From positions 62,001 through 126,000 of the forward strand of contig CAIYAP010000007.1 of the NCBI GenBank assembly GCA_903924205.1: a stretch of DNA of 64,000 bases. The letters run 5' to 3'. The translations under genes were made by a program, and so were the position numbers. The DNA is from an uncultured Actinomycetes bacterium (lineage in GTDB: Bacteria > Actinomycetota > Acidimicrobiia > Acidimicrobiales > RAAP-2). The notes below the pieces were generated by a model. That model searched no databases, was not told where the DNA came from, and worked only from the letters and a program-made list of their open reading frames with translations. Each line of letters starts with the position of its first letter. Position 1 is the first letter of the stretch. Below are positions 1-64,000 of this stretch, piece after piece.

Positions 1-12
1 AGTTTCACCCGC

Positions 13-540
13 ATGGACGAATCCACGTCCGAACAGTGGATGAACATCGCGACCGTGACGATGGAGGCACAGCCTCGGGTGGCCGACCAGATTCTGAAGA
101 TGCTGAACGGTCTTTCGGACATCACCGACGGATTCTCGGTGCATCAGCTCGAACATGCCGTCCAGACGGCGACTAGGGCCGAAGATGATGGAGCCGACGA
201 GCAGGTAATTGTGGCGTCCCTGCTGCACGATGTGGGCAAGCTGATCTCTGTCATCAATCACCCTCGTATCGCCGCGGAGATTCTTCGGCCCTATGTTCGC
301 GATGAGGTGTTTTGGATGATCGCGGCGCACCAGGATTTCCAAGGCCGCCACTATTACTCATTCTTGGGGATGGACCCGTCGTTACGCGAACAACACCGCG
401 GCCAACCGTGGTTTGAACTCGCCGAGAAGTTCGCTGACGACTGGGATCAGACCAGTTTTGATCCAAATTTTTCAAGCCGATCGCTGGAACACTTCGAGCC
501 GATGGTTCGACGGGTTTTTGCTACCCCACTCTCACTGTAA
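13..540 (+). CDS. HD-domain metal-dependent protein (phosphohydrolase or HD-type oxygenase-like)
   Basis: ORF with HD signature 'VASLLHDVGKLI' plus downstream 'MIAAHQDFQGRHYY' and 'FADDWDQ' motifs; frame is open to the window start, so the true start may lie upstream. Confidence 0.7.
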   Translation: MDESTSEQWMNIATVTMEAQPRVADQILKMLNGLSDITDGFSVHQLEHAVQTATRAEDDGADEQVIVASLLHDVGKLISVINHPRIAAEILRPYVRDEVFWMIAAHQDFQGRHYYSFLGMDPSLREQHRGQPWFELAEKFADDWDQTSFDPNFSSRSLEHFEPMVRRVFATPLSL

Positions 541-549
541 GGAATCAAT

Positions 550-1347
550 ATGGGCATCGATCTAGAAGCGCGACGTTACGGCAACCTCGAGTCATTTGCG
601 ATCTCTCAGGCGATGAAGCGCTTCGACACGGACTACCCCTCCATCGAGGCCCGAGAAGTCGTGGCTCTCATTACCGCCTACGAAGAAGAGGAAAACATCG
701 GCGCGGTCCTGGAGAAGCTTCCCGAACTGGTTCATGGTCAGCCGTACCACTGCCTCGTGGTTGTCGACGGAGGCGCCGATAAGACTGCCGAGATTGCTCG
801 CGCATTCTCGAATGTCCTGGTCATCGACCTTCCCGTCAATTTGGGTCAAGGTTCAGCGCTCAAAGTGGGTTACCGCTTTGCGATCGACTACGACGCGAAG
901 TACGTCATTACTCTTGACGCTGACGGTCAAAATGACCCGCGCGAAATGGACGGAATTGTCCTTCCCATTATCGAAGATGCCAGCGACTTCGTGGTGGCGA
1001 GCCGCCGCCTCGGCCGTGACCATACGTCTGACGGCTTCCGACGATTGGGCGTCAAAGTCTTTTCCTTCATTATGAACCGAATGACTGGAAAGCACCTCAC
1101 GGACACTTCCAATGGCTACCGCGCACTGCGTGTCACCATGCTGGCGGATGTCGTGGACCGGCTTCAGCAGGTCCAGTACCAGACTGCCGAGCTACTCATC
1201 ACGTGCTTGAAGCGCGGTTGGCGTGTATCGGAAGTCCCTACGGAGTGGTTACCGCGTGCGTCGGGTACCACCAAGAAGGGTGGTAACTGGACCTTCGGAT
1301 TCCGTTACGCGCGCGTGGTCTTCGGCACTTGGTGGCGCGAGCGCTAA
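550..1347 (+). CDS. Family 2 glycosyltransferase (dolichyl-phosphate mannosyltransferase-like)
   Basis: GT-A fold motifs 'VALITAYEEEENIGAVLEKLP', 'VVDGGADKTAEIA', 'LDADGQNDPREM'; starts 9 bp after the preceding gene. Confidence 0.85.
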   Translation: MGIDLEARRYGNLESFAISQAMKRFDTDYPSIEAREVVALITAYEEEENIGAVLEKLPELVHGQPYHCLVVVDGGADKTAEIARAFSNVLVIDLPVNLGQGSALKVGYRFAIDYDAKYVITLDADGQNDPREMDGIVLPIIEDASDFVVASRRLGRDHTSDGFRRLGVKVFSFIMNRMTGKHLTDTSNGYRALRVTMLADVVDRLQQVQYQTAELLITCLKRGWRVSEVPTEWLPRASGTTKKGGNWTFGFRYARVVFGTWWRER

Positions 1348-2003
1348 GCCAGAATCTGGTTGGCGCGATCTTGCGCTGATTGCAATGCGGCTCGAAGCTG
1401 ATCGGTCGTGGCCTGAATGTCCGATCTCGGAATACGTCCTTCCACCTCCGAAACGGGAATGGGCGGTCCCACCACGATACTGATCCGGTGAGGACGTGGA
1501 AATCTGGCGCCTTTCGGCATCACGGCTTCAGTCCCCGCAATACCAACGGGAACGATTTGGGCTCCGGTGTGAAGCGCCACAAAGGCGGCTCCCATGTGCA
1601 GTTCGGCTATCTGAGTTCCGCTCTGGCGGGTTCCCTCAGGAAAAAGCACCAGGGGTTGTCCATCTCGAAGGACCGAGCGCGCCTTTTCGAGAGAATCGCG
1701 ATCGGCGGTGCCTCGCTTCACAGGGAAAGCTCCCATGGTTGAAATGAGCCACCTCAGAATGGGGACTTTCCACAGGCTGTCCTTAGCCATGAAGAAGGTT
1801 TTACGAGGCGTGACAAATATCGCGACTGCGAAATCAACATTTGAACGATGCACGGGAGCAATCACGATGGGACCGGTGGCGGGGATGTTGTGCTCACCCT
1901 CAATAATGGGGCGGAACATTGCACTCCAGAGGACCCAGACGATGGATCGGACCACGTGGTAGCCCACAGTCTTTTTTGGGGAGAGATTCACTTCCGTAGG
2001 CAT
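1344..2003 (-). CDS. plsC: 1-acyl-sn-glycerol-3-phosphate acyltransferase (PlsC family)
   Basis: Motifs 'VHRSNVDF' (NHxxxxD-like block) and 'LFPEGTRQSG'. Confidence 0.87.
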   Translation of the reverse strand: MPTEVNLSPKKTVGYHVVRSIVWVLWSAMFRPIIEGEHNIPATGPIVIAPVHRSNVDFAVAIFVTPRKTFFMAKDSLWKVPILRWLISTMGAFPVKRGTADRDSLEKARSVLRDGQPLVLFPEGTRQSGTQIAELHMGAAFVALHTGAQIVPVGIAGTEAVMPKGARFPRPHRISIVVGPPIPVSEVEGRIPRSDIQATTDQLRAALQSAQDRANQILA

Positions 2004-2605
2004 GCGACCACCTCATCAACCACCTGGTCGAGTGGCATGTTTGTCGTGTCCAAGATGGTAACTCCTTCGCCGACACTAAGCGGGCTATCGACACGTGACG
2101 CGTCGGCCTCGTCTCGCGCCGCCACGGATGCTGCAGATTCGTCCCCTCGTCGCTTGGCTCGCTCCTCCAGTGACGCGGTGAGAAACACCTTCACCTCAGC
2201 GTCGGGGAAAACGACCGTCGTGATGTCACGGCCCTCTACCACCGTCCCGTGAGCCTGTTCGCTCGCGAAAATACGCTGCTGCTCGACGAGCGCCCGACGG
2301 ATGGCCGAACAGGCTGCCACGCTCGACACCTTCGAATTCACCTCCGGTGTCCGAATCTCCGCAGTGACATCTCGTCCATTGATCACCACTCGCTCTGTGA
2401 TGGAGATAGAGAGGCCGACGGCTACTTTTTCCAACGACTCATCGTCGGATAGATCGATCCCATGATCGAGGGCGAAGAAGGTGACGGCGCGATACATGGC
2501 GCCGGTGTCAAGGAAGGACCAGCCCAAGCGTTCGGCAACCGCTCGCGCAACGCTGCTTTTACCGGCCCCCGCAGGTCCGTCGATGGCTATCACTCGACCG
2601 TTCAT
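1988..2605 (-). CDS. cmk: Cytidylate kinase
   Basis: 'MNGRVIAIDGPAGAGKSSVARAVAERLGWSFLDTGAMYRAVT' and 'GRDITTVVFPDAEVKVFLTAS' are typical Cmk. Confidence 0.95.
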   Translation of the reverse strand: MNGRVIAIDGPAGAGKSSVARAVAERLGWSFLDTGAMYRAVTFFALDHGIDLSDDESLEKVAVGLSISITERVVINGRDVTAEIRTPEVNSKVSSVAACSAIRRALVEQQRIFASEQAHGTVVEGRDITTVVFPDAEVKVFLTASLEERAKRRGDESAASVAARDEADASRVDSPLSVGEGVTILDTTNMPLDQVVDEVVACLRK

Positions 2606-3867
2606 CGCAGTGAATCTAGGGCGTCGTAGAAAGTGGGAAAACTCGAGTTGACCGCTTCAGGGTGCTCAAGGTGGCATCCGGCACCGAGAGAGGCGGTGAT
2701 GGCCGACGCCATGACCATCCGGTGATCGTGGCGCCACCCGATTGATGGTTGCTGAGATGGGGGCCCGCCGATGCCCACGATCTGGAGGTTGTCACCGTCA
2801 ATACTTGCGGTGGCGCCGAACAGCGTGGCCATCTCAGCGCACGCCGCGAGCCGGTCAACCTCTTTGTGGCGCAGCTCCCCCACGTTGATAAAGGTGGATG
2901 TGCCATTCGCCATGATTGCCCACACCGTCAGAATGGGAACTTCATCGAGGCCGACAATCTCGGCGCCATCCGTGGTGAACGGCAGGACAGTTCCATGGGA
3001 TACTTCGATAACCCTCCCATCATCGGAACGCACGACCCGAGCACCACTACGTTCTATGACGTCAAGGAAGCCCCAACGGGCAGGGTCGCGAACCAAATTT
3101 TCAATACGAATACATCCTGACGGAGACAAAGCGCCCGCTACCAAAAAGAATGCCGCTTGAGATGGGTCTCGACTGACTGACCACTCGCGTGCCTGTGGCA
3201 CCCCGGGCTCGAGGGTCAACACGCGAGCGCCCGACGAATCACGCGTCTCGGTGATGGCAACTCCTGCGTTTCCCAGCAACTCTTCGGTGGCTTGACGAGT
3301 GTCGACCTTCTCTCTCACTGTCGTGACGGACGTTGCCCCAAGGCCTGCGAAGAGAATTGCACCCTTGACTTGCGCCGAGGGCACCGGAACGTCATAAGAA
3401 ATACCAGTGAGTTCAGTCGGCGCAGTCACCACGAGTGGGAGACCCTGCCGCTCGCCGCTCCCCCGGAAATGTGCACCCATCTGCGACAGCGGCGAAGTGA
3501 TTCGATCCATGGGCCGAAGCGTCAAACTCTCGTCGCCAGTGAAGGTCACGCTGCCTGGTCCTCGTCCCGCGACGGCCCCAACCATCAAACGCAATCCCGT
3601 GCCACTGTTACCAAGATCCAAAGTGACGCCGCCGTGCGGCAAGTGAAGGCCTCCCGACACCGTCACGCCAGAAGTGTCGGTTGAAGTGCTGACGCCGAGT
3701 GCCTCAACACCTGCGAGAGTTCTCGCGACGTCCTCACCATTCGAGAGATCCGAGATCCGAGAGATGCCGTCACTCAGTGCGCTGATCAGAATTACGCGGT
3801 GAGATTCGCTCTTGTCTCCAGGAACGTCAACCTGGCCGATGAATTGATGATCGCCGCTGATGCGCAT
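2602..3867 (-). CDS. aroA: 3-phosphoshikimate 1-carboxyvinyltransferase (EPSP synthase)
   Basis: 'GDKSESHRVILISALSDG', 'LDLGNSGTGLRLM', 'RPMDRITSPL', 'ELRHKEVDRL'. Confidence 0.95.
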   Translation of the reverse strand: MRISGDHQFIGQVDVPGDKSESHRVILISALSDGISRISDLSNGEDVARTLAGVEALGVSTSTDTSGVTVSGGLHLPHGGVTLDLGNSGTGLRLMVGAVAGRGPGSVTFTGDESLTLRPMDRITSPLSQMGAHFRGSGERQGLPLVVTAPTELTGISYDVPVPSAQVKGAILFAGLGATSVTTVREKVDTRQATEELLGNAGVAITETRDSSGARVLTLEPGVPQAREWSVSRDPSQAAFFLVAGALSPSGCIRIENLVRDPARWGFLDVIERSGARVVRSDDGRVIEVSHGTVLPFTTDGAEIVGLDEVPILTVWAIMANGTSTFINVGELRHKEVDRLAACAEMATLFGATASIDGDNLQIVGIGGPPSQQPSIGWRHDHRMVMASAITASLGAGCHLEHPEAVNSSFPTFYDALDSLR

Positions 3868-3869
3868 GA

Positions 3870-4613
3870 TTATCGGCGTGACGTGGAAGGTTCAACCGCT
3901 GCCATCAGTTTTCGAACTTCCGATACCGAGAGTTGTCGGCTCACACCAGGTGACAGGGTCGGATCGGTCAATGGACCTATTCGAGTGCGTACGAGTCGAG
4001 TGACTTCATGGCCGATCGCAGAACACATGCGACGTACTTGGCGGTTACGGCCCTCATGAATGACGATTCGCAGCACACCATCCGACACGCGAACCACCTG
4101 CGCGGGAGCGGTCATGCCGTCGTCGAGTTGAATGCCCTCGCGCAACCGCCGAAGCGAACCCGGCGACGGGTCCCCGTCAACTCGCACCAAATACTCCTTT
4201 TGAACACCAGAACTGGGATGGGTGAGAAGATGAGTCAATCGTCCGTCGTTCGTCAAAATGAGCAATCCTTCGCTGTTCATATCGAGACGTCCGACCGGAA
4301 AGATCCTCACGGGTGCCGACACAAGATCGAGGACAGTGGGGCGCCCTTGGGGGTCGTCTGCCGTGGTCACCACGCCAGCGGGCTTATTCAGGATGAAGTA
4401 CACCAAATTGGCAGCAGTGGGCACGAGCTTTCCGTCCACGCGAATCTCCGCGACCTCGGAGTGGACACGATTGCCTAGCTCAGCGACGCGTCCGTCAATG
4501 GTGACGCGTCCTTCGGTGATCAGAACTTCGCAGGCTCGTCGGCTTCCAAAACCCGCTCGCGCGAGGGACTTCTGCAGTCTCTCGCCCTCGGCCTCGAAGA
4601 GCTCGTCGCTCAC
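3870..4613 (-). CDS. rluB: 23S rRNA pseudouridine synthase, RluB/RsuA family
   Basis: S4-like N-terminus 'RLQKSLARAGFGSRRACEVLI', catalytic 'FPVGRLDMNSEGLLILTNDG', 'EGRNRQVRRMCSAIGHEV'. Confidence 0.93.
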   Translation of the reverse strand: MSDELFEAEGERLQKSLARAGFGSRRACEVLITEGRVTIDGRVAELGNRVHSEVAEIRVDGKLVPTAANLVYFILNKPAGVVTTADDPQGRPTVLDLVSAPVRIFPVGRLDMNSEGLLILTNDGRLTHLLTHPSSGVQKEYLVRVDGDPSPGSLRRLREGIQLDDGMTAPAQVVRVSDGVLRIVIHEGRNRQVRRMCSAIGHEVTRLVRTRIGPLTDPTLSPGVSRQLSVSEVRKLMAAVEPSTSRR

Positions 4614-5251
4614 TCGCCACCATCGTCTTCGGCCTCGTCAGAAGTCGTGTTGTCAGGTTCCGACGCTTCTTCAACATCCAATTCGGTAGATGGTGTGAAG
4701 CTGTCGGCAATGGTCCGGGCTGCATCCAAGTTCGGAAGAAAACTCTCGATGGGGGGAAGCTCGCTCACACTGGCGAGACCCAACCGATCGAGGAAAAGTT
4801 CCGTGGTTCCATACAAGATGGGTTGTCCTGGTCCTTCGGCTCGGCCCCGCTCTTCGATATAGCCACGCTGCTCCAAGAGCCGCACCACACCGTCCACGTT
4901 CACACCGCGCAGAGCGGAGACCTGTGAACGAGAGACAGGCTGGCGATACGCGACGATTGCGAGAGTTTCGAGGGCTGCCGCGCTGAGGCGGTGCGACACA
5001 TCGCGGTTGGCGAAACGAGTGACATCTTCGGCAACATCGGGGGAACTTTGCATTACCCAACCACTCGCGAGCTCGGTAAAGGTAAATCCCCGACGCTCGG
5101 CTGCTGCTTGCTCTCGAAGTGCTCGAAGAGTCGACCGTACCGTGTCAGTGTCGGTGTCGGAGAGGTCGGCCAACTCTTCCGCGGTCACTGGCTCAATTGC
5201 AATGGTCAACATCGCTTCTAGACGCTGCTCGAGTGATCGTTCATCCCTCAT
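4610..5251 (-). CDS. scpB: Segregation and condensation protein B
   Basis: Start trimmed from the ORF track to ATG at 5249-5251 ('MRDERSLEQRLEAMLTIAIEPVTAEELADL'); 'LEQRGYIEERGRAEGPGQPILYGTTELFLDRLGL' is typical ScpB; overlaps scpA. Confidence 0.93.
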   Translation of the reverse strand: MRDERSLEQRLEAMLTIAIEPVTAEELADLSDTDTDTVRSTLRALREQAAAERRGFTFTELASGWVMQSSPDVAEDVTRFANRDVSHRLSAAALETLAIVAYRQPVSRSQVSALRGVNVDGVVRLLEQRGYIEERGRAEGPGQPILYGTTELFLDRLGLASVSELPPIESFLPNLDAARTIADSFTPSTELDVEEASEPDNTTSDEAEDDGGE

Positions 5252-6017
5252 ACATATCCACCATTCCAATTTCAAGAGCGGTCGTGGGACCAACCCATTC
5301 AATGTCGACATCACCGAAAGTGGCCGCTTGGCCAAGCTGTACTCGTCCGAGTTTGCACAACTCCAAAATGGCCAAGAAATGGACAATGATCTCAATTCGG
5401 GTTTCGAGGCCCGACACCATGTCCTTGAATGAAAGGCGACCACGCGACGGAAGGCTCTGAGCCAACTTGACCACTGTCTCGGCGACCGTGACCGCGTCAA
5501 CCGTGACATGGTGAAGGCGCACGACGGGCACTGGCTTTTCTTCAATGCCACGTAGGTACGCCGTGGCAATCTGCGAGGGCGTCACACCCTTGAGAAGGTC
5601 GGGGGGCGTGACGATGAATCCATCGTCAATGCCAGCGACTCGGGTGTATCGGCGATTCGCAATTTCGAAAAGGGAGACGAAGGCGTCGGCCAAGGAGGCG
5701 TAGGTTCGCAACTCCAGCAGTCGGGCCAACAGAACGTCTCGTTCTTCCCAGCCGATAAATTCCTCGTCCATTTCGGACTCGTTCTTACCGGGCAGCAATC
5801 GGATGCTCTTTAACTCCAGCAAAATCGCTGCAATCAAGATGAACTCCGACAGCTCCTCCATGTCGAGTTCACCCTCGCGCTCACGTAACGCGACAATGAA
5901 GGCATCAACGACGGCGGCGAGGGGAACATCAAGGATGTCGACGTCATGAGCAGAGATCACCTGCAAGAGGGTCTCGATAGGCCCGCTAAACGCCGGCGTC
6001 GTCACGACGAAGGTCAT
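5241..6017 (-). CDS. scpA: Segregation and condensation protein A
   Basis: 'FSGPIETLLQVISAHDVDILDVPLAAV', 'FILIAAILLELKSIRLLP'; adjacent to scpB. Confidence 0.93.
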   Translation of the reverse strand: MTFVVTTPAFSGPIETLLQVISAHDVDILDVPLAAVVDAFIVALREREGELDMEELSEFILIAAILLELKSIRLLPGKNESEMDEEFIGWEERDVLLARLLELRTYASLADAFVSLFEIANRRYTRVAGIDDGFIVTPPDLLKGVTPSQIATAYLRGIEEKPVPVVRLHHVTVDAVTVAETVVKLAQSLPSRGRLSFKDMVSGLETRIEIIVHFLAILELCKLGRVQLGQAATFGDVDIEWVGPTTALEIGMVDMYEG

Positions 6018-6066
6018 GCGCAGAGACTACTCAAACTTTCCCAGACTCGCCTCCTAGACTGATCGC

Positions 6067-7035
6067 ATGCGTGTTCTGTCCGGCATCCAGCCCTCCGGTG
6101 CTGTCCATTTAGGGAATTATCTCGGCGCCCTGCGTCAATGGGCTCAACAACAAAGCAATAACTCGTATTACTGCGTGGTAGATCTTCACGCTCTGACCTT
6201 GCCCATCTCCCCCGCCGACTTGCAGCGTCACACTCTCGAGTTGTCGGCCACGTTGTTCGCAGTGGGTCTCGATCCCAATGTGGCGACTGTTTTTGTTCAA
6301 AGTCAGGTGCCCCATCACACTCGCTTGAGTTGGATTCTGGAATGCGTCGCGAGCTATGGCGAATTGTCGCGAATGACGCAATTCAAGGAGAAGGCAGACC
6401 GCCAGGACGGATTCTCGGCCGGCCTTTTCACCTATCCCGTCCTGATGGCTGCGGATATCTTGCTCTACGACGCTCAACGAGTTCCCGTGGGTGATGACCA
6501 GCGACAGCACCTCGAGTTGGCTCGAAACCTAGCGGAACGCTTCAATAACCGCTATGGAGAAACCTTCGTGGTTCCAGAGGGCTTTTTCCCTCCCGTTGCG
6601 GCACGCGTCATGGATCTGCAAGAGCCGACTCGAAAGATGAGTAAATCAGTTTCTAGCCCTCTTGGCGCTATGGGAATCTTCGATTCCGAGGCAGACATTC
6701 GCAAGAAGATCATGAAGGCCATGACGGACACCGATGGTGAGGTTCGCTTTGACTGGGACGCCAAGCCAGGCTTGGCGAACCTCCTAGAAATCTTTAGCGC
6801 TTTCAGTGGCGAGACTCCCGACACCGTCGCTTCACGATACGAACGTTACGGGGATCTGAAGAAGGATTTGGCCGATCTCGTGGTCGCCCACCTGGCCCCC
6901 ATTACGCAGCGTCGGGACGACCTCCTTGCTGACAAGGGCGAGTTGAACCGTCTTTTGTCGATTGGCGCGGCACGAGCTGAGGTAATCGCTGAGGCCACCT
7001 ATCGCCGTGCAGCGTCTGCCGTTGGCGTCAACTAG
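6067..7035 (+). CDS. trpS: Tryptophanyl-tRNA synthetase
   Basis: 'RVLSGIQPSGAVHLGNYLGALRQW' (HIGH-like) and 'PTRKMSKS' (KMSKS). Confidence 0.97.
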   Translation: MRVLSGIQPSGAVHLGNYLGALRQWAQQQSNNSYYCVVDLHALTLPISPADLQRHTLELSATLFAVGLDPNVATVFVQSQVPHHTRLSWILECVASYGELSRMTQFKEKADRQDGFSAGLFTYPVLMAADILLYDAQRVPVGDDQRQHLELARNLAERFNNRYGETFVVPEGFFPPVAARVMDLQEPTRKMSKSVSSPLGAMGIFDSEADIRKKIMKAMTDTDGEVRFDWDAKPGLANLLEIFSAFSGETPDTVASRYERYGDLKKDLADLVVAHLAPITQRRDDLLADKGELNRLLSIGAARAEVIAEATYRRAASAVGVN

Positions 7036-7700
7036 ACGCCCGACACCAACCGCGCCACGGCGTCTTGCACGTTTTGCATGACTCCCATTCCGATGTGGAG
7101 ATATAGGGAGTTCAAGATCAAGAACACCATGGCGTACGGCAGCGCTTGGGCTCGGAAGCGGTAATAGCCCGAGAGCTGGCGAATTGGAATGAATCTTTCA
7201 ATGAGCGCCGATCCGTCAAGAGGCGGAATGGGCAAAAGATTGAATAGTCCTAGCGTGACATTCACCAAACCGAAGTAGAGGGCCCACACGGCAATCCAAT
7301 TTCTCACTGACAGGTCGGCACCGAGGTAAGCACTCCAGTCGCAAATCGGAAGGTGACCCACTGCGATCGCAATGAGCAGAAGAACGAAGTTGGTCCCTGG
7401 TCCCGCGAGACTGACCCAAAAGCTCTGTTCGCGGGGCTTGCGCAACCGAGAAACATTGACAGGAACCGGCTTGGCGTACCCAAAGGCAACTCCCATCGTG
7501 AGATACAAGATGGCGGGGAGGATGAGGGTGCCCATGAGGTCAACGTGCTTCAGAGGATTGAGAGATAACCGGCCGGCATTCTTGGCGGTGGGGTCTCCAA
7601 AGGCATTAGCTACGAATCCGTGCGCCACCTCGTGAAACACAATTGCCGGAATGACCGCTAGGGCAACCACGACGAATTTGATAACCGACTGCACGTCCAT
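7032..7700 (-). CDS. Site-2 protease family (M50) zinc metalloprotease
   Basis: 'HEVAHGFVANAFGDPTAKNAGRLSLNPLKHVD' (HExxH); start trimmed to 'MDVQSVIKF' at 7700. Confidence 0.88.
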   Translation of the reverse strand: MDVQSVIKFVVVALAVIPAIVFHEVAHGFVANAFGDPTAKNAGRLSLNPLKHVDLMGTLILPAILYLTMGVAFGYAKPVPVNVSRLRKPREQSFWVSLAGPGTNFVLLLIAIAVGHLPICDWSAYLGADLSVRNWIAVWALYFGLVNVTLGLFNLLPIPPLDGSALIERFIPIRQLSGYYRFRAQALPYAMVFLILNSLYLHIGMGVMQNVQDAVARLVSGV

Positions 7701-8602
7701 CAAACTACCGCTCGAGGATGGGCACTTTCGTATGCTGCTCTGAGGGTTCCCATGGTTACTCGGGTATACACCTGCGTGGTGGCAATGGATGAGTGCCCCA
7801 GCAACTCTTGTACCACTCGAATATCCGCCCCGTGTTCCAGCATGTGTGTGGCGCAACTATGCCGAAGACAGTGTGCGTGAAGGAACTCGCCGGGAATTCC
7901 GGCTGCGAGCCCACGCTTGCGAATGATGAGATCTACACCTTGTCGACTGAGCGGGCCGCCCCGTTGGTTGACGAATACGCGAGTGGGGTGCTGGCTGGCG
8001 CCCAACTTTCCTCGGCTCGCGTCGAGGTATCCAGTCAGCGCGGTGGTCACCCAGCGACCCAGAGGGGCAACTCTCTGCTTGTCGCCCTTACCCAGGAGGC
8101 GCACTGTCCCCTCGTCGAAGTCAATGTCAATCAAATTGAGAGAGCACGCCTCACTTACTCGTGCGCCAGTGCCGTAGAGGAATTCAATCAACGCAAGGTC
8201 TCTGACATCTGACGGTGAGTCTCCGGCGCATGCTGCCAATAGTTTGGTCACTGCCTCTTCGGACATGGGGTGTGGTAGCGACATTGACCTCTTCGCCGCG
8301 CCCAGTAATGCCGTGGGGTCGGTAGGGCGTTCAACCTCAATAACCAAATACTTCTGCCAGCCTCGTATTGATGCTCGGTGGCGATTGACGGTGGCTGATG
8401 CTTTACCCTCCGAAGTGAGTTTGAGGAGAAATCGCTCAATGTCGTCGGTGGTGGAGGTCACCACCGAGGCTCGCTGGGACTCGAGGAAGTCGCAATACGA
8501 CTCGAGGTCCCGCTCGTACGATTCAATGGTGGTTCGGGCACGACCCTTCTCGACAGCCAAGTACGTGAGGTAGTCACGCAACAGTGCCAGATCACTCACC
8601 AA
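7700..8602 (-). CDS. xerD: Tyrosine recombinase XerD
   Basis: Tyrosine recombinase catalytic residues in 'GTGARVSEA', 'HCLRHSCATHMLEHGADIRVVQELLGHSSIATTQVYT'. Confidence 0.9.
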   Translation of the reverse strand: MVSDLALLRDYLTYLAVEKGRARTTIESYERDLESYCDFLESQRASVVTSTTDDIERFLLKLTSEGKASATVNRHRASIRGWQKYLVIEVERPTDPTALLGAAKRSMSLPHPMSEEAVTKLLAACAGDSPSDVRDLALIEFLYGTGARVSEACSLNLIDIDFDEGTVRLLGKGDKQRVAPLGRWVTTALTGYLDASRGKLGASQHPTRVFVNQRGGPLSRQGVDLIIRKRGLAAGIPGEFLHAHCLRHSCATHMLEHGADIRVVQELLGHSSIATTQVYTRVTMGTLRAAYESAHPRAVV

Positions 8603-9136
8603 ATTCCCCCGACATCGCGAGGAGAAGCGCGGCGGCGCTCACGGCATCTAGTCCTCCACCGAGAATAAGCTCGCGAACCTCGTGAGGCGTCAGCCAACCG
8701 ACCGTGGAATAGGTTTCCTCGGGACCGGAGACCTCACGAGAATCGATTTGCAGTTCCGTCGCCACGAAGACTCGATTCACCTGATTTGTCCAGCCCGGGG
8801 AGGTGTAGAGCCAGGTGAGCTCTGCCCACTCCCCCGCAGTAGCTCCCAACTCTTCGCGCAACTCACGCCGCGCGGTCTCAATTTCCGGTTCACCGTCAAT
8901 ATCTCTCGTGCCGGCCGCAAGCTCCCATTGCCATCCATCGCGTGCGGTGCGCCACTGACGAATCATCCCAAAGTGTCCGTCATTATTCACGGCAACAACG
9001 AAAACGGCGCCCGGATGCTCTGCCACCGCGCGATGAAAAGTTCCCTCGGGGCCATGAACCTCATAATCGGCGACGCCAAACACATGTGCGCGAAGTAATT
9101 CCGTTCGCCCAGCGATCTTGAAATCGCCATCACTCA

Positions 9137-9137
<1 letters not shown>
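8592..9137 (-). CDS. NUDIX hydrolase (ADP-ribose pyrophosphatase-like)
   Basis: Nudix box 'AAGTRDIDGEPEIETARRELREELGATAGEW'. Confidence 0.9.
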
Positions 9138-12375
<3,238 letters not shown>

Positions 12376-12383
<8 letters not shown>

Positions 12384-13176
12384 GGCCTTCTCGCAGGTGA
12401 TGACGAAGGCGAGCACCTAGGTCGCGAGGAGAGCCATCAGCAACCATGACGGCATCAGGGTCTCGATGAATGGTGATTCGCTGGCCCGTGTTGAGGTCGC
12501 CAGCGACGGAGCCATCAGCGACGATCATGGCTTGGCCACCGAGGACCTCAATATCTACCCGAGTGTGCGCGCCCACTACCGCTGATCTATCCATGGTGAA
12601 ATGCGGAGCGAGAGGGGTCACAATCACCGCCTCCACATCAGTCGCAACAATGGGACCGCCAGCCGAGAAGTTATACGCCGTGGACCCGGTAGGCGTGGCG
12701 ACAAGAACGCCATCAGCGTGATACGTCATGAACTCTTCGCCATCGAGATAAACGCGTAAATGGACCATTCGTCCCGTTTGAGCCCGCTCGACAACAAACT
12801 CATTGAGGGCGACTCTTTCATTGTCGAGCCAGGCACCGCGAAGCGCGAGCCGCTCCGAGGCTCGGCGAGGTCCGCCGGCGACGTCTCGAACAGTCTCCAA
12901 GACATCGTCGGGCGCTACTCGCAGGAGAAATCCCACGCGTCCGAGATCTACCCCGAGAACTTCGCCGGAATTCTCGTGCGCACACAGAGCCGCTCGCAAG
13001 AATGTTCCGTCACCGCCGAGTGAGACATAGGTATCAGCTCGCGGTGCCTGCTCAGGGGAATCCGCCAACCAGATCGAGCACTCGACACCCTCGGTCCGAA
13101 GAACGCGAACGCAATCGTTCGCGAGGGCGACCGCATCAGGTCGGCTGCTGTAGGCAACAAAGGCAATCGATCGCAT
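12376..13176 (-). CDS. nadK: NAD kinase
   Basis: 'YVSLGGDGTFLRAALCA' and 'TGSTAYNFSAGGPIV'; start trimmed to 'MRSIAFVAYSSRPDAVALAND' because the longer ORF runs through the upstream terminator and tRNA. Confidence 0.94.
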
Positions 13177-13211
13177 AGCTATACGCCAGACAGTAGTAGT
13201 CAGACGCTCGT

Positions 13212-13244
13212 AAAAAGACCAACGGCCCCCAAAAGGGGGCCGTT
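13212..13244 (-). terminator. Rho-independent terminator downstream of tRNA-Leu(GAG)
   Basis: Perfect 10-bp stem aacggccccc-AAAA-gggggccgtt (13221-13244), followed on the minus strand by ggtcTTTTTa. Confidence 0.85.
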
Positions 13245-13248
13245 GACT

Positions 13249-13334
13249 TGGTGTCGAAGGCGGGACTTGAACCCGCACGCCCTTGCGAGCACCAGCCCCT
13301 CAAGCTGGCGTGTCTGCCATTTCACCACTTCGAC
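13249..13334 (-). tRNA. tRNA-Leu (anticodon GAG), CCA encoded
   Basis: Minus-strand gtcgaag...cttcgac acceptor, anticodon stem-loop ccagc-ttGAGgg-gctgg, T arm gcgggttcaagtcccgc, variable arm, then A + CCA. Confidence 0.93.
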
Positions 13335-13356
13335 GTGGGATCGTCATGTTATCGCA

Positions 13357-15030
13357 TTACGAGGAGAGCGATGCTGGCGTCAGATTGAGGAACTCGTCGA
13401 GTAATCCCACCACGTTGGATGCCGTTTGTAGCGGCAACCGTGATGACCAATATTCAATGTTGGGAAGGGAATACAGAGGCCTATCCCAGACATTGCGCTG
13501 AATCGCGTCATCAATTGCCTTCCAGGAGGCCGTCGCCGTCACGGAATTCAAGGTACCCAAGCCAGCTTGGTAATCCGCTACCAGTGCCGAGGGATCCCAG
13601 CCCGTCCAGAGGCTCCCACCCTGCGCACCAACCGCCCACCGTGATGCCAATTCTGAAGGTAGCGGCTGCGGCAAGTGGTACACACCAGCGTCAAAATGCC
13701 CAGATCGCAGGGCTCCAAGGACGGCAACTTCCGTGCTGAAATACTGCATGGACACCCCGGCGTGCAGATGTTGCCACGAGGTGGCAATGGCCGCCGCTGA
13801 CATGCGATCTTCCGTTGTCGGACCAACCGCAAGGTGGAGAATCAAGGGACCGGTGGGTCCAGTCCAGCCACTAGCCGTCGGGGTAAAACCCGCGGCCCGC
13901 AGAAAGTCGGGGGCGCAGCTCCCGCAGTCGTTCAACTGGCCGGTGGACGGTTGAAAGATTGTCGGAATCGCCGACGTGGTGGTGGTGACACCGACGGGTG
14001 TGCCGATCGGACCGGGGTAAGAAGGTGACGATTGGGGAAATAGTGACGACGCCGCCGGAGCAATTCCGGGGTTAAAGAGGCCTACATTTTTCCAGACCAA
14101 GCTGGCGCGATCGATGGCGCTAGCCAAGGCGCTGCGAACGTTGACGGACGCTTCCTGGGGACGGGTGGCCGAGAAGGTCAACCTCTCAGTTGTAGATGAG
14201 GCCACTGAGAAAGAAGACGTCGTGGGTGGACTCGAAATGAATTGAAGTTGACTTTGCGAGTAGCGATGTGACATCACGGCAAAGGTTCCGCCCGTGATGA
14301 GCGCATTTCCGCCCGCCGAAATCTCAATTCGTTGAGCAATGGGAGTGTTTCCCGTTACTTTCGCGAACTGAGGGTTCGCCACCAGAACCGCGTGATCATT
14401 GGTCAAGGTCACTAACTGATACGGGCCCAATTGCGGCTCTCGCAGCACCTCGGCAAGCGAACATCCAGTTGATCGCGGAGCTATTTGCATATCACGAAAG
14501 AGCGACGACCATCCGCTGTTGGGAAGGCTAAACGTCGCTGTCACCGCTAGGCCGTCAGTAGAAACCACTAGCGAGCTGATGGAGCGGTAGTTGACAGCAG
14601 CAGAACCCACTTGTCGGCGGGAAAACTCCCACCATTGAACCATCTGCTCGCCCGTGAAAGGCTGACCCGTTGTCCAAGTGAAATGTGGGTTTATGCGGTA
14701 CTGAACCACCTGAGGGCTCACCGAGATGAGTTCACTTTGAGTAATTGGACCGTTCGCACCCAACGGACGGCCAAACCTGTTGACGACGAATGCGGAGGGA
14801 GTTGTCAGGTCAAGTACTCCCTGCATGCTGTCGCTAAGGGCACCATCGAAAATGGAGCATCCCGAAAGGGCGTCAGGAACCGACATCTGAAGATTCGCGA
14901 CTGAGACCTTGGGTGGCGACACTGTCGTGGTCGAAGTGCTGGCGGAAGCGGGAAATCCGCTGAACCCCGTCACGAGGAGTAAGACGAAAGCGGCGGCAGT
15001 ACTGCTGGCGCGACGAGCGCCCACGATCAC
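13357..15030 (-). CDS. Extracellular solute-binding protein family 5 (peptide/nickel ABC transporter binding protein)
   Basis: N-terminal signal 'ASSTAAAFVLLLVTGFSGFPASAS'; SBP_bac_5-like organisation ('INPHFTWTTGQPFTGEQMVQWWEF', 'VRSALASAIDRASLVWKNVGLFN'). Confidence 0.8.
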   Translation of the reverse strand: MIVGARRASSTAAAFVLLLVTGFSGFPASASTSTTTVSPPKVSVANLQMSVPDALSGCSIFDGALSDSMQGVLDLTTPSAFVVNRFGRPLGANGPITQSELISVSPQVVQYRINPHFTWTTGQPFTGEQMVQWWEFSRRQVGSAAVNYRSISSLVVSTDGLAVTATFSLPNSGWSSLFRDMQIAPRSTGCSLAEVLREPQLGPYQLVTLTNDHAVLVANPQFAKVTGNTPIAQRIEISAGGNALITGGTFAVMSHRYSQSQLQFISSPPTTSSFSVASSTTERLTFSATRPQEASVNVRSALASAIDRASLVWKNVGLFNPGIAPAASSLFPQSSPSYPGPIGTPVGVTTTTSAIPTIFQPSTGQLNDCGSCAPDFLRAAGFTPTASGWTGPTGPLILHLAVGPTTEDRMSAAAIATSWQHLHAGVSMQYFSTEVAVLGALRSGHFDAGVYHLPQPLPSELASRWAVGAQGGSLWTGWDPSALVADYQAGLGTLNSVTATASWKAIDDAIQRNVWDRPLYSLPNIEYWSSRLPLQTASNVVGLLDEFLNLTPASLSS

Positions 15031-15257
15031 GCGATACGTAGGTCGAGAGTGATCGTCGTGAACGCCAACACGAGCGCCACCGCGACGGTGATGCGGTCCA
15101 AGTTGCGCTCTGCCACCGTTGACCCCTGGGCAACGGAGCCGAGAGAACCGCCCAGCATCGACGACAATCCACCGCCACGTCCCGAATGCATGAGGACGAG
15201 GAAAATCAGGGCGACAGCCGCAATAATCTCAACAACGACGAAAATAGTGGTCAGCAT
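15027..15257 (-). CDS. secG: Preprotein translocase subunit SecG
   Basis: Two TM helices with 'LMHSGRGGGLSSMLGGS'; downstream of tpiA. Confidence 0.9.
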   Translation of the reverse strand: MLTTIFVVVEIIAAVALIFLVLMHSGRGGGLSSMLGGSLGSVAQGSTVAERNLDRITVAVALVLAFTTITLDLRIA

Positions 15258-15276
15258 CAGACTCTCCTTGGAGCCC

Positions 15277-16041
15277 TTAACGGTAGCATTTCGCAGCCGC
15301 AGCCGCTATTTCGACGAACTGCTCGCCGCTCAAGCTGGCGCCCCCCACCAGGAAGCCATCGACGCCAGGAGTGGACGCTAATTCCGTTGCATTTTCAGGT
15401 TTCACCGAACCGCCGTACAGAACGGTGATGTCTCCACCATCTTCTGGCCAAGCAGAGCGGATGACGGCCATCATCTCGGCCACCTGTTCTGATGAGGCCA
15501 CTTTGCCAGTTCCAATCGCCCAAATGGGCTCGTATGCCACTACGACGTCTCGGCGCTGAGATGCGGTCAAGCCACCGACGGCAGCAAGAATTTGCGAGCT
15601 CACGAACTCGACGTGCCCCTCGTTGTCTCGGATCTCTTCTGACTCGCCCACGCAGATAATGGGCGTTAGGTCATGACGTAGCGCTGACGCGGTGGTCTTG
15701 GCGACTGCGTCATCGGTCATCCCGAAGTGTTCTCGCCGTTCGCTGTGACCCACGATGATGAAGGTGCACCCCAGACGCTTCACCATCGGAATGGAGGTTT
15801 CCCCGGTAAAGGCTCCCCCATCCTCCCAGTAGGCGTGTTGTGCCCCCAGCTTGATTGCTAAACGGTCAGCCTCTATCACCGACGACACCGACCGAAGGTC
15901 ACAGGTCGGAGGCGTCACCACCAGCGATACTCCCGCGACATCTGCTTGACGGGCAAGAATGCCGATTTGCTGCGTCAAGTGGATCGCGGCAACGAAGTCG
16001 TTATTCATCTTCCAGTTGCCCACAATGAGGTTTGAGACCAT
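15277..16041 (-). CDS. tpiA: Triosephosphate isomerase
   Basis: 'IVGNWKMNND', 'VGHSERREHFG', 'VAYEPIWAIGTGKVA', 'LYGGSVKPENA'. Confidence 0.98.
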   Translation of the reverse strand: MVSNLIVGNWKMNNDFVAAIHLTQQIGILARQADVAGVSLVVTPPTCDLRSVSSVIEADRLAIKLGAQHAYWEDGGAFTGETSIPMVKRLGCTFIIVGHSERREHFGMTDDAVAKTTASALRHDLTPIICVGESEEIRDNEGHVEFVSSQILAAVGGLTASQRRDVVVAYEPIWAIGTGKVASSEQVAEMMAVIRSAWPEDGGDITVLYGGSVKPENATELASTPGVDGFLVGGASLSGEQFVEIAAAAAKCYR

Positions 16042-16043
16042 CT

Positions 16044-17173
16044 CTACAACACCTTTCTATTGCGCAAAACGCGCAGGCTGGGGAAATCGCCAAACTCTAG
16101 GAGTTCCAGCGACGCGCCCCCGCCAGTTGATATGAAGTCCATTTGGTCTGCAACGCCATATTGCGCGACTGCTGCCGCGCTATCGCCACCACCGATGACC
16201 GAATACATGGACCCTGTGGCGAGCGTGGTCGCAATCGCCTGAGTGCCCAGTGTGAGTCGAGGGTCCTCAAAGACGCCCATTGGACCGTTCCACAGCACAG
16301 TCGCTGCGGATGCCAACTCGCGTGAGAAAAGACGCTCACTTTCGGGGCCAATGTCTAGGCCGATATGCCCGTCAGGCACATCGCTGTCATGGACGCTGGG
16401 AACAACCGTTCCTCCAGTGCCGAAAGATTCGCCAACCGGCAAGCAACGGACATCTACGGGAATCAGAATTTTGCCGGTAGCGAGAAGTTCTCGGCACTCA
16501 TCGAGTCGCGACTCATCTACTAAAGATTTTCCGATGTGGTGGCCTAAGGCCTTCCAGAACGTAAACATCATTCCGCCACCAATGATCACTCGATCAGCTT
16601 TGGCGGCAAGCACATGGACGATACCCAGTTTGTCGGCCACCTTCGCACCGCCCACAACCGCCACGAAGGGTCGCGCAGGCTCCGTCAGAAGGCCACTCAA
16701 AGTCTCCACCTCACGAATCAAGTTCGGTCCTGCCGCGGATGGCAAATGTTGAGGTGGGTACATAATCGACGCATGTTCCCGATGTGACGCTCCAAAAGCC
16801 TCGTTTACATACGCGTCAATTCCGTCGATCAGTTGAGCCCCAAAGCCAGGATCGTTACCTTCCTCACCCGCAGAGAATCGAAGATTTTCCATCAATTCCA
16901 CTGTCGGCGCGAGAACCTTCAGTGCATCGCGAATAGGGGCTACGGAATACTTCTCAACCACCTCACCTTTCGGGCGCCCGACGTGGGTGCACGCCACGAC
17001 CGTTGCTCCTCGAGCCTCAAGATCCGCGAAAAGGGGCAGAGCCGCTCGAATGCGGAAGTCGTCCGCAATGACACGCCTCCCTTCGACCTCTCTAAACGGC
17101 ACATTGAAGTCGACGCGAACAAGTACCCTTTTGCCCCTCAGGTCTCCAAGATCGTCAATGGTGGGCAGTTGCA

Positions 17174-17174
<1 letters not shown>
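16044..17174 (-). CDS. pgk: Phosphoglycerate kinase
   Basis: 'RVLVRVDFNVPF', 'VGGAKVADKLGIV', 'WNGPMGVFE', 'GGGDSAAAV'. Confidence 0.98.
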
Positions 17175-18184
<1,010 letters not shown>

Positions 18185-18209
18185 TTCGTCTCTCCTTTGA
18201 GCCTCTAAA

Positions 18210-19073
18210 TCATGGCACGAGAGTGGCCAGCACTTGCGCCAATAACTCTGAATCGTGCGTTTTGCCTGACGGAGCGCACAGTCTCGCTCGCACCACCTCT
18301 ATGCCTAGGCCGTCGAGGGACGCCGTTTCGGTCGTTTCGTCCACGATCACCCCATCCAGTGGCACATTGTGGGCAGCGAATGCCTCTACGTACTGCGCGG
18401 TCGAAAACCCCTCCGCCTCCGGAAATTGGGGGTAGAGATTGACGACCAAATAGCGGGGAGCCGACGTGTCGGCCAACGCTTCGGAAATGCCGGGAACGAC
18501 ACAGGCGGCGAGAACGCTGGAAAAGATGGAACCCGGCCCGTACACGACAATGTTCGCATTGGAAATTGCCTCCACCGCTGCCCGAGGGGCACGAGCTGAA
18601 GCTGGTCGCACCGCGACGCGGCGAATCGCACTAGACGACGACACTGAGGTCTGACCTTCGGCCACGCCGCTATCGGTAACCGCCAGTAGCTCAACCCCCT
18701 CACGAGAAGCCGGGATGACGCGCCCTCGCAGATTCAAACTGTCGGCGACGATGTCGATCGCCTCTTCGAGCGAAGCAGCCGTTTCGACCAGCCCAGCGAG
18801 AACGAGATTTCCTACTGCGTGTCCACGTAGCTCGCCTCGCATGAATCGATGTTCGAAGTTTTGCGCTAAACGATTGCCGTCATCCGCCAGTGCCACGAGG
18901 CACTTTCGGATGTCCCCGACCGCCGCCACGTCCAGAATCTCGCGAAGCCGACCGGTGCTCCCACCGTTGTCGGCAACTGAAACGATACCCGTGACCGAAA
19001 AACCCGCCGATAGCGCGGCGCGCAGCGTCACTGCCGACCCGTGGCCACCTCCGAGCGCGACGAATTGAGTCAT
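18210..19073 (-). CDS. yvcK: YvcK/CofD-like gluconeogenesis factor family protein
   Basis: 'FVALGGGHGSAVTLRAAL', 'IVSVADNGGSTGRLREILDVAAVGDIRKCLVALA', 'YGPGSIFSSVLAACVVPGI'; start trimmed to 'MTQFVALGGGHG'. Confidence 0.92.
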   Translation of the reverse strand: MTQFVALGGGHGSAVTLRAALSAGFSVTGIVSVADNGGSTGRLREILDVAAVGDIRKCLVALADDGNRLAQNFEHRFMRGELRGHAVGNLVLAGLVETAASLEEAIDIVADSLNLRGRVIPASREGVELLAVTDSGVAEGQTSVSSSSAIRRVAVRPASARAPRAAVEAISNANIVVYGPGSIFSSVLAACVVPGISEALADTSAPRYLVVNLYPQFPEAEGFSTAQYVEAFAAHNVPLDGVIVDETTETASLDGLGIEVVRARLCAPSGKTHDSELLAQVLATLVP

Positions 19074-19912
19074 CGATCGATATCGCGGTGAAAGACGTTC
19101 ACCGCGACGGGTAGCGCTCTGGCGATCGCCTCCGCCATGGCGACGGAGCGGTGCCGTCCCCCGGTGCAACCGATGGCAATGGAGAGATATGACTTCCCTT
19201 CTTTCGCGAATGCAGGGATCTGCCACGCCAACATGGCCGTGACATCTGCAAGAAATCGCTGAGCCTCATCCTGACTCACGACAAAATCCGCAACTTTTGA
19301 ATCGAGCCCGGAAAGTGGCCTCAACGTTTCATCCCAAAACGGGTTAGGAATAAAACGGCAGTCAAAAACTAAGTCCACATCTCGCGGTAGGCCATTCGAA
19401 TAACCAAAAGACATAATCGAGGTGCGCATTGAGCCACCGGCGCTTCGATCTTCAAAAGTGCTCACAATGCGTTGACGAAGTTGGTTGGTGTTTAACGCTC
19501 CAGTATCGATAATCACGTCGGCGAGGTCTCTCGCACCCGAAAAGGCGGCTCGTTCTCCCGCAATCGCGTTCGATACAGAACCTGATAGGGGGTGTCGACG
19601 GCGAGTGCCCTCGTAACGACGAATGAGGACGTCATCTGGGGCATCGAGGAATATGACCTTCACGTCAAATTGTTGTTGTCGTAGGTCCGTGACCGCGGTA
19701 ACAAACTGGTCTCCGTCAAAATTGCCGCTACGGCCGACGACGAACACCAAACCAGGGCCCTCAACTGCACCGTGAAAGGCGAGCTCTGCGACCCGAGCAA
19801 TGAACTCCAGCGGCATGTTGTCGATGACCGTCCAGCCCAAGTCTTCGAGTTGAGCCGATACAGTCGAACGGCCCGCTCCGGACATTCCTGTCACCAACAG
19901 AATTCGGTTCAT
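19070..19912 (-). CDS. rapZ: RNase adapter RapZ (YvcJ family nucleotide-binding protein)
   Basis: 'VTGMSGAGRSTVSAQLEDLGWTVIDNMP', 'FDCRFIPNPFWDETLRPLSG', 'IGCTGGRHRSVAMAEAIA'. Confidence 0.93.
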   Translation of the reverse strand: MNRILLVTGMSGAGRSTVSAQLEDLGWTVIDNMPLEFIARVAELAFHGAVEGPGLVFVVGRSGNFDGDQFVTAVTDLRQQQFDVKVIFLDAPDDVLIRRYEGTRRRHPLSGSVSNAIAGERAAFSGARDLADVIIDTGALNTNQLRQRIVSTFEDRSAGGSMRTSIMSFGYSNGLPRDVDLVFDCRFIPNPFWDETLRPLSGLDSKVADFVVSQDEAQRFLADVTAMLAWQIPAFAKEGKSYLSIAIGCTGGRHRSVAMAEAIARALPVAVNVFHRDIDR

Positions 19913-21750
19913 TAGTCGTCGGTGCCTTCCACTGGAATATCTGCTCGCAAGCGATCGTAGATGGCGCGAGCAACGCCCGTAGGAACTCCCGCGGCAGCAA
20001 TCTCTTCAATCGTTGAGGACCGGAGGTCATCCAGTGCCCCAAAGGCATTCATGAGGGTCGCGAGCCGCTGCGGGCCAAGCCCATCTATTCCGTCTAGAAC
20101 CGATTTCACCATTGATTTTCCACGAGTCGATCGGTGGAACGTAATAGCAAAGCGGTGGGCCTCATCGCGTAGGCGTTGAACCAGGTACAGGGCCTCGCTC
20201 GACCGAGGTAACGCAATGGCCGCCGACGAACCAGGTCGATATATCAATTCCTCACGTTTTGCCAATGAGGCGAGCTGAACCTTTCCCTCGAGGCCCATGT
20301 CACGCACCACCGAGGCGGCGGCGCCCAACTGCGGAAGGCCACCGTCCACAATGATGAGGTCGGGATTGGGAAAACCATCGCGACCACCAGTATCGGAGTA
20401 ATAGGCCAAACGACGCCGAAGAACTTCTGACATGGCGCCGACATCGTTGTTTCCTTCAACTTCCTTTACGTGGAAGCGCCGATACGACGCCTTCGCTGGA
20501 AGTCCATCTTCAATGACCACCATCGAACCGACGTAGTTAGTTCCCTGAAGATGGCTCATATCGAAGCATTCGACTCGCCACGGGGGGCGTGGGAGTTGAA
20601 GCGCGGCAGCCAGGTCGGTCAGGGCTTGCGATCGAACGTTGTGATCATGTTGCCGGCGGAGGGAATCACGTTCGAGCGTTTGCTCAGAATTCTCTATCGC
20701 CATGTCGACCAATTCCGAGACTCGCGATGGCACTCGTTGGTAGGGCGTACTGCCATTCGTTGATATCTTCGCAGCGAACTCAATAGTGGTTGCGGTGACA
20801 TCGGCAACACTGGACGCCCAGCGGCGGCCCTCGAATTCGGATTTCGCGGCCGCGTCGGACATCGCTCTCGCGAGGACGTCATCTTCGCTGTCTCCGGCGT
20901 CGACGTAATACAGGGAGCTACTACGCCCCACCAATCGACCGCCCAAGATTCGCAAGTGAGTCACCACACATCGAGACGAATCGCGAACACTCCCCCAAAC
21001 GTCAATGTCACTCGATTCATCGACTACGACAGATTGGTAGGTGCTCGCAAGTGATAAAGCGTGGAGCGAGTCACGCGCTCGTGCCGCCACTTCGTATCGC
21101 TGCTCCGCCGCCGCCGCCGACATTCTCTCTTCTAGTTCACGTCGCAGGGGCTCGACACGACCTCTAAAGAATGACACGAGGCCGTCCAACTCGTCTTGGT
21201 ATTCATCGCGTGTCACCCGATTCACGCATGGTGCACTGCACTTCTCTAGGTCCGCCAGCAAGCAGGGGCGTCCTTGTCGTTGGTGAATGATGAACTTTGA
21301 ATCTCGGCAGGTCCGAACCGGGAAAATGCGGACAATTTCATCGAGGGTCCGCCGGGCATCCTTGGCATGTCCGAAAGGACCGAAATATGCCGTACCTCGT
21401 CGGTGGGGCTCGCGCGTCAAATACACCGCGGGCCACTGGTGACCCATGGAGATTGCCATGTACGGGTAGGACTTGTCATCCTTGAGCCGAATATTGAATC
21501 TCGGCTGGAACCGCTTTATGAGCTCGTTCTCGAGAAGGAGTGCGTCTACCTCGGTGGGCGTCACGGTCCACTCGACGTGATGGGCTTCTGACACGATTCC
21601 GATGGACTTGGGATCCGTCGTGTCTTTAGCGAAATAGTTAGACAAGCGATTAGACAGATCGGCGGCCTTTCCGACGTAAATCACCGTGCCGTCGGAACGT
21701 GAGAACACGTAGCAGCCGGGTCGATGTGGAATTCCGACCGGCTTGTCCAT
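19912..21750 (-). CDS. uvrC: Excinuclease ABC subunit C
   Basis: GIY-YIG N-terminus 'PHRPGCYVFSRSDGTVIYVGKAADLSNRLSNYF', 'IECFDMSHLQGTNYVGSMVV'-like, C-terminal HhH. Confidence 0.96.
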   Translation of the reverse strand: MDKPVGIPHRPGCYVFSRSDGTVIYVGKAADLSNRLSNYFAKDTTDPKSIGIVSEAHHVEWTVTPTEVDALLLENELIKRFQPRFNIRLKDDKSYPYMAISMGHQWPAVYLTREPHRRGTAYFGPFGHAKDARRTLDEIVRIFPVRTCRDSKFIIHQRQGRPCLLADLEKCSAPCVNRVTRDEYQDELDGLVSFFRGRVEPLRRELEERMSAAAAEQRYEVAARARDSLHALSLASTYQSVVVDESSDIDVWGSVRDSSRCVVTHLRILGGRLVGRSSSLYYVDAGDSEDDVLARAMSDAAAKSEFEGRRWASSVADVTATTIEFAAKISTNGSTPYQRVPSRVSELVDMAIENSEQTLERDSLRRQHDHNVRSQALTDLAAALQLPRPPWRVECFDMSHLQGTNYVGSMVVIEDGLPAKASYRRFHVKEVEGNNDVGAMSEVLRRRLAYYSDTGGRDGFPNPDLIIVDGGLPQLGAAASVVRDMGLEGKVQLASLAKREELIYRPGSSAAIALPRSSEALYLVQRLRDEAHRFAITFHRSTRGKSMVKSVLDGIDGLGPQRLATLMNAFGALDDLRSSTIEEIAAAGVPTGVARAIYDRLRADIPVEGTDD

Positions 21751-21754
21751 TTTC

Positions 21755-24607
21755 CTACTTCTTGGTGCGTCGCGAACGACTCTTGGCGGTCACTAGATCG
21801 CGTAGCACTAACCCAGTTGGTGAATCCAAAGATGCGATGTGTTCTGGTGTTCCCTCACCCACCACCTTGCCACCACGACGTCCACCTTCTGGTCCCATGT
21901 CAACAATCCAGTCAGCCGTCTTGACGACGTCAAGGTTGTGCTCGATGGTGATGACGGTGTTGCCTTGGTCGACCAGTCGATGCAACACCGTCAAAAGTCG
22001 CGCGACGTCATCAAAGTGCAATCCCGTTGTTGGCTCATCGAGCACGTACAACGTGTGACCCGTAGGACGACGAGCCAACTCGGCGGCCAACTTCACTCGC
22101 TGAGCCTCACCGCCCGACAGCGTGGGCGCCGACTGTCCAAGGCGAACATAACCAAGGCCAACATCAACCAGAGTCTGAATATGGCGCTGAATCGACGGCT
22201 GTCGCTCGAAGAACTCGTTGGCCTCGGCAATAGGCATATTCAGTACGTCGGCTATCGACTTACCGCGATACAGAATTTCCAACGTCTCGCGGTTGTAGCG
22301 ACGGCCGTTGCAGTCCTCGCAATTCACGTACACGTCAGGCAAGAAGTGCATTTCAATCTTGATGGTGCCGTCTCCCGCGCACGCTTCGCAGCGACCACCC
22401 TTTACGTTGAAGGAGAAGCGCCCCTGCTGGTAGCCACGAACTTTGGCTTCGGTGGTTTCGGCGAAGAGTTTCCGAATCTTGTCGAAAACTCCCGTGTACG
22501 TGGCGGGGTTTGATCGAGGCGTGCGTCCGATGGGCTGCTGGTCCACCGCCACCACTTTGTCGATGAACTCAATCCCTTCAATAGATTTGTGTTTCGCGAC
22601 CTCGACCTTGGCGTGATGAAGCTGGCGCAAGAGTGAATTCAAGAGAATTTGGTTAACGAGTGTCGATTTACCTGACCCACTGACACCGGTGATGGCCGTG
22701 AAAGTTCCGAGCGGAAAACTCACGCTGACGTTGTCGAGGTTGTTGGCCGCGGCCCCCACGACTCGCAAGACATCGCCCGATGCCTCGCGACGGTTCGAAG
22801 GAACCTCGATCCCTGCTCGCCGTGACAGGTAAGCCCCGGTTCGGCTGAGTTCACATGCTTCAATGCCCGCCACCGGGCCCGCGTACACCACTTCGCCGCC
22901 AAATTCACCGGCACCGGGACCGATGTCAACGATGAAGTCACTGGCACGAATTGTCTCTTCATCGTGTTCGACGACGATGACACTGTTACCGAGGTCGCGC
23001 AACCGTAGGAGAGTCGAGATGAGACGCTGGTTGTCTCGTTGGTGCAACCCAATCGATGGCTCGTCCAGAACGTAGAGGACCCCGACCAGATGGCTACCAA
23101 TTTGACTCGCCAAGCGAATGCGTTGAGCCTCGCCACCGGACAGCGTCGCCGCCGCACGGGCCAGCGTGAGATAGTCCAAGCCGACGTCCAGAAGAAACCG
23201 CAGACGCTCGACGATTTCACGAATCACTAACTCAGCAATTTTGCGGTCACGCTTATTCAGCGGCACCTTCTCAAACCATTCAAAGGACTCGTCAATCGTC
23301 ATCGAGGAAATCTCGGCAATCGACCTTCCTGCAATCTTGACTCCGAGCACTTCCGGCCGCAAGCGCTGACCGTGACAGGAGTGGCATTCCACCTCGCGCA
23401 TGTATTGCTCTGCCTGCTCTCGAGTCCAGTCCCCCTCGGCTTCATTGCGTTGGCGCTCTAGCCATGCCGATAATCCTCGATACGCCGTGTCAAAAGTCTT
23501 GACCTTGCCGTAACGATTTCGGTATTTGAACGCGACCGTGGCATCATCAACGCCGTACAGGACGAGTTGGCGATCTTTGGCCTTCAGCTTCTTCCAGGGA
23601 GTATCTAGTGAAAAATCCCCCAAGTCGGCGACGCCTCTCAGCAAGTGATCGAAATACTTGAAACGGTTTCCGGACCACGGAGCCAGGGCTCCCTCTCGAA
23701 TCGACAGTGAAGTATCGGGCACCACCATGTCAACATCGATTTCGAATTTGGTGCCCAAGCCAGAGCACTCGCTGCACGCTCCGTAGGGTGAATTGAACGA
23801 GAAGTCTCGGGGGGCCAATTCCGAGAAGCTGATGCCACAGGCGGCGCACGCCAACTTTTCTGAGAATTTGACAATTTCGTCTGTGTCCGTGAAGAGAATC
23901 GTCACCGTCCCCTTGGTCAACGCCGTGGCGGCTTCAACCGACTCAGTCAGTCGCTGACGGCTGGCGGGACGAACACTGAGACGGTCCACCACGACATCGA
24001 TGTGATGGACCTCGTAGCGTGCCAACTCGATTGTCGAACGGTCGTCAAGCTCGTGCACAACACCGTCGACGCGGACGCGAGAAAAACCTTGCGACGCGAG
24101 GTCGTCCAACAAGGTGGAGTACTCGCCCTTTCGGCCGTCCACCACCGTTGCCAGCACGAGGAATTTGGCGCCCGGCTCGCTCGACAGGATGTGATCAACG
24201 ATTTGCTGCGACGTCTGTCGACTTACCGGTTCACCACAGTTCGGGCAATGGGGTACCCCTATGCGCGCGAACATAAGGCGCAAGTAGTCGTGGATTTCGG
24301 TAATGGTGCCCACTGTCGAACGAGGGTTTCTCGAGGCCGTCTTCTGGTCGATGGAGATAGCGGGGCTCAAACCCTCAATGAAATCGACATCCGGCTTGTC
24401 CATCTGGCCCAAGAATTGGCGGGCGTATGCGGACAGGCTCTCGACGTAGCGACGTTGGCCTTCGGCGTAAATGGTGTCAAAAGCGAGCGACGACTTTCCC
24501 GACCCCGACAAACCGGTGAAGACGACGAGTTTGTCCCGTGGAATCTCTAGCGAGACATTTTTTAAATTGTGGGCGCGAGCACCTTGGACGCGAATGACAC
24601 CAGACAC
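21755..24607 (-). CDS. uvrA: Excinuclease ABC subunit A
   Basis: '[63 protein letters not shown]', two ABC modules, zinc fingers. Confidence 0.98.
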
Positions 24608-24616
24608 GAACGCAAA

Positions 24617-26590
24617 CTACCCGTCGTTCTCGCTGTCATCGTTCGCTAATCGAATCTGATTGAGAACATCGCGGAGCATTGCCGCCTCCTCAAAGCGCAA
24701 ATCGGCAGCCGCGGCCAACATCTCACGCTCGACTCTCTCTGCCTCGTCTGCATTGGCGACGAGCGGTGTCGCTGCTTTCACCGGTGCTTCTTCCTTACGA
24801 AGACGACTGAGAATGTCCACCACGTTCTTTGAGACCGTCGTGGGGCTGATCCCATTCTCCGTGTTGTAGGCAATTTGAACCTCGCGTCGACGGGCCGTGG
24901 TGTCGAGCGCGACCTGCATGGCGGGAGTCACCCGGTCGGCGTAGAGGATCGCGCGGCCATGGGAGTTGCGAGCGGCGCGGCCAATGGTTTGGATGAGAGC
25001 GCTCTCAGAGCGCAGGAAGCCCTCTTTGTCGGCATCAAGGATGGCGACAAGGGAAACTTCGGGAAGGTCCAAACCTTCGCGAAGCAAGTTGATACCCACC
25101 AATACATCGAACTCCCCCAATCGCAAGCCTCGGAGAATTTCGACTCGTTCGATCGTGTCAATATCGCTATGCAGATAACGGACCTTAATTCCGTGCTTCA
25201 CCAAGAACGTCGTTAGGTCTTCCGCCATTCGCTTGGTTAACGTCGTGACGATGACGCGTTCTCCCGCTGCCACCACTTGATTGATTTCGTCTCGTAGATG
25301 GTCAATCTGATTCCTGGTAGGGACGATATCGACGACAGGGTCCAGCAAGCCCGTTGGCCGAATCAGCTGTTGCACCATTGCGTCCGACACCTCGCGTTCG
25401 AAAGGCCCTGGAGTTGCCGACACGAAGATCATCTGGGGCACCACGTCCATAAATTCGTCAAAGTTCAGAGGGCGATTGTCCATCGCGCTTGGCAAACGAA
25501 AGCCATGATCAACCAAGGTCGATTTACGTGATCGGTCACCGGCGAATTGCGCTCGAATCTGCGGGACGGCAACGTGCGACTCATCAATCACGACCAGGAG
25601 ATCCTCGGGAAAGTAATCAAGCAGGGTGTAGGGGCGCTCGCCGCTGCTGCGGCCGTCCAAGTGTGCCGAATAGTTCTCGACTCCTGGGCAGGTCCCCGTC
25701 TCTTGAAGCATTTCTAGGTCATGTTCAGTGCGCATCTTTAGTCGCTGCGCCTCCAATAGTTTGCCCCCCGCCTCAAATGTCCGCAGTTGGCGCCCGAGTT
25801 CCTCCTCGATGCTTCTCACGGCACGGTGCAGCGTCTCGTCACCGGTGCTGTAGTGACTTGCCGCGAATACCGTGACGCTGTCTACCCGGCCGTTCACCTC
25901 CTGCGTCAACGGGTTAAAAAACACAATTGATTCGATTTCGTCATCAAAGAAACTGATGCGCAGCGCCTCACGGTCGTAGGCGGGCTGAAGTTCCAACGTG
26001 TCGCCGCGAACGCGGAATGTTCCGCGCTCGACCACCAAGTCGTTTCTCGAGTACTGCATATCGACCAAACGGCGAAGCAGTTCACGCTGCTCGAACTTGT
26101 CCCCCACCGACATGGCCAGCATTCCCCGCCGATATTCAATGGGTGAACCCAAACCGTAGATACAGGAAACGGAGGCCACCACCACGGTGTCACGTCGCGT
26201 CAGGAGTGACGACGTCGCTGCGTGGCGCAGTCGGTCGATTTCCTCGTTAATTGAGCTGTCTTTTTCGATATAGGTATCGCTGGAAGGCAGGTACGCCTCC
26301 GGCTGGTAGTAGTCGTAATAGGAAACGAAGAACTCCACGCGATTGGACGGAAGCATTTCTCGAAGCTCGGCAGCGAGTTGCGCAGCCAACGACTTATTTG
26401 GCTCCAAGATCAACGTGGGTCGTTGCAATTTCTCGATAGTCCATGCAATCGTCGCGGTCTTGCCACTGCCGGTGATTCCCTCGAGCGTCTGGTATCTCAA
26501 TCCGTTGCGGGCTCCTTCCGTCAAAGCCGCAATCGCGGTCGGCTGATCTCCGCAGGGCAGAAATGGTGACTCAACTAGGAAGTTCGTCAT
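24617..26590 (-). CDS. uvrB: Excinuclease ABC subunit B
   Basis: '[18 protein letters not shown]', '[36 protein letters not shown]', C-terminal UVR motif. Confidence 0.98.
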
Positions 26591-27171
26591 GACAACTCCA
26601 CCAGTAACCGGTCAATATTTCCGTAGGTAGTGAGAAGGTCATTTGAATTATCAATGATCGCGTCAAACGCTTCATTAGGTAGCGCCAGCGCCTCCTGTGC
26701 CGCAATTCGTCTTTCGGCGTCACCGACATCCATTTTTCGGCTCGTCGTTAAGCGCTGCAAAACAACATCCTCCCGCGCGCGAACCAGCCACACCGCTGTC
26801 AACGAAAACAACGAGCGATGTTCTGGTCGATAGAGGGGCAAAGCAACGGCGACGACAGAGCTGGAGCTCTCTTCGCAACGGCGAAGAATTTCCACACCGA
26901 TCGCCAAGTGCGTGATGCGATTGAGCCGACGGAGAGCGGCGGGGTCACGGAACACCACATCCGCTAGTACCGCTCGATTCAGCGTCGAATCCGTCGCCAC
27001 GATGCCCCGTCCAAAGGCATCGATTAGTTGGCGGTACGCCGGCTGTCCCGGGGAGACCACGTCTCGCGCCACAATGTCGGCATCGACAATCACAATGCCC
27101 CTCTTGGCGAGGTAATCGGTGACGGCCGTCTTACCAGAACCAATTCCTCCGGCAATTGCAATACGTTGCAT
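26587..27171 (-). CDS. coaE: Dephospho-CoA kinase
   Basis: '[36 protein letters not shown]'. Confidence 0.94.
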
Positions 27172-27225
27172 GCTCAGAGGGTAGCCACCACCTTGGACCT
27201 CACCGCTACTCGGTAGATTCTCAGT

Positions 27226-30200
27226 GTGCCATTAGCCCGTTCTCGCCCGAAATTTCGCTGGGACACATGGATAATTGCACTTCTGGCTTATGCCCCCTTC
27301 CTGTATTCGGAACCCGGACGGATAAGTGCGGACACGAAGGCGTACCTTTATTTGGACCCCGCCCACTTGCTGTCCACTGCGGCGTCGATGTGGAACTCGG
27401 ACCAAGGGTTTGGAATGGTTACCCACCAGAACATTGGGTACCTGTTCCCCATGGGCCCGTATTACCTCTTGTTTCACTACCTAGGCGTCTCCGCGTGGAT
27501 CGCACAGCGCTTCTGGATGGGAAGTCTTCTATTCCTCGCCGCTCTCGGGGTGAGGCGTTTTCTAGAGGAGATGGGGATCGGTCGACAGGCTGCATGGGCC
27601 GCGGCGATTCCTTACATGCTGTCGCCGTACATATTGGTGAACATAGACCGCACCACGGCGATCTTGATGCCATGGGCCGGGCTTGGCTGGATGATGTTGT
27701 ACGCCGTCCGTGCTGCTCGTCAGGGAGGGTGGCGCTACGCCGCGCGCTTCGCCATCGTCCTCGCTCTCGTGGGTGGCGTCAATGCCACCAGTGTCCTCCT
27801 GGTCGGTCTCGCCCCGGCCACATGGCTCGTCTACGCCGCCTTGACCGGCGACATCTCGTGGAAGCGAGCGACGTCGGTCGCGGCCAAGATTTCCGGACTT
27901 GGACTACTGGTCAGCCTCTGGTGGATTGGTGGGCTGTGGGCTGAGGGTGCTTTCGGCGTCAATATTCTCAATTACACCGAGTCAATTACCACCGTGGCAT
28001 CCACGTCAACGACGAGCGAAGTGCTCCGGGGCCTTGGTTATTGGTATTTCTACGGTTCGGATCACATCCAGCCGTGGACAATGGCCTCGGGCCCGTATGA
28101 GACCAATGCCCTGGTCGTGGCCGCGAGTTTCTTTCTTCCCGCCGCGGGCATCGTCAGCAGCCTTTTCGTGCGTTGGCGTTATCGGGGCTACTTCGTGGCG
28201 ATAGGTCTGATGGGAATCCTCCTCGCGGTTGGCGCATACCCCATTTCATCACCGGCGCCGGTGGGAGCGGTGATGAAATGGCTGGGGCTTCACACCACGG
28301 TGGGTCTCGCCATGAGGTCAACCAATCGAGTCATGCCCCTCGTGCTCTTATCTTTTGGCACCTTGTTGGCGGCGGCCATTCATGCGCGTTCGGAGCGCAA
28401 ACATTCATCTCCACGTCGGATGCTTCGCATCACGGCACTTGCCAGCATTCTTGCTATTCAGCCCCTCTTTGCGGGTACCGCGCTCGCGCGTAACTTGAGT
28501 TCTCCGAGCACCTTGCCCACCTACGTGACGGCGGCGGCGAAGGACCTCAACACCGGTCCTGCCACGTCGACTGTTCTCGGACTACCGGGGGTTGACTTCG
28601 GTAACTACCGCTACGGCGCCTATGTGGATTCGGTTTGGCCTGGATTGCTGAATCGCCCGTTCGAAACGAACCAAGTGACACCACAGGGCGAGAATGCGAG
28701 CGTCGATCTGATTCGAGCTCTCGATGGACGATTCCAGGATGGCTACGCCCAACCTCAAGCCATTGCGCCCATAGCTCGACTCTTCTCGGCGGGAGACATC
28801 TTGCTGCAGATGGATATTCAGTACGAGCGTTTCAACTCACCCACTCCGGCGTACATGTGGAGCCTCTTCTCGCCAACTCCTGCTGGCCTCAAACTGGTGA
28901 AGACTTACGGACCAGTTTTGAAGGACCAGGTCAGCGATGGTCGATACATCAATGAACAGATGCTGAATCTGCCCTCTCACTTCAAGTGGCCCGCATCACT
29001 GGCAGTATTCAAGGTCACCGGCGCGCGAACCTTGACGCGCAGCGAGACGTTGTCGGGGTCCTACCTCGTCGCGGGGTCGGGTATGGGACTCGTCAATCTC
29101 GCCACGATGGGACTTTTAAACGACAATCATTCCCTCTGGTACGAGGGTGCCATCGGGCCGAAAGTGGTCGCAGACCTGATTAAGGCCAATGCCTCTCTCG
29201 TTCTCACCGACACCAATGCCAAGGTGCACTCCACCTTTGGCACGCTCAGTTCGTCTGCGGGCTACATCGAGGCGCTCAATGAGCTTCCAACAAATACGTC
29301 AGAGGAAGAACACGCACTGTACGCCTTTGAGCCGGGATCCGGCAATCAGACGGTGGCTGTTCTCCATGGCATTTCGGCCGTCGGTGCTTCCAGTTACGGC
29401 AACCCCATCGCTAACGTGCCCGAACACATGCCCTTTTATGCCGTCGACGGTAATCCGAATACGTCGTGGCAGACTGCCGCGTTCCACAAGGCCGTTGGGG
29501 AATATCTCACTATCCACGCGACCTCTCCGCACATCGTCTCTCGAATTCACTTCATCCAGTCCCAGAACCCCACCGAGAACCGATGGATCACCAAGGTGTC
29601 CATCAAGGTCGGCAGTCGCACCTACCATCGTGTCCTCACTGAGCAATCGTGGGGCGTCACCGGCCAATGGATAGATATTCCACCAACTCGCGGTACGACA
29701 ATGACCATCACCATTGATGACACGACGCCTATTTATGTGCCGCTCAAACAGCAGTCGGCCGTTGGCTTTTCGGAAGTATTCGCCCCAGGATTCGGGAACG
29801 CCACGCGTTCGCTTCTCCTGCCGACATCTTTGCTCAATCGAGTCGGATCCGCCGCGCGGACATCACCTTTAATTATCGACATGTCGAGGATTCGCGTCGC
29901 AGCAACCCCTCCTCGAACGGACCCCGAGTTGACCTTGAATCGAGCCTTCACACTCCCGTACTCTCGAACCTTTTCGTTCAGGGGAACGGCACAGCTCTAC
30001 GCGCAGAACTCCGATGAAGGTATCAACTCCATTTTGGGTCTGCGGCCACGTACTGTCGGCATCCCCATTGTCTCTACCGCGGCATCAACCAGGATGGTCG
30101 GTGCGCCATTGTCGGCATCGCGAGCCGCCTTCGACGGACTCGTGAGCACTGCGTGGCAGAACGCATTTCAAACCGGTGTCGGCCAAACCATCAGCGAGCA

Positions 30201-31455
30201 CATTGCGTCCCCACTCACAGTGTCGCAAGCAACCTTCGCCGTTCTCAATGACGGACGTCACGCAGTTCCGACCTCGATCAGAATCTCTTCCGGCGACTCC
30301 TCACGGGTGGTCAGTCTGCCCTTCACGCTCAACCCGAAAGCCACCGAGGGTGCTACCAACAGCGTCACCGTTCACTTCGCGCCTTTGACTGGCAGCACGT
30401 TCAGCTACACCATTGAAACGATCATGGGCAACCCCATCGTTGACCGCATCACTGGAGGCGTCAATCACACGCCCCTGGGTATCGCAGAAATCTCCGTGCC
30501 GGGAATCGCCACAATCTCCACGCCCACCACCATCAATACCGGCTGCCTATCGAATGTTCTTCGCATCGACGGCCATGATGTTCCCGTCACGATATCTGGC
30601 ACGCTGGACGAGGTTCAGCGGGGCCTCCCTCTTAGCGTCTCGAGCTGTGCTTCATCCGTCACTTTGTCGGCAGGAATGCATGATGTTGAATCCTCCCTGG
30701 GGGCGATGAGTGGCTTTCAGCTAGACGACCTGGTCATGACGTCGCGCGTCGCCCCCCAGCCCTCGGTGACGGCGATCAGCGATCTTGCGGGTAGGTGGCA
30801 AAGCCGGTCTCAGGTAACGGCGAACGTGGAACCACGCGACGGCGGCCGAGTACTCGTTCTCGGACAAAGCATGTCCCCTGGCTGGCGAGCCACGTTGAAT
30901 GGGAAAGACCTCGGGGCACCGCTACTCGTCGATGGAGCGTCGACAGGATGGATTCTCCCGTCGCACATCAGCCCACACAGCACTGTCGTGATGTCATGGT
31001 CCCCGCAAGACCGAGTCAATCTTCTCTTGTGGAGCTCTGCCGGCGGTCTCGTTCTCGTCGTTCTCATGGCCGTGGGACGTCGACGCTCCCGTCTAGAACC
31101 CATGGATGGCCCCGTGTGGCGCTCTGATCGCATTCGAAATGGCCGCCCCCACCCCATGGCCATTGTGCTCGCTGTCGCGTCGGGCGTCCTGGTGGCGTGG
31201 TGGGCACCCCTCGCGGTTTGCGTCATCCTGCTGTGGTGCCTCTATCGGCGCTCCTGGAATTGGTTTAGCGTGGCCAGCATGGTGTCCTTGGCCTTGAGTG
31301 TGCTCCTCACGATCTACGCAACCCTGCGAAACTTCCCGCAAGACATTTCCTGGCCGACTCACATCCACTTCGCCGAGGCCTGTGCAGCATGGGCGCTGGT
31401 GTTTTGGGTGTGCGCCATTGCCTTCGCTCCTCATCGGCCGCGTGAGGACTGGTAG
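27226..31455 (+). CDS. AftD-like alpha-(1->3)-arabinofuranosyltransferase family membrane protein (DUF3367-type N-terminus, discoidin/CBM-like modules)
   Basis: 1409 aa; 'LLSTAASMWNSDQGFGMVTHQNIGYLFPMGPYYLLFHYLGVSAWIAQRFWMGSLLFLAALGVRRFL' matches the AftD N-terminal signature; two 'DGNPNTSWQTAAF...' / 'DGLVSTAWQNAFQ...' discoidin-like repeats; C-terminal TM helices; GTG start. Confidence 0.82.
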   Translation: MPLARSRPKFRWDTWIIALLAYAPFLYSEPGRISADTKAYLYLDPAHLLSTAASMWNSDQGFGMVTHQNIGYLFPMGPYYLLFHYLGVSAWIAQRFWMGSLLFLAALGVRRFLEEMGIGRQAAWAAAIPYMLSPYILVNIDRTTAILMPWAGLGWMMLYAVRAARQGGWRYAARFAIVLALVGGVNATSVLLVGLAPATWLVYAALTGDISWKRATSVAAKISGLGLLVSLWWIGGLWAEGAFGVNILNYTESITTVASTSTTSEVLRGLGYWYFYGSDHIQPWTMASGPYETNALVVAASFFLPAAGIVSSLFVRWRYRGYFVAIGLMGILLAVGAYPISSPAPVGAVMKWLGLHTTVGLAMRSTNRVMPLVLLSFGTLLAAAIHARSERKHSSPRRMLRITALASILAIQPLFAGTALARNLSSPSTLPTYVTAAAKDLNTGPATSTVLGLPGVDFGNYRYGAYVDSVWPGLLNRPFETNQVTPQGENASVDLIRALDGRFQDGYAQPQAIAPIARLFSAGDILLQMDIQYERFNSPTPAYMWSLFSPTPAGLKLVKTYGPVLKDQVSDGRYINEQMLNLPSHFKWPASLAVFKVTGARTLTRSETLSGSYLVAGSGMGLVNLATMGLLNDNHSLWYEGAIGPKVVADLIKANASLVLTDTNAKVHSTFGTLSSSAGYIEALNELPTNTSEEEHALYAFEPGSGNQTVAVLHGISAVGASSYGNPIANVPEHMPFYAVDGNPNTSWQTAAFHKAVGEYLTIHATSPHIVSRIHFIQSQNPTENRWITKVSIKVGSRTYHRVLTEQSWGVTGQWIDIPPTRGTTMTITIDDTTPIYVPLKQQSAVGFSEVFAPGFGNATRSLLLPTSLLNRVGSAARTSPLIIDMSRIRVAATPPRTDPELTLNRAFTLPYSRTFSFRGTAQLYAQNSDEGINSILGLRPRTVGIPIVSTAASTRMVGAPLSASRAAFDGLVSTAWQNAFQTGVGQTISEHIASPLTVSQATFAVLNDGRHAVPTSIRISSGDSSRVVSLPFTLNPKATEGATNSVTVHFAPLTGSTFSYTIETIMGNPIVDRITGGVNHTPLGIAEISVPGIATISTPTTINTGCLSNVLRIDGHDVPVTISGTLDEVQRGLPLSVSSCASSVTLSAGMHDVESSLGAMSGFQLDDLVMTSRVAPQPSVTAISDLAGRWQSRSQVTANVEPRDGGRVLVLGQSMSPGWRATLNGKDLGAPLLVDGASTGWILPSHISPHSTVVMSWSPQDRVNLLLWSSAGGLVLVVLMAVGRRRSRLEPMDGPVWRSDRIRNGRPHPMAIVLAVASGVLVAWWAPLAVCVILLWCLYRRSWNWFSVASMVSLALSVLLTIYATLRNFPQDISWPTHIHFAEACAAWALVFWVCAIAFAPHRPREDW

Positions 31456-31458
31456 CAC

Positions 31459-32409
31459 ATGTCGTGGTGGAAGAGCAATGCCGATGGCAGTGACTATGCA
31501 ACGCCGTCGACCGCGCTGGAGCCGGTCAAGCGGCGAGGCCTGAACGTTCCGCCACAGGTCTCATACGACCATTCGGACGAGAAACGCGGGAGCCTGATCG
31601 TTGCGCCTGATGGACTCCCCCGGTTGCTTGCGTTGATACGTGCTCAACGGATGCGCTCTGATAACAGGACCTTGGCGGAAGACATCATTGCGACGGACTT
31701 CATGACGCAGATTGTCGGTCGCGCCACAATCTTCAATCGTGACGTTCTCGAGATTGCCGACACGGACAACGAGTTCTATCTGGGCCTGATGGAACGAGGG
31801 GCAATCGTCACACGTATGCGGCCCGAGTTAACGGTAAACCGACGCATTGGCGAAGCCATGAGGGCGCGTGTCTCGCCATCCGACGCCACCAAGTTCAGCG
31901 CTCCGAACATCCCCTCGGACGATGACTCGTTCGACACGGTAGTGGCCACGAACATCGTGGCGATGTCTCCACGGCCAAGCGACACCTTGAATGAGCTAGC
32001 GCGGGTGTTGAGACCCGGCGGAACTTTATATCTTCAACAAATATTGTGGTGGTCGCCCTCGGGCGGTCGCGAAACGTCACCATGGCACCTCCTGTCAGGC
32101 AAGTTTGCTCGGCGGAGATACCAGCGGTCCCACGGATACGCTCCCGCACACTTCTACGGAGAAAATCTTTTTCGGGTTTCGCTGGGGTCGATGCTTCGTG
32201 CCGCAAAAAGGCATCCCGATTTCGCCATTGTCTCAATGCATCCCCGTTACGGACGAGCAACGAGTCGCTGGGTGCTGCGACTGCCCCTGGTGCGTGAATT
32301 TCTCACACTCAACGTGACCATTATTTTGGAGAAGTCGCCTTTCGCCCACGGGCGTGAACCGATGATGCCAGAGCCTCAAAGAGTTCTAGGGCCGTTCGAT
32401 CCCAGGTAA
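31459..32409 (+). CDS. Class I SAM-dependent methyltransferase
   Basis: 'DDDSFDTVVATNIVAMSPRPSDTLNELARVLRPGGTLYLQQI' Methyltransf_11-like; 3 bp after the AftD-like gene. Confidence 0.78.
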   Translation: MSWWKSNADGSDYATPSTALEPVKRRGLNVPPQVSYDHSDEKRGSLIVAPDGLPRLLALIRAQRMRSDNRTLAEDIIATDFMTQIVGRATIFNRDVLEIADTDNEFYLGLMERGAIVTRMRPELTVNRRIGEAMRARVSPSDATKFSAPNIPSDDDSFDTVVATNIVAMSPRPSDTLNELARVLRPGGTLYLQQILWWSPSGGRETSPWHLLSGKFARRRYQRSHGYAPAHFYGENLFRVSLGSMLRAAKRHPDFAIVSMHPRYGRATSRWVLRLPLVREFLTLNVTIILEKSPFAHGREPMMPEPQRVLGPFDPR

Positions 32410-33493
32410 GTTCACCGGCGTACGCCACCGCCCCGCGACGCAAACTCTCTAACAAATCGTTATCAGCAATAACTCGAGAAATCGTGCTTGCGAGGGATGC
32501 GTAGGGATCGACAAGAACTCCTGACACCCCATCTCGCACCGAGTCGCGGTGTCCAGCGATATCAGTGGCTACCGACGGGGTGCCGCATTTCGCCGCTTCC
32601 GTCAACGTCATGCCCCAGCCCTCACGCAGGGAACGCGAGACGACCAGCCAGGCAGATTGATACAACGCCACCAGTTCCTCGTCTGAGACGTGGCCAGCAA
32701 AAGTCACCGCATGAGAAATACCCAATGTGGCTACGAGGGTCTCGAGATCGCTGCGCAGAAAGCCTTCGCCCACCACCACAAAACGTGCCGCGGGAATCTC
32801 CGCATGAACAGCGGCGAAATCGTGCATGAGTAGATCGAATCGTTTGACCGGAGCGAGTCGGCCAACCGCCACGATGAGCGGAATGTCGCTGCGCGATCCC
32901 CCGGTCTGAAATTTGTCGGCAATCCCCGGGGGAATCACTCGGACTCGTTTGAGATGGAGCCTCTCATCGATTTCGTGGGCGCTGGAGTTTGACAAGGTGC
33001 ACACGGTGGTTCGGCGATACGCCAGCGGGAAAATTCGATGTTCAAGGAACCACCCCACCCTCGCGAGTCGTGGCCCCAGCGTCATTTTCCACATGTCGGC
33101 GTGCACGTGATGCAACCAGGTGACGCTTCGCCGACGCGCCCAGACAGGCGTCAAGAACGGTACGCCATTCCAAATGTCAACGAAAGCGTCGTAATGGCGT
33201 CGGTCACGACGGATACCTCGAACAAAGGCGTCAGCGAAAACTTGATAGCGCCCCGAACGTCGCACCACTCGGTAGCCGTCTCGCTCGCGCTCTTTCGGTC
33301 GACCCGCCACAGCAGACGTCCTCAGCGTCACCGCCAGTCCCGCCGCGGCCCACCGACGAAGAACTTCGTCGGCATGGATTTCGCTGCCACCCGCTTCAGC
33401 ATCATCTAAATCACGCCATGCAAAGGCCTTTATGGACTTGATATGTGACGAGGCGATCAGTGTGGACAATTGTGTCGTGGCCGACTCTGGCAT
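32321..33493 (-). CDS. Family 4 glycosyltransferase
   Basis: 'IVAVGRLAPVKRFDLLMHDFAAV' and 'SLREGWGMTLTEAAKCGTPSVATDIAGHRDSVRDGVSGVLV'. Confidence 0.9.
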   Translation of the reverse strand: MPESATTQLSTLIASSHIKSIKAFAWRDLDDAEAGGSEIHADEVLRRWAAAGLAVTLRTSAVAGRPKERERDGYRVVRRSGRYQVFADAFVRGIRRDRRHYDAFVDIWNGVPFLTPVWARRRSVTWLHHVHADMWKMTLGPRLARVGWFLEHRIFPLAYRRTTVCTLSNSSAHEIDERLHLKRVRVIPPGIADKFQTGGSRSDIPLIVAVGRLAPVKRFDLLMHDFAAVHAEIPAARFVVVGEGFLRSDLETLVATLGISHAVTFAGHVSDEELVALYQSAWLVVSRSLREGWGMTLTEAAKCGTPSVATDIAGHRDSVRDGVSGVLVDPYASLASTISRVIADNDLLESLRRGAVAYAGELTWDRTALELFEALASSVHARGRKATSPK

Positions 33494-33502
33494 ATCGCCA
33501 AC

Positions 33503-34738
33503 TTACTCGCGTTGTCGAAGGTATTCGGAAGCAACGCCACCAATGATGACCAACATCACTACTACCTGAACGGCGAGGTCCCACCTCGCGGTGGTGCCGA
33601 AATTCCCTCCCGCCGCGGACAAGATTGACAGCGATCCCAGGGATAGGACGATCAACACGACGGCGTGCCAGCGGTAACCCGTCGCCAATAAATACGTATT
33701 TCCCAATGTCGTTAATGCAAGTGCAGTCATTGCGATGCTCAAGGGCAGCAGAGCTGTCGACGCAGATCCGTATCGCGAACCAAATACTGCGTTAATGAGA
33801 TGGGGGCCAACGGTTGCGCTGACCGTTACGAGAAAGACTCCTGCCGATAAAACCAGAGTGAAGGCAATGAAAAGTTGACGCGTGGCCAGCTTTCCACGTC
33901 CCGCATCAAGAACCGCCTCCGGCAACAGAAAGCCACCGATGATGACAGCTCCGTACACGATCGTCTTAGCGATCTGCGATGCCGCCGAATAGCCCCCCAA
34001 GGGTCCCTGGTGCACGTGCCCCAGTGCAAAGATGTCAGCAAATTGCAACAACGACAGGGAACCAAGAGCGCCTAAAGCAATCAGGAGATCGAGTGTGATT
34101 CCCGTGTGCTCCAACACGATCTCAGTGACACTTCCACGAGGAACTCGATGACGCGCCTGAACGCGCGTGGCTAACTCTGCCAGCAAAAGGCCAACCAACA
34201 CTGCGGTGACGCCGTGGGCACTGAGCGCCATCATCAGCACGAGCCTGGCGACACCCTCAAAAGCAATATTGAAAGCTAAGCCTCGATAATCCTGGCGAAC
34301 CTGTAGCAGCGCACGATCGACCGACAGGACGCCCCAGATAACGCCCGCCAAAGCAACGGCCGACACCGCAATCCATGATCGATTGCCTAGCCATTCGCCC
34401 ACGAACCGTGACGCCGCAACGAGGGCTCCCGCAGTCGGCAACATGACGCGCCAGACGCGGCGGTACAGGGTGCGCTGCCACGCCAACATGGTGGTGTCGT
34501 CGTGGTTCAATACGTAGTGAGCAGCTCGGCGAACGACGGCCACTCCGAGAGCTGATCCCGGCAGGGCAACCAGGAAGAAAATTGATGAAACCTGCGTGAA
34601 CGCCCCGTAGGCAGCCGTGCTGAAAGGATGCGCGATATAGAGCGTGAAGAGCGCGTTGAGCACGTTGGCGACGAGCCCAGCCACTGCGACCATGACGGCG
34701 CTCGTCAGCGCCTTCGACGTGACAGAGCGAGACGACAA
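33503..34738 (-). CDS. Oligosaccharide flippase / polysaccharide biosynthesis family membrane protein
   Basis: 411 aa, about 12 hydrophobic segments, MATE/MOP-like N-terminus ('GLVANVLNALFTLYIAHPFSTAAYGAFTQVSSIFFLVALPGSALGVAVVRRA'); apparent TTG start. Confidence 0.7.
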   Translation of the reverse strand: MSSRSVTSKALTSAVMVAVAGLVANVLNALFTLYIAHPFSTAAYGAFTQVSSIFFLVALPGSALGVAVVRRAAHYVLNHDDTTMLAWQRTLYRRVWRVMLPTAGALVAASRFVGEWLGNRSWIAVSAVALAGVIWGVLSVDRALLQVRQDYRGLAFNIAFEGVARLVLMMALSAHGVTAVLVGLLLAELATRVQARHRVPRGSVTEIVLEHTGITLDLLIALGALGSLSLLQFADIFALGHVHQGPLGGYSAASQIAKTIVYGAVIIGGFLLPEAVLDAGRGKLATRQLFIAFTLVLSAGVFLVTVSATVGPHLINAVFGSRYGSASTALLPLSIAMTALALTTLGNTYLLATGYRWHAVVLIVLSLGSLSILSAAGGNFGTTARWDLAVQVVVMLVIIGGVASEYLRQRE

Positions 34739-36211
34739 TTACGGGCGCTTGGGGAGAATCGGAGCGTCTCGGCCCGTTCCGGATGTTATGGCCTTTCCGG
34801 ACGTCTCGTGATATTCCTCTTCCACATTGACTGCCCAGATATCGTTCTGCGCGCCAAAGATGTTGTCCACGGTCAACATGGCCGTCAGCATCGAGTGGTC
34901 AGTGTTGTTGTACTTGTGCATACCATTTCGTCCGACCAAGTGAACATTCGGAATGTTCTGCGCAAGAAACCCATTGACTACTTCAACATTCGCCTTGTAG
35001 TCAGAGTCATAGTACGGATAGGCCTTCGGCATCCGGAACACGAAACCCTGCTCGACGTCGCTGGCGTTAACGAGACCGAGGAACTCGAGTTCGCGCTTGC
35101 CACGCTCAATAAGGTCTTCATCGGAAGAGTTCCACAGGTCGTCTCCTTCAAAAACGAAGTATTCGAGACCCAGGCAAGTGCGTCCTTCTTTAACCAGATA
35201 AGGAGACCAGGATCCGAAGTTTTGGATACGCCCCACCTTCACTTCGGAGGCGTGGATATAAATCCAGTTATCTGGGAAAGAACGAGCCTCCGGCACTACG
35301 AGGGCCACGGTGAGGAAGTCACGGTAACGAAGATCGTGACCCGCTCGCAATACTTCGCTTGGGAGCGGCGGGTCGAACGCGTCGACAAGTTGAGCCATCG
35401 GCATTGATGAGATGACGTGAGAGACCGGCTGCACCTTGCTTGAGCCATCTTTGTTCGTCACCGTCAATGCGGTCGCCGAACCTGCCGTCCATGAGATCTT
35501 GATGACTCGCGAGTTCAACTCGACCGTCCCCCCGCCCTGCGTCACCAGGTCAGCACATCGCTCCCACATCATTCCCGGGCCCAACTTCGGGTACTGGAAC
35601 TCCTCAATAAGGCTGGTGATGTCCTTCTGATTCTTTTTCGGAAGCAGAGCATTCAAAATTGCATTCGAGAGCGACAAACTCTTTACCCGTTGCGCCGCCC
35701 AGTCTGCGGGCATCTCGGCCACCGGAACTCCCCATACCTTTTCGGTGTACGTCTTAAAGAAGCGACGGTAGAGGCGCCAACCGAAGCGCGCCACCAACCA
35801 GTTTTCGTAATTGCTCTGATCCTTCGGAGGAAAGAACTTCGCACGAACGTAGCTCAATACGCTGAGTACGGCTTCCCAGATACCCAAGTTCTTCAGCGCG
35901 TTACTCGCCTTCAACGGGTAGTCGTAGTACTTGCCCTCGTAGAAGATCCGTGACATGCGAGGACGCAACATGAAATCTTCGTCTGGAAGAATTTCGTGCC
36001 ACAAATCTTCAACAACTTGAACCTTCGTGAAAAATCGGTGTCCACCGATATCGAAACGCCATCCGTCTCGCTCCACGGTTCGCGAAATTCCGCCTACAAC
36101 GCTGTCTCCCTCAAAGACGATGGGGTCTCCACCCTTCTTCAAGATTTGGTACGCAGCGGTCAGGCCGGCCGGCCCTCCGCCAATGATCCCGATGGGGGCC
36201 TGTTCGGTCAT
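34739..36211 (-). CDS. FAD-dependent NAD(P)-binding oxidoreductase, UDP-galactopyranose mutase/protoporphyrinogen oxidase-like
   Basis: 'IGIIGGGPAGLTAAYQILKKGGDPIVFEGDSVVGGISRTVERDGWRFDIGGHRFFTK' Rossmann/FAD motif and 'HLVGRNGMHKYNNTDHSMLTAM'. Confidence 0.82.
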   Translation of the reverse strand: MTEQAPIGIIGGGPAGLTAAYQILKKGGDPIVFEGDSVVGGISRTVERDGWRFDIGGHRFFTKVQVVEDLWHEILPDEDFMLRPRMSRIFYEGKYYDYPLKASNALKNLGIWEAVLSVLSYVRAKFFPPKDQSNYENWLVARFGWRLYRRFFKTYTEKVWGVPVAEMPADWAAQRVKSLSLSNAILNALLPKKNQKDITSLIEEFQYPKLGPGMMWERCADLVTQGGGTVELNSRVIKISWTAGSATALTVTNKDGSSKVQPVSHVISSMPMAQLVDAFDPPLPSEVLRAGHDLRYRDFLTVALVVPEARSFPDNWIYIHASEVKVGRIQNFGSWSPYLVKEGRTCLGLEYFVFEGDDLWNSSDEDLIERGKRELEFLGLVNASDVEQGFVFRMPKAYPYYDSDYKANVEVVNGFLAQNIPNVHLVGRNGMHKYNNTDHSMLTAMLTVDNIFGAQNDIWAVNVEEEYHETSGKAITSGTGRDAPILPKRP

Positions 36212-36247
36212 GCGATGAGACTACTAAAAACGGCTTCGCAGGCGGAC

Positions 36248-37843
36248 CTAGCCAGGCAGGCGGACCAGGGTCATGGACTGGTAGTAACCGACCATGTTTT
36301 GAATGACAAGAGTCGTCGCTTTTCGCTGCGTGATCTTCTGTAGGTCGTGGGCAAAGGACTCGCAGGTCGACTTCAAGGTGTAGCCCGTCGCCCAGGCGAT
36401 GTACAGCGTCTGATGAGGCTTCACGCGACGCGCGACTGCTGCAGCGGCTTTTTGGGGAGTCGTCGAGGCCAACGCGGCCGGATAGTCGTACCAATTGACG
36501 ATTCGAGGATTCGAGTCGAGCCTCGGATACATCACATACTCGGGATTCCCAGTGACGTATCGACTGAGCGAGGGACCCACCTGGTCGGGGCAAACGGCGA
36601 TCAAACTCCCAGACGCATCGCCAGCCGCCGCGATGGCGTGAGCTGCAACGCCGGCTTGAGTGCGCTGGACGCCTACCCCCCATTTGTCGGTCCACAGCAG
36701 AAGCACTGACAGGATCGCCAACGCCAGGAATATCCTTTGCGGCGTTCCGAAAGTGGCCACTCCACGGGCAATGACAAAAACAAACAGAACGGCCACAATT
36801 GAGCTGTAGCGCGGCGCGTAGGCGGAATCAGAGATGTCACACGCCAACATGCCGAGGAAAATGGCGATGGCGCCCACCATTGCGTAGAAGGAAATTTCGC
36901 CTTCAGGACGAATCCTCAGAAGGATGCCCTGTTCGTTTCGTCCCACGACCGCAAATACGCCCAGAGTCATCACTATCACCATGGCCAAGGACAACACAGC
37001 AAAATGCAGCGACGAACTGACGTGCTGGACGCTCTGGTTCACCCACATCCCTACTGGCCAGATGATGAATTGAAAGGGTTGGGGGTGGCGGGCCCACGGC
37101 GTTCCGGTGTGTAGCCGTTGGCTATTGAAAATTGGCAGCCACGGTAACCACAACAAGCCACCGACGCAATAGGCGAACACCTGTCGTCGTAGTTCACGAC
37201 GTCGTGATGAATGCCGAAGCCACTGAAAGAACGCAACGGCCGCCAAGCTGGCGAGGAGGTAGATGGACCAATATTGGGTGTACAAGAGGGCTGCAGAGGT
37301 GAGTGAAAGTCCCACCAACGCCCCACGCGAGGCGGGGTTTTTCTGAAGGCGTACCAAGAAGAGGGCCATGATCGCCACTTCAACTACCACTAGCGAATAC
37401 ATGCGTGTTTCTGTTGAGTAGTACACGGTGAATGGCAACACAGACCCGATGGCCGCCACGATTCGCGCCCGCTGCACATCCCAAGCCTCACGAGCCACGA
37501 TGTACATCACAACGACTGCGGCCACACCGCACACACCCGACAGCGAACGCACTGCGATATCCGAGGTCCCTCCTGCCTTCATCCAAAAATGAAGCAAGAA
37601 GTAGTACAGGGGTGGAGCGCCATCGTGACGCAAGAGGTCAACGATGCCCGTGAGTCCATGGCGCGCGATGTTTACTGACAGGGCTTCATCGAGCCATAAT
37701 TTGCTGGTAGTACGGAACCTCAAGGCAAAGCCGGCAAGGACATCGCCCACGATCACCAGCACCAGTAGACGTGACCACCACGGTTCGAGGGCAAGGCCTA
37801 CGCGTCGCAACATGATTGCAAATGTACTTGACCGTGCCACCAT
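36248..37843 (-). CDS. GT39/PMT-like integral membrane glycosyltransferase
   Basis: 'RTTSKLWLDEALSVNIARHGLTGIVDLLRHDGAPPLYYFLLHFWMKAGGTSDIAVRSLSGVCGVAAV' (DE and HxxxPPLYY motifs typical of ArnT/PMT_2), multiple TM helices. Confidence 0.83.
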   Translation of the reverse strand: MVARSSTFAIMLRRVGLALEPWWSRLLVLVIVGDVLAGFALRFRTTSKLWLDEALSVNIARHGLTGIVDLLRHDGAPPLYYFLLHFWMKAGGTSDIAVRSLSGVCGVAAVVVMYIVAREAWDVQRARIVAAIGSVLPFTVYYSTETRMYSLVVVEVAIMALFLVRLQKNPASRGALVGLSLTSAALLYTQYWSIYLLASLAAVAFFQWLRHSSRRRELRRQVFAYCVGGLLWLPWLPIFNSQRLHTGTPWARHPQPFQFIIWPVGMWVNQSVQHVSSSLHFAVLSLAMVIVMTLGVFAVVGRNEQGILLRIRPEGEISFYAMVGAIAIFLGMLACDISDSAYAPRYSSIVAVLFVFVIARGVATFGTPQRIFLALAILSVLLLWTDKWGVGVQRTQAGVAAHAIAAAGDASGSLIAVCPDQVGPSLSRYVTGNPEYVMYPRLDSNPRIVNWYDYPAALASTTPQKAAAAVARRVKPHQTLYIAWATGYTLKSTCESFAHDLQKITQRKATTLVIQNMVGYYQSMTLVRLPG

Positions 37844-37894
37844 TTCGCGATGTGGTTGGCTACTCTTAGGAATCCATAAGGGGGGACTACTTCA

Positions 37895-38881
37895 GTGTTG
37901 AAGGCGTTACGACTACGAGCCATTGGTATTCGACTAAGTGTGATGGCAGTGATTTTAGGTTTCGTATCGTTCGGAACCTTCATCGTCGCTCGTCTCGTTC
38001 CCGGCGATCCGGCAGTTGCCGTTCTCGGAGTCGGCGCGACTCCAGAAACTATTCGCAAGTATCGCCACGAATTCGGCTTGGACAAGAATCTGCTCGTCCA
38101 ATTCTGGGATTGGCTGACGCATATCCTCCGCGGTGACTTTGGGACGTCGATCGTTCACCAGGGGGTAACCGTTGGCTCCATCATCAAAACGGCTGTTCCG
38201 GTTGACTTTGAGCTGATTGTTCTCTCTCAGATTTTGGCCGTCGCGTTCGCCATTCCTATGGCGCTGAAGGCCTCTCGGCGACCAAACCGCTTGTTCGACC
38301 GGCTGAGCAACGTGAGCTCGTTCGTTATTTGGTCAATTCCGTCCTACGTGATCATCATTTTTCTTCTTGAGCTCGTCTCGGTACAGTGGAACATCGGCCA
38401 CACAGGTCCTGGCTCCTACTTGGGCCTGTCCTTTTCGAGTTGGCAACAGACCAGTCAAAACCTGATGTCCATGTTGATCCCGGTGGTGACGTTGGCAATT
38501 GGCTCTTTTGTGAGCTACTTCCGAGTTCTTCGCTCTGAACTCATCGGTACGCTGCAGGAAGACTTTGTCACGATGGCCCGCTCCAAAGGAATGACGACAC
38601 GACGAGTCATGTGGCGCCACGCGTTACGCCCCTCTTCCGTGGCATTTGTCATGACCGCAGGCATCAACATTGGCTCGCTCGTCGCCGGCGGATTCGTAGT
38701 GCAATTCATGATGCAGATGCCGGGACTCGGGTACAACCTTGTCAACAGCATCACGGAACAGGACTATCCGGTTCTTCAGGGAATTGCCTTTGTGGTCGCC
38801 GTCAGCATTGTCCTGGTGACTTTCCTAGCCGACGCCATTGCTCGACTACTAGACCCAAGGATCTCTAATGGACGTCGATAA
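37895..38881 (+). CDS. ABC transporter permease, DppB/OppB family
   Basis: 'FIVARLVPGDPAVAVLGVGATPETIRKYRHEFGLDKNLLVQFWDWLTHILRGDFGTSIV' and EAA loop. Confidence 0.93.
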   Translation: MLKALRLRAIGIRLSVMAVILGFVSFGTFIVARLVPGDPAVAVLGVGATPETIRKYRHEFGLDKNLLVQFWDWLTHILRGDFGTSIVHQGVTVGSIIKTAVPVDFELIVLSQILAVAFAIPMALKASRRPNRLFDRLSNVSSFVIWSIPSYVIIIFLLELVSVQWNIGHTGPGSYLGLSFSSWQQTSQNLMSMLIPVVTLAIGSFVSYFRVLRSELIGTLQEDFVTMARSKGMTTRRVMWRHALRPSSVAFVMTAGINIGSLVAGGFVVQFMMQMPGLGYNLVNSITEQDYPVLQGIAFVVAVSIVLVTFLADAIARLLDPRISNGRR

Positions 38882-39749
38882 CAAGACCGTGGAAGTCACG
38901 CTCGAGAACGTGGTGACCAAGAAGCTCGGACCAGTTTTTTGGATCTGTGCCGTCTGGATTGCCATCACCGTCGCGGCGGCCATTCTGGCGCCGTGGATCG
39001 GACTGCCAAGCCCAACTGTCGTTGACTACAACAACTTCTCCATGAATGGTCCAATGAGCGCAGCTCACTGGTTCGGCACGAATGATGGCGGCCAAGACAT
39101 CTTCGCCCGAGTTGTCTACGGTGCGCGCATTTCCCTCGAGGTGAGCTTTGGTTCCATGTTGCTGGCCAGCCTCATCGGCGGAACTGCGGCGATCTTTGCC
39201 GCATACAAAGGTGGCATTCTCGACACTATTTCGAACGCCGTCATGACTCTCATCTTGGCTTTCCCGGCGGCGCTCGCCGTCATTGCCATTTTGAGCTTTT
39301 GGATGCCCACGACGCCCTTCAAATTGATTCTGATTGTTGGCATCTCTGGTATTCCGTTGATCTTCCGTGTGGTGCGTGGCGCCACTCTCGCGGCGGCGCG
39401 CAAGGAATACGTGCTAGCTGCTCACGTCCAAGGTGCGAAGACGCCGAGAATCATCTTCAAGGAAATCATCCCTGCCGTCTGGCCCACCGCCGTCGCCTTC
39501 TTCATTCTGGGCGTCGCGTCAGTCATCATGCTCGAGGGAGCGTTGGCCTTCTTGGGATTGTCAGTCCAGTCGCCGGCATTTTCATGGGGCACGCTGCTCA
39601 ATGAGGCCCGTCAAAAGATTTACCCACCGAACCAAAACTTCAATATGTTGGTCTGGCCGTGTCTCGACATGGTTCTCTTCATTGTCAGTTTGAACTTCAT
39701 CGGTGACCGCCTTCGCTCATACTTCGACGTCACGGAAGGAAAGCTATGA
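38868..39749 (+). CDS. ABC transporter permease, DppC/OppC family
   Basis: 'HWFGTNDGGQDIFARVVYGARISLEVSF', 'LSFLGLSVQSPAFSWGTLLNEARQ'-like. Confidence 0.93.
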   Translation: MDVDNKTVEVTLENVVTKKLGPVFWICAVWIAITVAAAILAPWIGLPSPTVVDYNNFSMNGPMSAAHWFGTNDGGQDIFARVVYGARISLEVSFGSMLLASLIGGTAAIFAAYKGGILDTISNAVMTLILAFPAALAVIAILSFWMPTTPFKLILIVGISGIPLIFRVVRGATLAAARKEYVLAAHVQGAKTPRIIFKEIIPAVWPTAVAFFILGVASVIMLEGALAFLGLSVQSPAFSWGTLLNEARQKIYPPNQNFNMLVWPCLDMVLFIVSLNFIGDRLRSYFDVTEGKL

Positions 39750-40726
39750 ACACGCCTCTCCTGGTGGTGTCGGACCTTCACACCACCTTCGAAACTCCCC
39801 GCGGATTGCTCCCCGCAGTTCGAGGTGTCTCTTTCTCCGTCGCGGAAAATCAGACAGTCGGCATCGTTGGCGAGTCGGGGTCTGGCAAAACGGTTCTCGC
39901 CCGAACCATTATGGGCCTGCAGCCAATTCGCGGAGTGAAATTGTCGGGATCCGTGCTCCTCAATGGGAGCGAAATTGTCAACCGACCTCACGACGAATTG
40001 CGCCACCTCTGGGGTAGTCAAGTGGCGATGATTTTCCAGGACCCGATGACGAGTCTCAACCCCGTCCGCAAAGTCGGCGACCAAATAGCGGAAAGCTTGC
40101 AGGTTGGCATTGGCCTGAAGCGCAAGGAAGCGCGAGCTCGCGCCCTTGAGCTTCTCGTTCAGGTGGGAATTCCCTCACCTGAGGATCGCTTCCACGCCTA
40201 CCCCAGCCATCTCTCGGGCGGTATGCGCCAGCGGGTGGTGATTGCATCGGCTCTGTCATGCAACCCCAAACTCGTTCTCGCGGACGAACCAACGACCGGC
40301 CTCGACGTCACCATTCAGGCACAAATTCTCGACCTTCTTGACAAGATGAAGGCAGAACGCAAGATGAGCACCATTCTGGTTACTCACGACCTCGGTGTCG
40401 TCGCCACTCGAACTGACCACATCTACGTAATGTACGCCGGTCGCATTGTGGAGTCGTTACCCACAGCCGATTTGCACTCGCACCACCGTCACCCGTACAC
40501 GGCAGCACTTTTGAATTCCACTCCGCGTATCGAGAACAAGAGTCACACTCGCCTGACGGCTATTGCGGGGTCACCGCCGAATCTGTTGAAGCCTCTAACG
40601 GGCTGCGCCTTCGCGGCTCGATGCTCTTACGCCAGCGACGTCTGCCGCACTCAGACCCCTGAATTGCGAAGCGACGGCGGGTCCAGTGAGTTTGCCTGTT
40701 TCAACCCGGTGGGAGTGACCGTCTGA
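39746..40726 (+). CDS. Oligopeptide/dipeptide ABC transporter ATP-binding protein, DppD/OppD family
   Basis: Walker A '[11 protein letters not shown]', signature 'LSGGMRQR', '[18 protein letters not shown]', C-terminal Cys-rich oligo_HPY region. Confidence 0.95.
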
Positions 40727-41697
40727 TGACCATCCAATCAAAGCCCATTCTCTCAGTACGGGACCTCGAAGTCACTTTTGGTCGCGGCAAGAAAGCTGTT
40801 CAAGCGGTCGCAGGAATCTCCTTCGACATCTACCCCGGCGAAACCCTCGGTCTCGTCGGAGAGTCAGGTTGCGGTAAGTCCACCACTGGTCGGGCAATAA
40901 TGCAGATCGAGAAACCCAGCGGGGGCCACATCACGTTAGGCGACATTGACCTCATCTCCAGTGCCCCGAAGGAGGCTCGTCGGCTTCGCACTCGTCTGCA
41001 GATGATCTTCCAGGACCCTATTAGCAGCCTCAACCCTCGACGCAAAGTTCGCGACATTGTCGCTGAGCCGCTCGATTATTGGAAGGTGGTGGTGGGTGAC
41101 GAGCGTGCCGCCAAGGTTGACGACCTGCTGCGCAAAGTCGGTATCGACCCCACCGTTTTTGGACATCGCTACGCTCGCCAGTTCTCCGGCGGACAATGTC
41201 AACGCATCTCCATCGCCCGCGCTTTGGCGATGAACCCCGAAGTTCTTATTTGCGACGAGGTTGTCAGCGCCTTGGATGTGTCAGTCCAGGCTCAAATTCT
41301 CAACCTTCTCGAAGACCTCAAGGCCGAATACGGCCTGTCTCTCCTCTTCATTGCGCACGACCTCGCGGTCGTCAAGAACATCGCCGATCGCGTGGCGGTG
41401 ATGTACCTAGGGAAAATTGTGGAAATCGGGGGGTCTGACAACCTCTACGAGGCGCCTCACCATCCATACACCGATCTTTTGCTCAGTGCGGTTGTCGATA
41501 TTGACCCGAGCAAGAAGCACGAGCGTAAAGTCCTCCAGGGCGAGCCACCATCTCCGAGCAACCCACCTTCCGGCTGCCGGTTTAGAACTCGTTGCCCCTT
41601 CGCCTCGGAGTTGTGCGCATCCACCGAGCCAGAGTTGGCGGAAATTGCGCCAGGCCGCTTTGTGGCGTGTCACTTCCCTCTGAATTTTTCAAAGTAG
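40726..41697 (+). CDS. Oligopeptide/dipeptide ABC transporter ATP-binding protein, DppF/OppF family
   Basis: 'GESGCGKSTTGRAI', 'FSGGQCQRISIARALAMNPEVLICDEVVSALDVSVQAQILNLL', 'CRFRTRCPFASELC'. Confidence 0.95.
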   Translation: MTIQSKPILSVRDLEVTFGRGKKAVQAVAGISFDIYPGETLGLVGESGCGKSTTGRAIMQIEKPSGGHITLGDIDLISSAPKEARRLRTRLQMIFQDPISSLNPRRKVRDIVAEPLDYWKVVVGDERAAKVDDLLRKVGIDPTVFGHRYARQFSGGQCQRISIARALAMNPEVLICDEVVSALDVSVQAQILNLLEDLKAEYGLSLLFIAHDLAVVKNIADRVAVMYLGKIVEIGGSDNLYEAPHHPYTDLLLSAVVDIDPSKKHERKVLQGEPPSPSNPPSGCRFRTRCPFASELCASTEPELAEIAPGRFVACHFPLNFSK

Positions 41698-41706
41698 AGC
41701 CCTAAC

Positions 41707-41746
41707 GACACATCCCCGGTGCCAGGAGGCGCCGGGGATGTGTCGT
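41707..41746. terminator. Long convergent inter-gene hairpin (candidate bidirectional terminator)
   Basis: cgacacatccccggtgcc-AGGA-ggcgccggggatgtgtcg: 18-bp stem with one G/T wobble position, 4-nt loop, located between convergent dppF-like and rpsA; no clear T tract. Confidence 0.7.
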
Positions 41747-41766
41747 CTGCGACGTGCAGGCGCTGC

Positions 41767-43155
41767 TTAGGCTTCGGTAGCCTCGACATCGTCGCCCTCA
41801 GCGGGCTTGACTTGCTCAGTGGCGTATTCGGCCCAGGCCGCTTGCGCTTCGGTCTCAGGAGTGAACTCGCTGTAGTCGAAGCCAATGAAGTTACCCTCGG
41901 CGTCGTAGTTGTGCGCACCAAAGGCGTCACGGTACTCGGCGGCCACTTCGCCACCCTCCACAGCCTGAATGATCGACAGGGAGATACGGCGACGTGCGGT
42001 GTCGAGCTCAATGATCTTGACCCACAACTCTTCGCCCGCGGTGACAACCTGCTCCGGTGACTCCACGTGGTGGGTAGCCATTTCGGAAATGTGCACGAGG
42101 CCCTCGATGCCATCGCCCACCTGAACGAACGCACCGAACGGCACGATCTTGGTGATGCGACCGTACACCAGCTGGCCAACGGCGTGACCCTCGGCAAAGA
42201 CTTGCCACGGGTCCATCTGCGTGGCCTTCAGCGACAGGCTGATGCGTTCCTTCGAATAGTCCACGTCAAGAACCTCGACATCGACTTCGTCACCGACGGT
42301 GACGACTTCATTCGGGTGCTCGATGTGCTTCCACGAGAGTTCGGAGACGTGGATGAGGCCGTCCATGCCGCCCAGATCCACGAAGGCACCGAAGTTGACC
42401 ACGCTGGAAATCACGCCGCGACGGCGCTCTCCCGGCTTGAGGTTGTTGAGGAAATCGCCACGCTGTTCCTTCTGTGACTCTTCGAGCCAGGCACGACGGG
42501 ACAGAACAACGTTGTTGCGGTTGCGGTCGAGCTCGATGATTTTGGCTTCCACGGTCTTGCCGATGTAGGGCTGCAGCTCGCGAACACGACGCAGCTCCAC
42601 CAACGACGCGGGAAGAAATCCACGAAGGCCAATGTCGACGATAAGTCCACCCTTGACCACTTCGATGACCGTTCCGGAGACAACTTCGTCCTTTTCCTTG
42701 GACTTCTCGATCTGGGCCCAGGCCTTCTCGTACTGCGCGCGCTTCTTGGAGAGGACGAGACGTCCTTCCTTGTCTTCCTTCTGGAGAACGAGTGCCTCAA
42801 TCGACTCGCCCAGCGACACGATGTCGGCAGGGTTGACATCGTTGCGAATGGAAAGTTCACGCGCCGGGATGACACCTTCGGACTTAAAGCCGATGTCGAG
42901 GAGGACTTCGTCGTGGTCAATCTTCACCACAGTGCCGGTGACCAGGTCGCCGTCATCGAATTCCAAAATGGTGTCACCCACAACGGTGGTCAGGTCAACG
43001 CCCGCCATGTTGTCTTCGGTGATTTGGCGGGGAACATACTTACCCTCAGCATCGAAAGTGCCGAACTGGGTATTAAGAAGCGGAAGAGTCGCTTCGGACA
43101 TAGGGATACTCGTTTGTGACTCACCGGTGTCAGGTTGGGGACTCGACGAGGTCAT
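41767..43155 (-). CDS. rpsA: 30S ribosomal protein S1
   Basis: Four S1 repeats, e.g. 'GERRRGVISSVVNFGAFVDLGGMDGLIHVSELSWKHIEHP'. Confidence 0.96.
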   Translation of the reverse strand: MTSSSPQPDTGESQTSIPMSEATLPLLNTQFGTFDAEGKYVPRQITEDNMAGVDLTTVVGDTILEFDDGDLVTGTVVKIDHDEVLLDIGFKSEGVIPARELSIRNDVNPADIVSLGESIEALVLQKEDKEGRLVLSKKRAQYEKAWAQIEKSKEKDEVVSGTVIEVVKGGLIVDIGLRGFLPASLVELRRVRELQPYIGKTVEAKIIELDRNRNNVVLSRRAWLEESQKEQRGDFLNNLKPGERRRGVISSVVNFGAFVDLGGMDGLIHVSELSWKHIEHPNEVVTVGDEVDVEVLDVDYSKERISLSLKATQMDPWQVFAEGHAVGQLVYGRITKIVPFGAFVQVGDGIEGLVHISEMATHHVESPEQVVTAGEELWVKIIELDTARRRISLSIIQAVEGGEVAAEYRDAFGAHNYDAEGNFIGFDYSEFTPETEAQAAWAEYATEQVKPAEGDDVEATEA

Positions 43156-43188
43156 CCGGTGCTGACCCGAGGAGAAATACTAGCAGGA

Positions 43189-45777
43189 TTAGCCCTTTGC
43201 GCTGGCCCAACTATCACCGACAGCCAATGACACTTCCAGCGGAACGTCCATGGTGGTCACCTCGGTCAAAACACGGCGAATAATCACCGACGCGGCCGCC
43301 ACTTCGCCATCAGGGGCCTCCACAATGACTTCATCGTGAACTTGCAACACGATGCGGCTCGTGAGGCCCGATTCTCGTAGTTCGTCATCTAATTGCACCA
43401 GGGCCAACTTGAAAATATCCGCCGCCATCCCCTGGATACCCGCATTCATTGCCTGCCGCTCTGCGGCGGCTTTCTGCGCTCCCGAGGCGGTAGCCAAATC
43501 AGGAAAGGGACGAATTCGACCCATCGTGGTCCGCGAGAATCCATCTCGGCGAGCATCGGCCACCGCTTGTTCGAAATAGGCCGATAGTGCCGGGAAACCT
43601 GCGAAGTACTGATCCATGATCACCTTCGCCTCCCCCACGGAAATCGACAAACGTTGGCTGAGGCCATACGCCTCCATGCCGTAGGCCAGTCCGTACGAAA
43701 CGGCCTTGGCTTGCTCGCGCTGTGCGGGCGTCACGTCGGCAGGGTCGCAGTGAAAAACGGTGGCGGCAATGCGTCGGTGAACGTCCTCGCCCGACGCAAA
43801 CGCCTCCACCAGGCCTGGGTCGTGCGACAGGTGGGCTAACACGCGAAGCTCAATCTGGTTGTAGTCCGACACGATGAATTGATGGCCTGGCGCGGGCACG
43901 AAGGCATATCGGAACTTTCGCCCTTCTTGTGTCCGTACCGGGATGTTGTGCAGATTGGGGTTATCAGAGCTCAATCGACCCGTACGAGCAACCATCTGGT
44001 TAAAACGTGCGTGGATTCGCCCATCAGGCCCCATGGCGTCAATGAGGGCGGTGCCGTAGGTGCCTCGCAATTTGTCAACTTCTCTGAACCTCATAATGAG
44101 AGGAACGATGGGGTGCTGAGCGCTTATCGCCTCGAGTGAGGCAGCATCGGTAGAGAACCCTGATTTGATCTTCTTCGTGGGTGGCAGCTGCAATTCCTCA
44201 AAAAGCACCACCTGTAACTGAGCTGGGGAATTCACCTTGAATGGATGGCCGGCCATTTCTTGAATCTGGGCATCGAGCAGCTCGACTTCACGCTGGAGGT
44301 CGACGGAAATGGAACTCAAAATGTCACGGTCGACGCCGATGCCAATGGCTTCCATATCTGCCAACACCCCGACGAGCGGGCGATCAATGGTTTCGTAAAT
44401 CTCCGTTAGACCAGCGGTTGTCACTTCCGCGGCGAGGGCGGCCCGAACAAGCGGCAGAGCGCCCGCTAGCTCGAGGAGGTAAGTGCTGGACGGGCCGTCA
44501 AAGAGTGATGCCGTGGGCGCTTGCAACTGTATGCCCACGTACTGTCGAGCAATGGTTTCCAGTCGGTAGTCCCCCGCCACTGGATCAATCAGGTAGGCCA
44601 TGACGGCCGTGTCATCGCTCCATCTGACTCGCTCGCCATCTTCGCTAGCGGCACGAATCAGTTCCTTCAAGTCGTGGCCCCACCACGTAGCATCGGGTGC
44701 GAGCGCACGGAGCTCAGACCACGTGCCATTGACGGCGTCTCCCCCGGGCGTGACGGCAATGGCACTTTCCGACGTGCCGACCACCAGCATTTCCGCGGTG
44801 GGACTGAATCGGTTGGCATCAACCAAGGTCACCGTATGCCTCGCCGCCTGAGTTGTCGCCTCACCCCCATCGGGCTCGCCAAACAAACCTTCATTCAGCA
44901 CTTTGTCGAAACGGTTTCGCAACGAATGCATCTCAAAGCGATCAAAGAACGACGCAATCTCGGCTCGCGACCAGCCTCCAAGGTGGAAGTCCTTCGGATC
45001 GGTATCAATCGGAACATCGCGAACCAGCGTCATGAGAGTGACGTTGTGGCGCACGAGATCCGCCGATGCATCCATGTTCTCGCGAAGCTTGGGAGTCATG
45101 GTCTCGGTGTTGGCCAGAATCTCTTCGATGTCTCGATACTGCGCGAGCAACTTTGCTGCCGTCTTTTCGCCAACTCCCGGCACGCCAGGCAGATTGTCGG
45201 AGGTATCGCCTCGCATGGCCGCGAACTGCGGGTAGCGGGCAGGCTCGACGCCGCAACGCTCAAATATCCCCGCTTCGTCGTAGAGGTCGTAATCCGACAC
45301 TCCACGCTTGTTATACAAAACTCGGATGTAGGGATCTTCGACGAGCTGGAATGAGTCTCGATCACCTGTGACCACAATCGTGGGTATCTGTTCGTCTCGG
45401 CCCCAACATGCCAGCGTGGCCAATACATCGTCCGCTTCGTAACCAGGAATTCCCACCACGGGAATCGCGAGAACGTCGCACAGATCTCTGATGAGCCCGA
45501 ACTGGTGCTCAAGATCATCGGGAGTCGCATCACGACCCCCCTTGTAATCGTCAATGAGCTGGTTGCGAAAGGAGCCACCGGGCAAATCGAAGGCCACCAC
45601 CAGCGCTCGCGGGTGGTGGTTACGCACCAGCGCGAGCAACATCGAAGCGAAACCTTGAACGGCATTGGTCGCCAAACCCGTTGACGTGCGAATCTCCGGC
45701 GATAGCGCGAAGAAGGCGCGAAACGCCATGGACATCCCGTCCAGAAGCAGTAACGGACGTTTGTCGTCAGCCGACAT
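43189..45777 (-). CDS. polA: DNA polymerase I
   Basis: 5' nuclease domain ('LLLDGMSMAFRAFFAL') and family A polymerase motifs 'VSDYNQIELRVLAHLSHD', 'QAKAVSYGLAYGMEAYGLSQRL', 'LQVHDEVIVEAP'; start trimmed to 45777. Confidence 0.96.
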   Translation of the reverse strand: MSADDKRPLLLLDGMSMAFRAFFALSPEIRTSTGLATNAVQGFASMLLALVRNHHPRALVVAFDLPGGSFRNQLIDDYKGGRDATPDDLEHQFGLIRDLCDVLAIPVVGIPGYEADDVLATLACWGRDEQIPTIVVTGDRDSFQLVEDPYIRVLYNKRGVSDYDLYDEAGIFERCGVEPARYPQFAAMRGDTSDNLPGVPGVGEKTAAKLLAQYRDIEEILANTETMTPKLRENMDASADLVRHNVTLMTLVRDVPIDTDPKDFHLGGWSRAEIASFFDRFEMHSLRNRFDKVLNEGLFGEPDGGEATTQAARHTVTLVDANRFSPTAEMLVVGTSESAIAVTPGGDAVNGTWSELRALAPDATWWGHDLKELIRAASEDGERVRWSDDTAVMAYLIDPVAGDYRLETIARQYVGIQLQAPTASLFDGPSSTYLLELAGALPLVRAALAAEVTTAGLTEIYETIDRPLVGVLADMEAIGIGVDRDILSSISVDLQREVELLDAQIQEMAGHPFKVNSPAQLQVVLFEELQLPPTKKIKSGFSTDAASLEAISAQHPIVPLIMRFREVDKLRGTYGTALIDAMGPDGRIHARFNQMVARTGRLSSDNPNLHNIPVRTQEGRKFRYAFVPAPGHQFIVSDYNQIELRVLAHLSHDPGLVEAFASGEDVHRRIAATVFHCDPADVTPAQREQAKAVSYGLAYGMEAYGLSQRLSISVGEAKVIMDQYFAGFPALSAYFEQAVADARRDGFSRTTMGRIRPFPDLATASGAQKAAAERQAMNAGIQGMAADIFKLALVQLDDELRESGLTSRIVLQVHDEVIVEAPDGEVAAASVIIRRVLTEVTTMDVPLEVSLAVGDSWASAKG

Positions 45778-46324
45778 CATCACCGCGCAGAATGAGCACC
45801 GCGACATCGCGCATTCGTGACCGTGATCTCATGGCCGTCTGCTGGATGAAGTCAAACGCTTCAGGTTCCGTCATGGCGCGAGCATCCATGAGAAAAACTT
45901 TTGCTTGCTGGACCAAGTCGCGTGTCTCGAGCTTGTCGTCCACCGTGTCCAAGATTTCCGTGGTTGACTGCCCTAAGACAATGGCCGCCAATTTGGGAAG
46001 AATTTCAGACGCACGAAATGGCTTGACCAAATACGCAGTGACACCGGCGTCGCGGGCTGTTTCAATCAGATCGCGTTGAGAAAATGCGGTCAGGATGACG
46101 ACTTTGGTGCCCGTCTGGCTCACTTCTTCGGCGACGGTCAAGCCATCGACCTGGGGCATCTTGATGTCCACCAGCGCAAGGTCAGGCTGAAGCTGGCGAA
46201 TCAGTTCGATGGCTTCAGCGCCATCGGCCGCCTCCCCCACCACTTCGTACCCCGCATCTTCGAGAAGTTCTTTGAGATCGAGACGGATGATGGACTCGTC
46301 ATCGGCAATAACTACTCGTGTCAT
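45767..46324 (-). CDS. ANTAR-domain response regulator (PdtaR-like transcription antiterminator)
   Basis: Receiver 'RVVIADDESIIRLDLKELLEDAGYEVVGEAADGAEAIELIRQLQPDLALVDIKMPQVDGL' and C-terminal ANTAR helices 'KVFLMDARAMTEPEAFDFIQQTAMRSRSRMRDVA'. Confidence 0.92.
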   Translation of the reverse strand: MTRVVIADDESIIRLDLKELLEDAGYEVVGEAADGAEAIELIRQLQPDLALVDIKMPQVDGLTVAEEVSQTGTKVVILTAFSQRDLIETARDAGVTAYLVKPFRASEILPKLAAIVLGQSTTEILDTVDDKLETRDLVQQAKVFLMDARAMTEPEAFDFIQQTAMRSRSRMRDVAVLILRGDDVG

Positions 46325-46360
46325 ACGGCCTCCCTCATCACAGTCTGCCAGCCAACGGGC

Positions 46361-47317
46361 CTACACGATGCGAATGACGTCACCCGAGGGCTCGGGCCTT
46401 TCGGCCGTCACCCCCTCTCCCACATCGCTTGGGCCGAGTGCGAATTGCGTGGCAAAGGCGTGCATCCAACGCTTGGCCCACGGGGACTCAAAGAATCCTC
46501 CGAGATACACATCCAAACCGCGCTCTTGGGCTTCGCTAATGACTCGCGCCGCCATTGCGAAGCCACCGACGCGTTCGACTTTGACACAGACTCCTGAGGC
46601 GCAGCGATACTTCGCGGCGTGTCGAACATCGGTGACGGTGCGAATCGACTCATCCAGGAATATGGGGATCCCGGCCTCAACAAGTGGAACCGACGAATTC
46701 CAATCGCCCGGACGAACGGGCTGCTCAACGGCACGAAGTTGATCGGCACGCAAAGCGGTGAGCCACAACCCGATGGTCTGCCGGTCGGCCACATCTCCAT
46801 TCACATCGAGGATCACTGTGCTGGCGTGCTCGGCAAGCGACCCGATCTGGTCTGCCGTCGTCCATGGTGCCACTTTGATGCGGACCGCACCCGTCGCGGG
46901 CGTCTCCGATGACGGTGACAGTGCCGAACGTGTCAATTGACGCTCAACGCGGTACGTTCCATTGAATTCCTCCTCCACCACGCGACCATCTCGCTGGAGC
47001 GACCAATCCACGAGGGCCATTTCGAGCAGTGCCGCGGCTGGCCGAGCGACGCTTGATGCGTCGGTGAGGTGCAACACTGACGAGCCTTCACCTCGTCGAC
47101 CGTCGAGGCGCTGCACGAGAAAACTTTGGAGATAGCGGAGAACTTCGGCCCGAGCCGGATCAAACCAAATGGCGACGTCATGAGGGGCTATCTCACCCAC
47201 GCCTCGATAACCGTCCTCGTTCACTTCGAGGAACAGCGAGGTGCGCTGAGAGTGAGATTGCTGAGAGGAGGTCCGCCCCGAAATTTCGCGTACTTCAGTC
47301 CACGCCCGAATCTCCAT
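46361..47317 (-). CDS. menC: o-succinylbenzoate synthase / enolase-superfamily enzyme
   Basis: Enolase-superfamily ligands 'LDVNGD', 'AVEQPV', 'FLDESI', 'VCVKVERVGG'; MenC assignment supported by menF/menG elsewhere in the window. Confidence 0.7.
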   Translation of the reverse strand: MEIRAWTEVREISGRTSSQQSHSQRTSLFLEVNEDGYRGVGEIAPHDVAIWFDPARAEVLRYLQSFLVQRLDGRRGEGSSVLHLTDASSVARPAAALLEMALVDWSLQRDGRVVEEEFNGTYRVERQLTRSALSPSSETPATGAVRIKVAPWTTADQIGSLAEHASTVILDVNGDVADRQTIGLWLTALRADQLRAVEQPVRPGDWNSSVPLVEAGIPIFLDESIRTVTDVRHAAKYRCASGVCVKVERVGGFAMAARVISEAQERGLDVYLGGFFESPWAKRWMHAFATQFALGPSDVGEGVTAERPEPSGDVIRIV

Positions 47318-47355
47318 GTCAGAAACTCTACGACCCTGCTAGCCTCTCCAGTCCA

Positions 47356-47438
47356 GCCCGGATGGCGGAATGGCAGACGCGGAGGACTCAAAATCCTTTG
47401 CCTGAGAGGGCGTGTGGGTTCGAGTCCCACTCCGGGCA
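47356..47438 (+). tRNA. tRNA-Leu (anticodon CAA), CCA not encoded
   Basis: gcccgga...tccgggc acceptor, anticodon stem-loop gagga-ctCAAaa-tcctt, T arm tgggttcgagtccca. Confidence 0.93.
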
Positions 47439-47472
47439 CTCCATCGCATTCCCGTTGACTATCGTCGAAGTG

Positions 47473-48348
47473 ATGTCAACGGTTGCACTCTTCCCCGGTC
47501 AAGGCGCGTTGTCGGCGTCGCACGTCGACGAGATTCGCACCTTGCCCACTTGGAACGACACGGCGTCAGAGATCGATGATGTCACCGGCGGCTCCCTCAC
47601 GGCGTACCTCACCGACCCCGATCCCGCTCGGCTGGTCGACACTGACCGCGCGCAGCTGGTCACCTTTGCCATTTCGGTCGCGACGTGGAGGGCGGCTAGC
47701 AACGCAGGAATCACCGCCACACACATGGTGGGTCATTCTCTGGGCGAATTTTCCGCATTAACCGCCGCGGGAGTTCTCACCCTCTCCAACGGAGCCACCC
47801 TTGTCCACCGTCGCGGTATCGCGATGCGTCGCGCCTGCCTCCACACCGAAGGAGCAATGGCCGCACTCATGGGTCCCGAGGAGAATCGCGACCATCGACT
47901 GGAACAGACCGACGGAGTCTGGATAGCCAACGTCAATGGACCGACTCAAGTTGTCATCAGTGGCTACCGTTCACCGATTGCCGACATATGTCACGAACCA
48001 CGGGCATGGGGGTGGAAGCGTGCCACGCCCCTCACCGTTGACGGGGCTTTCCACAGTCCGCTGATGGCCAGCGCGCAAGACGACCTCAACGATGCTCTCG
48101 CCACCATCTCTTTCCACGACTCCCCCGTCACCGTTCTTGCCAATGTCACTGGCGAGGTGGCCATCGGCGACGAGTGGCGCGATCGATTATCACGCCAGCT
48201 GCAATCGGCGGTGCAATTTGAAAAATGCGTACTCGCTCTCCCCGAGAGTGTGACCACGGCGTACGAGATGGGACCAGGATCAACCCTGGTAGGGCTAGCG
48301 AAAAGAATCCGATTTTTTGACACACTGTCTCAATGGGAGGGGCGATGA
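47473..48348 (+). CDS. fabD: Malonyl-CoA:ACP transacylase
   Basis: 'VALFPGQGALS', 'MVGHSLGEFSALTAAGVLTL'; start trimmed to ATG 47473 because the longer ORF reads through the tRNA. Confidence 0.93.
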   Translation: MSTVALFPGQGALSASHVDEIRTLPTWNDTASEIDDVTGGSLTAYLTDPDPARLVDTDRAQLVTFAISVATWRAASNAGITATHMVGHSLGEFSALTAAGVLTLSNGATLVHRRGIAMRRACLHTEGAMAALMGPEENRDHRLEQTDGVWIANVNGPTQVVISGYRSPIADICHEPRAWGWKRATPLTVDGAFHSPLMASAQDDLNDALATISFHDSPVTVLANVTGEVAIGDEWRDRLSRQLQSAVQFEKCVLALPESVTTAYEMGPGSTLVGLAKRIRFFDTLSQWEGR

Positions 48349-49040
48349 GCCGTCATGTCATTATCACCGGAGCGAGTCGCGGAATCGGAGGCGACATCGC
48401 GACCGCATTCGTCTCCGCCGGTGACACCGTGACGACCCTGTCTCGTAGCGGAACGGCGCCGGACGGCGTGGCGAACTCGTTGGCCGTCGATCTCGCTGAC
48501 CGTGAGGCCACGGACACGGCGATTGACCACGCAATTGAGCTTTTTGGCCCCCCCGCCGTGTTTGTCGCAAACGCCGGTATCACCCGCGACAATCTCGCCC
48601 TACGAATGAGCGATGACGACTGGGATGAAGTCATTGAAACCAACCTCACCTCAGTGTTTCGTGTCACCAAACGAGTCCTCAAACCCATGATTCGCGCTAG
48701 GTATGGTCGAGTCATTTTGGTCTCGTCCATCAGTCCGTTCGTGGGCATCGCCGGACAAGCGAACTATGCCGCGAGCAAGGCGGGTCTCGTCGGGATGGCT
48801 CGCTCGCTCGCTCGCGAAGTCGCCTCTCGCCACATCACGGTAAATGTCGTTGCTCCGGGCCTTATCGCCACCGACATGACGCGAGACGTCTCGGCCGACC
48901 TCGTCGCCCAGGTGCCACTGGGGCGGACAGGTCACGGGTCAGACGTTGCTGCCACCGTCTCTTTCTTGGCCTCCGAGGGTGCGTCGTACATCACGGGAAC
49001 CGTCATTCCCGTCGACGGTGGCCTGGGTATGGGATGGTAG
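48345..49040 (+). CDS. fabG: 3-oxoacyl-ACP reductase (SDR)
   Basis: 'VIITGASRGIGGDIA', 'NAGITRDNLALRMSDDDWDEVI', 'YAASKAGLVGMARSLAREVASRHITVNVVAPG'. Confidence 0.94.
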   Translation: MSRHVIITGASRGIGGDIATAFVSAGDTVTTLSRSGTAPDGVANSLAVDLADREATDTAIDHAIELFGPPAVFVANAGITRDNLALRMSDDDWDEVIETNLTSVFRVTKRVLKPMIRARYGRVILVSSISPFVGIAGQANYAASKAGLVGMARSLAREVASRHITVNVVAPGLIATDMTRDVSADLVAQVPLGRTGHGSDVAATVSFLASEGASYITGTVIPVDGGLGMGW

Positions 49041-49084
49041 GCGACGCGCAACGCTATCGGTAGATTTTAAGAAGGAGGAGTCAC

Positions 49085-49324
49085 ATGACCCGCGAAGAAG
49101 CATTCCAGAAGTTCACCGAGCAGGCCGTCGACATTTTGGCGGTCGAACCCTCGCAAATCGTGCCCGACGCCACCTTTGGTGACGACCTCGGCGCGGACAG
49201 CCTCGACCTTGTCGAATTGGTGATGGCCCTCGAAGAAGAGTTCGACATCGAAGTCGGCGAGGACGAACTGAAGGACATCCGTACTATCGGCGGAGCCTTC
49301 GAACTGATTTTCGCCAAGCTCTAG
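49085..49324 (+). CDS. acpP: Acyl carrier protein
   Basis: 'FGDDLGADSLDLVELVMALEEEFDIEVGEDE' with phosphopantetheine Ser; strong RBS aagaaggaggag. Confidence 0.97.
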   Translation: MTREEAFQKFTEQAVDILAVEPSQIVPDATFGDDLGADSLDLVELVMALEEEFDIEVGEDELKDIRTIGGAFELIFAKL

Positions 49325-50523
49325 TGCTGGTTGCACAGCTTCCATCGGGGCCGGTCACCGGTCGCCGCGTCGCGGTCACCGGTATGGGGGCCGTGTCGTG
49401 TGCGGGGCGTGGTGTCGACGATCTTTTTAGCGCCCTCTGCACAGGAAGTGAGCCCGAGTCTCGTTCGGTGCCTCCATTTGATGTGACCGACATAGGCGGA
49501 CCGAAGGAGTTGCGTCGCCTCGATCCCTTTTCCCTTTTTGCGCTCACCGCCGCGCGAGATGCCTGGAGCCAATCGGGCCTGCCCCCCACTCTTGCGAACG
49601 GTGCCTCCATTGTCGCCACGGGAATCGGAGGCCTTCAGACGCTGACGGCGCAGCTATCCATTCTCGACAGCAAGGGCCCCGATCGCGTCTCGCCTTTCAT
49701 GATTCCCATGATGATGCCAAATGCGGCCGCGGCGGCCGTGTCGCTGAGTTTTGGGTTAACGGGTCCCTGCGAAACGATTACCACTGCATGTGCGGCAGGC
49801 ACGCATGCCATCGGCTACGCCGCACGGCTTATCGCGCAGGGTCGAGTGAACGTCGCTGTGGCCGGTGGCGCAGAAGCGGTCATCACTCCCATCGCTCGCG
49901 CTGGTTTTCACAACATGACGGCTCTTTCGTCGAGCGGGTCATCACGTCCATTTGACAAAGGACGTGATGGCTTCGTGATGGGCGAAGGTGCCGGAATTTT
50001 GGTGCTCGAAGACTGGGACCACGCAATCGCTCGCGGCGCCACGATTCTGGCCGAGATTTTGGGAGCGGCCTCCACGGCAGACGCCCACCACATCACCGCA
50101 CCTCGACCTGATGGAGGCGGCGCACTCGACGCCATGACACGAGCGCTTGCCGATGCCGGCATCTCACCTTCCGAGGTCAGTCACATCAACGCGCACGGCA
50201 CTTCCACGCCACTCAACGATGCGGCCGAAGCGGCTGCCCTTCACCAACTATTTGGATCCGCCGTTCCGCCAGTGACGTCCGTCAAGGGGTACCTCGGCCA
50301 TTCATTGGCCGCGGCAGGCGCCCTCGAAGCAGTCGTTGCGGTTCACAGCATTCTGCAGGGGGTCGTGACACCGACTGCCGGGACCACCCACGTGGACACA
50401 GGGCTCGATCTCGACGTGGTCATCGGCGCTCCTCGGCCCCTTGCGAGTACTCACGTTTTATCCAACTCGTTTGGCTTCGGTGGCCATAACGGCAGCGTCG
50501 TTATCTCGACGCCTCATCGATAG
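49324..50523 (+). CDS. fabF: Beta-ketoacyl-ACP synthase II
   Basis: 'VAVTGMGAVSCAG', active-site Cys 'ETITTACAAGTHAIGYA', 'NAHGTSTPLND', 'GYLGHSLAAAGALEAV'. Confidence 0.95.
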   Translation: MLVAQLPSGPVTGRRVAVTGMGAVSCAGRGVDDLFSALCTGSEPESRSVPPFDVTDIGGPKELRRLDPFSLFALTAARDAWSQSGLPPTLANGASIVATGIGGLQTLTAQLSILDSKGPDRVSPFMIPMMMPNAAAAAVSLSFGLTGPCETITTACAAGTHAIGYAARLIAQGRVNVAVAGGAEAVITPIARAGFHNMTALSSSGSSRPFDKGRDGFVMGEGAGILVLEDWDHAIARGATILAEILGAASTADAHHITAPRPDGGGALDAMTRALADAGISPSEVSHINAHGTSTPLNDAAEAAALHQLFGSAVPPVTSVKGYLGHSLAAAGALEAVVAVHSILQGVVTPTAGTTHVDTGLDLDVVIGAPRPLASTHVLSNSFGFGGHNGSVVISTPHR

Positions 50524-51280
50524 CCACTCGCAGCGCCGTCACTAGTTGTCTCGTTTCGTCTGGCGTGCCGCCATTCATGATTTGGCGGACGAGAGCCGAA
50601 CCCACGATGGCGCCATCGGCGAACTGAATCGCCGCGGCGGCATCTTCGGGCGATGAGATACCAATGCCGACATAGACCGGAAGATCGCTGGTCTCTCTAA
50701 TCACCGAGCACACCTGCTGCGCTAAACCCACTCCTTGCGCCTTGCCCGTCACCGACATGCTCGCGGCGGCGTAGGCAAAGCCATGGCAATGCGTCGCGAT
50801 GATGTGAGCTCGCTGCGGCGACGTAGAAGGAGCAAAAATTCTGATCGGTGCCACGTCGTGCGCGAGGAGGATGGGGTCAACGTCACGAGACTCTTCGGGT
50901 GGAAGGTCCGGCAGGATGACCCCTGAGATGGCGGCAGCCTGCAGTGCTGCGGAAACCGGTTCCCAACCGTGGCGGTGAAGAACATTGGCGTACGTCATCA
51001 AAACCTGCGGAATGCCCAGCGAACGACTGGAGAGTTCCGCGAGGGCGCTGACCAAAGTCGTTCCCGCATCAAGAGCTTTAGTGGCGGCTTGCTGAATAAC
51101 CACACCATCCATGATGGGGTCTGAAAATGGCGCTCCAATCTCGACGAGGTCGGCACCGCCATCAGCCGCCGCGGCCACGTGGTCAAGCCAGTCGGGCACG
51201 ACACCGGCCATCAAATAGATGACGAGAGCCTTGCGGCCATCATTGCGGAGGGAGCGAAGCGTGGTCTCCAGTGTGCTCAT
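50501..51280 (-). CDS. trpA: Tryptophan synthase alpha chain
   Basis: 'VIYLMAGVVPDW', 'GADLVEIGAPFSDPIMDGVVIQQA'. Confidence 0.96.
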   Translation of the reverse strand: MSTLETTLRSLRNDGRKALVIYLMAGVVPDWLDHVAAAADGGADLVEIGAPFSDPIMDGVVIQQAATKALDAGTTLVSALAELSSRSLGIPQVLMTYANVLHRHGWEPVSAALQAAAISGVILPDLPPEESRDVDPILLAHDVAPIRIFAPSTSPQRAHIIATHCHGFAYAAASMSVTGKAQGVGLAQQVCSVIRETSDLPVYVGIGISSPEDAAAAIQFADGAIVGSALVRQIMNGGTPDETRQLVTALRVAIDEASR

Positions 51281-52437
51281 CAGCGGGCCGCCAACACTTC
51301 ACGAATCTGAGCAACGTCCTTATCACCGCGACCCGACAAATTCACGAGAACACGACTACCGCGCGGCAATTCGCGTCCCGCCTCGCGAAGGACGTAAGCG
51401 ATGGCGTGCGCTGACTCCAACGCGGGGATGATTCCTTCGAGCTGGCTGAGTTTGACCACCGCGTCGAGAACTTCATCATCGTGGGCCGTGGAGTATTCCG
51501 CGCGTCCCGACGACGACCATGCCGCATGCTCCGGGCCCACTCCGGGGTAGTCCAGCCCAGCACTGATGGAGTGCGCTTCGATGATCTGGCCATCGGCATC
51601 ATCGAGAATGTACGTTCGCATTCCGTGCAAGATCCCCGGCTTACCGTTGGAGACGGCCGCGCCGCCCGCTGCCTCAACTCCCACCAAATTGACGGATGCA
51701 TCTTTTTCGAATCCACTGAAAATGCCCGCGGCGTTTGAACCACCGCCGACACACGCGATGACTACATCGGGAAGTCCGCCCGCGATGTCAAGCATTTGTC
51801 GTCGAGATTCCACCCCAATGACCGATTGAAAGGTGCGGACCATTTCGGGAAAAGGATGAGGCCCCATCACCGAACCGAGGCAGTAGTGCGTATCGTCGAC
51901 GCAGGTCACCCACTCGCGCATCGCCTCATTGACAGCATCCTTCAAGGTCTTAGAGCCGCTCAACACAGGAACGACGGCAGCGCCAAGAAGTTCCATGCGA
52001 AATACATTGAGCGATTGACGAATCGTGTCCACTTCTCCCATGAAGACGGTGCATTCCAAACCAAAGCGTGCCGCCGCCGTGGCCGAGGCGACGCCGTGCT
52101 GACCCGCGCCGGTTTCCGCGATCATTCGCTTCTTACCCATTCGCGCGGTCAGTAGAGCCTGTCCCACGACATTATTGATTTTGTGCGAACCAGTGTGCGC
52201 GAGATCTTCGCGCTTCAACCACACTTCGAGGCCGGTCTCTTCCGACAGCCGAGCGCAGTAGGAGATCGGGGTGGGGCGGCCACCAAATTCCGCCAACACA
52301 TGAGAAAACTCATCACGGAATTCTTGATCTGACCACGCGTCATGAAAGGCGACCGACAATTCGGCGCAGGCGCCCATCAGGGCTTCCGGGACGTATTGCC
52401 CACCAAACTCTCCAAAGTGACCATGAGCGAGGTCCAT
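51280..52437 (-). CDS. trpB: Tryptophan synthase beta chain
   Basis: '[16 protein letters not shown]', PLP '[16 protein letters not shown]', '[12 protein letters not shown]'. Confidence 0.98.
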
Positions 52438-53075
52438 TAAACGTCTCCACTTTCTCGTTGAGCGAATGCGTCTTGTGCTGCACGAACAAAATCCGAAACC
52501 AAGGCGGAATCCTTCTGGCCAGGAGAGCTTTCCACTCCCGACGACACATCCACTCCGCTGACGGGATACCTTGTGATCACCTCAGTGACGGTAGCGGGAG
52601 ATAAACCGCCTGCGACAATCACGGGGAGGCGCCAGGTTCGATTCAACAACGGTGTGAAAGCCACTTGCCGACCACTGCCGGGTTCGGACCCGTCGAGTAA
52701 CAACCCCGCCAGGCCGTCGACATCGAAGTCCGCAACTTCGCGGCTTGACGCCTCGAGGGCCTTGATGACGGTGATCCCCTCCGAGAGGAGCAACTTGACG
52801 TCTCCTAAAGATTCAGCGCCATGTAGCTGGACAACGTCAGGCTGAACCTCCGTCACGATTTGCCTGATTCGGGTCACATCTGAACCTCGAAAGACGCAGA
52901 CAATATCCGCTCGACCTCGAATCTCCGTGGCAATCTCTCTCGCTGTTGACGGCGATACCTGTCGGCGTGACTCATCCATGACGAGGCCGATGGCCGTGGC
53001 ACCCGCCGACACTGCCATGGCGGCATTGTCGACACGTGTCAATCCGCAAATCTTGATGACGGGCCACTGGAGCAT
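52437..53075 (-). CDS. trpF: Phosphoribosylanthranilate isomerase
   Basis: '[27 protein letters not shown]', 'VQLHGAE', '[16 protein letters not shown]'. Confidence 0.95.
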
Positions 53076-53085
53076 TGTCAGCCGC

Positions 53086-53865
53086 CTACTTAGGCTTTCG
53101 AATGGAGCTCATCGTGGTTAGCAATTCGGGCAGACCTTCTCCTGCTCGCATCAATGCTTCCCCAATCAAGACGCCATCAAAACCATTATCGGCAGCATTT
53201 TGTACATCGCTTGCAGATTTCAATCCCGACTCACAGACGAAAAGTGCGTCCCCACACGCCTCGGAACGCACAGTTGCGGCGCGTTTCGGGTCAATGGTGA
53301 ACGTGTGAAGGTCGCGTTGATTGACACCGATCAACGTGGCTCCCACCGCCTCCACTCGACGCAATTCATTTACGTCGTGTACTTCGAATAGGGACTGGAG
53401 TCCCGCATCGGTCGCTACCTGCGACAGTGTCACCAATTCCTCATCAGACAAGATGGTGGCGATGAGCAACACAATGTTGGCGCCATTCTGCGCGGCATCG
53501 AGAACGTCATTCTCGCTGACGGTGAAGTCTTTCCGCAAAATCGGAACGGCCCCCCCTGCGGTGGCAGCCACCCGACGGAGATCCTCGAGGGATCCACCGA
53601 AATGGGGTTCATCAGTCAACACGCTGATGGCCGCCGCGCCATTGTCGATGTAGCGACGTGCTTGGTCGTCTGGTTGAAGGTCGGCAATCACCCCTGCCGA
53701 CGGGCTCTGACGCTTCACTTCGGCAATCACCGAAATCGTCTCTTTCAGGAAGGCTGCCCTGGTATCCAACGGTATGGCCGCTATGTCGCGCGCCACCCAA
53801 TCACGATCGTCGGCCGCCGCGCGGTCGCGGTGATATTCGGCAATACGGTCAAGGTATGTCGCCAT
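53086..53865 (-). CDS. trpC: Indole-3-glycerol phosphate synthase
   Basis: 'VIAEVKRQSPSAGVI', 'VLTDEPHFGGSLEDLR', 'ILRKDFTV', 'IGVNQRDLHTF'. Confidence 0.97.
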   Translation of the reverse strand: MATYLDRIAEYHRDRAAADDRDWVARDIAAIPLDTRAAFLKETISVIAEVKRQSPSAGVIADLQPDDQARRYIDNGAAAISVLTDEPHFGGSLEDLRRVAATAGGAVPILRKDFTVSENDVLDAAQNGANIVLLIATILSDEELVTLSQVATDAGLQSLFEVHDVNELRRVEAVGATLIGVNQRDLHTFTIDPKRAATVRSEACGDALFVCESGLKSASDVQNAADNGFDGVLIGEALMRAGEGLPELLTTMSSIRKPK

Positions 53866-53880
53866 ATCCTGAGCGTACCG

Positions 53881-54492
53881 TCAGGGAATCGGTGACCACG
53901 CCGGACAGCCACTGAGGTCAACAGAACGTCGTGCAACCACGTACACATCGCCAACAGCAAAAACATTCAAAACTTTGCCATCTCCGTTGCCATGTAGCCA
54001 GTCCTGAATGCCGTCAGCATTTCCCCGTCCGTGACGATGGACGAGGGGGGCCACCACACCTCGCGAATCGGCACGCTCGACCATCTCTTGACCCGGGTAG
54101 CAGCCCCGGTTCAGCACCACCGAGGCATCGAAGAAGCGTCTCTCAAGACCCGAGGCCAGCAGCCCTTCAGCGAGGACTTCGGCCGTCGGCGCACTGACGC
54201 GCAGTATTTGGTCGTCCTCCCACCGTTCATCAACAACTCGTTCATCGCTGGCGGCCACGCGAATGCGAAATCGGCGCAGCCGCTGTTCAACGCTCTCGGC
54301 CAGTGCTACGGGAGCACTGATAATCACGTCATCGCCAAAAGCGTCCAGCCACAGCCACGACACGATGGTGCCTCGGGGATCAAGGAGCAAAGCGAAGCGA
54401 CCCCCTGACAGGGGTACCGGTGCTGAAATCTGCCCCGACAGGTACTCGTGGACATCCGGGCCACTCCAGCGCCAGCGGGCGATATCAAGCAT
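53881..54492 (-). CDS. Folate-binding YgfZ/GcvT-like protein
   Basis: Signature 'NRGCYPGQEMVERADSRG' (KGCYxGQE-like) and N-terminal 'MLDIARWRWSGPDVHEYLSGQISAPVP'; start trimmed to ATG 54492. Confidence 0.83.
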   Translation of the reverse strand: MLDIARWRWSGPDVHEYLSGQISAPVPLSGGRFALLLDPRGTIVSWLWLDAFGDDVIISAPVALAESVEQRLRRFRIRVAASDERVVDERWEDDQILRVSAPTAEVLAEGLLASGLERRFFDASVVLNRGCYPGQEMVERADSRGVVAPLVHRHGRGNADGIQDWLHGNGDGKVLNVFAVGDVYVVARRSVDLSGCPAWSPIP

Positions 54493-55963
54493 GACGCTGC
54501 ACGTTGCGGACGGCTTGAACGACGGCGGCAGCCTTCGTTGCGCACTCGTCATCTTCTCCTTGGGGTGAAGAATCCCACACAACGCCAGCACCTGCGCGGA
54601 CCACGCCTCGGCCCTCAGCGTTAACGACCAAAGTGCGGATGCAAATTGCCGCATCCAAATTTCCTCGAGTGTCGCCATACCCGACGACGCCACCATAGAG
54701 ACCGCGCGATGACGACTCAAGTTCAGTAATGATCTCCATGGCTCGTACTTTCGGCGCGCCACTCAAGGTGCCCGCTGGGAACGTCGCTCGTAAGGCATCG
54801 ACCGACGTCACCTCGTCCCTCAGCTCGCCGCTCACGGAACTCGTCATGTGCATGATGTGCGAATACATCTCGATCGTCATCAGCTCATCGACGACAACAC
54901 TGCCGTAGCGCGACACTCGACCCAAGTCGTTGCGCCCAAGGTCGACGAGCATCACGTGTTCTGCGACTTCCTTGGGGTCCTCGCACAAATCGTGAGCATG
55001 ACGCCGTGACACCTCATCATCTTCCGACCGGGGCCGTGACCCAGCAATGGGGCGTGTGGACACGTGGCGCCCCTTAACGGTCACCAACGCCTCCGGAGAG
55101 GAGCCACACAAGATGACCGCCTCATCGGCGATGAAGTAGAGGTAGGACGACGGATTAGTGACTCGTAGGGCTCGATACACCTCAAAGGGTTTCTCCACCT
55201 GGCCCACGTCGAAGGGCTGAGACAGCACCACCTGGAAAATATCCCCCGCGAGTATGTGGGCGCGCGCGTCTTGCACCATCGCCTGAAACTCCCCCACTGG
55301 CAATGTGCTCACGGGGCGTTCCGAGTCGCGAATCGGCATCGAACTTGCGTGGGCACCGTGGGTATCTTCAAGGCGTGAGACCAGGTGTTCGAGGCGCTCG
55401 ACGGCGTTATCAAAATCGGTGGTGGCGTGCGTCACCACCGTGACGCTCTGGCGCCAATGATCGAATATCGCCAGATCTCCCAGACGGATAATCAGCGCCT
55501 CGGGAACGTCGTCCGCATTCGCTTTACGCGGAGGCAACTCCTCGAGGAAGCGAACACTCTCCCAGCCCAATGCGTACACCGCACCCGAGAGCAGAGGGAT
55601 ATCCGCCGGCATCGGGCCCACAATCGGGGCCGTTAAGAAAGGGTCAAGGGCCGCCTCGAGGGTGGCAAATGGATCGTCATTTATCACGTCGATATTTCCC
55701 CGACGTGAGACCACTGAGTCGCGCCATGTGGCCACGCCGAGGTGGTTGAGGCCAACGAAGGAATAGCGTCCGAAACGTCGTCCTTCATCCACCGACTCGA
55801 GGAGGAATCCTTGACCAAGTCCGACTAGTCGCTGAAAGGCGCCCACCGGGGTGACATCGTCTAGTCGCAGCTCGAATCCCAGTGGCACCACGACCGACTG
55901 AGCGAGCAGATTGTCGACAGTCTCACGGTAACCCTCGAGCCCAGATCGAAGATTGACGCTCAT
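54485..55963 (-). CDS. trpE: Anthranilate synthase component I
   Basis: Chorismate-binding motifs 'RPIAGSRPRSEDDE', 'MLVDLGRNDLGRVSRYGSV', 'PAGTLSGAPKVRAMEIITELE'. Confidence 0.95.
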   Translation of the reverse strand: MSVNLRSGLEGYRETVDNLLAQSVVVPLGFELRLDDVTPVGAFQRLVGLGQGFLLESVDEGRRFGRYSFVGLNHLGVATWRDSVVSRRGNIDVINDDPFATLEAALDPFLTAPIVGPMPADIPLLSGAVYALGWESVRFLEELPPRKANADDVPEALIIRLGDLAIFDHWRQSVTVVTHATTDFDNAVERLEHLVSRLEDTHGAHASSMPIRDSERPVSTLPVGEFQAMVQDARAHILAGDIFQVVLSQPFDVGQVEKPFEVYRALRVTNPSSYLYFIADEAVILCGSSPEALVTVKGRHVSTRPIAGSRPRSEDDEVSRRHAHDLCEDPKEVAEHVMLVDLGRNDLGRVSRYGSVVVDELMTIEMYSHIMHMTSSVSGELRDEVTSVDALRATFPAGTLSGAPKVRAMEIITELESSSRGLYGGVVGYGDTRGNLDAAICIRTLVVNAEGRGVVRAGAGVVWDSSPQGEDDECATKAAAVVQAVRNVQRHA

Positions 55964-56292
55964 AAATACAGCCCCGCTCCAGGCTCGGTCGCCGTTTTCG
56001 CCACGGCGTGCAGGTCTCGCTCGCGAAGAAGAACCAATTCCTCGCCATCAACTTCCACTTCGTACTGATCCTCCGACGAAAACAAAATTCTTTGCCCCGC
56101 ACTGACCGCTCGCACGTGAGGACCCACCGCAATCACCGTTGCCCAGGTCAAGCGCTTCGCAATCTGAGCGGTGGCGGGAATCAAAATTCCCGCTCGGCTG
56201 TGCCGTTCGCCGTCACCACTGTCCATCTTCACCAAGACCCGATCGAACAGAACGGAGAGAGTTGCGGCGACGCCGGGATCAGTAGTGCTCAC
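55960..56292 (-). CDS. Divergent GroES/Cpn10-like protein
   Basis: 110 aa; 'VLFDRVLVKMDSGDGERHSRAGILIPATAQIAKRLTWATVIAVGPHVRAVSAGQRILFSSEDQYEVEVDGEELVLLRERDLHAV' follows the Cpn10 layout; no groEL nearby. Confidence 0.75.
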   Translation of the reverse strand: MSTTDPGVAATLSVLFDRVLVKMDSGDGERHSRAGILIPATAQIAKRLTWATVIAVGPHVRAVSAGQRILFSSEDQYEVEVDGEELVLLRERDLHAVAKTATEPGAGLYL

Positions 56293-56347
56293 GGGGTCAA
56301 GTTACCTGAGTGATTCTCGTCTTGCCGACGTCTGCTAAGACACATGC

Positions 56348-56536
56348 GTGTCCGGCGAGATTTCAACGATTGTGACGACTCTTCGAGAGGTCAAGGAACG
56401 CATCACGGCCGAGGTTGACCAGTCCACCGATACCGGCGGGGACATTTACCGAGAACTTGTCAATGCCGAACGGACCATTGGACGCCTGTTGCGCTCCCTC
56501 GAACGAGTTGAGCGACAGAGCGGGGGGCGTCGATAA
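56348..56536 (+). CDS. Small conserved-looking hypothetical protein (62 aa, helical, charged)
   Basis: Short ORF immediately upstream of and apparently coupled to the GNAT gene; GTG start; no recognised domain. Confidence 0.5.
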   Translation: MSGEISTIVTTLREVKERITAEVDQSTDTGGDIYRELVNAERTIGRLLRSLERVERQSGGRR

Positions 56537-56538
56537 CG

Positions 56539-57363
56539 GTGGCCTGGCGCGAATCAATTGTCCTCACACCCTCCGAACGCAGAGACATCCTCGACCTGTG
56601 CCTCACCTGGGATGATCTTCTCGGTCGAGAGTCCATTGATGAAACTCGTCGTCGCCGGGTTCAGCACAACAGCCCAGGCGGCCACTGGCTCAACGTCGAG
56701 GGAAACCGGGTGATTGGTTATGCAGGCGCTCTCGCCCACCGAGGAACCGAGGTTGAGATGCTCGGTGGCCAATTTGATGCCACCTTGGCCGCCGCGATCC
56801 GACGTGACCGCGCCGTGGTGCGCTGGTGGATCCGAGATTCGAACCCCTATCCCCCGCATTTAAGCGTCGTTCGGCAGCTGGATTTCATGCGTGCCGAACT
56901 CGAGCCCTTTCATTTCGGTACGCCCCCAGGACTGCGTCGCATCGATCTCCCTCGTGATATTGACTCATGGCTTGCGCACAACAACGCCAGTTTCGCGAAC
57001 CATCCCGAACAGGGATCGTGGACCAAGGACGACCTCGAAGCACGGGTGCAAGAGCCCTGGTTCGATCCTTCCGCCTTCCTACTGTGGGAAGACGATCGCA
57101 ATATCGCCGCGTCGTGCTGGATCAAATTTCACGAGTTGGCAGCGGAACGCGTCGGCGAAATATACGTTTTCTCCGTTGACCCCAAGGTGCAAGGCAAGGG
57201 TTGGGGCCGTCGAATGCTGGACGCCGGACTCGCGGCGATCACGGACCGAGGAGTACATCACGCGGTCTTGTACGTTGACGCCGACAATCTGGCGGCAACC
57301 GCCCTCTATGAGTCTGCGGGATTTACCACTCGGCGCCGAGACCTCTTGCTACAAATTCCCTAA
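56539..57363 (+). CDS. Tandem GNAT acetyltransferase, mycothiol synthase (MshD)-like
   Basis: C-terminal GNAT 'GEIYVFSVDPKVQGKGWGRRMLDAGLAAITDRGVHHAVLYVDADNLAATALYESAGF' resembles MshD; second degenerate N-terminal GNAT. Confidence 0.75.
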   Translation: MAWRESIVLTPSERRDILDLCLTWDDLLGRESIDETRRRRVQHNSPGGHWLNVEGNRVIGYAGALAHRGTEVEMLGGQFDATLAAAIRRDRAVVRWWIRDSNPYPPHLSVVRQLDFMRAELEPFHFGTPPGLRRIDLPRDIDSWLAHNNASFANHPEQGSWTKDDLEARVQEPWFDPSAFLLWEDDRNIAASCWIKFHELAAERVGEIYVFSVDPKVQGKGWGRRMLDAGLAAITDRGVHHAVLYVDADNLAATALYESAGFTTRRRDLLLQIP

Positions 57364-57375
57364 CCGAGGATGTGG

Positions 57376-57400
57376 CCACCGCAATAAGTCACTGCGGTGG
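57376..57400. terminator. Small convergent hairpin between the mshD-like and VIT genes
   Basis: ccaccgca-ataagtcac-tgcggtgg: perfect 8-bp stem overlapping the VIT stop region. Confidence 0.45.
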
Positions 57401-58114
57401 ACCGATGAGGTGGCCGACGCCATAAGTCACACCTGCGGCCAGAGTGGTCACCACGAGCTGTCTAACGGCCGTTCGAACAGGCCCGCGTCCCGAGAAGATT
57501 CCCGTTACCGCCCCTACCGCAAGGGACGCGACAGCACCCAGCGAGATAGATAGCCAAATGGACCACGTAGATGGCCAGAACCATGGGAACAAGGGCACCG
57601 ATGCTCCGAGGCTGAATGCGACGAAGGAACTCGATGCGGCGCGCCAACTGGATCCAATGGCACTCGGGTCCATACCCAATTCTTCACGAGCATGCAAACG
57701 AAGTGCTGCTTCGGGATTCGCCATCACTTCACTGGCCATCAATCGAGCAGTGGAGTCACTGATGCCTTGCTTCAAAAACACCTCAATGAGTTCTTGAATC
57801 TCATCTTCGGGAGACTCTGCGAGCGACTTGCGCTCCACTTCGATTTCCTTTTCAAAGAGCTCGCGTTGCGCGGTCATCGAGATGTACTCTCCCGTCGCCA
57901 TCGAGAATCCGCCAGCGACGAGACCGGCGAGTCCGGCGAGGCGAACAGTTGCCGGGTGGGGGTGGGCGCCGGCGAACCCCAGAATCAGAGACAAGTTGGT
58001 GACCAGGCCATCGCTGACGCCGAAAACGGCGGCGCGAATCCAGCCATCCGAGAGATTTCGGTGGTGCTCTTCGTGACCTGCGCTCATAGGTCGAATCTTA
58101 GGGGTGCCACTCAC
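57389..58114 (-). CDS. VIT1/CCC1 family Fe/Mn transporter
   Basis: 'AAVFGVSDGLVTNLSLILGFAGA', 'GLVAGGFSMATGEYISMTAQRELFEKEIEVE', 'MGMDP'-like Glu-rich cytoplasmic segment; alternative start at 58087. Confidence 0.9.
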   Translation of the reverse strand: MSGTPKIRPMSAGHEEHHRNLSDGWIRAAVFGVSDGLVTNLSLILGFAGAHPHPATVRLAGLAGLVAGGFSMATGEYISMTAQRELFEKEIEVERKSLAESPEDEIQELIEVFLKQGISDSTARLMASEVMANPEAALRLHAREELGMDPSAIGSSWRAASSSFVAFSLGASVPLFPWFWPSTWSIWLSISLGAVASLAVGAVTGIFSGRGPVRTAVRQLVVTTLAAGVTYGVGHLIGPPQ

Positions 58115-58146
58115 TCACCATTAGGGTGGTCGACAAAGGAGTCACT

Positions 58147-58602
58147 ATGCCTACTGTCTTTGCTTCCATTGACGAGATGCGCAGTGCCATTGGCCAGCAC
58201 CTTGGATATTCGAACTACATCACCGTCACGCAGGAGCAGGTAAATCTTTTTGCCGATGCCACTGGCGACCACCAATGGATTCACGTGGATCCCGAGCGCG
58301 CCAGGTCCGGACCCTTCGGTGGGCCGATCGCTCACGGTTACCTCACCTTGTCGCTGATCCCCGTGTTGCTGTCTCAGGTTGTTCGAACCGAAGGCGTCAC
58401 CATGGGCGTCAATTATGGCACCAACAAGGTTCGCTTCCCTTCGCCCGTCCCCGTGGGATCAGAAGTTCGAGCCGGAGCGGCACTCGCGTCGGTCGACGAC
58501 GTGGCCGGAGGCGTACAGGTCTGCATGGATGTCACCATCGAGGTGAAGGACTCACCCAAGCCATCTTGCGTTGCCCAGGTCGTCTTTCGCTACTACATCT
58601 AA
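58147..58602 (+). CDS. MaoC family dehydratase
   Basis: 'VNLFADATGDHQWIHVDPERARSGPFGGPIAHGYLTLSLIP' hot-dog hydratase motif. Confidence 0.92.
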   Translation: MPTVFASIDEMRSAIGQHLGYSNYITVTQEQVNLFADATGDHQWIHVDPERARSGPFGGPIAHGYLTLSLIPVLLSQVVRTEGVTMGVNYGTNKVRFPSPVPVGSEVRAGAALASVDDVAGGVQVCMDVTIEVKDSPKPSCVAQVVFRYYI

Positions 58603-58606
58603 AGCG

Positions 58607-59296
58607 ATGACTACTCCCCTTCCCGTCGGCGACGACAAGACCCGTCGCGTCCGTGCGATGTTTGACACCATCGCGCCGCGCTACGAGTTCGTTAACCACA
58701 TCATGACCTTTGGGCTGGACAGGCGCTGGCGTCGCCGTTGCGTTCGCGAGATGTTCTTGCCTCCGCATTCACGAATTCTCGACGTCGCCGCGGGTACGGG
58801 CGACTTTTGTCGGGACCTGATCGCGGCCGGTCATCGCCCAGTTGCCACGGACCTCAGCTTTGGAATGCTCTCGGCGGGTCACGGTGGCTACGAAGCGGTG
58901 CACGCCGACGCATCGGCGCTGCCATTTCGCGACGGCTCATTTGATGGACTGACGTGTGGTTACGCGCTTCGCAATTTCACTGACTTAGCGGGCACCTTCC
59001 ATGAAATGGCTCGCGTCGTGAGGCCAGGAGGAAGATTGTCGATTATCGAGGTGGCCGAACCCTCAGGTGGCATCTGGCGTTGGGGGTTCAATTTGTGGTT
59101 TCGCCGCTGCGTTCCCCTCATCGGTGGACTCCTGTCCGATCGTGCGGCGTACAGCTACCTTCCGAAATCGACCGCTTATCTGCCGAACACCGAGACACTT
59201 CGCTCAATGTTGGTTGCAGCGGGCTTCTCGGGCGTCAACCACCGGATAATTCTGGGTGGCTTATCGCAAGTTTTTTCGGCGACGCGAGCGAGTTAG
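58607..59296 (+). CDS. menG: Demethylmenaquinone methyltransferase (UbiE/MenG)
   Basis: 'MFDTIAPRYEFVNHIMTFGLDRRWRR', 'ILDVAAGTGDFCRDL', 'YALRNFTDLAGTFHEMARVVRPGGRLSIIEVAEP'. Confidence 0.92.
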   Translation: MTTPLPVGDDKTRRVRAMFDTIAPRYEFVNHIMTFGLDRRWRRRCVREMFLPPHSRILDVAAGTGDFCRDLIAAGHRPVATDLSFGMLSAGHGGYEAVHADASALPFRDGSFDGLTCGYALRNFTDLAGTFHEMARVVRPGGRLSIIEVAEPSGGIWRWGFNLWFRRCVPLIGGLLSDRAAYSYLPKSTAYLPNTETLRSMLVAAGFSGVNHRIILGGLSQVFSATRAS

Positions 59297-59302
59297 CCCC
59301 GC

Positions 59303-60373
59303 ATGCCACTGAACGATGACAGCAACGGCATCATCGTTCACGCCGCGCGTCACGGTTGGCTCATCGCATCGCCCTATCGCATTGTGGCGGGCTGGGGAGA
59401 GTCCAGCCCCTCTCCTCAGTATGACGGCCACATTGGTTTTGCCTCACTGAGTTTCGATGGCACCATGACCGTCGTCTACCCCCACACCACGGTCTCTATC
59501 GATGCGAGCGGCGTCCATTACTTCGGCGCCAGCACGCCAGTGCTCGGTATCCACCATGCTCCCCTGCCGTCAATTTCTCTGCTGTCTGATGGCTCAGACT
59601 CCTACCGTGAGCACGTCAACGCCGCGCTCCACCTCGTTAATGAGGGTCAGCTGGAGAAGGTAGTCCTGGCTCGTCCGTTTGATGCCGTCAGTTCATCGCC
59701 AGTGGATGAGGGTTCCGTCGCCCTCGCACTTCGCGCCACCGAGCCATCCGCCACCATTTACGCTTTTCCGACTCCCTCGGGAGAACGATTCATCGGTGCT
59801 AGTCCCGAACTTTTACTTGAGCAACATGGTGCCAGGATTCACATGCAACCCCTCGCGGGGACGGCTCCTCGAGGGCATGAAGATGCCCTTCTCGGCTCGG
59901 TCAAGGACCGGCACGAACACGCCGTCATGATTTCAAACGTGACCGAACGGCTCTCGGAGCGAGGCATCGAGGTCTCGGTGGGCCCTTTAGCTTTCCGCGA
60001 ATTGTCTAGCGTTGTCCACTTCGCGACGGTCGTCACCGGTGAGCTGCCCGTTGACCTGCAAGACCCTCGCGACATCGTCTCCATCGTCCATCCGACCGCC
60101 GCGGTAGCGGGAATACCCTTGGAGGTCGCTCGCAACGCCATTTTGGATCTCGAGACCGACGATCGTGGAATGTATGCGGGAGCCGTGGGCTGGATTGAAG
60201 GACACGACAATGCCCAATGGTGGGTCGCGATACGCGGTCTCACGGTGAAAGGCAACCGTCTTCGCTTCTGGGCGGGTGCGGGCATCGTCACGGGATCAAC
60301 GCCAGAATCAGAACTCGCGGAAACCGAGCTGAAATTTCGAAGCGTGGCGAAAATATTTCCGCTTAGTGCTTAG
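59303..60373 (+). CDS. menF: Isochorismate synthase
   Basis: Chorismate-binding fold: 'FIGASPELLLEQHGARIHMQPLAGTAPRG', 'HPTAAVAGIPLEVARNAI', 'MYAGAVGWIEG'. Confidence 0.88.
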   Translation: MPLNDDSNGIIVHAARHGWLIASPYRIVAGWGESSPSPQYDGHIGFASLSFDGTMTVVYPHTTVSIDASGVHYFGASTPVLGIHHAPLPSISLLSDGSDSYREHVNAALHLVNEGQLEKVVLARPFDAVSSSPVDEGSVALALRATEPSATIYAFPTPSGERFIGASPELLLEQHGARIHMQPLAGTAPRGHEDALLGSVKDRHEHAVMISNVTERLSERGIEVSVGPLAFRELSSVVHFATVVTGELPVDLQDPRDIVSIVHPTAAVAGIPLEVARNAILDLETDDRGMYAGAVGWIEGHDNAQWWVAIRGLTVKGNRLRFWAGAGIVTGSTPESELAETELKFRSVAKIFPLSA

Positions 60374-61085
60374 GCCCTAAGCCCACGAAGCGGCGCAGGC
60401 CCCATTTCGTGACCATCCACAGCGCTTCGGTGACGATGTTGGATGACATCTTGCTCTCACCTTCGGTCCGGTCGATGAAGGTAATCGGGCGTTCAGCAAT
60501 TTTCACGCCTGCTCGACGTGCGCGGTAGGTCATCTCGATCTGGAAACCATATCCATCTGTCGTGACGGTCTGGTAGTTCATTGCCCTCAACGCGTCGGAT
60601 CGATAGACGCGATAACCGGCCGTTGAATCCGATACGCCGAGTTTCAGCATGAATGATGCGTACCAATTACCGCCACGTGACAGCAAAAGCCGTGATGTCG
60701 ACCATGAGGGGATGGCGCCACCCGGCACGTAACGCGAGCCGATCACTAGGCCGAAGTCGTGGGCAGTGTCGATTAACCCCGGCAATGCCGCAGGGTCATG
60801 AGAAAAATCGCAATCGATTTCGACGAGAGCGTCGTAGTCACGTTCTAGCCCCCAGGCGAAACCCGCTCGATAGGCAGAGCCAAGCCCACCCTTGCCGGCA
60901 CGACGAAGAACCAAAATGCCCCCGACTTCCTCCGCCACCTTGTCGGCAACATCGGCCGTGCCATCCGGCGAACCATCATCGACTACCAAAATGTCGCTTG
61001 TCGGGGTGACGTTGCGAAGCGTTCGTAACATCTTTTCGATATTGCCGATTTCGTTATACGTCGGCAGAACAACCAGAACCTTCAC
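60363..61085 (-). CDS. Polyprenol monophosphomannose synthase (Dpm1/Ppm1-like GT2)
   Basis: 'VLVVLPTYNEIGNIEKMLRTL', 'ILVVDDGSPDGTADVADKV', 'EIDCDFSHDPAALPGL', 'ERPITFIDRTEGESKMSSNIVTEALW'. Confidence 0.92.
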   Translation of the reverse strand: MKVLVVLPTYNEIGNIEKMLRTLRNVTPTSDILVVDDGSPDGTADVADKVAEEVGGILVLRRAGKGGLGSAYRAGFAWGLERDYDALVEIDCDFSHDPAALPGLIDTAHDFGLVIGSRYVPGGAIPSWSTSRLLLSRGGNWYASFMLKLGVSDSTAGYRVYRSDALRAMNYQTVTTDGYGFQIEMTYRARRAGVKIAERPITFIDRTEGESKMSSNIVTEALWMVTKWGLRRFVGLGPKH

Positions 61086-61150
61086 GGCATAAGGTTAACC
61101 CGCACGATGACGGGTGCGGATGAGATTCCGTAGAATCCAATAAGAACAGG

Positions 61151-62179
61151 ATGATGATGACCTCTCAGACCCCGAAACGACGCATCATTCCCAAGGAACT
61201 GCGTTTCATACTCAGCGTGGGGCTCGTCTTTTTCATTTTCGAATATTTCGTGGTCCCCCAGCTCACTACGGCGAGCAAGTCCCTACGCGTACTGGTGCAC
61301 ATCAATCCTTTCTTGGCCGGACTGGCGATTTTTCTTGAGATTTTCTCGATTTGGGCGTATGCGGAACTGACCAAGGTTGTCCTCACGCCACACTCCCCGC
61401 GTCGTCGAGACATTCTTCGCGTCAACCTTTCGAGCTTGGCTTTGGGCCACATCCTGCCCGGCGGCACGGCCACAGCGGGCGCATTGAACTATCGGTTGTA
61501 CTCAAATCTGGGCGTTCCGGCTTCGACTAACGGATTTGGTCTGGCCGTTCAGGGGTCAGGTTCTGCCGTCGTCCTCAACGTCATCTTTTGGGTGGCGCTC
61601 GTGGTCTCCATCCCACTACGAGGCTTTAACCCGGCCTACGGCTTCGCGGCACTTGCCGGTGTCTTTCTTCTACTGATCTTTTTTGGCATCGTCATCTTGC
61701 TGACTCGTGGGCAAAAATACGCAGAAACTGTTCTTCGACGCACTCTCGGGCGCATTCCTCGACTCGATCCAGATCGCATTACCACCATGCTCGAATCCGT
61801 CGCCGAACGAATCAACATGCTGCTGCGCACTCGTAAAATCTTGACCGCATCGCTGATCTGGGCCGCGGCCAACTGGTTGCTTGATGCCGCGAGCCTCTGG
61901 ACCTTCCTGTGGGCTTTCGGTTATCCCATCAGCCCTATCGACCTGTTCGTCGCGTACGGACTCGCCAATATCTTGGCCGTACTCCCCTTTACGCCCGGCG
62001 GTCTCGGAGTAGTCGAAGGTGTCCTTATCCCGACCATTGTGGGCTTCGGCGTCCCGCACGCCCCGGCGATCTTGGCGGTCTTGCTCTACCGATTGATCAA
62101 CTTTTGGCTCCCCATTCCGCTGGGCGGGATTTCCTACCTCACTTTGCGGTGGAGCGGCAAGACTCAAGCTAGTGAGTGA
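61151..62179 (+). CDS. UPF0104 / lysylphosphatidylglycerol synthase-TM-like membrane protein
   Basis: About 8 TM helices, 'FTPGGLGVVEGVLIPTIVGFGVPHAPAILAVLLYRLINFWLPIPLGG' typical of the YbhN/LPG_synthase_TM family. Confidence 0.85.
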   Translation: MMMTSQTPKRRIIPKELRFILSVGLVFFIFEYFVVPQLTTASKSLRVLVHINPFLAGLAIFLEIFSIWAYAELTKVVLTPHSPRRRDILRVNLSSLALGHILPGGTATAGALNYRLYSNLGVPASTNGFGLAVQGSGSAVVLNVIFWVALVVSIPLRGFNPAYGFAALAGVFLLLIFFGIVILLTRGQKYAETVLRRTLGRIPRLDPDRITTMLESVAERINMLLRTRKILTASLIWAAANWLLDAASLWTFLWAFGYPISPIDLFVAYGLANILAVLPFTPGGLGVVEGVLIPTIVGFGVPHAPAILAVLLYRLINFWLPIPLGGISYLTLRWSGKTQASE

Positions 62180-64000
62180 GAGCGTTAGCCTCACGTATCG
62201 CGCGGTCCCGCAGAATTTGCTGCACGGATACACCATCCACGGGCTCAACTTTTCGCCAGCGACGATCTGACCCCAAAGCCCACGCACTGGTGTCGTCAGC
62301 GAGCGAGAGAGCCAAGGCACTGGTGACCGACTCGCGAAGAGCGATGTCTTGCAACGGAACGAGCACCTCAATACGGCGATCCAAATTTCGCTCCATCAAA
62401 TCCGCTGAACCAATAAAGAGCTCATAATCCGTCGCTTGCGGGTGTCCGAAGGAGTAGATACGAGAATGCTCAAGGAATTCACCCACGATTGATCGAACCG
62501 TAATGTTTTCCGACAACCCTTCGACACCTGGGCGGAGGCAACACAAAGTGCGCACCACCAATCGAACGGGCGTACCCGCCTGAGATGCCTGGTACAGCGC
62601 ATCAATAATGGTGGGGTCGGTAAGGCCGTTCACCTTCATCTCGATGAGGCCTTCTGGCCCTCGAGCAGCCTGTCGCGAGATGCGTTCCAATATTCCTTGT
62701 CGGACCGACACGGGCGACACCAAAATGCGCGAATAGTGAGCGTGTTTAGAAAAACCCGTCAGGAAGTTAAACAGGTCGGCCACATCGCGCGTGATGTCCT
62801 CATCGCATGTGAGAAGCCCGAAATCTTCGTAAATCCGCGCGGTCTTCGAGTTGTAGTTTCCCGTACCGATGTGGACATAGCGGCGGATCTGATCGCCCTC
62901 TCGTCGAAGCACCAGCGCGGTCTTAGAGTGGGTCTTGAAACCCATAACGCCGTAGACGACGTGCACGCCGGACTCTTCCAACGCCTTGGCCCATTCGATA
63001 TTGGCCGCTTCATCGAAGCGAGCTTTCAACTCGACGAGCGCCGCAACTTGCTTACCCGCCTCGGCTGCGGCGATGAGACTCTTCACAATCGGTGAATCAC
63101 CAGAGGTGCGATACAGGGTTTGCTTTATGCCCACCACTTGGGGATCGGCGGCGGCTTGTTGAATGAACATCTCCACTGAGTCAGAGAACGATTCGTACGG
63201 GTGATGCAGGAGAACATCTCCTTCGCGAATAACCCCAAAAATGTCTCTGATTCCCTCATCTCCCGCCAACCGAGGTGGCGTGAGGGGCGACCAGCCTGCC
63301 GACTTCAAATCCGGACGATCGAGTGAATAGAGCTGCCACAAGTCTCCGAGGCCGAGCGGTGCATTTAACGAATACACCCGCGACGTCTCCAAATCGAGTT
63401 GGCCGAGGAGGAGGGACAAGAAGTCAGGGTCCATCGTGGACTCGATTTCGACGCGCAGGGCGCGACCGAAGCGTCGGCGGCGCAACTCGACCTCGAGGGC
63501 CACCAGGAGGTCGTCTGCTTCATCCTCCTCGACGGATAAGTCAGCGTTACGCGTTACGCGGAAAATGTCAGTTCGCCCCACATCCATTCCCGGAAAGAGG
63601 CTCCCGACGTGGGCCGAAATGACTTCTTCGAGTCGCACGAACGTCGTTCCACCCGCAATAGCGACAAAGCGTGGCAGCGTGGACGGTACCTTGACTCGAG
63701 CTTGGCGCTCATCACCGTTATCGGAGTCACGTACCGTCGTAGCCAGATTCAACGACAAATTTGAAATCATGGGGAAAGGGTGCCCCGGGTCAACGGATAG
63801 CGGTGTCAACACCGGATAGATCAGTTCATCAAAGTAATTCGACACCCAGTGACGCTGTTCATCCGTCAACGTGTCGTAGGCGACCAGGTTCACTCCATTT
63901 TCGGCCAACTCCGGCACGAGTTCATCGAGGAATATCCGATCCAAACGTTCGCTGAGCTGGGACACGCGATCTCTAATGGCTCGAAGTTGATCCTTGGGAC
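62169..64000 (-). CDS. ppk1: Polyphosphate kinase 1 (N-terminus cut by the window edge)
   Basis: 'GMDVGRTDIFRVTRNADLSVEEDEADDLL', 'HHPYESFSDSVEMFIQQAAADPQVVGIKQTLYRTSGDSPIV', catalytic 'GFKTHSKTALVLRREG'; frame open to 64000. Confidence 0.95.
   Translation of the reverse strand, partial: PKDQLRAIRDRVSQLSERLDRIFLDELVPELAENGVNLVAYDTLTDEQRHWVSNYFDELIYPVLTPLSVDPGHPFPMISNLSLNLATTVRDSDNGDERQARVKVPSTLPRFVAIAGGTTFVRLEEVISAHVGSLFPGMDVGRTDIFRVTRNADLSVEEDEADDLLVALEVELRRRRFGRALRVEIESTMDPDFLSLLLGQLDLETSRVYSLNAPLGLGDLWQLYSLDRPDLKSAGWSPLTPPRLAGDEGIRDIFGVIREGDVLLHHPYESFSDSVEMFIQQAAADPQVVGIKQTLYRTSGDSPIVKSLIAAAEAGKQVAALVELKARFDEAANIEWAKALEESGVHVVYGVMGFKTHSKTALVLRREGDQIRRYVHIGTGNYNSKTARIYEDFGLLTCDEDITRDVADLFNFLTGFSKHAHYSRILVSPVSVRQGILERISRQAARGPEGLIEMKVNGLTDPTIIDALYQASQAGTPVRLVVRTLCCLRPGVEGLSENITVRSIVGEFLEHSRIYSFGHPQATDYELFIGSADLMERNLDRRIEVLVPLQDIALRESVTSALALSLADDTSAWALGSDRRWRKVEPVDGVSVQQILRDRAIREANALTH

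Follow-up and report, generated by a model that had tools for sequence, protein, structure and literature searches.

An AftD-like gene outside the mycobacteria

Biosynthesis of decaprenyl-phospho-arabinose (DPA), of which DprE1 is the benzothiazinone target, and the arabinofuranosyltransferase AftD are regarded as defining features of the cell wall in the mycolata. Which donor and which polymer, then, would serve an AftD-like protein in another kind of bacterium? This question is raised by an open reading frame in the window analyzed here, a stretch of 64,000 nucleotides from a freshwater actinobacterium. The named relatives of the gene come from Acidimicrobiia MAGs and isolates (IMCC26256 and Acidiferrimicrobium) and also from Frankia, and they bear out the Acidimicrobiia-type host that an initial annotation, made from the sequence, had supposed. 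That annotation had also stressed the non-mycobacterial setting. This is true of the host, but such a setting is by itself nothing unusual: AftD-like genes occur in Frankia and in roughly 40% of the class, where 48 of 119 genomes have them, often as two copies; in the phylum, 29 of 199 genomes carry the family above the cut-off.

The window gene encodes a GT-C protein with the fold and catalytic pattern of AftD

The open reading frame at positions 27226 to 31455 on the plus strand has a GTG start, no internal stops, and a product of 1409 amino acids. Residues 25 to 686 match positions 6 to 652 of the 661 in the Pfam profile GT-C_AftD (PF11847) with 276.5 bits against a curated cut-off of 26 (E 4.5e-82), and a phmmer search of the PDB aligns residues 20 to 1292 to the AftD structures 6wbx and 6w98 (E about 4e-42). 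The closest named relative is 88% identical across residues 1 to 1409, with neighboring genes in unchanged order. A chance open reading frame is ruled out by the length, the full-length profile match, and this syntenic relative. Thus, the gene is real and the AftD-like observation is confirmed.

The protein consists of a GT-C region (about residues 12 to 660), two CBM/discoidin regions (about 720 to 860 and 955 to 1075), and a C-terminal transmembrane region (1266 to 1400). The initial annotation had proposed at least two discoidin/CBM-like modules, and we found both CBM_AftD (PF24607; 5e-12, best stretch 736 to 858) and two stretches of F5/8 type C (7e-8). The two modules have a D..T.W signature in common (D741/T746/W748 and D970/T975/W977). 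The C-terminal helices that it had also proposed are seen by hydropathy as four strongly hydrophobic segments (1266 to 1284, 1321 to 1339, 1349 to 1367, and 1382 to 1400). These agree with the layout of Corynebacterium glutamicum AftD, in which an N-terminal transmembrane block is accompanied by four C-terminal transmembrane helices (PMC6034362).

To compare the fold with that of AftD, we used an AlphaFold (AF2) model of residues 1 to 689 built on a 44-sequence alignment (pLDDT 82.6, pTM 0.83), which replaced a poor single-sequence model (pLDDT 40). The best Foldseek match of the modeled N-terminal domain in the PDB is mycobacterial AftD (6w98; E 1.5e-20, TMq 0.71), versus a TMq of about 0.4 for the remaining GT-C enzymes in the ranking. 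Asp36, in the motif PGRISADTK after the first transmembrane helix, is invariant across the 44 aligned relatives and is kept in 50 of 51 AftD-family copies, those of the Mycobacteriales included. An essential Asp at a comparable position is common to GT-C(A) enzymes (PMC12041299). E252, R364, R95, N186, and W233 are likewise invariant or almost so, and the pattern D36/T37/K38, R95, W233, E252, and R364 is common to the window protein and the Mycobacteriales copies. Thus, with 6w98 as the best match and D36 invariant, neither the GT-C fold nor the conserved Asp is lacking.

The window gene belongs to a sister clade of mycobacterial AftD

In the tree, the family falls into two clades. The window gene lies in a clade of class copies and others, and the other clade holds families f49 and f61 together with copies presumed to be those of the Mycobacteriales (720 to 950 bits to the Pfam model). 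The window clade is sister to the Mycobacteriales clade with an SH-aLRT of 100, and one class genome, G012, carries one copy of each (L001 and L166). The window gene is an AftD-family member from a sister clade and not an ortholog of mycobacterial AftD (Rv0236c). The reading that it is such an ortholog and does the same job, arabinan branch extension, would explain why the family, fold, CBM layout, and residues are all in common with the mycobacterial enzyme. However, the separate and fully supported clade and the coexistence of both clades in one genome speak against it, as does the lack of matches to the families of the arabinan polymerase Emb and the priming enzyme AftA, and we regard it as very improbable. 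The AftD family name is already in Pfam, and here a member of the family occurs in Acidimicrobiia together with DPA genes and without recognized arabinogalactan genes; our literature search found no paper naming both Acidimicrobi* and arabinofuranosyltransferase.

The host genome carries an intact DPA operon

The initial annotation had left the donor as an open question and had named dprE1, dprE2, and ubiA as the genes to look for. All three are present in the window's genome, where ubiA (encoding DPPRS), dprE1, and dprE2 form one intact run on contig C2 (L028, 8554 to 11566), a different contig from that of the AftD gene. DPPRS scores 315 bits against a cut-off of 207, and this UbiA protein matches the solved DPPRS 8j8j. 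DprE1 passes its cut-off of 500 with 544 bits, and its match to the solved DprE1 4aut reaches 385 bits. DprE2, encoded directly 3' of dprE1, reaches 232 bits, slightly below its cut-off of 250. Of the DPA pathway, the check covered these three proteins. Because the operon is intact in the same genome, the host should make DPA. The open question is thus largely answered as far as supply is concerned, and we infer that the window enzyme probably uses this donor.

In the host DprE1 (L028, 9420 to 10790), an Ala is aligned with the Cys of the mycobacterial motif GWNVCVDFP, which we take to be the benzothiazinone target. It is possible, from this alignment, that the host DprE1 is naturally insensitive to benzothiazinones.

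AftD co-occurs with DPA genes but does not strictly require them

Among 119 genomes of the class, DPPRS is present in 43 of the 48 with AftD versus 11 of the 71 without it (Fisher 2e-16), with DPPRS genes divided between frames or interrupted by a contig end (G100, G107, and G021) scored as present; a strict count above the cut-off gives 41 of 48 versus 10 of 71. Across 199 genomes of the phylum, with three weak AftD matches scored as absent, DprE1 is found in 20 of 27 genomes with AftD and in 9 of 172 without it (4e-15). Both statistics are raw genome counts that ignore kinship. As the Pfam ALO search underestimates DprE1, missing it in G014 and G063, a DprE1 profile was used in the later counts. 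The genes are also physically linked: in seven genomes of the related family f2 (G002, G019, G027, G043, G051, G067, and G118), AftD and dprE1 share a contig and are about 25 kb or less apart, mostly together with DPPRS, dprE2, and a GT4 glycosyltransferase. Homologues of the window's own GT4 gene adjoin the DPA operon in this family (L044, L046, L169, and L170), next to dprE2 in several genomes.

AftD-like genes with the same residues are found without DPPRS or DprE1 in five class genomes (G012, G048, G072, G068, and G071), two of which are from one genus and 96 to 100% complete, and also in two Frankia genomes, f44, f61, and parts of f72 and f75. While some of the MAGs concerned are incomplete, a completeness of 100% is given for G048 and for the f61 genomes. 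Thus, the family does not strictly require DPA. Conversely, four close relatives (G063, G095, G102, and G114) keep the DPA operon and have no AftD. Given both sets of genomes, the presence of AftD is no proof of DPA use. These genomes lend weight to another reading, in which the AftD-fold GT-C uses a different polyprenyl-phosphate sugar, such as a ribofuranose or a hexose, while the DPA of the host feeds other transferases: the catalytic residues are unchanged where DPPRS and DprE1 are lacking (Frankia, f61, and G048/G072), and the DPA operon outlives AftD in relatives. The strong co-occurrence and the finding that AftD and GT4 are linked directly with DPA genes in the seven f2 genomes weigh against that reading, and we consider it unlikely.

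In the two Frankia genomes without DPPRS or DprE1, the AftD-like gene has adjacent homologues of GT4 and of the putative flippase described below (L146, 7824; L157, 2193).

AftD lies in a conserved gene cluster

We compared 93 loci around AftD; because many end at contig ends, the neighbor counts are lower bounds. Upstream, coaE (26587 to 27171, minus strand; PF01121) forms a syntenic anchor with uvrB and uvrA. The order of coaE and uvrB beside AftD is unchanged in more than 40 loci, and coaE is outside the AftD system. A SAM-dependent methyltransferase (31459 to 32409, plus strand; PF08241) directly downstream is present in few relatives (5 of 93 loci) and therefore is probably accessory. The most constant partner of AftD, in 67 of 93 loci, is a GT4 glycosyltransferase (32321 to 33493, minus strand; PF00534). 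Next on the minus strand is a polytopic membrane protein of 411 amino acids (33503 to 34738), a putative glycan flippase by hydrophobicity and context only, which has no match in Pfam or NCBIfam and is conserved beside AftD and GT4, also in Frankia; it was counted in 29 of 93 loci. It is followed by a flavoprotein of the UDP-galactopyranose mutase (UGM) superfamily (34739 to 36211, minus strand; PRK07208/NF005548, 785 bits), a neighbor of AftD in 36 of 93 loci, and by a second GT-C-type membrane glycosyltransferase of the PMT_2 type (36248 to 37843, minus strand; PF13231), which is a cluster partner in 25 loci and had no match in a sequence search of the PDB.

In G102 and G114, the flavoprotein stands alone between coaE and rpsA (L173, 9638 to 11816; L174, 7192 to 9444), and AftD, GT4, and the flippase are gone. 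The tie of the flavoprotein to AftD is therefore loose. Its NF005548 cut-off is exceeded in 54 of 119 class genomes.

The host lacks matches to arabinogalactan families

The initial annotation had expected no arabinogalactan in such a host. Profile searches of six-frame translations, the basis of all our absence calls, gave zero matches in the window's genome to Arabinose_trans (Emb), AftA_C, Glft2_N, and GLF (PF03275), the flavoprotein included in the case of GLF. Matches to these families are rare in the class sample. The searches covered the families of Emb, AftA, GlfT2, and GLF, the last being UDP-galactopyranose mutase; no AftB-specific profile is known to us, and GT87 is too generic a family to stand for AftC. 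With all four of the searched families unmatched, a classical arabinogalactan is unlikely, and the surface polymer of the host is probably another one that contains arabinose and has yet to be described. In the class sample, Arabinose_trans (Emb-type) matches are confined to weak ones in G026 (L025) and G118 (L026).

The flavoprotein in the cluster raises the alternative of an arabinogalactan-like or lipoarabinomannan-like polymer, for which it would serve as a UDP-galactopyranose mutase that has diverged, with GlfT, AftA, and Emb replaced by non-orthologous transferases. Its gene is within the AftD cluster in many genomes, and the protein matches fungal UGM (4u8l; E 5e-21), with R175 and R328, presumably the diphosphate-binding Arg pair of UGM, aligned and kept in at least 97% of cluster homologues. 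Set against this are the zero matches to GLF, Glft2_N, AftA_C, and Arabinose_trans in the host's own genome, the persistence of the flavoprotein in G102 and G114 without AftD, and the f2 genomes, which mostly have AftD without the flavoprotein. We think such a polymer improbable, and since it is compatible with the use of DPA, its probability overlaps that of the explanation we favor.

As to chemistry, our literature search turned up no chemotaxonomic study that reports arabinose for a member of the class. The sugars reported for an Actinospongicola isolate, which may or may not carry AftD, are rhamnose, ribose, mannose, and galactose only.

A proposed model for arabinofuranose transfer in Acidimicrobiia

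The explanation that we favor, and hold to be probable as a whole, is an AftD-family transfer of arabinofuranose (Araf) from DPA onto a glycan other than the mycobacterial galactan, made by the cluster. The fold, catalytic pattern, donor operon, conserved cluster, and lack of arabinogalactan-family matches come from computation, and the donor identity, the acceptor, the linkage, and the flippase and mutase roles are predictions. The DPA would come from the host's own DPPRS (UbiA), DprE1, and DprE2. The AftD-like GT-C most likely takes D-arabinofuranose from this polyprenyl-phospho-arabinose at the outer face of the membrane. Asp36 would act as the base in the transfer, and the discoidin/CBM modules of the same enzyme would hold the acceptor glycan. 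This acceptor would differ from the galactan part of mycobacterial arabinogalactan. Probably the neighboring GT4 begins it, the putative flippase exports it, and the second GT-C elaborates it; the UGM-like flavoenzyme may perhaps provide a furanose sugar.

A broader reading is possible, though we hold it only tentatively. An Araf glycan would be class-wide in Acidimicrobiia, made with DPA, the non-orthologous AftD clade, GT4, the flippase, and the mutase-like flavoenzyme and with no recognized arabinogalactan enzyme, and in Frankia and other lineages the AftD module would work on a non-DPA donor. If this is true, donor use in the AftD family is broader than known.

AftD and DPA genes are conserved and co-occur in a widespread aquatic class without recognized arabinogalactan genes. 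This opens the origin of mycobacterial arabinan to testing and suggests that abundant uncultured bacteria have an arabinose polymer not yet described. Relatives are in culture for cell-wall analysis, and two of them, IMCC26256 and Acidiferrimicrobium sp. IK, have both AftD and DprE1. The genomes with AftD and without DPA genes are natural material for asking if the choice of donor is set by the AftD fold.

Comparison with known systems

The window protein resembles AftD of mycobacteria and corynebacteria (Rv0236c and NCgl2757; 6w98, 6wbx, and 6wby) in its GT-C fold, catalytic pattern, discoidin/CBM modules, and four C-terminal transmembrane helices and in the presence of the DPA pathway in the genome. 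Unlike mycobacterial AftD, to which it is about 22% identical by structural alignment, it belongs to a separate clade, its host has no matches to Emb, AftA, GlfT2, or GLF, and its gene lies in a GT4-flippase-UGM-like-GT-C cluster adjoining uvrB-coaE. The DPA genes of Mycobacterium tuberculosis (Rv3806c, DprE1, and DprE2) have recognizable counterparts, contiguous in the host; in contrast to the M. tuberculosis set, these are on a contig other than that of aftD, and the host DprE1 has Ala for what we take to be the target Cys. A further parallel is found in the Ribf and Xylf O-antigens of Citrobacter, which are made by three-component pentofuranose addition systems (PMC11127046). The GT-Cs of those systems differ from the window protein in that they are GT136 enzymes acting on the lipopolysaccharide O-antigen of Gram-negative bacteria, but they too pair a PRPP-derived, epimerized polyprenyl-phospho-pentofuranose donor with a CBM-bearing GT-C acting outside the membrane (PMC11127046).
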